A DNA stretch of 31,619 nucleotides from a virus. The stretch's first letter is position 1; every line of letters begins with the position of its first letter. Below, in pieces: positions 1-31,619 of this stretch. The translations under genes were made by a program, and so were the position numbers. The notes below the pieces were generated by a model. It had not been told where the DNA came from, did no database searches, and worked only from the letters and a program-made list of their open reading frames with translations. The stretch spans positions 2,134 through 33,752 of IMG/VR virus record IMGVR_UViG_3300030117_005958; one strand, written 5' to 3'.

Positions 1-702
1 AGATGTGTCAGCCATCTCAAGGCTATAGTGAATAACCGTCTTGCCTAGTTTTACCGCTTCTGCTCCAAGATGTACCAGAGCCATAGATTTACCAGCCCCA
101 GTTGGAGCAATGACAACACCCAACTCTCCATTACCTAACCCATCCTTACAAATCCCATCTATCTGTTTCCAGCCTGTCGTGATTGGATTTCTTTGTTTGA
201 TCTTAAATCTTTCTTCAAAGTCCTGCTTGTAGTCGTAGCCGAAGTTCACATCGGTTCCCAGCTTCAAAGCATCGTTAATTACTGTGCTAATCTCATCAAA
301 AGAAGAACTATTAAGAAGCTTAACCGACTGCATCATGGCTTCTTTCAGCTTCTGTTTCTTGCAGAAATCAAGCGAGGTCTCTTTAACATAATCACAGTCC
401 TCGATGATAGAGTGATCGTTTAACACACTTAGTAAGTATTCTCTTGCTTGCTCTTTTACTACATCGTCACCAATATCATTCTTAATGAGAGTGGCCATAA
501 TTTTTAGAGAAGGATAGACATCATACTTTCCTTTGTAGTCGTATATACTTCTTATTATAGATTGGAGATATTTAAATTCTAAAAAATTAAAATCCAATAC
601 TTCCCCGATTTGATCTGCAAACGCCCTCTCTGTTAGTATCAGATACGTCAGCTTATCCTGAAATGTCTTTCCATACCTAGAGAAATCTGCTCTTTCTGTC
701 AT
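1..702 (-). CDS. gp41: Replicative DNA helicase, DnaB/gp41-like (3' part missing)
   Basis: The reading frame is open from the ATG at 702 to the window edge and gives 234 residues of the N-terminal part. A helical N-terminal domain is followed by a RecA-type motor start: GELGVVIAPTGAGKS carries the Walker A loop (about residues 199-206), and then comes VIHYSLEM, the beta strand with Ser-Leu-Glu-Met typical of DnaB helicases. The product should be the hexameric helicase that unwinds DNA at the phage fork. Its ATG overlaps the TGA of the 5'-3' exonuclease gene as ATGA, so the two are translationally coupled. The C-terminal half, with Walker B and the DNA-binding loops, lies outside the window. 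Family assignment is strong; equivalence to T4 gp41 is inferred from context. Confidence 0.88.
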   Translation of the reverse strand, partial: MTERADFSRYGKTFQDKLTYLILTERAFADQIGEVLDFNFLEFKYLQSIIRSIYDYKGKYDVYPSLKIMATLIKNDIGDDVVKEQAREYLLSVLNDHSIIEDCDYVKETSLDFCKKQKLKEAMMQSVKLLNSSSFDEISTVINDALKLGTDVNFGYDYKQDFEERFKIKQRNPITTGWKQIDGICKDGLGNGELGVVIAPTGAGKSMALVHLGAEAVKLGKTVIHYSLEMADTS

Positions 703-1667
703 TTTCCTTCCTTACTTTGCACTACCATCTTGTTAAAGAGTGCGAACAAATCATTCCAATCGTAAGCACCAAAGCCATCCTCAATCATCATAGCCCTAAC
801 CCCAGACTTGTTAAAGTTTAGCGTAGGGTCGTTCAACATTCTTCTTATGTGCTGTGCGCTTAGGGCTGAAATGTTGGGGGCATACAACTGCATCATCTTG
901 TAGTTCTTTTCGACTATCTCTTGCTTCTCAATAATGTTCTTGTATACTTTTAGTTTGCTGTCAACACCTTCAGCATACTCAACTAGTTCTTGTATAGTAT
1001 ATGATTTTTCCTCAGAAAGAAAAGGAAATCGCTTAGATACAGTCGCCAGACCCGCTCCTCCGATGCCGGGAAGGTTATCACTCTTATCACCTGCAATTGC
1101 TCTAGCAAGTGCGAAGTTTGTTGGGTGGATCTCAAACTGCTCAAGGATTCTTTTTTTATTAAGTATTTCTTTCTGGATTGGCCTGTATAAAATGGTTGAG
1201 TCGTCACACAATTGGATGAAGTCCTTATCAGAGCTTAGGATAATCTTATAGTCCTCTGATAGTGCCTGAGACTGGGAAGCCAAGGCAATGATGTCATCAG
1301 CTTCCACATTCTCAACATAAGATTGCATGATTGGCATTTCGTTAAGATACTCAATAATCCTCTCTTGTTGCCAATTCTTGTTATCTTCCTGTTCTCCAGC
1401 CGTCATGTTGTGGATATCTCTGTTAAGACGAACAGGTTTGCGGCCTGCCTTGTAGTTCTTATCAATAGACTTGCGCTTTTGAGATCCGCCATCCCACGCA
1501 ACAAAGATAAGATCTGGATTAATTGTCCTACAGACAGATTGTAATGATTTGATGAACCCTTTGGTACCCCCGATGGGTTGGCCATTTGTAGACAAGCTAG
1601 GGTCTACAATATAGTTTCTCATGAAAAGATTAAGCGCGTCAATTAATAATACTCTTTTATTCGTCAT
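699..1667 (-). CDS. rnh: 5'-3' exonuclease / flap endonuclease (RNase H-like, FEN family)
   Basis: The protein has 322 residues, the usual size for stand-alone phage flap nucleases such as T4 RNase H. The metal-binding residues of the PIN/FEN fold are visible: LLIDALN (Asp10), VAWDGG (Asp59), YKAGRK (Arg75), VEADD (Glu122, Asp124, Asp125), SSDKD (Asp147, Asp149) and GDKSDNLPGIGG (about 193-204), which starts the helix-hairpin-helix DNA clamp. It probably removes RNA primers from lagging-strand fragments. This makes sense here because the family A polymerase in the same window lacks the Pol I N-terminal nuclease domain. The start overlaps the preceding small gene by 11 bases and the stop overlaps the helicase start by 4, so the three form one translational unit. 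Confidence 0.92.
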   Translation of the reverse strand: MTNKRVLLIDALNLFMRNYIVDPSLSTNGQPIGGTKGFIKSLQSVCRTINPDLIFVAWDGGSQKRKSIDKNYKAGRKPVRLNRDIHNMTAGEQEDNKNWQQERIIEYLNEMPIMQSYVENVEADDIIALASQSQALSEDYKIILSSDKDFIQLCDDSTILYRPIQKEILNKKRILEQFEIHPTNFALARAIAGDKSDNLPGIGGAGLATVSKRFPFLSEEKSYTIQELVEYAEGVDSKLKVYKNIIEKQEIVEKNYKMMQLYAPNISALSAQHIRRMLNDPTLNFNKSGVRAMMIEDGFGAYDWNDLFALFNKMVVQSKEGK

Positions 1668-1842
1668 ACTCCAACTCGATGCCTAAGTCTTTGAGGATTT
1701 TTTCAAGTTCCTCGTTTAACTTGTTCTCATCGTCGGAATCAACATAGTTTTCTTCTTCAAGAGCATCAATATAATAATAGGCTTCTGCTATTAAGTCGGT
1801 AATCTTTTCTAGCCTCTCTTTGAGACTTTCTAGATCGCTCAC
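1657..1842 (-). CDS. Small acidic helical protein of unknown function
   Basis: This 61-residue protein starts at GTG, with AGGAGG eight bases upstream. It is very acidic (runs such as DALEEENYVDSDDENK) and has heptad-like Leu/Ile spacing (LESLKERLEKITDLIAEA and LNEELEKILKDLGIEL), so a short helical hairpin or coiled coil is likely. No family is recognised. It is the first gene after a strong sigma70-type promoter and runs into the exonuclease gene with an 11-base overlap, then the helicase. Its place suggests a replication-associated accessory, or simply an early small protein; no function can be read from the sequence. Confidence 0.7.
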   Translation of the reverse strand: MSDLESLKERLEKITDLIAEAYYYIDALEEENYVDSDDENKLNEELEKILKDLGIELEYDE

Positions 1843-1868
1843 GAATATGTCCTCCTAAATCTTAGCTG

Positions 1869-1882
1869 GACATAACTATGTC
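1869..1882. promoter_or_regulatory. Near-perfect palindrome in the leader of the exonuclease-helicase unit
   Basis: GACATAACTATGTC has 6-base arms that pair exactly around a two-base centre. It lies between the sigma70-like promoter (1915-1943) and the GTG start at 1842, within the presumed 5' untranslated leader. Such a site could bind a dimeric repressor or form a small RNA hairpin. No partner can be named. Confidence 0.35.
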
Positions 1883-1914
1883 GCCGTTTACGTTTTTACT
1901 CCGACGATTCAGTT

Positions 1915-1943
1915 ACTTTATCAAAATATGGGGGGAATGTCAA
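1915..1943 (-). promoter_or_regulatory. Sigma70-type promoter for the small protein-exonuclease-helicase unit
   Basis: On the minus strand a perfect -35 TTGACA (1938-1943) is separated by exactly 17 bases from TAAAGT (1915-1920), a 4-of-6 match to the -10 consensus. It starts just after the stop of the lipoprotein gene and leads to the GTG at 1842. This fits early transcription by the unmodified host polymerase. Confidence 0.65.
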
Positions 1944-1949
1944 GTGATT

Positions 1950-2297
1950 TTAATGGTGGTGGGAATATTTTTTCTTCTTGTATTTCTTGTACTTTTTCTT
2001 CTTGTATTTCTTTTTGTAATACTTTTTCTTGTACTTCTTCTTCTTGTAATACTTTTTCTTGTACTTCTTTTTGTACTTCTTTTTATAGTGCGTATGTCCC
2101 TTGTATTTATAGGGGTGACTATGGTAGTGGCTGCTGTGTGTGTGCCAGTAGTGGTCATAGTATTCATAGACTACATAGTACGAGGGGTACACGATGTAAT
2201 ATTCTTCATACTCGTAGTGGGGATTGTGGGTGGAGTGGGCGAAAGCACATCCTGACAGGAGTGCTAGAAATAAAGTCAGGGTAATAATTCTTTTCAT
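1950..2297 (-). CDS. Putative lipoprotein with His/Tyr-rich and Lys-Tyr repeat regions
   Basis: This 115-residue protein has an N-terminal MKR, a hydrophobic stretch ITLTLFLALL and a lipobox LSGC, so Cys17 would be lipidated and the protein exported by signal peptidase II. AFA-H just after it could alternatively be a signal peptidase I site. Residues about 21-70 are rich in Tyr and His (Y-H-W clusters); about 71-112 are almost only Lys and Tyr, in units such as KKKYKKKY, ending in SHHH. The mature protein would be strongly basic and aromatic. The ATG has GGAGG eight bases upstream. It follows uvsX by 40 bases and probably shares its transcript. No family is recognised. A membrane-surface role such as blocking superinfection is a guess from the export signal only. 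Confidence 0.7.
   Translation of the reverse strand: MKRIITLTLFLALLSGCAFAHSTHNPHYEYEEYYIVYPSYYVVYEYYDHYWHTHSSHYHSHPYKYKGHTHYKKKYKKKYKKKYYKKKKYKKKYYKKKYKKKKYKKYKKKKYSHHH
1965..2095. repeat. Low-complexity tandem repeat coding the Lys-Tyr tract
   Basis: The plus strand is an imperfect repeat of TTTCTTCTTGTA-like and CTTGTACTTTTT-like units, almost without C/G variation. On the minus strand it reads as repeated AAG/AAA and TAC/TAT codons, encoding the Lys-Tyr tail of the lipoprotein. Units of differing length suggest growth by replication slippage. Confidence 0.75.
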
Positions 2298-2337
2298 GTT
2301 AACCTCCGTTCTTTTATTAGACGAGATTTAGAAAGTT

Positions 2338-3438
2338 TTATTCATCCTTTTCTTCATAAAAATCTTCAGCCTTACCCAATCGCTTGTCGAACTTCTGAAT
2401 GACTTCTTCGTCCATAACGTCATAGACGCGCTGTTTAAACACAGGGTCTTTCATCTTCTCGTCCCACTTGGAAGGTTGGAACTTTACAACTTTGCCATCG
2501 CCCATCTCTAAAGAATACCAAGCGCCAGAACTCGTCATATAATTTGAGCCTTTGATGGCCTCAAACAAACTCTGATCGTCTTGGACGCCGATGTCTTCAG
2601 TTCCCCAAAGAATCTTAAAGTTGCACTGACGCCCTTGAGTTCCGAACCTGCTCTTTTCTAGCTTGACCTTTACCTCAGAGCCGATGCGAAAGCCACTATC
2701 GTCCAACACGAAAGAAGCCTTTGCCTTGCGGCCTGTCAGCCAAACACGCAAAGAGTATGCATAGATCATAGCCTTGCCGCCCGGAGTAACATAGGGAGTA
2801 GTCAAAGCCTCGCTTGGGCTTCTGGTAATGTTACTCTTCAACTGATTCAAGACCAGAAAGGTTGATTGACTGTTTGCAATCGGAACAGTCAACTTTGACA
2901 TTCCTTTGGCCAAGATTCTAGCCTTTACTGCCATGGAAGACTGTGGATTAAAGTCTCCTTCCACATCGGAAATAGCAGGTGTAAGAGCCAGAGAATCCCA
3001 AATAAAAAGCATACGATTTTCATTGTTAGCCAGAAGATCCTCGATAGTTTCCAAGACAAACTCAACAGACTGAGCTTGAACATAAAGAATAGTTTCAACA
3101 TCACACCCCGCCCTTTCCAAAAAAGTTGGATCAATCGCAGACTCTGAATCAAAATAGATCACATCGATGCCCATCTTTTGAGCGTTTGCTGCGACTTGAG
3201 CAGCCATGTAAGACTTACCAGTTGCCTCTAACCCCGCGATCTCAGTTACTTTACCGACTGGGATTCCGGCTAACTTTCCTTTGCAAATGATAGAGTCAAG
3301 CCAGCGAGAGCCAGTTGGAATCCAATCATTCACCTCAGTTGGATTCTCCTCATTTAAATTGTGAGCTACCGTCATGCCTGCGCGTTTGTTAATTAACTTA
3401 CGCATGTCGGCCATAGATAGCTTTCCTGTCTTAGCCAT
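2338..3438 (-). CDS. uvsX: UvsX-like RecA family recombinase
   Basis: The protein has 366 residues, close to T4 UvsX (about 390). After an N-terminal helical part, Walker A is GLEATGKS (69-76) and Walker B is MLFIWDS (143-149). FDSES (97-100) holds the RecA-type acidic strand end, and LVLNQLKSNITRSPSEALTTPYVTPGGKA (about 195-223) spans the motif-3 Gln/Asn and the disordered DNA-binding loop L2. The C-terminal tail is acidic, as in RecA proteins. It should coat gp32-covered single strands and catalyse strand invasion, driving recombination-dependent replication. AAAGGAG lies just upstream of the ATG, and a hairpin separates the gene from the AIPR-like gene before it. Confidence 0.95.
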   Translation of the reverse strand: MAKTGKLSMADMRKLINKRAGMTVAHNLNEENPTEVNDWIPTGSRWLDSIICKGKLAGIPVGKVTEIAGLEATGKSYMAAQVAANAQKMGIDVIYFDSESAIDPTFLERAGCDVETILYVQAQSVEFVLETIEDLLANNENRMLFIWDSLALTPAISDVEGDFNPQSSMAVKARILAKGMSKLTVPIANSQSTFLVLNQLKSNITRSPSEALTTPYVTPGGKAMIYAYSLRVWLTGRKAKASFVLDDSGFRIGSEVKVKLEKSRFGTQGRQCNFKILWGTEDIGVQDDQSLFEAIKGSNYMTSSGAWYSLEMGDGKVVKFQPSKWDEKMKDPVFKQRVYDVMDEEVIQKFDKRLGKAEDFYEEKDE

Positions 3439-3463
3439 TGTTTCTCCTTTAGTTAAAAGTGTA

Positions 3464-3479
3464 GGGGCACAAGGGCCCC
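3464..3479 (-). terminator. Hairpin after the AIPR-like gene (probable weak terminator)
   Basis: Sense GGGGC-CCTTGT-GCCCC forms a 5-bp GC stem followed shortly by TACACTTTT. It lies between the stop of the AIPR-like gene and the uvsX ribosome site. Its sequence is nearly identical to the hairpin behind gp32 (4817-4836). The U-tract is short, so partial read-through is expected. Confidence 0.5.
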
Positions 3480-3492
3480 AATGTCATGCAGC

Positions 3493-4743
3493 CTATGTAA
3501 AGCTTGGCTGCTCCATAAGTTCACGCAATGTTTCATACAATTGATCATATTTAGCTGGGCTGTTTGCAAAATCAGATCGTCTTGTGGCACTGGTCCTGTC
3601 TAGGTATGCTCGTGCAAAATCAGCATTCACAATATCAATCAGGCTCTTTCCATGAGAATCCCACAAGGACTTGGCATCAGAGATGTTATGCTTGGAATAG
3701 AACTTGCCCTTTGCGGTGTTGTATCCAAAACAATTTCTAACAAAAGCATACACAAACATTGGGATAATATCCTTGTTTACCGCTCCTTTGACTTCATTAC
3801 CATGCCAATCATGCTGGGAAAACAATTTACGCTTGTGGGCTGGTAAGTCCAACTGCTTGCCAGAGTGCATTTTAATAATAGGATAATCACAACTTGACAA
3901 TTCTGTACCAAGCACTTTGGCCATGGAAGCTTGAATATAGTCGGAAAGCTCTAGCACAAAATCAGCATGCTCAAAGGCTTGCTCCATATAATTAGAACAA
4001 CTACTGCCTTGGCGTAGAAGGGCGATAGACTTTGCCTCTCCTGCTTTGGGCAACGAAGCGATATCAGAAACTGCACCGCCATCACAATAAGTCATGGGTA
4101 AAAACGTAGACATAATTCTAATAAGCTGTTGAGCCTCATTTTCCGCTTTAATCTTTTTGCCCTTGGTGTTGAGTTGGTTCTGGCACCAGCCGATATTTGA
4201 TAAGTCAGTATAGGTAATGTGCGACTTAAGGTCATCGAAAAGGCCTTCAATGTGAGCTTCGCTGGTAACCTTTTGAGCAGTGCGATTGTTAATCGCTTGT
4301 GCTGCTCCTCTGATTTCAGATACAGAGTTATACACCCTAGACTCATGCAAGGTTAAAAGCACACAGTTGTTGTACGCGGTGTCAGGGTTTTTTTCCAATA
4401 CAGTATCAACACCATAAATTGTGTGCTGACCATCATAGTGTCCTGTATTTTTGTCAGTGCATGCAAAATAAACAAGGCCTGTTTGTTCATCAAATAGTAA
4501 AGAGCCATTATCAATTGCAGCTTGAATGCCTCCGTTTTTTACGGCAAAGCGATTATCATTAGCTTCAAAAGAAGATTTAATATCTTTAACAATTTTGCTG
4601 TTTTTGTCAATATGGCGAGGGTTTACTCCTTTTGGAATTTGCCCAAGCTTATTGTTCTTGTTTGGCTTAACATACATTGAATATGTTCCGTTGCCATTTG
4701 TTGTAAAATTAGTACATTGAAAAATAATTTTTTGATTCATCAT
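3493..4743 (-). CDS. AIPR/DGQHR-like protein, possible defence-related or nucleic-acid-associated function
   Basis: The 416-residue protein contains FAVKNGGIQAAID (66-78) and, after a beta-rich linker, HYDGQHTIYGV (102-112). This pattern, an F-x-x-x-N-G-G-I segment followed by a G-Q-(H/T)-T loop, is what I know from the AIPR family (abortive infection phage resistance proteins, usually NGxQT) and from DGQHR-motif proteins such as DndB. The rest is mixed helical with several Cys and His but no clear zinc site. AAAGGAG precedes the MM start. The gene stands alone between two matching hairpins, between gp32 and uvsX, so it is likely separately regulated. Function is unknown; a ParB/DndB-like nucleic-acid activity or a counter-defence role is inference. 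The family call is from motif memory only. Confidence 0.55.
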   Translation of the reverse strand: MMNQKIIFQCTNFTTNGNGTYSMYVKPNKNNKLGQIPKGVNPRHIDKNSKIVKDIKSSFEANDNRFAVKNGGIQAAIDNGSLLFDEQTGLVYFACTDKNTGHYDGQHTIYGVDTVLEKNPDTAYNNCVLLTLHESRVYNSVSEIRGAAQAINNRTAQKVTSEAHIEGLFDDLKSHITYTDLSNIGWCQNQLNTKGKKIKAENEAQQLIRIMSTFLPMTYCDGGAVSDIASLPKAGEAKSIALLRQGSSCSNYMEQAFEHADFVLELSDYIQASMAKVLGTELSSCDYPIIKMHSGKQLDLPAHKRKLFSQHDWHGNEVKGAVNKDIIPMFVYAFVRNCFGYNTAKGKFYSKHNISDAKSLWDSHGKSLIDIVNADFARAYLDRTSATRRSDFANSPAKYDQLYETLRELMEQPSFT

Positions 4744-4801
4744 AATATTTTCTCCTTTGTGATATCTTGGCTATCTACAGCCCATCACTGTTGTGGAATC
4801 T

Positions 4802-4836
4802 AAAAATATAAAAGCGAGGGGGCACAAGGCCCCCCC
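4802..4836 (-). terminator. Rho-independent terminator after gp32
   Basis: Sense GGGGGC-CTTGT-GCCCCC makes a 6-bp GC stem (extended by neighbouring G and C runs), followed by TCGCTTTTATATTTTT. It lies directly behind the gp32 stop and should end the gp32 transcript, a common arrangement for this highly expressed gene. Confidence 0.72.
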
Positions 4837-4841
4837 CTATG

Positions 4842-5591
4842 TTAGCCTGCCAGTTCTTTGAGTGCGGCCTCAACATCATTGGATGCTTCAGTCTTAGAAG
4901 CATACTTTGTTGTCTCAGAGGATTCAGCCTCTGCATCAACATTAGAGTTGAGGAATTCATCAAGGATGCCTTGCACATCCTCAGTAGACTTGCGCTCAAA
5001 AAGCGTGTCAAGGTCAGGGACAGTTGCGACAATCTCTTGGCATGCTTCATCACCATCTTCGCATAGTGGGGAGGATTTACGCCGTGGCTGCACCTTGGTC
5101 TGAGGATACATCATGCCGGGAGCCTTGCCGTAAGAGAGAACAAGATCAGTTCCCTCTCCGGGGTCAGTAATGTCGCCATAGTCTGGGTTGAGAACCAAAC
5201 TAAGGAGGGTTTCGTATACGGTCTTTCCGTATCCCCAAACCTTTACGCCTTCTGTTTCTTGTCCACGAACAAGGACAGGCGAAAAGAAGCGCTGGCGAGC
5301 AAAGAGGCTTTTTGCTTGCTGAATGCTCTCTTGCGAACCCTCGTTGAAGAGTTTGGTCGCAAAGTTGCAAACAGGGCAGTCATCCCCAAAGTTGCGCTTC
5401 GGACAAAGGAAACCAGAGTTGTTTCCAAGATTGTAGTGAAAGTGATGCTCCTTAAAAGGATCTTCGTCCGGGGAAGGGAGAATGCGAATTACATTCTCTC
5501 CGTCTTGAGGACGCCAGAAGTCAGACTTCTTTCCCCCCTTTCCTTGAGCAGCAGCTAGCTTCTGTTTCATTTTATCGAGATTAATTCCCAT
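4842..5591 (-). CDS. gp32: Single-stranded DNA-binding protein (gp32-like)
   Basis: The 249-residue protein has the gp32 plan: a short basic N-terminus (MGINLDKMKQKLAAAQGKGGKK) for cooperative contacts, a core with a structural zinc site, and an acidic C-terminal tail for partner proteins. The zinc ligands follow T4 gp32 spacing: His50, Cys63 (FLCPK), Cys72 and Cys75 (CPVC), that is H-x12-C-x8-C-x2-C. The tail is rich in Asp, Glu and Ser. It covers single strands at forks and works with UvsX. The gene has its own sigma70-like promoter and a terminator, so it forms a single-gene unit. It is shorter than T4 gp32 (301 residues). Confidence 0.93.
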   Translation of the reverse strand: MGINLDKMKQKLAAAQGKGGKKSDFWRPQDGENVIRILPSPDEDPFKEHHFHYNLGNNSGFLCPKRNFGDDCPVCNFATKLFNEGSQESIQQAKSLFARQRFFSPVLVRGQETEGVKVWGYGKTVYETLLSLVLNPDYGDITDPGEGTDLVLSYGKAPGMMYPQTKVQPRRKSSPLCEDGDEACQEIVATVPDLDTLFERKSTEDVQGILDEFLNSNVDAEAESSETTKYASKTEASNDVEAALKELAG

Positions 5592-5619
5592 TTTTTCTCC
5601 TTTCCGAAATTATGTTACC

Positions 5620-5648
5620 AATATAAAACAAACTATAACAAATGTCAA
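5620..5648 (-). promoter_or_regulatory. Sigma70-type promoter for gp32
   Basis: On the minus strand a perfect TTGACA (5643-5648) is followed after exactly 17 bases by TATATT (5620-5625), a 5-of-6 match to TATAAT. It overlaps the last codons of the FtsZ-like gene and lies about 28 bases before the gp32 start, whose ribosome site is AAAGGAG. It is the best promoter match noticed in the window. Confidence 0.75.
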
Positions 5649-6484
5649 GCACTTTTTTCATTTTGTATAAAAGAAGTACTCGCGACGAAATAAGCGTATT
5701 TATCAGCGTATTGTGTAGGAAATACACCATAAGATACTTTAACATCTTTTTCTTGTGGCGAATCTTTTACTTGCTCCATAATCTTACTCATTAAAGTCTT
5801 ATCTGTTTTTAGTTCCGTTTCAGGAATGGCATAATAATATCTCTTCTCCACAACATTGTCAAGAGAAAAAAATGGGCTCTCCTCGCCCGTTTCTGGATTT
5901 AATATCCCAAAACTTGAGATCCGACAAATATCTTTTGGCCGGGACAAAGTTCCAACAACTGGATCTGTGTGATTGAATATGTTTATCATGTGAATAGTTG
6001 CAACGATAACTTCGTTTAATCTGTCGTAATATCCCATTATTGGCGCTCCGCCTAAGATTTTGTCAACCTGTTCGTTGCTAATGGCATAAAACTGCTTAAA
6101 AACTCCAGATCTAGCGTATTGTTGTAGGGCACCAAATACAAGATTTGTTTGCATTCTTCTCGTTTCAGATAGTGTGGCAACGTCTGGATGTATATAAAGA
6201 ATGCTTATGTCGCCCTTTCCATGAAGTTGTTCAAGTATTCTTAGAGATGCGCCAGATATTATGCTAGCCCCGGAAACAATAAACAAAATATCTCCTTTTA
6301 CATCTGTAAGCTTATCGCTAATGTCTGGAAAGTTTTGTTCGTACTTCTCTGGATGATCTTGTTTTGGTACGCTTATGGTTGCGTCTGGTTCATGATCTAT
6401 TGTTATTGTTTTATATTGTGGGTGTTTAGAGAACGCTTTGGCTATCTTATAGCCTACGTTACCCAGTCCAATTAATATATCCAT
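5645..6484 (-). CDS. FtsZ/tubulin-like protein with degenerate GTP-binding loop
   Basis: The 279-residue protein runs in parallel with FtsZ, as judged by eye. ILIGLGNVGYKIAKAF (3-18) matches the first strand and T1 loop. GDILFIVSG (64-72) matches the strand before the T4 loop, but the diagnostic GGGTGTG is replaced by SGASIISGAS (71-80). SETRRMQTNLVFGALQQYA (106-124) matches the EGKKRMxxAxxGxxxL helix, and QFYAISNEQVDKIL (131-144) matches LITIPNDKLLKVL. The C-terminal part could be the activation domain. GTP binding or hydrolysis is therefore doubtful. The start overlaps the polymerase stop by 13 bases with a poor ribosome site, implying translational coupling. A nucleotide-binding Rossmann protein is the alternative. 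The role is unknown; a filament or scaffold at the replication site would be speculation. Confidence 0.5.
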   Translation of the reverse strand: MDILIGLGNVGYKIAKAFSKHPQYKTITIDHEPDATISVPKQDHPEKYEQNFPDISDKLTDVKGDILFIVSGASIISGASLRILEQLHGKGDISILYIHPDVATLSETRRMQTNLVFGALQQYARSGVFKQFYAISNEQVDKILGGAPIMGYYDRLNEVIVATIHMINIFNHTDPVVGTLSRPKDICRISSFGILNPETGEESPFFSLDNVVEKRYYYAIPETELKTDKTLMSKIMEQVKDSPQEKDVKVSYGVFPTQYADKYAYFVASTSFIQNEKSA

Positions 6485-7659
6485 AAGTCTTTCATATCTC
6501 CAAATGTTCTGCCGCCGGCAACATTAACTTTAAATCTTCCAAAAGGAGTGTCCATAAATTCCCAAAAGATATCATTGATAGCACTTCCATCATCTAGAGA
6601 ATAATCAATAACTATACTGTCGTGAATTATAAACGCCATGTTAGATTTCATGTCTTTGAGCATATCTGCAATAATTACAGCCTTATCTAATATTAGATCG
6701 CTACAAGTGCTTTGCAGAAGATAGTTAAGCGCGTGATACCTGTCGCTTGGAATGGCTCTCCCATATGTTGTGTCAACCTTGTCCCCGTCCCAATGTGCGT
6801 CTACCAGTGCGTCTCTGTTATATATCTTAGATAAAACTTCATCGTTTGCGTTAGGATTATATAGCCAAGAAAAGATTCGCCTCTTTGCTTCGTCCCTTGT
6901 TAGTTTACCATCAAAAATCTCGTGAGAATTATGCTCATGCAAATCTATGTACGGCTGAGATTGTTTAAGCAAACCGAGCATGACTCTAAGTTCCGCCGCA
7001 TTATAATCTAGCTCAACAAACCAATCGTTATTGGGCTTTATAATTTTACGGAACTTCTTATCCATAGTTAAGATTGGAAAAGAGTTTTTCTCTGTGGTCA
7101 ATCGGCCCGTCTTTGTCCCAAAGATGTTGTAGTTTACAACTGGCTCTGTTCTCATGATCTTCTTGTAGAATTCTTTTGTTCTATAATCTGCCAAATCATT
7201 GTTAAGACATGACAAGTCTATATTTAATTTTTGATGCTTGATGTCTGTAGTGAGCTTCATAATATCAACCAAACTATTATAGTTGCTGGGCTTGTCATAG
7301 CTTTGCAAAACATGATCGGTTATCTTGTCCTTTAGCATGCAATACTCTTTTAGGAAGCCCTCCGGGACGAGATCAAAGAAGCAGTGGTCAGTTAATGATA
7401 TCTTTGAGATAACAAAAGATTTGTAAAATGCCTTAAGTTTTAGCCAGATACGCTCGTAATCCTCCCTTAGATGATCAGGGCATACTTCTCCCAACGACTT
7501 GCCTTGGCAATAGACATGTGCATACTGTATGTCGTTATTTTTTAAGAAAGAGGAATACTTCCAAGTTTTCGATATTCCTTCGGGTAGGTCCTTGTGAATA
7601 TGGCCATCAACATATACGCCAACACACTTCTCTTTTTCGTCTAAAGCCTGAAATAGCAA
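6472..7659 (-). CDS. Family A DNA polymerase, polymerase domain only
   Basis: The 395-residue protein carries the Pol I signatures: TKTGRLTT (182-189), motif A DYNAAELR (218-225) with catalytic Asp218, a fingers helix TRDEAKRRIFSWLY (254-267) with Lys259, RYHALNYLLQSTCSDLI (307-323), and motif C HDS (346-348) with Asp347. There is no room for a 3'-5' proofreading or 5'-3' nuclease domain; the latter is supplied by the gene at 699-1667. It is the only polymerase seen, where a T4 relative would be expected to use family B gp43. The start is TTG with AAGAAGG six bases upstream, 11 bases after a structural gene, so expression may depend on upstream transcription. The fingers motif is divergent. 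Confidence 0.88.
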   Translation of the reverse strand: MLFQALDEKEKCVGVYVDGHIHKDLPEGISKTWKYSSFLKNNDIQYAHVYCQGKSLGEVCPDHLREDYERIWLKLKAFYKSFVISKISLTDHCFFDLVPEGFLKEYCMLKDKITDHVLQSYDKPSNYNSLVDIMKLTTDIKHQKLNIDLSCLNNDLADYRTKEFYKKIMRTEPVVNYNIFGTKTGRLTTEKNSFPILTMDKKFRKIIKPNNDWFVELDYNAAELRVMLGLLKQSQPYIDLHEHNSHEIFDGKLTRDEAKRRIFSWLYNPNANDEVLSKIYNRDALVDAHWDGDKVDTTYGRAIPSDRYHALNYLLQSTCSDLILDKAVIIADMLKDMKSNMAFIIHDSIVIDYSLDDGSAINDIFWEFMDTPFGRFKVNVAGGRTFGDMKDLWIY

Positions 7660-7670
7660 CAGTCACCTTC

Positions 7671-9251
7671 TTAATAATATTGCTTCAAATATTGATTAAT
7701 ATACTTTATTGCGGAAGTTTTGTCAACATAATAATACAACTGATTAATGTCGGACATAACTTTATCTAGTTTTTCATCTAGCTTTCCTGTGCCACTGGTC
7801 TTCTCTTTGATCCTAATTTTGAGATAAGTTTTTAGCCAAAAAAGATCGCTGTAGTTTTGCATGAGCCTATCGCGGGTTAGAACCTTGCGGAAAGTAGTTT
7901 TATGAATAGTTTTTCTTAATGAGCTGGCAGTGTAATAGTTTCCGGCGTTTGCCTTGTCTTTTGGGCACACATCGATAGTTCTTACGGTTGGATACTGTCT
8001 AACAAATTGTCTGTATATTCTTACTAAATAAATTTTAAGCTGGTTAACATCTGAAATTGGTGACTTGTCTCCGTCATATGGCACTTCGTAAAAGTAATCA
8101 TAAATATCATTCATTGTGGCGTTATAAATATATGTCTTGTTCCATCCAAACCCGTGAGTATGTGGAATCATATCTAACTCCCCTTCTACGCTAGCAATCG
8201 TGAAAACACCATTTACAATCTCATGTGTATGTGGAGGCACTAAAGTTGGATCAGTTGTTGATACGGTTGATCCATTGTTGTTATCATCAATTTCATATGA
8301 ATGTGCATGCCAGTATTTATCAAGTTCCTCGGGCAAATTTGGCCAGCCGGGAAAGCCGACTATGCCGCTAGGATTTATTGTGAACATTTGTCTTTGAATG
8401 TATGTTCTCATGGCCGGTGAGTTAAGATTTGCAACCAGTCTCCACGGGGCGTTCTTATCCACCAAAAAACCAAACTTTGCTGCTGCTAATCTGTAGAATT
8501 CAAAATTGGCGTTATTTATATATTTTTCAAATTTATTGTAATCATCTCCATGATCATCCATGGACATCTCTACACAAAGACCGCTGCCGTTGGGTGGCAC
8601 TAGTGATGATTCTAAAAATCCCATCATTGAAATGGGATAGTTAGGCATCATGTCAGACATATATAAATTAATAAAAACTTCTAAGAACGTTTCAAAATCT
8701 ACTATTTTCTGATCCAGATTGTTCTCTGCCAGATAATTATCCACAAAAGATACATAAAGGTTATCTGTGATTTTCTTATGAGAATCTCTAACATTAAACC
8801 ACGCTCTTTTTGCCTGAATGTCCCCTGTGAGAAAATCATCTGGGTGGAGTCTGTTGGACCTCTGTGCCTTTACAAATTCAACAAAATCTTCAAATGCATC
8901 TGCAACAAAATTTAAAGCATAAACATTTTCTTTTGCTGTCCTAATTTGCTTTAATTTATTTTCCCTGACCAACAGAAAATTTCCATTAAGGTCTTTTCTG
9001 CCATAGTGTGAATATTTGCTGGTCCAAAAGTTTATTGGTTGTGGAGATGTTATGTTGTCTAGAGCGTCCTCATCCAGAAGAAACTTATCCATTGCATTTG
9101 ATGAGTCCCCCTCGGCTTCAGCTGGGTCTGCAAAATATTTTGCATCAGGATAAATGTTTTGATACGCTAATCTTTGCTCAAACATATCCTTAGCTCCTAG
9201 CGTATTATTTCCAAACACTGTTTGATTTTCATCATATATTTTAGTAGTCAC
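7671..9251 (-). CDS. Probable virion/baseplate structural protein with three His-x-His motifs
   Basis: This 526-residue protein is not recognised as a named family. It is rich in aromatic residues, with a long helical N-terminal part. Three His-x-His sites occur in about 50 residues: HAH 315-317, HTH 341-343 and HTH 364-366, each near Gly, Pro and aromatic residues. His-x-His pairs coordinate iron in trimeric tail spikes and fibres such as T4 gp12, so metal-stabilised trimerisation is a reasonable inference. The C-terminus is basic and helical. The start is GTG with AGGAG upstream, 18 bases after the hub gene, so it belongs to the tail operon. A baseplate or fibre-attachment protein is the best guess. 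The polymerase gene follows after 11 bases. Confidence 0.6.
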   Translation of the reverse strand: MTTKIYDENQTVFGNNTLGAKDMFEQRLAYQNIYPDAKYFADPAEAEGDSSNAMDKFLLDEDALDNITSPQPINFWTSKYSHYGRKDLNGNFLLVRENKLKQIRTAKENVYALNFVADAFEDFVEFVKAQRSNRLHPDDFLTGDIQAKRAWFNVRDSHKKITDNLYVSFVDNYLAENNLDQKIVDFETFLEVFINLYMSDMMPNYPISMMGFLESSLVPPNGSGLCVEMSMDDHGDDYNKFEKYINNANFEFYRLAAAKFGFLVDKNAPWRLVANLNSPAMRTYIQRQMFTINPSGIVGFPGWPNLPEELDKYWHAHSYEIDDNNNGSTVSTTDPTLVPPHTHEIVNGVFTIASVEGELDMIPHTHGFGWNKTYIYNATMNDIYDYFYEVPYDGDKSPISDVNQLKIYLVRIYRQFVRQYPTVRTIDVCPKDKANAGNYYTASSLRKTIHKTTFRKVLTRDRLMQNYSDLFWLKTYLKIRIKEKTSGTGKLDEKLDKVMSDINQLYYYVDKTSAIKYINQYLKQYY

Positions 9252-9269
9252 TAAACTAATCTCCTAGTC

Positions 9270-11879
9270 TTACGCTGGTGGGGATGATTGCCACTGCGAT
9301 TCGACAGATGTACTCCACTGTCCATTTTGAAAGTTATTAGACACATTCAAAACAAGATAATACCCACCTAATCCAAGCTTTCTCGACAAAGAATTTTTCT
9401 TTCGTGGATCCCCCAAGCCTGCAACAGTGGGGTTTATGTATAAATATTGGCCCGGGACATAAAGGGCATTTCCCACCATATCAAGGGTGGCCCTGAAATT
9501 TCTCCAAAGCTCGACATATTTATCTCCAGACCTAAGCGCTTTTTCGGCCTGCATTTCTGCAATGTAGGGCCTTTGATCTTTCGCGAAGCTAATAGACTTT
9601 ACCAATCCCTTATCTGCCCCTACATAGTGATGATAAATGCCCCTTTTAACGTCTTCCTTGATGTTACCTTTCCAAGATACTTGCTCGTCGGCATTAGTAG
9701 CGTAGAATAAAATATAGGAATATATTCCCTTGGCTGACCTACTAGCTAACTTGCTTTTTGAAGATAGTTTTGTCACATCAGCTATGTCTACTCGGCCGGC
9801 CTTAAATGCGGACTCTAAAGATGTTGCAAAACTTGGAATAGATCCGGGGTTTCTTCCATAAAACCCCTCGGTTATAGGTTCAAAATATGACTTTCCTTTT
9901 TTAGAAGCAGGCAACATAAATTCAGTCACTTTTAAAGTTCTTGTTTCTTTTTGTTGATTGCCGAATGCCATGGCGTTAATTGATGGAGTCACAAGTCTCT
10001 GGACAGTATCTCTAATAAAATCTTGACACGCATACACATCTCTTCCGGGATTAATGATATTATCTTTAAAGAACTCCATAAAAGAGTCTACTGTTATTGG
10101 CACATCTGGGATTGATATCATTTGAGATTTGCCAGACTTTTGATCAGTCAAATTGAAGCTACCAAGAGTTGGTATGATTTGGTCGTTTCTCATATTAATA
10201 TGAACATTATTTAACTTCAATGCTTCCTCTAGCAGATCGCCATAATAAAACCAATATATAATCTTATCCCCACGATCTACACTTTTTGAATCTGGCTCGT
10301 TTCTCAAAGTTACGTTACTGCTTATTAAAGCATTCGCTTCTGCGGAAGCGAGGGGCTTTTTACCTGCCTGTTTCGCTGCTTTGGCAATTGCCTCTTTCGT
10401 TCTAATCCCTATTGGCGCTTTAGCTCTGGTGCCGGCTTTTATTTGGTCCTCAAGAAATTTTGAAGCTTGTGATCTTTTATCTTCAGAAGCAGCTAAAAGC
10501 TCTTGCACCTCTAGCACATTTCCTGCTGCTGCATCGATTTTTCTTTCAATAGCTTTTTCGTAAGCGCTACCAAACAAAAGCAGGTCTTTTCTCTTAATGA
10601 CTGTTCTATAAACCTTTCCTTTTCTGAAAAGATTGGTCATTATTCTGTTAAACTTTGCAATTCTATTTTTGGCACTGATGAACAAAAGATCATTCTGCGT
10701 TTTGATTTTTTTTGTTTTATTGTCGTCTATTCTTACTTTAAGTTTTTCAATTAAAATGGCTTGTATTTCCTTCGTGTTTTCGACTTTTGTCCTCTCTTCA
10801 GATCCGTGTTCAAGAACTGGTTTTTTTATTCGATTTTCAACGTAAGTCGCGCGAACGTCCTTGACACCGGTGTCCCCAATAGTTGGAACATCTATATCGC
10901 CTTTGGTTGTCTCTTCGAGTGCGGATTTGGCTGCCGCAAACTTACTCTCGGCTTCGGCAAGCTTTCCCGTATCGTTTTCTATACTTTTCTCCAATTTTGC
11001 TAAGTCATCCTGTAGTGACGGGAGAACGCTTATTACTTCCTCTTTAAATATATTATATCTAATTGGCTTTTCTAACTTTGCTTGCACCATTCCTTTGTAG
11101 TCTAAGGTTAATTCCATGACACCATTTTGTTCAAATGAAATGTTATAATCTGTTAAATATAATGAAAGAACGATTTGCTGCTCCGCTAAGTCGCCAACTA
11201 ACTGTTTGTTTATAGCATCCTTTGGGCTTTCATATCCCAATACTAATTTAATTTCATAATAATCTGAGTCGTGTTTTTCGGGATTTGTTTGCCTATTACG
11301 CAAAATTAGGTCTGTGTATCTGAAGGTTTTTCCTTGAGACGACCTCGCCTTTGTTAGAGATTCTCCATTTTGCATTGTCAAAACAATTGAGCAGTCTGTC
11401 ATTACTCCGGCCATAACAGGGTTTTGATTTCTAAAATCAAGAGACACAGATTTTAAAACAATGTCATCCCCTCTGTGATCTTTTGATTTCATCATGGACT
11501 CAAGATTTTGCTTCTGGCTATCTGGAAATGGTATGGGAACAGTATGAGTTTGTTTTCTAGTATCGCCGTCAATAAAAACTTTATATAATCTGATTCTTGG
11601 GATAATTTGAGACGCCTCAAGAGTTGTCATATTCCGGAAAGAGCGCATTGAATTACCGCCCGAATTGAGTTTGCTTACCAGTGACAGGCTGTCTGTCTCC
11701 TCTATTGTTATAAAGGTATCCCACCCGGAAGGATTGGTTACTGTTCTGGCCCCTTCAGAAAAAGAAAATATGTTAGACCTTATAAGGCTCTGTGTTGATG
11801 TAGCCAAAATCGGTGCTATTTGATTTGACTCCAATAGGGAGTCTAATATTTTTTCAATTGTTTCAGTTGCTACTGTCAT
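9270..11879 (-). CDS. Baseplate hub-like structural protein
   Basis: The 869-residue protein is the largest of the baseplate group. Residues about 1-270 are beta-rich. Residues about 290-520 are charged and helical, with coiled-coil character (DDLAKLEKSIENDTGKLAEAESKFAAAKSALEE). The C-terminal part returns to beta structure and ends with ALYVPGQYLYINPT...GLGGYYLVLNVSNNFQNGQWSTSVESQWQ, the pattern seen at the end of hub domains of gp27/gpD/VgrG type (a strand, a Gly-rich turn, then a strand with a Trp-Ser-Thr ending). It would form the ring at the tail tip that joins the tube to the spike. The long helical insert is unusual. It lies 12 bases after the gp53-like gene. Confidence 0.6.
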   Translation of the reverse strand: MTVATETIEKILDSLLESNQIAPILATSTQSLIRSNIFSFSEGARTVTNPSGWDTFITIEETDSLSLVSKLNSGGNSMRSFRNMTTLEASQIIPRIRLYKVFIDGDTRKQTHTVPIPFPDSQKQNLESMMKSKDHRGDDIVLKSVSLDFRNQNPVMAGVMTDCSIVLTMQNGESLTKARSSQGKTFRYTDLILRNRQTNPEKHDSDYYEIKLVLGYESPKDAINKQLVGDLAEQQIVLSLYLTDYNISFEQNGVMELTLDYKGMVQAKLEKPIRYNIFKEEVISVLPSLQDDLAKLEKSIENDTGKLAEAESKFAAAKSALEETTKGDIDVPTIGDTGVKDVRATYVENRIKKPVLEHGSEERTKVENTKEIQAILIEKLKVRIDDNKTKKIKTQNDLLFISAKNRIAKFNRIMTNLFRKGKVYRTVIKRKDLLLFGSAYEKAIERKIDAAAGNVLEVQELLAASEDKRSQASKFLEDQIKAGTRAKAPIGIRTKEAIAKAAKQAGKKPLASAEANALISSNVTLRNEPDSKSVDRGDKIIYWFYYGDLLEEALKLNNVHINMRNDQIIPTLGSFNLTDQKSGKSQMISIPDVPITVDSFMEFFKDNIINPGRDVYACQDFIRDTVQRLVTPSINAMAFGNQQKETRTLKVTEFMLPASKKGKSYFEPITEGFYGRNPGSIPSFATSLESAFKAGRVDIADVTKLSSKSKLASRSAKGIYSYILFYATNADEQVSWKGNIKEDVKRGIYHHYVGADKGLVKSISFAKDQRPYIAEMQAEKALRSGDKYVELWRNFRATLDMVGNALYVPGQYLYINPTVAGLGDPRKKNSLSRKLGLGGYYLVLNVSNNFQNGQWSTSVESQWQSSPPA

Positions 11880-11891
11880 GTTGACCTCTTA

Positions 11892-12230
11892 CTATGCGTC
11901 ATATATACTTAGCACATTTTCAAGTGGCAATGGCACCATAACTATATCTCCAAACGCCAAAAGATCTTCAGTTGGTTTTTTATTAAAAAAAGCTATTACC
12001 CACCAATAAGTCGAGTCTCCATAATAAAAGTCAGCTAATTTATAATAGTGGTCCCCTCTTCGCCATATATGATCGATAATGTTTAAACTAGATAAATCTT
12101 GCGAAGAGGGGTACGATAATTCAGGAGATGCGTAATGAACAATTTGCTTTACTCCCCTTTTTTTAAAAATGTTTTTATAGATGTCTAAGTTGTTTGTTAT
12201 AAAAGCTCTATCATCGTATCTAGAGGCCAT
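11892..12230 (-). CDS. gp53: Baseplate wedge protein, gp53-like, LysM-type fold
   Basis: The 112-residue protein has a LysM-like core: IIDHIWRRGDHYYKLADFYYGDSTYWWVIAFFNKKPTEDLLAFGDIVMVPLP (about 51-102), with the typical W-x-x-G-D, L-A-x-x-Y-Y-G, W-W-x-I and G-x-x-x-x-V-P positions. Small phage tail proteins of this kind (T4 gp53, P2 gpX, Mu gp45-region proteins) join the baseplate wedges or the hub. It is flanked by the tube-initiator gene and the hub gene, which supports a baseplate role. AAAGGAG precedes the ATG. The exact T4 counterpart is uncertain, as T4 gp53 is larger (196 residues). Confidence 0.7.
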   Translation of the reverse strand: MASRYDDRAFITNNLDIYKNIFKKRGVKQIVHYASPELSYPSSQDLSSLNIIDHIWRRGDHYYKLADFYYGDSTYWWVIAFFNKKPTEDLLAFGDIVMVPLPLENVLSIYDA

Positions 12231-12242
12231 GGCTATCTCCTT

Positions 12243-13154
12243 TTACTTTTTATCACTAAATAAATTTGCCCATGGATTATTTGAAGACACTTGCCTATCT
12301 AAAATAGCCTCGGTTCTTTTGTCCCAAATATCCTCCAAGGAAGGATCTATTTCCCATGGATTATCAGGGTTTTTAAGGCCATTGAAATAATTCTCTTCAA
12401 ATTTAACTTTGCTTGGGTTTCCGGGTGACAAATCCCTGTTTGTGACGGGGCCGTTGGGATCGTTAAATAATGTATACATATTGTCATAGGTCTCATCATA
12501 TAAAGGCAGAGTTTCGCCATCATTACTAAACCCTAGAGTGTTTTCGTGAATGACATCAAAAGTGCACGTCAATCTAATTACTTTTGGCAGAACAGCGCCA
12601 ACCTCTTCAAACACACCAAATTCTAAATCAGGCGTATGTGTGAAACTAGATATATAGCCGGACAACATGTCATCGCCCAAAACACTGCCCATTCTTTGTG
12701 CTAAATTTACATATTTTAGGCCAATAAGTGGCGCTGTTGAGTAGACCCTTTGGTTTCCATGCGTTGAATAGCCGGGATAAAGCATATTAATCAATCCGTT
12801 AACATCGTTAAGATTTTTATGAGCGCTTTGTTTGTTATGTGCAGCAATAGCCCAGCTCATCGATATGGATCTCTGAGTGTTTTGATAAGATACAATACCA
12901 TCCGTTCTACCAAACGCGGCATCTCTATTAAAGTTGCTGGAATATGAATCAGAAAAAGCTTCCATAAAAGCAAAGAATCTAACACTATAATCTGTATCGG
13001 CTACTCTACTAAATTGTAGATAATATCCCTTATTAACTTGGGACGCAACTGTATCTATCACTCCCATTCTAGAAGCTAAGGCCTGATCTCCGACCTCATT
13101 TAAGGCAACGTGAGCCTCAGTTTCTTTTTTTTGTTTTACTGCCTTAAGTCCCAT
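12243..13154 (-). CDS. Tail-tube initiator / baseplate protein (gp48/gp54 type)
   Basis: The 303-residue protein has a conserved-looking core, RFFAFMEAFSDSYSSNFNRDAAFGRTDGIVSYQNTQRSISMSWAIAAHNKQSAHKNLNDVNGLINMLYPGY (about 60-128), followed by STAPLIGLKYVNL and a region PDLEFGVFEEVGAVLPKVIRLTCTFDVIHE. This matches what I know of tail-tube-like proteins at the baseplate in marine T4-like and XkdP-related systems, in which a tube-fold ring starts polymerisation of the tail tube. The C-terminal 70 residues are Asn/Pro-rich and probably extended. It sits between the tape measure and the gp53-like gene, as expected. Whether it matches T4 gp48 or gp54 cannot be decided by eye. Confidence 0.6.
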   Translation of the reverse strand: MGLKAVKQKKETEAHVALNEVGDQALASRMGVIDTVASQVNKGYYLQFSRVADTDYSVRFFAFMEAFSDSYSSNFNRDAAFGRTDGIVSYQNTQRSISMSWAIAAHNKQSAHKNLNDVNGLINMLYPGYSTHGNQRVYSTAPLIGLKYVNLAQRMGSVLGDDMLSGYISSFTHTPDLEFGVFEEVGAVLPKVIRLTCTFDVIHENTLGFSNDGETLPLYDETYDNMYTLFNDPNGPVTNRDLSPGNPSKVKFEENYFNGLKNPDNPWEIDPSLEDIWDKRTEAILDRQVSSNNPWANLFSDKK

Positions 13155-13165
13155 TGTTATTCTCC

Positions 13166-15535
13166 CTAGATCGGCACTCTTGCATTATTGTGCATTGTGT
13201 AATTCCGATCTATGTATTTTACTGTTGTCTCGGCAATTTTATTGGTGCCGTTTTTGTCTAAGTATACTTCAACCTTTATTGGCTGTTCAGATCCTCCAAC
13301 TGATTGTAAGGCGTTTTTGACAGCCATTTCCATTTCAGCAGGAGTTATCGTTTTCGCTGGTGCGGTTCCCGCCATCAGGCCAGCATCCATCAAGGCTCTC
13401 TGTTCAAAGAGATTGGAGGGTGAAACCTCTTGATTGTTTGTCTCAAACGCTCCCATGTCCCTAGCCGCAAGGCCAGCATCAATTGCAACAGAGGCAGCCG
13501 TTCCGGCTCCGGGGAAAATGGAGGCTGCGCCAGATGCGACCTCCAAGCCAGCGCCGGCGAAGTCCCCTTCTAATAACCTGCCGCCGGCAAAGCCTAGGCT
13601 GGCCAGTAGTCCAACGAGTGGTATCTTTTTTATAAAAGATTTTCCTAGCCCTTTCGCACCTGCTTTTGCAGCCCCTTCCAATCCTGCCTCCAATCCTGCC
13701 TCGCCGGCCTCTTGAGCTAGCCGGGCGGGATTTATAATTGCCCTTCCCATATCTAGATTAGCTCCGCCTTTCTTGGTAGATATGCCTCCACCGCCCATAA
13801 CATCAATATCTTTAAGGTCTGGCTTGAATGGGCCTTTCAAACCTCTAAGGGCTTTGAAACCGCCCTTAAGAGCAAGGGCAGTCGTGGCGATATCTCCAAC
13901 CATGCCAAGAGCAGACATTCCTGCTCCTAATCCTAGTGCGCCGCCGGGGCCTAAAGTTTCAGCTGCGGCTTGGAACTTCTCTGCCGCAATATTGAGTGCA
14001 TCAGCAGCTTCTTTAATTGGGCCAGCCAAGTCTTGAAAAGCTCTTGCTTTTTTCTCCGCTGCGGTAGTTGCGTTCTTAACCTGATCTTCAAATTTTGTTT
14101 CTTCTTTAGTGACAAGCTCTGCACCTTTTTGTGCTTTTCCGAAGAATGTTTCCAAATCCTCAGTTGACTGTCTGAGGCCTTCAGCGAGGGCTTTTCTCTC
14201 GAAGAATTCTAAATCAGAAAACGTTTTTCCAGTGCGGTCAAATTCTTGTTGTATGAGCCTTCTCACTTCAGCAGGACCTTTGGCTGCTGCCATGGTCAAC
14301 TCAGTTACATTCAAGGTTGTTGATCCTAACACCGATGCTAAGGTTGATGCAACGTCGGCAGATTTAGAAAACGTGTCCACAGAGTCCGAAAGGTTGAACA
14401 TTTTCTGTCCCATCTCGCCGGCATCGATGCCCAAGCGCTTTGCTTCCGCTGCCATCTTTTTGAAAATTGTCGGACCTTTCATACCAAAGTCAGCTAGCGG
14501 GGCCCTTAAAGATACAAGAGAATTTATTAATTGGTCTGGGCCAACCTGTAAACGGCTTGCTTCTTCGGTTAAACCTATGACCTGTGCTTGTGCTTCTTCG
14601 GCGGTAAAACCAAGACCAGTCACCAGCAAGTTTAATGCATCGGATGTTTGTCCCTCTGCGACACCTAGTTTTGCCAAGCCGGCGGTTGTTCCTGCTAATT
14701 GGTTTTGCAAGCTTGGCTGGAGTGATGTAAACTTACCGAACTCTCTAAATAGAGTTATTGTTGACTCTCCAAGCTGATCAAATCTTAAGAATTGATCGCC
14801 CATTGCGTCTGAGGTTTCTAAGGCTCGTTGGGCTAACTCTCTTTGTCCGCCCGACAAAGCAGACATTTTAGCCCTCATATCATCAAACTTTAACGATTGC
14901 TCAAAAGTATTTTCTACGACCATGCCGCCCATGTTGGCAAAGCTCAACATTTCTCTAGCCGAACTTGCAAACCCCTTTGCTAATCCGAGGGTGGCATTTT
15001 TTAATCCTCCGGAGCCTTGAATAGCGCTGCCTAGTTTTTTAAAGTGCTGGGCGGTTTGACCTCCCAAACCAGCAGCCTGACCCAGCTTTGCGACCATTGC
15101 GCCGGCTGCTTCTTCTCCTGCCTGAAAAGCTTCTGTGTTTTTCTTTTGTTGTTCGTTTTGTTTTTCTAGGGCCTTTACTATCTTTTCAATTTCAGCTTCT
15201 GCATTGGCATTGTCTCTTCTTCTTGCTTCCGCAATTCTTTTGATGAAGTCTAAACGAGCTTTGGCATTGTCCCTGTCAATCTGCCCCTTTGCTTGCTCTT
15301 TTTGTATTTCTCTTTCTAGAGCTTCCTGAACTTCGTCTAATTTATCTTTTTTTGCAGTTAGCAAATCATTGGCTTGTCTTATTAGCTGCTCTCTTCTTGA
15401 TAAGAGTTCTAATTCTTTTTCTCGTCTGGATAAACTTTTGCCCTCTTCCTCTGCCCTTTTAGCAGAGAGTTCAGTTGCCCTTTTGAGCTGCTCATTTAGC
15501 TCCTTTGTTATTTCTAAATCTCTTTCATCAGCCAT
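13166..15535 (-). CDS. gp29: Tail tape measure protein
   Basis: The 789-residue protein is the tape measure by composition and place. Residues 1-150 are charged coiled coil (long Lys/Glu/Arg runs); the middle is helical with Gly/Ala; about 540-720 holds small-residue hydrophobic stretches (LGPGGALGLGAGMSALGMVGDIATTALAL and IPLVGLLASLGFAGGRLL), the usual membrane-active segments thought to insert into the host membrane during DNA ejection. Its length would set the tail length by the usual rule of about 0.15 nm per residue. It follows the unknown 109-residue gene and precedes the tube initiator. The equivalence to T4 gp29 is functional, not by sequence. Confidence 0.85.
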   Translation of the reverse strand: MADERDLEITKELNEQLKRATELSAKRAEEEGKSLSRREKELELLSRREQLIRQANDLLTAKKDKLDEVQEALEREIQKEQAKGQIDRDNAKARLDFIKRIAEARRRDNANAEAEIEKIVKALEKQNEQQKKNTEAFQAGEEAAGAMVAKLGQAAGLGGQTAQHFKKLGSAIQGSGGLKNATLGLAKGFASSAREMLSFANMGGMVVENTFEQSLKFDDMRAKMSALSGGQRELAQRALETSDAMGDQFLRFDQLGESTITLFREFGKFTSLQPSLQNQLAGTTAGLAKLGVAEGQTSDALNLLVTGLGFTAEEAQAQVIGLTEEASRLQVGPDQLINSLVSLRAPLADFGMKGPTIFKKMAAEAKRLGIDAGEMGQKMFNLSDSVDTFSKSADVASTLASVLGSTTLNVTELTMAAAKGPAEVRRLIQQEFDRTGKTFSDLEFFERKALAEGLRQSTEDLETFFGKAQKGAELVTKEETKFEDQVKNATTAAEKKARAFQDLAGPIKEAADALNIAAEKFQAAAETLGPGGALGLGAGMSALGMVGDIATTALALKGGFKALRGLKGPFKPDLKDIDVMGGGGISTKKGGANLDMGRAIINPARLAQEAGEAGLEAGLEGAAKAGAKGLGKSFIKKIPLVGLLASLGFAGGRLLEGDFAGAGLEVASGAASIFPGAGTAASVAIDAGLAARDMGAFETNNQEVSPSNLFEQRALMDAGLMAGTAPAKTITPAEMEMAVKNALQSVGGSEQPIKVEVYLDKNGTNKIAETTVKYIDRNYTMHNNARVPI

Positions 15536-15545
15536 ACATTATTCT

Positions 15546-15875
15546 CTATTTAAAAGGCCACTTAACACCTGTAGCTCTTTCAAAATTTGCAACTGCTCTA
15601 TCCAGCTTATGCTTGGATTGTAGTGTTCTTGGGTTAGTTAGTCCGTATCTTTCAAACGCCTTAATATATCGTGTCTCGTTTCCTAGTGCTCTGGCTAGTG
15701 CAGATATTTGTGGCTGCGTTCCTCGCACAACTCCACTAACAGCAGCACCGTCTAGTAACTGCTTTAAGACATATTGAAGATTGAAACTAAGCGACCTAAG
15801 ATAACTTTCGTCGATTGTTTCTGGATTTAAATTGATTTCATATTTTACAAGCTCATCGTTTTCTGCGATATTCAT
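15546..15875 (-). CDS. Small helical protein upstream of the tape measure, unknown
   Basis: The 109-residue protein is mostly helical: LRSLSFNLQYVLKQLLDG, then GTQPQISALARALGNETRYIKAFERYGLTNPRTLQSKHKLDRAVANFERATGVKWPF. No family is recognised. It is the first gene after a strong terminator and after a copy of the recurrent AT-rich motif (15891-15902), with GGAGGAG just before its ATG, so it heads the tail operon. The tape measure follows after 10 bases. Proteins in this position are often tail assembly factors, so a chaperone role is possible. The LDGAAVSGVVRGTQPQISALARALG segment looks helix-turn-helix-like, but no DNA role can be claimed. Confidence 0.7.
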   Translation of the reverse strand: MNIAENDELVKYEINLNPETIDESYLRSLSFNLQYVLKQLLDGAAVSGVVRGTQPQISALARALGNETRYIKAFERYGLTNPRTLQSKHKLDRAVANFERATGVKWPFK

Positions 15876-15890
15876 AATGAAACTCCTCCG

Positions 15891-15902
15891 TAATAAATAG
15901 TT
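15891..15902 (-). promoter_or_regulatory. Recurrent late-region motif, copy 6 (before the tail operon)
   Basis: Sense AACTATTTATTA lies directly after the terminator at 15911-15948 and 15 bases before the ATG at 15875, just ahead of GGAGGAG. Together with five similar copies in other late gaps it is read as a probable phage promoter element. The nearby TATAAACTA (sense) resembles the T4 late box and may matter instead. Confidence 0.5.
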
Positions 15903-15910
15903 TATAGTTA

Positions 15911-15948
15911 CAAAAAAACAAAAGCCAAAGAACGTTGGTCCCTTGGCT
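15911..15948 (-). terminator. Strong rho-independent terminator after the gp51-like frame
   Basis: Sense AGCCAAGGGAC-CAAC-GTTCTTTGGCT forms an 11-bp stem (two G-U pairs) with a four-base loop at 15923-15948, followed by TTTGTTTTTTTG. The stem overlaps the stop codon of the gp51-like frame. It separates the sheath/tube/gp26 genes from the tape-measure unit. Confidence 0.85.
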
Positions 15949-16219
15949 ATCGTCTATTTAACTTCATATTTTTTTCTGCTTGTTTTGTTTCGGCCTCAAA
16001 TTGCTTTTCTAGCCTTCTTAAAAACCATCTTCTAATTTGTATTGGCAGATTGTAGGATTCAAAAAAACTCCAATTTCCATAGTACTTTAGTGAAAACAGT
16101 TCTTCATAAACAGATTCAATGTACTCATCACTTAGGCCAAAAAAATTCAGTGGTAAACGGTACCTCCATTTCTTGCTCGTAGTCACATAAAGAGCATGTG
16201 TACTGCTGGGCAAGTTCAA
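15947..16219 (-). CDS. gp51: gp51-like tail/baseplate assembly frame, possibly made by frameshift from gp26
   Basis: The frame is open from TTG 16219 and overlaps the gp26-like gene by 92 bases. The convincing protein part lies after the overlap: FGLSDEYIESVYEELFSLKYYGNWSFFESYNLPIQIRRWFLRRLEKQFEAE, a pattern typical of tail assembly chaperone extensions and of gp51-type proteins (E-E-x-F-x-L-x-Y-Y-G, then L-P-x-x-x-R-R-W-F). No ATG, GTG or TTG lies in frame after the gp26 stop. A CTG at 16150 has GGAGG 12 bases upstream, a poor spacing. Alternatively ribosomes could shift +1 or -2 on the T7 tract at 16139-16145, giving a gp26 fusion of about 345 residues. The true start is undecided. Confidence 0.65.
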   Translation of the reverse strand: MNLPSSTHALYVTTSKKWRYRLPLNFFGLSDEYIESVYEELFSLKYYGNWSFFESYNLPIQIRRWFLRRLEKQFEAETKQAEKNMKLNRR

Positions 16220-16985
16220 CAGAAGGCATTAAATCCGAGTAGCATGACCTAATATACCTAGCATCTAACGCTGGTAGGTTTTCAACAAACGAATTAATAT
16301 AAGTTCTATCAGAGTTTCCGTTTACAGATACCATATAAGTCATCATGAGATCTGTCTGTCCCAATTCAGATAAACCGTTCTTTATTCGCATCTTATTGGT
16401 TTTCTCGACCTTCTCCTCGTCATACCCAGTCGATGGCCTTAGTTCAACAGTGGCATCAGTTTTAGGAGTTTTAATTAAGAAAGTTCCCGCTGGAGTTTCT
16501 TCGTATGAAATTCCCGAGTTCTCTGCATCCTTAAAGCTAACGCACTGATTTAAATCAAATTCAAAATCCTCTGTTTTCATGCAGGACGGACATGTAACTC
16601 TTGCTGAGTACTCTGGGCCATACCCAGTAATCCTGCTAGCAACTAGAATTGCATTCTTATCCCCTAGAACAAGTGACTTAACTGGTATTGATTTATCAAT
16701 GATTACACTTTCTAGAAGCTTATCTAATACAATACCTTTTTGAATATAAGATTTATTAACCAATATATCTTCATCTCTCGCAGTCATATATCTAATTTCG
16801 ACTGTGCCTTTGTTATGAAGAGGGTGGTCTTGGGGATAATACTTGCCACCCGTTGGTAAGTCAACGACTTCCGTTGGTGCGACAAATTCCATTGATGAAT
16901 TGTTTTGTTGTGCGGCTGCGACTGGGGCAGGGGATTGGTCGTCCGGTTGGACGCCAAGCCGATCTAAATTGTTTCTTGTTGACAT
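16128..16985 (-). CDS. gp26: gp26-like baseplate hub assembly protein (T4_baseplate family) with zinc motif
   Basis: The 285-residue protein has a disordered N-terminus (Gln, Ala, Pro, Asn), then VDLPTGGKYYPQDHPLHNKGTVEIRYMTARDEDILVNKSYIQKGIVLDKLLESVI (about 41-95), the family signature, followed by GDKNAILVASRITGYGPEYSARVTCPSC. CPSC and a later CSLC near the C-terminus (each C-x2-C) could make a four-Cys zinc site. It ends in TTEFFWPK, with the last codons on a run of seven T. T4 gp26 is needed to assemble the baseplate hub. Its position just before the tape-measure operon, with a possible frameshifted extension, suggests a tail assembly chaperone role like lambda G/GT. It follows the tube gene by 63 bases. 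Confidence 0.8.
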   Translation of the reverse strand: MSTRNNLDRLGVQPDDQSPAPVAAAQQNNSSMEFVAPTEVVDLPTGGKYYPQDHPLHNKGTVEIRYMTARDEDILVNKSYIQKGIVLDKLLESVIIDKSIPVKSLVLGDKNAILVASRITGYGPEYSARVTCPSCMKTEDFEFDLNQCVSFKDAENSGISYEETPAGTFLIKTPKTDATVELRPSTGYDEEKVEKTNKMRIKNGLSELGQTDLMMTYMVSVNGNSDRTYINSFVENLPALDARYIRSCYSDLMPSVELAQQYTCSLCDYEQEMEVPFTTEFFWPK

Positions 16986-17048
16986 TATTGCCTCATGGAT
17001 TATTTAACACTTTAATTATAAGGTACAAATTAAACTTTGTTAAGTTTT

Positions 17049-17657
17049 TTATGCACCTTTGTTGACAAGCTTATCATATCCATCAGCGATGCTGATACCT
17101 TCAGAAGTCTTAACTCCGGAGGCTTGAATTGGTAGTTTAGCTTTGCCTTTGCTATTGTAGAGTGCATAGTCATAACGCAACTCGATGTCCATTGTTAGCA
17201 TGTCATCGGAAGCGTATTCAAAGTCACCCATGCTTACGTTTTTAACCCAAGCATTTTTCAATGTCCAGATTTCAACATCTTTACCAGAAGCATCTTTTGC
17301 TTTGATTTTAACTTCGCCTAATACTTCAACAGCTTTTTGCTTAGAGATTGATTCATAAGCAAATGGTGCAGGAACATTATAGCCACAAGCACCTAGGATA
17401 CCCATCAAGTAAGCAGTCGCATCCGGATCGATTGGGTCAACGGTAGTGAAACTAACTGTCTGCCACTCAACTTTCCCGGGATAATAAAAATTATGATTGA
17501 AGAAAGTATGCTGTGACTCAGTTACATTGAAGCTTGGGCGATCTACTCTAGTGATTACCCATGAGTCAATCCCAGCTAGATTAAGAATAAATCTATATTT
17601 TCTTTTAGGCTCAGATGTTATATTAGCCCAAAACTTGGTTCCGAAATTATCTGCCAT
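17049..17657 (-). CDS. gp19: Tail tube protein
   Basis: The 202-residue protein matches gp19-type tube subunits: NFGTKFWANITSEPKRKYRFILNLAGIDSWVITRVDRPSFNV, then FYYPGKVEWQTVSFTTVDPIDPDATAYLMGIL, with the usual alternation of beta strands and the conserved P-G-x-x-x-W turn. Subunits stack as hexameric rings inside the sheath and guide the DNA. The C-terminal 30 residues extend beyond T4 gp19 (163 residues). It lies right after the sheath gene, with AAAGGAAA upstream of the ATG and a copy of the recurrent motif at 17698-17708. Confidence 0.9.
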   Translation of the reverse strand: MADNFGTKFWANITSEPKRKYRFILNLAGIDSWVITRVDRPSFNVTESQHTFFNHNFYYPGKVEWQTVSFTTVDPIDPDATAYLMGILGACGYNVPAPFAYESISKQKAVEVLGEVKIKAKDASGKDVEIWTLKNAWVKNVSMGDFEYASDDMLTMDIELRYDYALYNSKGKAKLPIQASGVKTSEGISIADGYDKLVNKGA

Positions 17658-17697
17658 TGTTTAGGTTTCCTTTAAATTGGTTTTAGTACCTGCTGTA

Positions 17698-17708
17698 TAT
17701 AATTAGTT
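17698..17708 (-). promoter_or_regulatory. Recurrent late-region motif, copy 5 (before the tail tube gene)
   Basis: Sense AACTAATTATA lies in the 64-base gap between the sheath stop and the gp19 start, 40 bases before the ATG. It closely resembles the copy before the fibre gene (AACTATTTATA). It could give the tube, gp26 and gp51-like genes their own transcript. Confidence 0.45.
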
Positions 17709-17721
17709 TCCTATTTTATTT

Positions 17722-20700
17722 TTAATCTTCAAATCCTGCTCCGGAGTTTGTGATTACAAAATCAATTGCAAAGAATTCAACAGCTTTAGTTGGCTTCAAG
17801 AAAATCTTAGCGTAGATAGTGTTTCTATCAATGAGATCTGGTGTTGTTGTAGTCTCATCCAAAATAACTCTAAAGTCATCTAAACCAAAGTTGTTTCTGA
17901 TGTTCTCCAAGAATGGATTGACTTGGCCTGTGAATCTGGACCAAGTTTGCTCAACGTTTTGATCGAAAAGAAGACCAGTAGCAATTCTGGATATTTCTTT
18001 CTTAACAAAGATCATTAAGCGGCGAACATTAATTCTGTCCAACGCTGACGGTGTGACCTGCAATGTCTTCTGACCGAAGATTACAATGCCCTCGTTGGGG
18101 AAGGAAGCAATTGGGTTAATGTTTCTTTCGTACAAGAAATCTCTTTCTTTTGATGTCAATTTGCTTCTAACGTTTGTCACAGGGATACCCGCTGCTCCAT
18201 CGGTTAAGCCACCTCTGTTAAATCCAGCTGGGGCGAACCATAGCGCTGCTTGTTTTTCTGAGAAAGCCATGGCTCCGAAGGCGGCCAAAGAAGGTGGTGC
18301 CCAAAGGGGTGAACCTGTGATGGTGTCTGTGATTCTGACCCATGGATAGTAAACTGCTCCATAGCTTGAATTAAGAGTTCTCAAGCTCATGTTATCTCCA
18401 ACTTCCTTCACATGCTCTGATACTCCCCCGGTGCCCGTCCCTGCTTTGATTCTATCTTTTTCACTTAGATTGTTTTCGGAAGCTGGGGTGTATCCTCCGA
18501 GAGGATCAATGATAGCCAATGCATCACCTCTCTCTTCACAAGTATTAATCATGTGGGTTGTGAGGCCCTCATTCCTAATCCCCGGAGCAATCAAAATATT
18601 AGATTCAATAAACTCAGGATCTGCGAAAAGATCGACGGCTTTCTTAACTGAGTAATACATAGAGCTATTCGTCTCGTTCGCACCTGCATAAAGAGATCCT
18701 TTATCAGCAGCAAGTCTGTGGTTAAATGGTTCTTTTTCAGTGATATTGAACCCATCAAATCCACCATATAAAGGTGAAGTGAATCTGTCATATCCCTTGT
18801 CAATAACTGCTTTGTAAGAACCAGATCTAGCAGAGATTGAATCACCTAGTGCTCTTGATCCAGATACATAACAAACAACTGGATTAGTTTCCTGATTAGT
18901 TGTCGGGCGCATCACAAGATCGTCCATGGTAAAATACCAAGAAGTTGAGAGACCTCCATCATCATCAGCAACATCACTAAAGGTTGCTGCGCGAGCGGCA
19001 GGATATAGAATGTCTAAAATACTTTCCTCAAAAATTGTACTGTCTGCTGATCTGTTGAATTGGGCTCCAAAATAAGCTTCGGTTGGTTCTGATATTCCTC
19101 CATCAGATGCGCTGTTCCTAAGTGGGACCGATGGAAAATTAATTGACGCAGTGAATTGGGTTCCTGTTGAGTTCGATCCTGCGGATTTTACCGTGAAATT
19201 GTTGTCCTTAAGGGACGAATCGATTGAACCCATGAACAAGCCGCCGGCAGAGGTCTGCCCACCAGCGGTTACTGGGGACGGGACTTTGGATGTTTCACCT
19301 GTGGCGTTCGTAATACGAAGGATATCTGTGCTCCCGGCCGAGCCAGAAAGGCTAAAGGAGTTGTACCTGATTGGTCCCTCAACTCCAAATGGGAGAAGCT
19401 CAGGATCAGTCTGGCCTGCATCAACTGCATTGGCCATTTCTACTCGAATAATACTTGAGCGATTTGGATGACTTCCATATTCAATTAAACGGCGAGTCCC
19501 AGCATCATACTCTTGGTAAATATCTCCAATTTGTCTTGCAATGTAGTTTGGAGAGCTTGGGTCCAAATTAAGGCCCGTAAATCTTTCAATGTATTTTCTA
19601 GAATTATCTGAATCCTTGATGTCTCTGATTGCAAGAGTGAACGTTCCATACGGCACATTATCGTTCTTGGAATAATTTAAGTCTTCGATTGAAATTTTGT
19701 AGTTTCTATGAATTTCTTCACCAGAAGTTAATCCATGACATCTAAACAATCTTGTAACTCCGTTTCGTGCCTTTGGGTCAAAAACTGGCTCTGGTATATT
19801 TTCCCCAATATCACCAGATGCATTAGTTGCTCTTAAGTCTTGCGAGAAAAAGAAGCCTGTTCTTGCATGTTGTGTGGCAAATTTATAATCACCCCCATTT
19901 GTGACCGCAGAATTTAATCTATCGAGACGAGCAATAAATCCATAATAATTATCTGCGGCCGGGATGTCTGCGACTGCTCTTTCAAAAGTTTGTCCCAAGA
20001 AATACTTTTGCAAATTTGCGGATGATGTATCAACAAGTTCCTCATTTGTCAAAGTTGGATTAGTATTAAGAACCTTTCTAATGTATTTTGAGCTAGATCT
20101 ATCAAAACTAATTACGACATCTTCAATTGGAGTAGCAGTGGCTAGAGCGCTGTCGTAAATTTGAAAGTTGAATTGTTTATTTGTTGCTCGAATCAGTGCG
20201 CCGGACCCAGTTGCAAAGTTGGCTCCTGCATAAGCTACTTCGAGATCAGTTTGAGCGTAGGCACCGGAAAGGGCAGGGCTGCTGCCTGTAGTATAAATGA
20301 TTGCTGCCAAAGTTCCGGTTGGTAATTGTGTTGCCGGGTTTAAAGAGCTAGAAGCAATAACAAAAAGTCCATACGCTCCTCCGCCGCTACCAACATCGAT
20401 GTCTGAAAGCTTCCAGCCAGCAGTGCTAGTGCCACTAGTGTCCGATGTAGCATCGGGTGATTGATCACCCAACAATCTCATAAAAGTTAAAGGGGAAGAA
20501 TTTTTGAGCCATGCCTGTGCAGCATAAGAAGCAAATGTGGGAGCAGTAGGAATTCCCCCCCTCCAAACATCACTTGCTTCTTCGCCTGCAATTGGATTTC
20601 CGAAGATAGTTACAAACTCTGAAAACGAGTCAACTTTAACTGGTTGAAATGCTGGGCCTCTTCTGGATCTACCGATCACTAATGGGCCGATGGCCTCTGG

Positions 20701-20778
20701 TACTTTTGGTACTTGAGAATTATCAATCTCCTCAATAAAAACACCGGGGGAAACAAACTTAAAATCTTTCGCTGACAT
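17722..20778 (-). CDS. gp18: Contractile tail sheath protein, large form
   Basis: The protein has 1018 residues from the ATG at 20778, which has AAAGGAG nine bases upstream; a TTG two codons earlier is only three bases from that site and is less likely. The N-terminus FVSPGVFIEEIDNSQVPKVPEAIGPLVIGRSRRGPAFQPVKVDSFSEF and the C-terminus RRLMIFVKKEISRIATGLLFDQNVEQTWSRFTGQVNPFLENI...RVILDETTTTPDLIDRNTIYAKIFLKPTKAVEFFAIDFVI are clear sheath signatures. The two ends form the contractile core shared by all sheaths. It is far longer than T4 gp18 (659 residues); the extra mass lies in the middle (about 100-650) and probably decorates the outside of the tail. Confidence 0.96.
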   Translation of the reverse strand: MSAKDFKFVSPGVFIEEIDNSQVPKVPEAIGPLVIGRSRRGPAFQPVKVDSFSEFVTIFGNPIAGEEASDVWRGGIPTAPTFASYAAQAWLKNSSPLTFMRLLGDQSPDATSDTSGTSTAGWKLSDIDVGSGGGAYGLFVIASSSLNPATQLPTGTLAAIIYTTGSSPALSGAYAQTDLEVAYAGANFATGSGALIRATNKQFNFQIYDSALATATPIEDVVISFDRSSSKYIRKVLNTNPTLTNEELVDTSSANLQKYFLGQTFERAVADIPAADNYYGFIARLDRLNSAVTNGGDYKFATQHARTGFFFSQDLRATNASGDIGENIPEPVFDPKARNGVTRLFRCHGLTSGEEIHRNYKISIEDLNYSKNDNVPYGTFTLAIRDIKDSDNSRKYIERFTGLNLDPSSPNYIARQIGDIYQEYDAGTRRLIEYGSHPNRSSIIRVEMANAVDAGQTDPELLPFGVEGPIRYNSFSLSGSAGSTDILRITNATGETSKVPSPVTAGGQTSAGGLFMGSIDSSLKDNNFTVKSAGSNSTGTQFTASINFPSVPLRNSASDGGISEPTEAYFGAQFNRSADSTIFEESILDILYPAARAATFSDVADDDGGLSTSWYFTMDDLVMRPTTNQETNPVVCYVSGSRALGDSISARSGSYKAVIDKGYDRFTSPLYGGFDGFNITEKEPFNHRLAADKGSLYAGANETNSSMYYSVKKAVDLFADPEFIESNILIAPGIRNEGLTTHMINTCEERGDALAIIDPLGGYTPASENNLSEKDRIKAGTGTGGVSEHVKEVGDNMSLRTLNSSYGAVYYPWVRITDTITGSPLWAPPSLAAFGAMAFSEKQAALWFAPAGFNRGGLTDGAAGIPVTNVRSKLTSKERDFLYERNINPIASFPNEGIVIFGQKTLQVTPSALDRINVRRLMIFVKKEISRIATGLLFDQNVEQTWSRFTGQVNPFLENIRNNFGLDDFRVILDETTTTPDLIDRNTIYAKIFLKPTKAVEFFAIDFVITNSGAGFED

Positions 20779-20807
20779 TATCAATATCTCCTTTAAATCT
20801 TCATGTA

Positions 20808-20853
20808 ATAGAACGACGATATTATTTCTTTAATAAATAGTGCTCGGTTCTAT
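20808..20853. repeat. Inverted repeat enclosing the motif before the sheath gene
   Basis: ATAGAAC (20808-20814) and GTTCTAT (20847-20853) are perfect 7-base inverted arms around a 32-base centre that holds the recurrent motif copy. It may fold in the sheath leader RNA or mark a binding site, but chance cannot be excluded for arms this short. Confidence 0.3.
20831..20842 (-). promoter_or_regulatory. Recurrent late-region motif, copy 4 (before the sheath gene)
   Basis: Sense CACTATTTATTA lies in the gap between the gp15 stop and the sheath start, 52 bases before the ATG at 20778. A separate promoter would suit the large demand for sheath protein. Confidence 0.5.
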
Positions 20854-20865
20854 GAAAGTCCAAAA

Positions 20866-21807
20866 TTATTCTCTATACTTGCCGTCCACACCAGCATTTT
20901 CTTTTCCCGTTCCGCTTGGGCCGGCCGCTGGGAGAGGGTCAGACCAAACGGCATGTTCTCTAGGTATCCTAACTTGAACAGCGTTTTCTCTAATTGAAAT
21001 CTTTGGTGTATCTTGGTTAAGGCCCTCTCCCACTAAGTATGCCAAAACTCTAATATCTATAGAAGTCTCAAACCTTCTCTCTTCATTTTCCATAGCGCCA
21101 ATATTGTTGTTCTGGGAGAAGTCACTTTGAACAAAAGCCTCATATCTATGGCCATCCCTGTGCAGCATAAAGCTGTTATTTGTTCCGGGCCGTGTGATAA
21201 AGGGCTGAACCAAGTCGTTCATTTGCTGCTGGTATTCTGTTCTTAGCAATATTCTATATGTTACTTCAGAGTAAACAATAGCGGGAATTGACACCGTTTC
21301 GTATACTACTTTTTTTGTAGCCTTTTTTACAAATTTTGGGCCCATCACATCGTTGTATTTTCTGTTTGCATCTGCATTGGCAAAATTAGAAGTTTTGTCT
21401 TGCTTGATTCTTCTAGCAATAACTAAAGATCCGCCTTTCTCTGGCTGACTTTGGAAGGGAAACATATTCCCATAGTAGGCACCCCTGCTGGTTGATAGAT
21501 CTTTAACAACGGTTGCTCTTTCGATTGTAATGGCAGGCAACACAATTAGGCCCTCATCATCTCTATATTCTTTGTTATTCTTAATTTGATAAGATCTTTC
21601 TGCCGATGCCCAAATCACAGGCACTTTTTCAACGCCCTTGTTTGTTCTAGTTCTTAGGGATAATTCATCATTAATAAAATCATAGATAGCATAATCCACT
21701 GTTTCTAAAGTAGAGGGTGCAAAGTTAAGCTCCTGTAGGCGGGATCTCTCCTCTTCTGGGATTCCCGTATACCTTTCGCCTTTTTTGTTTCCTGTGTAAG
21801 CAGACAT
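20866..21807 (-). CDS. gp15: Tail terminator / sheath stabiliser, gp15-like
   Basis: The 313-residue protein is placed as gp15 by context (after gp14, before the sheath) and by its plan. An N-terminal region about the immediate product (GLIVLPAITIERATVVKDLSTSRGAYYGNMFPFQ) precedes a tube-fold-like region VSIPAIVYSEVTYRILLRTEYQQQMNDLVQPFITR, then GHRYEAFVQSDFSQNNNIGAMENEERRFETSIDIRVLAYLVGEG, resembling tail-terminator proteins that cap the finished tube and sheath. It ends with ENAVQVRIPREHAVW and a Gly-rich tail. T4 gp15 has 272 residues. The name follows synteny more than sequence. Confidence 0.7.
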   Translation of the reverse strand: MSAYTGNKKGERYTGIPEEERSRLQELNFAPSTLETVDYAIYDFINDELSLRTRTNKGVEKVPVIWASAERSYQIKNNKEYRDDEGLIVLPAITIERATVVKDLSTSRGAYYGNMFPFQSQPEKGGSLVIARRIKQDKTSNFANADANRKYNDVMGPKFVKKATKKVVYETVSIPAIVYSEVTYRILLRTEYQQQMNDLVQPFITRPGTNNSFMLHRDGHRYEAFVQSDFSQNNNIGAMENEERRFETSIDIRVLAYLVGEGLNQDTPKISIRENAVQVRIPREHAVWSDPLPAAGPSGTGKENAGVDGKYRE

Positions 21808-21818
21808 CTTATCGTCCT

Positions 21819-22307
21819 CTATAGAGCATCAAAAGTTCCCTTTCTTGCTCTCCTGCATGTTGCAGATATTTCATATTTATAATCAACCTGTCCAAATAGT
21901 TGTCTAGGTTCATTTAGTGTTACTATCTCATAATGAAACTTGCCATACAAAACAAAATCACCCTCTCTAACAAACAAGTTTTGATCTTCTGTTAATCTAC
22001 GTTTGTGAAAGTATATATTGATGTTTGACCTCTTGTCTATGCCTAAAGTAGAGTTTGTCGATTCTTGACCTTCCCACCCAATTAAAGCATAAACTCTCAC
22101 TGGTGGGAGAAATGTTTTGTCTATCGCCTCTCCGTAGAGTGGATGAAAGTTAGTTTTATCTTGACTTATCGGATAATAAAGCACAGTTTGGCCAATGACC
22201 CGCTCGATGACTTCATCGTTGATCTGCTTGACTAAATTGCGCTCTTTCTCCCCAGTAAATAAGGGAGGTGGCGGATTAGTTGGTTGTGACCATTTGTTGT
22301 CTGCCAT
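21819..22307 (-). CDS. gp14: Neck protein, gp14-like
   Basis: The 162-residue protein begins with a Pro-rich segment and TGEKERNLVKQINDEVIERVIGQTVLYYPIS, followed by FHPLYGEAIDKTFLPPVRVYALI and a beta-rich half (NINIYFHKRRLTEDQNLFVREGDFVLYGKFHYEIVTLNEPRQLFGQ) ending EISATCRRARKGTF. This matches the neck proteins encoded between gp13 and gp15 in marine T4-like phages, which close the portal and form the collar to which the tail docks. It is shorter than T4 gp14 (256 residues). The gaps to both neighbours are 5 and 11 bases, so gp13-gp14-gp15 form one operon. Confidence 0.78.
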   Translation of the reverse strand: MADNKWSQPTNPPPPLFTGEKERNLVKQINDEVIERVIGQTVLYYPISQDKTNFHPLYGEAIDKTFLPPVRVYALIGWEGQESTNSTLGIDKRSNINIYFHKRRLTEDQNLFVREGDFVLYGKFHYEIVTLNEPRQLFGQVDYKYEISATCRRARKGTFDAL

Positions 22308-22312
22308 TTATC

Positions 22313-23605
22313 TTATCCTACAAAAACTGATGGTGGTACATTTTTCAATACATTCTGAGATGAGTCAGAGATGTTGCTGTCTTTTTCTGCCAACTTCTCG
22401 TATGTTAATTCATCAAGAACTGTCTTTAACTCATCTCTAAGGAGACTTTGCTCTTCCTTGGCCTCGCTTACTAATGCGGGTCCGTTAAGAGTTACGTTTT
22501 CATTTGGTATCGGAATGGAAGCAAATTTACTTCTAATCATTCCTAGCATTTCTTTTGAGAGTGCGAGAGCAAATCTTCTAATCCACTGCTTGCCAATAGA
22601 GTTGATGTTGTCATATGGTATGTTCTCGAATGGAAGCGTATTCATATTATTGATACCAGCAGCACCACCCTCTTTACCAGCCTCCTCAGTCCATGGATCT
22701 GTCTCTACTGAGAATTCTACCCAATACTTTGTTGGGCCCGACCTATAAGCTTTTGGAAAAATCCTAATATTGTTGTCTTTAATCTCATATGAGAAGTGGG
22801 AAGTGCGTGTGTATATTGCATCCTCAAAGGCCATGGCCTGCGATTTATTTTGCCATGTTGGTATTAATTCAAAAGTTGAATCATCAGAATATTGCCCGTA
22901 ATAGGACAAATTGCCCACAGTGTTTAGGCCCCCATAGTATCCATAAAACCTCCACATTGCATTGGGTGTTTTGTAATATACCTTTCTAATTGTTACTCTC
23001 TTATCTCCAACCTTTTCAAAGTAAGGATGACCCTCTTCGGTGGCCGCAGAACTGGATATGATAGTCTGTAAGTTATAGTCCTGTTTTCCCTCCTCTGCAT
23101 CAAATGAAGCAGAATAGATTGGAGTTGTGCCGCCCAATCCAGCTTGAGTTGAAACTGCATCTCCCACTCTTTGAACATATTGAAAATCGTATTTTGGATA
23201 CCTTAGCTCAACGCTAGACCCACTAAGAGAGTGAGAGCCGGATAATTGTCCATCACTGTCAAAAGACCCAGTGCTGGCTCCTAGTACGCTTCCAAGAACA
23301 TTTTTTGCCTGATGTACATTAACAAGATATGAATACTCTAGGCATGCTTCTTCATATGCAGCATATACTTGATGCTCTGTAATTTCAATATCTAAAACAT
23401 CGCCACCTAGTTTACGAAATACATAAGCTACTTGGTCTACAGCGCCGGTTAAAAACCCAGCTATAGCATGGTGTGAAGAGGCGCGAGTAGTGTAGACTCC
23501 ATATGGAAGTGGGTTGTCTGAGCTATCGACATTATCTACATTTCCTGTTATTGGAAGCCTAGAAACACTAGTTGTACTTGTTGGTGTTAAAGTTGGGTAA
23601 GCCAT
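22313..23605 (-). CDS. gp13: Head completion / neck protein, gp13-like
   Basis: The 430-residue protein carries the gp13 hallmarks: EHQVYAAYEEACLEYSYLVNVHQAKN (about 77-102) and, late in the chain, NINSIGKQWIRRFALALSKEMLGMIRSKFASIPIPNENVTLNGPALVSEAKEEQSLLRDELKTVLDELTYEKLAEKDS (about 335-415), a helical bundle that contacts the portal. The middle (about 105-330) is Ser/Gly/Tyr-rich beta structure and makes the protein longer than T4 gp13 (309 residues). It joins the filled head to the neck. It starts a new unit after the gp23 terminator, with GAGGAG before the ATG. Confidence 0.82.
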   Translation of the reverse strand: MAYPTLTPTSTTSVSRLPITGNVDNVDSSDNPLPYGVYTTRASSHHAIAGFLTGAVDQVAYVFRKLGGDVLDIEITEHQVYAAYEEACLEYSYLVNVHQAKNVLGSVLGASTGSFDSDGQLSGSHSLSGSSVELRYPKYDFQYVQRVGDAVSTQAGLGGTTPIYSASFDAEEGKQDYNLQTIISSSAATEEGHPYFEKVGDKRVTIRKVYYKTPNAMWRFYGYYGGLNTVGNLSYYGQYSDDSTFELIPTWQNKSQAMAFEDAIYTRTSHFSYEIKDNNIRIFPKAYRSGPTKYWVEFSVETDPWTEEAGKEGGAAGINNMNTLPFENIPYDNINSIGKQWIRRFALALSKEMLGMIRSKFASIPIPNENVTLNGPALVSEAKEEQSLLRDELKTVLDELTYEKLAEKDSNISDSSQNVLKNVPPSVFVG

Positions 23606-23635
23606 TCATTTTATCTCCTCGGCACAATCGTATCA

Positions 23636-23647
23636 TAGTAATTAGTT
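23636..23647 (-). promoter_or_regulatory. Recurrent late-region motif, copy 3 (before gp13)
   Basis: Sense AACTAATTACTA lies between the gp23 terminator and the gp13 start, 30 bases before the ATG. Its wider sequence, ACAACTAATTACTATGA, is close to that of copy 2 (ACAACTATTTACTACGA), so similarity extends beyond the core. Following a terminator directly favours a promoter role. Confidence 0.55.
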
Positions 23648-23676
23648 GTGGATATAAGTTAAAGCAAAATAGAAAC

Positions 23677-23706
23677 AAAAAAGCCCCGCCAAATTAATGA
23701 CGGGGC
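23677..23706 (-). terminator. Rho-independent terminator after the major capsid gene
   Basis: Sense GCCCCG-TCATTAATTTGG-CGGGGC forms a 6-bp GC stem followed by TTTTTTG. It lies about 27 bases after the gp23 stop and separates the abundant capsid transcript from the neck genes. Confidence 0.85.
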
Positions 23707-23733
23707 CCTTTATTTGCCTAAATCCTATTGGAA

Positions 23734-25596
23734 TTATCCGTTAAGATCCTGACAGATAACAAGACCATACATATCTGGTCTAACCATCTTCTTGGCATAA
23801 CGGGTCATGACACCCTTACGAGGTACGAAGTCCTCGACACCGAAGATAGTTGGAGTTACCTGAAGCGGGACATACGGTGCGTACACATATCCACTTTCGA
23901 GGAATGATCCACCTTTACGTCCAACAAGGATAACGTTACGTGGGAAGTAAGGATCCACATAAACATCAAACTTCTTGCTCAACGAACCAACGTTAACTGC
24001 TCCGATGTTTCCACCTCCAGCATAATCGTTTCCAATGCTTGCTCTAAAGCCAGCAGTGAACTCAAGAATGTTGGCAACTTCTGGTGAACAAACAACGAAG
24101 TTCGCTCCGCCGCGAAGTGTCTTTCTGTGGATTTGAGCCGATACATCGTTGATGGTTTCTGCAAGTGTCTCGTACCATTCGGAAACGGTACCAGTGAAGT
24201 CAGCACCAAGCAATTGCTCGTTTGCGCTAGTGCTGATAGCAGCACCGGTGTCGCGAGTCAAGAATCTACCCGGACGACGTGACCAGTATTGAGTTCCAGC
24301 AGTGGCACCTTTAATAAGATCTTCAAGAATTTCTCTATCAATCTCAAGAGCAATTTGCTCAGAAAGAATGCTTGTAAGCTCAACTTCTGCGTCAAGGTTA
24401 TGGTAAGCATTGAGATCTTGTCCCAATTCTGGTGTCCACTTTGCCTTGAGCTTCTTGGTCTGAGCAGTAACCGCAACAGAATCAACTTTGATGTCGATTT
24501 CTGGGATTTCTGCTTGGTTCTCAAGCTCCCAAGTATCTGCACCAACAACTGCTCCCGGGTTACCGAAGGTAGAGTTAGTGAAATTATCATCAATTGGGAA
24601 TCCAAGGTTGATGACAGATGCAGTAAGCGTGTGAATAATCGTTCCTACTGGACAACCTAACCCCGTACCGGTACCGGGCTGGAAAGCTTGTCCCAAGTCG
24701 GTTCCAAGCATTGCTCCTGAACCAGTTGAAGCGAAAACAAGCTTAAGCTTAAAGTTCGCATTAGTTGCATCGCTACCGACAGAACCACTAGCAACTTCAG
24801 TTAATCTTCTTACAAGGTTTACACCTGTTTTGGCAGTAGCTGTAACAGCAACGAGGTTTTTGAGATCCAACTGTGCAAACGCATTCGATCCCGTAACTTC
24901 GATAATAATAGCATCTTTTCCATCAAGATCTGGGTCGTATCTAACAAGTTTATTAAGTTCATCTTGTTTTGCCTGTGTAAGAGGATGATTTCCTCCCCCT
25001 GCTGCGGCATTAACTGTACCAGAAGCAGCAACAACAATAGCTCCGTTTGGTACGGTAAGAGTAACACCTTCACCAACATCGTCTGATCCAGTAGGACTGG
25101 AAAGACCGTTGTTAAGAGAATATGGCCCCTTTTCTTGGTTTAAGATTCCTCTGCTGTCAGCAGTGTCTGCCAAGCTAACACCACCTGTGAGTTGTTGAGC
25201 AACAACTCCTCCACCGTAGAGAGAGTCCCCCCCGGTGTATCCGAGTTTTTCGGACTGAGCGGCGACTGTAAAGTCAAGGAAGAAAATGAGTCCCGATGGG
25301 AGGCTCATTGGTTGAACGCTTACAAGATCGTTAGCGATCAAGTTACCGAATACACGGCGAACGATTGGGAATGCAACTGATGCAAAACCTTCGACATCTC
25401 CACCTGCCATGGAGGATGCCTCACGCAACAACTCTTTTGCTTGGTTTTCAAGCAAACGGGCCATTCCGTCTTTAGCATTGTCACTATCAAGTCCCTCAAG
25501 AAGTCCGGTCTTTTCCCACTTGTTAAGTAGGGCTGCACCTTCTTTCTGGAGGTCGCGATTAACAATACCTTCTGTTAATTTATCTAAAACTGACAT
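23734..25596 (-). CDS. gp23: Major capsid protein
   Basis: The 620-residue protein is a T4-type HK97-fold capsid protein: the N-terminal propeptide is followed by FASVAFPIVRRVFGNLIANDLVSVQPMSLPSGLIFFLDF (about 71-109), the best conserved gp23 stretch. The C-terminal half includes LEIDREILEDLIKGATAG, GGANFVVCSPEVANILE, KFDVYVDPYFPRNVILVGRKG and GYVYAPYVPLQVTP. ELLREA holds a gp21-type cleavage site (Leu-x-Glu|Ala) after Glu59, close to the T4 position (65). Residues about 150-370 contain a Gly/Ala-rich insertion compared with T4 gp23 (521 residues). The gene has AAAGGAGA before the ATG and a strong terminator behind it. Confidence 0.97.
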   Translation of the reverse strand: MSVLDKLTEGIVNRDLQKEGAALLNKWEKTGLLEGLDSDNAKDGMARLLENQAKELLREASSMAGGDVEGFASVAFPIVRRVFGNLIANDLVSVQPMSLPSGLIFFLDFTVAAQSEKLGYTGGDSLYGGGVVAQQLTGGVSLADTADSRGILNQEKGPYSLNNGLSSPTGSDDVGEGVTLTVPNGAIVVAASGTVNAAAGGGNHPLTQAKQDELNKLVRYDPDLDGKDAIIIEVTGSNAFAQLDLKNLVAVTATAKTGVNLVRRLTEVASGSVGSDATNANFKLKLVFASTGSGAMLGTDLGQAFQPGTGTGLGCPVGTIIHTLTASVINLGFPIDDNFTNSTFGNPGAVVGADTWELENQAEIPEIDIKVDSVAVTAQTKKLKAKWTPELGQDLNAYHNLDAEVELTSILSEQIALEIDREILEDLIKGATAGTQYWSRRPGRFLTRDTGAAISTSANEQLLGADFTGTVSEWYETLAETINDVSAQIHRKTLRGGANFVVCSPEVANILEFTAGFRASIGNDYAGGGNIGAVNVGSLSKKFDVYVDPYFPRNVILVGRKGGSFLESGYVYAPYVPLQVTPTIFGVEDFVPRKGVMTRYAKKMVRPDMYGLVICQDLNG

Positions 25597-25617
25597 AGTT
25601 TTATTTCTCCTTTAAAG

Positions 25618-26637
25618 TTAGTTTAAACCTGCTAATCTTCGCATTCTATTGATGCGTGGATCAGTTGGCTGTTTAGCCTCTTTAGTTTGTGGTAACAAAG
25701 TAGATTTCCTACTAACCGCCTCGCTAAGTGTTTTTGGGGACTCTTTTTGAGCGCCGCTCACCGTGCTTTGAAGGGTTTCAAAGATTACCTTAGCCTCTTC
25801 AACAGACTTTGCATTTGAAATAGCTTCGACAAGTTTTAATTTTTGTCGCCCATTCAACGAGTCGCTAGTCAATGCTTCGTTTGTGTAAAGTAGCTTTGCG
25901 TTCTGAACGGAGGTTTCGTTCAAAGCGTCTTTTAGTTTGAGAACAGTGTCCTCAAAGCGTTTGGTTTTAGACTGAAGTTTTTTAAACTTTTCTTGAAGGT
26001 CTGCTTTTTCGCCCTCAAGTGTCTCGATAGATTCTCTTAATTTGCCAACCTCTTTGGCAATTTCATCTTCGCCTTCTTCTTGCTTATCTGCATGTGCCTC
26101 GATAGCAGCAGCCTCTTCGTAGGCCTCTTTCTTCTGGCTGTCTGGCATGCCTAAGTTTCCTGATTTCACAGGCTCAAAATCCAAAGTTAACTTCTCTGCA
26201 ATTGCTTCGATTGCATTTGGGTCTAAATTAATCTCTTCGTCTTCAAATAAGCTGGTTAAATCAATTTCATCGCTTTCTTTTAATTCTTCCTGCTCTTCAT
26301 CGGAAGGCTCTTCATCTGCGAGATCGTGCCGGTCTGCCATTTCCTCTGGTTCCTCTTGTCCCATTTCTTGATCAATTACACGCTCAAGCTCTTCAAAGTC
26401 TAGCGTTACAATCTGCTGATCAGACATGTCAGTGTCGCCAGAGACATCTGAAGCAGCCATGGGAATATTCCCCACAACATCTTCTTCGGATAATGTTTCC
26501 TCTTCATTGAGCATCGTATCAACAGCTTCTTTGATTTCTTTTGAATATTTTTCAATAATTGTTGACTCTGCACTCTTAATAGCAGCTTCTCTTAAAGCTG
26601 TTGCATCGATAATTGCCTGATCTAACATTGATGACAT
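25618..26637 (-). CDS. gp22: Prohead core scaffolding protein, gp22-like
   Basis: The 339-residue protein directly precedes gp23 by 21 bases, as in T4. It is very acidic in its first half (EEPEEMADRHDLADEEPSDEEQEELKESDEIDLTSLFEDEE) and forms a long coiled coil at about 200-255 (VGKLRESIETLEGEKADLQEKFKKLQSKTKRFEDTVLKLKDAL). The basic C-terminus DPRINRMRRLAGLN probably binds the capsid protein, like the C-terminal helix-turn-helix of other scaffolds. It forms the prohead core around which gp23 assembles and is then cut into peptides by gp21. AGGAGA lies nine bases before the ATG. Confidence 0.88.
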   Translation of the reverse strand: MSSMLDQAIIDATALREAAIKSAESTIIEKYSKEIKEAVDTMLNEEETLSEEDVVGNIPMAASDVSGDTDMSDQQIVTLDFEELERVIDQEMGQEEPEEMADRHDLADEEPSDEEQEELKESDEIDLTSLFEDEEINLDPNAIEAIAEKLTLDFEPVKSGNLGMPDSQKKEAYEEAAAIEAHADKQEEGEDEIAKEVGKLRESIETLEGEKADLQEKFKKLQSKTKRFEDTVLKLKDALNETSVQNAKLLYTNEALTSDSLNGRQKLKLVEAISNAKSVEEAKVIFETLQSTVSGAQKESPKTLSEAVSRKSTLLPQTKEAKQPTDPRINRMRRLAGLN

Positions 26638-26683
26638 TTGTACAATCTCCTAATATTTGGTCGCAAATAGACATTTTGCGTCG

Positions 26684-26695
26684 TAGTAAATAGTT
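26684..26695 (-). promoter_or_regulatory. Recurrent late-region motif, copy 2 (before gp22-gp23)
   Basis: Sense AACTATTTACTA lies 46 bases before the gp22 start in a gap of about 96 bases. A 6-bp hairpin, CGCAAA-ATGTCTA-TTTGCG, follows it in the leader. This would be the promoter for the scaffold and capsid genes. Confidence 0.5.
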
Positions 26696-26733
26696 GTAAA
26701 AAATGCAAAAATACCAAAAAATAACAACTTAGT

Positions 26734-26988
26734 TCATGAAATTACTAAGTTATCATCTTCATCCCAATGTATATTATTGTTGTCTTGCAAGAAACCCTCT
26801 ATAGACATTAGATAAAATTCCATTTCATTTGGCTGCATTCTGTTTGTATTTATTTGATGGTAGCACCATTGGATAACAGTGTTAATAAGAAAGGCCTTGG
26901 GGGCAAAAATAATATTATCCTCAACACGATAGCTTGGATCGTGCTCCTCTAAATATTTAATAATATCATTTCTTGTTTTTATTTTCAT
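26734..26988 (-). CDS. Small protein of unknown function
   Basis: The 84-residue protein is mixed helical and acidic, with several aromatic residues: NDIIKYLEEHDPSYRVEDNIIFAPKAFLINTVIQWCYHQINTNRMQPNEMEFYLMSIEGFLQDNN. No family is recognised. The ATG follows the fibre terminator within four bases of its T-tract and has no ribosome site, so expression may be low or need read-through. Codon use looks like the neighbours and the frame is open throughout, which favours a real gene. It lies between the fibre and the scaffold genes, so a head or fibre role is possible but unproven. Confidence 0.6.
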   Translation of the reverse strand: MKIKTRNDIIKYLEEHDPSYRVEDNIIFAPKAFLINTVIQWCYHQINTNRMQPNEMEFYLMSIEGFLQDNNNIHWDEDDNLVIS

Positions 26989-26991
26989 GAT

Positions 26992-27029
26992 AAAAAGGTG
27001 AGGGCAGAGACCCGTAGATCCCTGCCCTC
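26992..27029 (-). terminator. Rho-independent terminator after the fibre gene
   Basis: Sense GAGGGCAG-GGATCTACGGGTCT-CTGCCCTC forms an 8-bp stem at 27000-27029, followed by ACCTTTTT. It begins 15 bases after the fibre stop codon. Confidence 0.82.
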
Positions 27030-27044
27030 GGTTATCAAAAAGTA

Positions 27045-29534
27045 TTACTTCTTGAGGAGTGCTTTCAATTCTTCGATCTGAACTTGCTGGGACTTTACAG
27101 CCTCAACAAGAATAGATGTGAGTCTTGAGTAGTCAACTCCCTGAACGCCGTCTTGAGCAGTGTGAACTGCTTTTGGGACAACCTTCTGAACGTCTTGAGC
27201 GATGAAACCGAAGTCTCTTTCACCAGAATTCTTCCAAGTGAACTCAACACCCTCAAGGGACATAATAGTATCAAGAGCAGTGTTAGCCATAGAGCTAACA
27301 TCTTTCTTAAGACTTTCGTCCGAGTAAGTAACGAAAGCGGCTGCTCTCATCTTGTTGTTGTTATTGGAGCCGTCAGCGACATCAACAGCAAACTCAGTGG
27401 TTTCATCACCACCAATGTTAACTCGCAATCCGCTTGCGGCAGATCCAGTTACTTGGAAAATGTTGCTTTCAGGAGCGTAGTGAGCTTTTTCCCCAGTAGC
27501 AACACCATGGAATGAGACAAGACCACCAAGGCCAGAGCTGGCGTTACCCACTTCAAGGCCACCTGCGAAGCTTCCGGATCCATCAGCTTGAATAGTTGCT
27601 CCACCAGAACTATATCCATCAGCAATAGTGAGATGACTAGCTACGTTAAGCTGTGCTTGGAATGCACCGTTTTGTCCGGAAGAAATTCCGAAGACAGCCT
27701 GTCCAGAGCTATTTGCAATACCAGAAAGAGCAGAGCCTTCTTTCAAGAATAATGGACTAGAAAGAAGCTCAAGTCTTCCCGGCCCAATAGTCACGTTACC
27801 GGATCCTGAAATTGCACCAGCAACTGTAAGTGTAGAACCATCGAAAGTCAAGTTAGCTTCACTGTTCATGGCGTCAGTTCCAGTTGCAGTAACAAGTCTG
27901 TTGTTTGCACCATTCGCTAAGAAGTCAGAGACATCAACAGAAAGTTGACCAGATGATGCATCAAGACCGCTATCATCGACAATAATGCCGGCAACAAGAT
28001 CAACAATGCTCTCTTCCTTTACAGATCCGTCTGCGTCGAAGAACATGAATGTGTCAGTTCCGACAGCGATTGTTCCATCAGCAACAGCAGATCCTGTAAT
28101 TTCAAGCTTGTCAGATGTAAGAGCAAGACCTTTGTTCGTTCCAACTTGAACTGCGAGAACACCAGAAGAAGCAGCGAGACCGTCACCTGCCATAAAGGTA
28201 GCGAGATCATCAACACTTTCTAGTTGCTCTGTAGAGTCATCAGAATCAAGCATCAAGAACTTGTCACCGGATGCAACCTGAACATCGGCTAACTCAGAGA
28301 TGTCCAAGACAAACTGTCCAGAAGAGGCAGCGATACCAGCACCTGCTTGAGCAGTTGCAAGGTCAGCAATGCTTTCTTCTTTTACAGATCCATCTGCATC
28401 GAAGAACATGAATGTGTCAGTTCCAACTGCGATATCAGCAGCAGTAACAGCAGATCCAGTGATTTCAAGCGCATCGCTTGTAAGAGCAAGACCCTTGTTG
28501 GATCCAACTTGAACTGCGAAAACACCAGAAGAGGCAGCAAGACCGTCACCAGCCATTGCAGTTGCAAGGTCAGCGATGCTTTCTTTCTTTGATCCATCGT
28601 CAGTTCCGTCGATGATTGCGATGCTGTCAGCAGCAACGTCAACAGCAGCAGCAGCAAGGTCATCGAGATTAACAGCGATATCGTTAGCGTTTACTGTCAC
28701 ACCACCATTAGTAGCGTTTACTACTGCAAGAACACCAGAAGTAGCAGCAAGACCAGCACCTGCCTGAGCTGTGGAAAGGTCAGCAATGCTTTCTTCTTTT
28801 ACAGATCCGTCTGCATCGAAGAACATAAATGTATCAGTTCCAACGGCAATTGTTCCGTCAGCAACAGCAGATCCAGTGATTTCGAGCTTGTCACTTGTGA
28901 GTGCAAGACCCTTGTTTGTTCCGACTTGAACAGCGAGAACACCAGAGGAAGCAGCAAGTCCGTCGCCGGCCATGAAGGTAGCGAGATCGTCAACGCTTTC
29001 CAATTGCTCTGTAGAGTCATCAGAGTCAAGCATCAAGAATTTATCTCCGGATGCAACCTGAACATCAGACAGCTCAGAGATGTCCAAAACAAATTGTCCA
29101 GAAGAAGCAGCGATACCAACACCAGCCATTGCAGTTGCAAGGTGAGCGATGCTTTCTTTCTTTGATCCATCGTCAGTTCCGTCGATGATTGCGATGCTGT
29201 CAGCAGCAACGTCAACATCAGCATCAGACAATTCGTTGAGGTCCATAGAGAAAGTAACTGTTCCACTAGAAATAGTGGTGTCGAGTCCAGTTCCACCAGC
29301 GATAGTCAAAGGATCCCCAGCAGAAATAGTTTCAGTACCACCAGAATCAGCGGCGACTTTGATGGACCCAAGCTCAAAGTCATCAGTAGAACCTTCCTTG
29401 TTCATAAAAAGTTTAGCAGAGCCAACGGCACCAGAAGCGAACAAGAAAATGCTCCCGGTTGGGGCTCCAGAGGCAGCAGCCGATCCAGAGTTATTCTGAA
29501 GTGTGACTGATGCACCGTATTGAGATACAGCCAT
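27045..29534 (-). CDS. Repeat-built tail fibre / appendage with C-terminal Peptidase_S74 chaperone
   Basis: The 829-residue protein has a non-repeated head (1-105), seven related units of about 50-70 residues (about 109-520) of the type DxFMxxDxDGSxKEESIxDLATxxAGxGxAASSG, a Gly/Ser-rich beta region (520-730) and an intramolecular chaperone (about 736-829). The chaperone holds YSDESLKKDV with Ser738 and Lys743, matching the Ser-x4-Lys self-cleaving dyad of Peptidase_S74/endosialidase chaperones, then RDFGFIAQDVQKVVPKAV and a C-terminal coiled coil VEAVKSQQVQIEELKALLKK. The chaperone would fold the trimer and then be cut off, leaving about 737 residues. The protein is likely a receptor-binding or head/tail fibre. 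Its place inside the capsid genes is unusual for a tail fibre. Confidence 0.88.
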   Translation of the reverse strand: MAVSQYGASVTLQNNSGSAAASGAPTGSIFLFASGAVGSAKLFMNKEGSTDDFELGSIKVAADSGGTETISAGDPLTIAGGTGLDTTISSGTVTFSMDLNELSDADVDVAADSIAIIDGTDDGSKKESIAHLATAMAGVGIAASSGQFVLDISELSDVQVASGDKFLMLDSDDSTEQLESVDDLATFMAGDGLAASSGVLAVQVGTNKGLALTSDKLEITGSAVADGTIAVGTDTFMFFDADGSVKEESIADLSTAQAGAGLAATSGVLAVVNATNGGVTVNANDIAVNLDDLAAAAVDVAADSIAIIDGTDDGSKKESIADLATAMAGDGLAASSGVFAVQVGSNKGLALTSDALEITGSAVTAADIAVGTDTFMFFDADGSVKEESIADLATAQAGAGIAASSGQFVLDISELADVQVASGDKFLMLDSDDSTEQLESVDDLATFMAGDGLAASSGVLAVQVGTNKGLALTSDKLEITGSAVADGTIAVGTDTFMFFDADGSVKEESIVDLVAGIIVDDSGLDASSGQLSVDVSDFLANGANNRLVTATGTDAMNSEANLTFDGSTLTVAGAISGSGNVTIGPGRLELLSSPLFLKEGSALSGIANSSGQAVFGISSGQNGAFQAQLNVASHLTIADGYSSGGATIQADGSGSFAGGLEVGNASSGLGGLVSFHGVATGEKAHYAPESNIFQVTGSAASGLRVNIGGDETTEFAVDVADGSNNNNKMRAAAFVTYSDESLKKDVSSMANTALDTIMSLEGVEFTWKNSGERDFGFIAQDVQKVVPKAVHTAQDGVQGVDYSRLTSILVEAVKSQQVQIEELKALLKK
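28005..29110 (-). repeat. Long internal duplication in the fibre gene (780-base offset)
   Basis: Residues 142-250 (bases 29111-28785) and 402-510 (28331-28005) are the same except Ser156/Ala416; residues 161-250 and 421-510 are identical over 90 positions. The copies are exactly 260 residues (780 bases) apart, yet the DNA differs at many third codon positions, for example 7 of 60 bases between 28021-28080 and 28801-28860, all synonymous. Other shuffled units of the same family lie between them. Confidence 0.88.
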
Positions 29535-29573
29535 AATTTAAATCCTCCCATAGATTAAATTTCAGATAAAGTT

Positions 29574-29615
29574 AAAGAAAAAGCGCCAGAAGGCGCTTGA
29601 GGCACGAGATCGTGC
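29574..29615 (-). terminator. Double hairpin and terminator in the leader of the fibre gene
   Basis: Reading in the sense direction, GCACGA-TC-TCGTGC (29602-29615) is followed by AAGCGCC-TTCT-GGCGCTT (29581-29598) and TTTCTTT. The second looks like a good rho-independent terminator. It should end the head-assembly transcript (gp21 to the 161-residue gene). It lies downstream of the recurrent motif and upstream of the fibre start, so it also sits in the fibre leader. Confidence 0.75.
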
Positions 29616-29620
29616 TCATA

Positions 29621-29631
29621 TATAAATAGTT
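29621..29631 (-). promoter_or_regulatory. Recurrent late-region motif, copy 1 (before the fibre gene)
   Basis: Sense AACTATTTATA lies 86 bases before the fibre ATG in a 180-base gap. Unlike the copies before gp13 and the tail operon, it lies upstream of a terminator, not after one. If it is a promoter, transcripts must pass two hairpins to reach the fibre gene. Confidence 0.45.
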
Positions 29632-29714
29632 TTGAGGATTGAATTTGGTGTTACAAATTTGAACAATTTATGTTCTTTGTTTGTAAACACCTGTAAGGAT
29701 GAGGATAAAATATT

Positions 29715-30200
29715 TTAGTGCTGGCCGTCACTATATGTGGACACATTTATTCCAGAACCTGACAGTTCATACATGTCAGAGGCAGGGATACCAGTTAATT
29801 CTGCGCGAACTTGAAACCCTCCCGCGACGACAGCATCGCTGTTTGCTGGATTTGTGAATGAGCCGTGATTTCCGGCGGTAATGTACAGTTTTGTGCATTT
29901 AACATCCAAATCCAACGATCCTGTGTGACAAGGAACTAGCGCAAAGTGGTTTCCAGTAAGGGTCGCAGGGGCTTCCCCTTTCGGACTAAAATACACAATA
30001 ATGTCTGTGCTAGGTGAAAAATTTTGTATAATAATTCTTCTCGCTACTGTTGGAAACTCTACAACATATTCGTTTCTCAGCGGCGCTACCGCGCCAGACT
30101 CGCTTTTAATTGCAGAGCCTGTTAAATAAGGCTTTCCTGCTACTTGATATGCTGCTGAATTTCCCAAACCACTTGCGCGTGGTGAATAAATATTTGACAT
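29715..30200 (-). CDS. Probable virion structural or decoration protein, unknown family
   Basis: The 161-residue protein looks beta-rich: VVEFPTVARRIIIQNFSPSTDIIVYFSPKG, then GNHFALVPCHTGSLDLDVKCTKLYITAG and GGFQVRAELTGIPASDMYELSGSGI. This regular strand pattern, the Gly/Ser/Ala-rich start and the lack of any enzyme motif suggest a small virion protein, for example a capsid decoration or fibre accessory protein. I recall similar unnamed structural proteins next to capsid genes in marine phages but cannot name a family. It follows bS21 by 11 bases and ends the head-assembly unit before the double hairpin. Confidence 0.55.
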   Translation of the reverse strand: MSNIYSPRASGLGNSAAYQVAGKPYLTGSAIKSESGAVAPLRNEYVVEFPTVARRIIIQNFSPSTDIIVYFSPKGEAPATLTGNHFALVPCHTGSLDLDVKCTKLYITAGNHGSFTNPANSDAVVAGGFQVRAELTGIPASDMYELSGSGINVSTYSDGQH

Positions 30201-30211
30201 TTTACTTTCTC

Positions 30212-30448
30212 CTAGTCTTTATATTTAGCATCATGTTCTCTTTGAAGACGCTTTATTACTCTATTTCGCTCTTTTTTCTTTCTTCGGCGTCTATCTGTTG
30301 GCTTTTCAAAAAACATATATTTTTGTCGCCATTCGTCTTGAATGCCCTCTTTTTTTACTTTTTTAATGAATCTCTTGATCATTCTTTCGGGCGATTCATT
30401 TTTTCTTGGCGTGACCTCTACATGAACTGGTTTTGCTTTTTTTCTCAT
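30212..30448 (-). CDS. rpsU: Ribosomal protein bS21, phage-encoded
   Basis: The 78-residue protein is a full-length bS21 homologue: HVEVTPRKNESPERMIKRFIKKVKKEGIQDEWRQKYMFFEKPTDRRRRKKKERNRVIKRLQRE matches the bS21 pattern (E-S-x-E-x-x-I-R-F-K-K, then K-x-G-I, then a Y/F-E-K-P-T/S-x-x-R-R-x-K-K turn and a basic helix). bS21 sits on the 30S subunit near the anti-Shine-Dalgarno end of 16S rRNA and helps initiation. Phage copies are known in several aquatic phage groups and could bias ribosomes toward phage mRNAs. It is embedded between the unknown 138-residue gene and a virion gene with gaps of 7 and 11 bases, so it would be made with head proteins. Confidence 0.9.
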   Translation of the reverse strand: MRKKAKPVHVEVTPRKNESPERMIKRFIKKVKKEGIQDEWRQKYMFFEKPTDRRRRKKKERNRVIKRLQREHDAKYKD

Positions 30449-30455
30449 TATTAAC

Positions 30456-30872
30456 CTACTTAATTAATTGTTTCCAAGCGTTCGCTCCGCCAAGAAAGCC
30501 TGATATATCTACCCCTGCATCGCTTGGATCTACACCCTCAAGGGCTGAAGAAGGTGACGGAGGTGTATTGGCAGTGCCACCTTTTTTAAGTGGGCTTGTT
30601 CCTTCAAAAACATCAACACCACCAAAAGATGAATTACCAATTGCATCAAGCATTTTTTTCTTTGTTTCCATTAGTTTTTGTCGTTGTTTTTTCAAAGCTT
30701 CTTCATTAGCCTCCCTTACAAACGTTTGCTCAGTTGGATTTAAAGTTTCTTCTTGCTGCACTGTTCCTACCGCTTTAACGACTTCAGAAATGACAGTTTT
30801 CAGGACACCCTCTTCTATGAGAACCTCCTTGACGCTTTCCTTTATCATTTCTTTAAATTCACTTTTTTTCAT
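30456..30872 (-). CDS. Head-assembly region protein, unknown
   Basis: The 138-residue protein starts with amphipathic helix MKKSEFKEMIKESVKEVLIEEGVLKTVISEVVKAV, continues with a charged helical part (EANEEALKKQRQKLMETKKKMLDAIG), and ends in a Gly/Ser/Pro-rich, probably disordered tail closing with SGFLGGANAWKQLIK. No family can be named. Its place one base after the gp21 protease stop, where T4 carries small prohead core proteins nearby, suggests a core or protease-associated protein; this is inference. Expression is coupled with gp21 and bS21. Confidence 0.65.
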   Translation of the reverse strand: MKKSEFKEMIKESVKEVLIEEGVLKTVISEVVKAVGTVQQEETLNPTEQTFVREANEEALKKQRQKLMETKKKMLDAIGNSSFGGVDVFEGTSPLKKGGTANTPPSPSSALEGVDPSDAGVDISGFLGGANAWKQLIK

Positions 30873-30873
30873 C

Positions 30874-31470
30874 TCATTCCTTTACAATGTCATTTAAAAG
30901 TCTATTGATCTTATCAGCCTTTGTCCAAACATTAGGCTCTTTGCTTTCCTTCATCATAAAGGCACCAGTGGTAGATGGCTCAGAAACCATATCAAAGCAA
31001 ATTAGCTGAAAGTCGTCATTGACTCTGGCTGCGCCACTATTTTCATCAACAGTGCCTAGGCCCCTAGAGGAAATTCCAATCTGGCATCCCCCTTCTACTA
31101 ATGCCCTAAGAGTTTTGCCGGCAGGAGTTTCTAAAACCTTTATTTTTCCCATTACATCCTTGCCTTCAAACCATATGTCTGTGACAATGTGAGATGCATT
31201 AGCTAGATTTACTATAGAAGACTCTGGGTGGTCTAGTTCTCCCAAGGCTCTTTTTTCCTTTACAAGCTTTTTGTAATTCTGAACTTCTCTCTCTAAAATC
31301 GGCATAGGATAAACTCTGCCATTTCCGTTTTGAGCTTCTGCCCTCTGCATCACTCCGGAAAGAATTAGCCCACCACTTGCGACATAGCGCTTTTCTTCTT
31401 CCGTTAGAAGATCTTGACATGTTCCACCTTCACATAGTTGATAAAATTCTGTTAATAACATTCTTGACAT
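30874..31470 (-). CDS. gp21: Prohead core protease
   Basis: The 198-residue protein matches the T4 gp21 / U9-type prohead serine protease. GGLILSGVMQRAEAQNGNGRVYP (33-55) is the N-terminal strand region, RALGELDHPE (75-83) holds catalytic His81, and GCQIGISSRGLG (128-139) holds the nucleophilic Ser at 134 or 135; acidic FDMVSEPS follows. It is assembled inactive in the prohead core, then cuts gp22, the gp23 propeptide and itself at Leu/Ile-x-Glu sites. The gp23 here has such a site after Glu59, which fits. It is slightly shorter than T4 gp21 (212 residues) and precedes the fibre, scaffold and capsid genes. Confidence 0.93.
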   Translation of the reverse strand: MSRMLLTEFYQLCEGGTCQDLLTEEEKRYVASGGLILSGVMQRAEAQNGNGRVYPMPILEREVQNYKKLVKEKRALGELDHPESSIVNLANASHIVTDIWFEGKDVMGKIKVLETPAGKTLRALVEGGCQIGISSRGLGTVDENSGAARVNDDFQLICFDMVSEPSTTGAFMMKESKEPNVWTKADKINRLLNDIVKE

Positions 31471-31483
31471 AATAATAATCCTT

Positions 31484-31498
31484 TGACGGGCATTACCC
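31484..31498 (-). other. Small hairpin just upstream of gp21
   Basis: Sense ACGGG-TAATG-CCCGT is a perfect 5-bp stem with a five-base loop, ending 13 bases before the gp21 ATG at 31470. It contains the stop codon of the 20-codon frame and is followed by AAAGGA, the probable gp21 ribosome site, so it may tune gp21 initiation. It has no T-tract and is not a terminator. Confidence 0.35.
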
Positions 31499-31555
31499 GT
31501 GCGAGCTAGGAGCCCCTACAGCAACGTCTGACTGGTTGCAACATCCATTTCGCAT
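31493..31555 (-). CDS. Very short ORF before gp21 (20 codons), possible leader peptide
   Basis: Two overlapping tiny frames follow an excellent ribosome site, AAAGGAGG. The ATG at 31555 (nine bases from GGAGG) gives 20 residues beginning MRNGCCNQSDVAVG and stops at 31493; the ATG at 31559 (five bases) gives 17 residues beginning MNAKWMLQ and stops at 31506. No gene of normal size uses this ribosome site, and gp21 starts only 22 bases after the longer frame. The stop of the 20-residue frame lies inside the hairpin ACGGG-TAATG-CCCGT. It could be a true micro-protein, a translational leader for gp21, or a remnant. The Cys-Cys pair is the only notable feature. Confidence 0.35.
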   Translation of the reverse strand: MRNGCCNQSDVAVGAPSSHG

Positions 31556-31619
31556 TCATAAGAACCTCCTTTACTCGTGAATATTGTTTATCTTTATACC
31601 GCTATCGCTAATAACAACA

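Follow-up and report, generated by a model that had tools for sequence, protein, structure and literature searches.

A predicted ParB/sulfiredoxin-fold protein family gained and lost between gp32 and uvsX in uncultured T4-like phages

The window, by which we mean the whole 31,619-nucleotide stretch of DNA that was analysed, comes from the 33.7 kb IMG/VR virus record IMGVR_UViG_3300030117_005958. It carries a gp32-like single-strand binding protein (SSB) gene, a UvsX-like recombinase gene and, alone between the two, a gene for a 416-aa protein, all three on the minus strand (Table 1). PHROG matches identify both neighbours, in agreement with a preliminary description that had recognized a single-gene unit between gp32 and uvsX. 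The two motifs which that description had singled out, FAVKNGGI and HYDGQHTIYGV, are both present in the ORF, the former at residues 66-73 and the latter within GHYDGQHTIYGV at residues 101-112. The two flanking hairpins it had reported were likewise recovered: RNAfold predicts similar, G+C-rich structures at both ends of the gene, namely GGGGGGGC-CTTGT-GCCCCCTC after gp32 and GGGGC-CCTTGT-GCCCC on the other side. Elsewhere in the window, a 395-aa ORF with a TTG start (6472-7659, minus strand) matches a phage DNA polymerase profile in its C-terminal part only (phrog_17 964-1074) and may encode a short or split polymerase, and a 115-aa ORF (1950-2297, minus strand) combines a signal-peptide-like start with long Lys/Tyr/His-rich repeats.

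Table 1. Coordinates of features in the window and of cargo genes at the equivalent site in other loci
Feature	Coordinates	Strand	Basis
GHYDGQH-family gene, 416 aa	3493..4743	-	ORF; homologs in 43 loci; AlphaFold2 pLDDT 92.7 with 32-row alignment
UvsX-like recombinase gene, conserved downstream neighbour	2338..3438	-	phrog_97, 1.1e-52
gp32-like SSB gene, conserved upstream neighbour	4842..5591	-	phrog_1192, 4e-31
Terminator-like hairpin after gp32	4816..4836	-	RNAfold; aligned to single terminator of empty relatives
Second, similar hairpin 3′ of GHYDGQH gene	3464..3479	-	RNAfold
Structured leader RNA: outer stem, inner hairpin, 3′ bulge	4760..4787	-	Covariance-model match, 16.0 bits; covariation in 18 leaders
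Ribosome-binding site AAAGGAG, 1 nt from leader structure	4752..4758	-	Sequence
Codons for GHYDGQH, residues 101-107, most conserved block	4423..4443	-	32-sequence alignment
Codons for residues 16-157, predicted ParB/sulfiredoxin-fold domain	4273..4698	-	VIA-align; hhalign to AIPR over residues 40-156
ParB/DGQHR-like-motif cargo	L016 8866-9834; L032 8949-10094; L034 8842-10056; L066 6806-7972		
ParB/DGQHR-like-motif cargo	L098 1369-2505; L102 1850-3025; L104 325-1461; L113 2094-3323		
Post-methyltransferase genes with similar N-terminus	L122 1262-2017; L146 4380-5345; L157 4933-5892; L164 3240-4382		
Post-methyltransferase genes with similar N-terminus	L165 4790-5899; L104 2398-3444; L252 (after second methyltransferase)		

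Queried singly, the 416-aa protein has no significant relative in Pfam, PHROGs, NCBIfam, PADLOC or the PDB, nor in phages, plasmids, IMG/VR contigs or GTDB contigs. Scans of viral and bacterial contigs for the motif DGQHTxYG returned chance matches only, such as a cyclophilin-like ORF. Scanning at the DNA level for the degenerate motif YDGQHT(hydrophobic)xx(hydrophobic) recovered 15 real homologs (phmmer 1e-23 to 1e-70), all of which adjoin uvsX and/or gp32, a context that was not used in the scan. A profile built from ten homologs then yielded 43 loci, constituting 27 clusters at 95% identity, all on uncultured viral contigs and, in the synteny survey that the preliminary description had called for, all beside gp32/uvsX. 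Wherever both flanks are visible the gene lies between them, the exceptions being L263 and L265, in which it directly follows uvsX. Three queries against 50,697 phage records retrieved no member of the family. The carrier phages appear to be T4-like and marine, judging from the gp32/UvsX gene pair, from contigs of 159-190 kb and from what generally applies to such contigs; the nearest isolate UvsX is 32.5% identical.

Across 32 aligned sequences, N41, P42, R43, G72, G101, Y103, D104, G105 and H107 are invariant, as are R145, N152, Q157 and S161. In the GHYDGQH block the two remaining positions are nearly so (Q106 in 31/32 and H102 in 30/32), such that the DGQH segment lies in the conserved core itself; an FxxxNxG(I/V) block precedes it (G72 in all, F66 in 31 and N70 in 22 of the 32). 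DGQH is followed by T, S, N or A in 31 members, with DGMHN in the one other, and as position 108 thus varies and is never R, GHYDGQH suits the family better as a name than DGQHT. The gene is under purifying selection, with dN/dS of roughly 0.04-0.3 in pairs of 88-98% identity. The locus common to all 43 relatives, the conserved GHYDGQH block and this selection together establish the gene as real, beyond chance, and the existence of a previously unnamed protein family, phage-only as far as searched, is solidly supported.

The preliminary description had related the protein to both the AIPR and the DGQHR/DndB families. PF10592 scores the window protein at 13 bits (E 0.0013 in the 33.7 kb genome), below the Pfam gathering score of 25, and a whole-Pfam scan of this protein did not list AIPR. 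A home-made bacterial AIPR profile in HMMER did not raise the window protein alone above background, and its single-sequence hhalign comparison with AIPR is only suggestive (rank 2 of 770). Over the 32 relatives, AIPR is the top Pfam family, with 3/32 matching PF10592 (best 8.2e-6). As single-protein searches are too weak here, a family alignment is needed, and hhalign of the GHYDGQH family against AIPR proteins drawn from bacterial genomes recovers a homologous core (probability 90.3%, E 1.5e-6, score 53.6), placing NPR on NVR, FAVKNGGI on FxxYNNGI and AxxxN on ATN. The controls score 14.1 (reversed), at most 19.1 (60 column shuffles) and at most 17.8 (other phage protein families).

The tie to DndB is weaker: hhalign sets YDGQH on DGQHR at E 1.1e-3 against a DndB set of only six sequences, and the profiles PF14072 and TIGR03187 match nothing at E<=10 in the protein's own genome. 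Neither the NGGQT signature, which takes the form N-G-x-Q-T in all the bacterial AIPR motifs compared, nor the DGQHR pentapeptide occurs in the 32 sequences. Hence, the proposed relation stands at the level of profiles and structure, whereas the diagnostic signatures, an above-threshold AIPR score and a DndB profile match are missing. No hhalign profile signal was found to DUF262 (GmrSD), nor between the AIPR and DndB profiles directly, the latter again with six sequences. As the GHYDGQH family has ties to both AIPR and DndB, between which the direct signal is absent, it looks like a distinct intermediate, a member of neither, through which these two sequence families can be joined.

AlphaFold2 with the 32 relatives gave a model with a mean pLDDT of 92.7 and a pTM of 0.88; the single-sequence model of the window protein (pLDDT 34.5) was useless. 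In VIA-align comparisons with the PDB, the top rows are ParB 7o0n (Z 7.0, model residues 22-155) and ParB 7bnr (Z 6.7), followed by Noc, Pnob8-like ParB-N, PadC, BrxU, sulfiredoxin and SspE. All 13 best rows have the ParB/Srx fold (Z 4.0-7.0, model residues about 16-157). Each Z is modest, and it is the agreement across these rows that appears telling; the ParB/sulfiredoxin-like fold which the preliminary description had suggested seeking is thus supported, as a model-based prediction, for the first ~157 residues. Plain Foldseek against the PDB gave no match at E<=1e-3; against viral models its best match is annotated ‘AIPR protein’ (E 9.3e-8, TM 0.48/0.53), followed by GmrSD-N and DndB-like models. 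In the GHYDGQH family the phosphate-binding Arg of the ParB P-motif GxxR is replaced by T/S/N/A (GQH(T/S/N/A)). The C-terminal 260 residues are helical in the model, with no known fold convincingly matched.

Relatives without the GHYDGQH gene have one hairpin terminator in a gp32-uvsX gap of 32-126 nt. In contigs with gp32 identity of up to 98-99% or UvsX identity of up to 99%, a spacer of just 45-53 nt separates the two genes and accommodates one hairpin terminator and the uvsX RBS, and the GHYDGQH gene is absent in all of the window's nearest uvsX relatives. Its absence from near-identical relatives marks it as an optional insert. Among 115 distinct gp32-uvsX gaps, gathered via uvsX/gp32 similarity, 84 are shorter than 300 nt and the remaining 31 mostly contain cargo. 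On a uvsX tree of 139 rows, unevenly sampled, the gene changes between presence and absence at least 10 times; only this count was used, the ‘other ParB’ label on the tree having also caught methyltransferase loci. GHYDGQH protein identity is nearly uncoupled from UvsX identity (Spearman 0.23, 22 loci), as in L280 and L284, where UvsX is 94% and the GHYDGQH protein 27% identical. The turnover of the gene, by gain, loss and replacement, is much faster than that of uvsX. Near-identical hairpins bracket it also in L260, L264, L269, L273 and L284, each of the phage's own hairpin type, which suggests either that the terminator was duplicated with the insert or that recombination passed through the terminator; the bracketing hairpins are possible recombination handles.

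Such behaviour would also be expected of a free-standing, homing endonuclease-like selfish gene whose product cleaves the gp32-uvsX region in phages without the gene, into which recombination then copies it. We treat this as a serious rival, given the site-locking at gp32/uvsX in all 43 loci, the recurrent gain and loss among near-identical phages, and the T4 precedents of segG (32/59, cutting gene 32) and segA (beside uvsX, cutting uvsX) (PMC2988022). However, Pfam finds no HNH, GIY-YIG or LAGLIDADG domain, no sharp co-conversion tract is seen between the window and empty relatives, coupling to methyltransferase and restriction-like genes is atypical of homing genes, and whole methyltransferase modules occupy the same site; we accordingly consider homing unlikely.

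The cargo of the gp32-uvsX hotspot is diverse, including D12 (Dam-type) methyltransferases (PF02086, 1e-29 to 1e-30), their 250-380 aa downstream partners, GHKL ATPases, FKBP proteins and one AlaRS-core-like protein. Other methyltransferase plus restriction-like modules occupy it too, as do several mutually dissimilar, unrelated 320-410 aa proteins with ParB/DGQHR-like motifs (LLDGDHR, LDGKHR, LTGHHR). That of L034 matches PADLOC NsnA (2.8e-10); no family match was found for the other ParB-motif cargo, nor a second copy of that of L113. At this intergenic hotspot, phages exchange genes for methyltransferases as well as restriction-like and ParB-like genes. GHKL/HATPase_c_3 proteins are the sole or main cargo in L030 (8856-10418), L031 (1483-3069) and L036 (695-2338), and in L032 (8949-11025) the ParB-like cargo is followed by a 298-aa protein matching the alanyl-tRNA synthetase core (PF01411, 6.5e-21). 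The genes directly 3′ of the hotspot D12 methyltransferase have unrelated bodies and a similar N-terminus, M.P.ME.(F/W)R.Y(L/I/V).E, which is reminiscent of the leader that targets T4 internal proteins to the capsid; their products could be packaged and injected restriction enzymes.

The GHYDGQH gene itself is repeatedly coupled to such methyltransferases. In nine clusters the D12 methyltransferase starts -4 to +8 nt from the GHYDGQH stop codon, usually overlapping or abutting it, and in one further cluster, L267, about 32-59 nt past the gene; the catalytic DPPY is intact in 8/8 coupled enzymes checked. Two methyltransferases surround the gene in L252 and in L286/L256, the former also with a restriction-like gene. 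Adjacent methyltransferases are missing from the window and from about half of the clusters; the rest of the window's record and of the 83 kb L262 contig likewise yielded no methyltransferase. In the literature, Bacillus cereus has a ParB-adenine methylase fusion with nicking activity, and conflicts between phages and hosts repeatedly involve ParB-fold DNases/NTPases (PMC5512222); R-M operons commonly include AIPR proteins (PMC2292703); and ATP is bound by a ParB-fold/SAM methyltransferase fusion (PMC12704722).

The fold shared with SspE, BrxU/GmrSD and DndB, the coupled Dam-type methyltransferase and the rapid allele replacement typical of arms races could also point to counter-defence against host Dnd/Ssp, GmrSD or another system, either by mimicking or displacing a ParB-fold sensor or by helping to modify phage DNA with the coupled methyltransferase. 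We assign this reading a low probability: no defence component or host came to light, many members stand alone, and neither the position in the gp32-uvsX unit nor autoregulation calls for such a role.

The other recurrent element is a structured leader RNA next to the ribosome-binding site, comprising in most loci an outer stem, an inner hairpin stacked on the 5′ side and a 3′ bulge that is typically AGAU/AGAG. A strict scan finds it in 21/26 leaders as against 11/520 shuffled controls at equal score; among the remaining leaders, L260/L259 and L270 are readable by eye as variants. In 18 leaders, 99.4% of cells are paired and 10/10 pairs have double-sided changes (81 cells), which 0/500 shuffles reach, with slid versions attaining at most 48%; as this alignment was hand-registered to the structure, and so favours it, these controls and the covariance-model search weigh more than the raw percentage. 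That search, over 52 loci (490 kb, both strands), gave 14 matches at E<=5, all at the GHYDGQH leader and none at other cargo; since most lie in or near the training set, it speaks for specificity rather than independent discovery. With filters off, the window leader scores 16.0 bits and ranks no higher than second within the window, so that its assignment there is based on position and homology. A match to the leader region is absent from Rfam.

For the leader alone, a palindromic, parS-like operator bound by the protein as DNA comes into consideration, as the parS site bound by canonical ParB lies upstream of the parAB operon (PMC12704722). This is improbable, because stem sequences change freely but remain paired, and conservation is seen in the bulge and in parts of the loop, an RNA pattern, and because the structure directly abuts the RBS. 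T4 gp32 and gp43 repress their own translation via leader RNA (PMC3014915), and the resemblance to these leaders, along with the strict locus specificity, same orientation and purifying selection, might suggest a replication or recombination accessory working with gp32 or UvsX, such as a ParB-like DNA clamp or loader. Against this, the gene is absent in most close relatives, those behind the 84 short gaps, and evolves independently of uvsX; we rate such an accessory as improbable.

The preliminary description had raised counter-defence, a nuclease and a recombination accessory as possible roles; because of the content of the locus, we favour a role in conflict, as the most economical reading that we infer from fold, partners and turnover. 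On this proposal, to which we give about an even chance, the GHYDGQH gene would be mobile and encode a ParB-fold factor that regulates its own expression and acts on DNA in conflicts between phages or with the host, guarded in some cases by methylation. By its inferred biochemical activity, the protein would bind DNA, and probably nucleotide too, via a pocket formed by NPR, GHYDGQH and R145, and act on foreign or differently modified DNA of a competing phage or the host, with the coupled methyltransferase marking self DNA in some phages. It would keep its own dose low by binding its leader RNA and blocking the adjacent RBS, as do T4 gp32 and gp43, and the conserved gp32 and uvsX flanks would let the gene pass from phage to phage by homologous recombination. 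What counts against this proposal is that a catalytic residue set for a nuclease or NTPase is not apparent, that about half of the clusters lack the methyltransferase, and that the GxxR Arg is replaced and the C-terminus unmatched; moreover, all of the data are metagenomic contigs. A bolder version, in which RNA-autoregulated ParB-fold weapons, found only beside gp32/uvsX and spread via these flanks and phage recombination, attack the DNA of coinfecting phages under self-protection by the adenine methyltransferase or leader control, is possible though doubtful. Either way, a predicted defence-type fold is embedded among the core recombination genes of uncultured T4-like phages, and the leader RNA offers a regulatory handle open to direct testing. 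Should the conflict role hold, phage-phage competition would be directed from the centre of the replication module.

Among known systems, AIPR (PF10592; AbiU1/AIPR, in R-M and defence operons) shares with the GHYDGQH family a profile core, the collinear blocks NPR/NVR, FxxxNGGI/FxxYNNGI, YDGQH/VNGGQT and AxxxN/ATN, and a location beside methyltransferases. It differs in having NGGQT in place of DGQH(T/S/N/A) and a length of about 550-870 aa, as against mostly 420-460 aa in a family that is locked to gp32/uvsX and, as far as searched, confined to phages. DndB/DGQHR proteins (PF14072, TIGR03187) are similar in the alignment of (N/I)DGQHR with YDGQH and in the ParB/Srx fold, but are set apart by the lack of a profile match and by the Arg which the GHYDGQH family never has. 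The same fold is found in the GmrSD N-terminal domain (DUF262, PF03235), including BrxU (7p9m, Z 5.8, rmsd 12.6), from which the GHYDGQH protein departs in lacking a profile-profile signal and, by Pfam, an HNH/DUF1524 domain. The ParB/Noc CTPases come closest in structure (Z 5.8-7.0 over about 92-98 residues), whereas the GHYDGQH family has no GxxR P motif, no Pfam HTH match and a different C-terminal domain. Finally, the free-standing T4 homing endonucleases segG and segA occupy the same places in the genome, next to gene 32 and uvsX, and are likewise patchily distributed (PMC2988022), but the seg proteins have the GIY-YIG fold, in contrast to the ParB/Srx fold predicted for the GHYDGQH protein.
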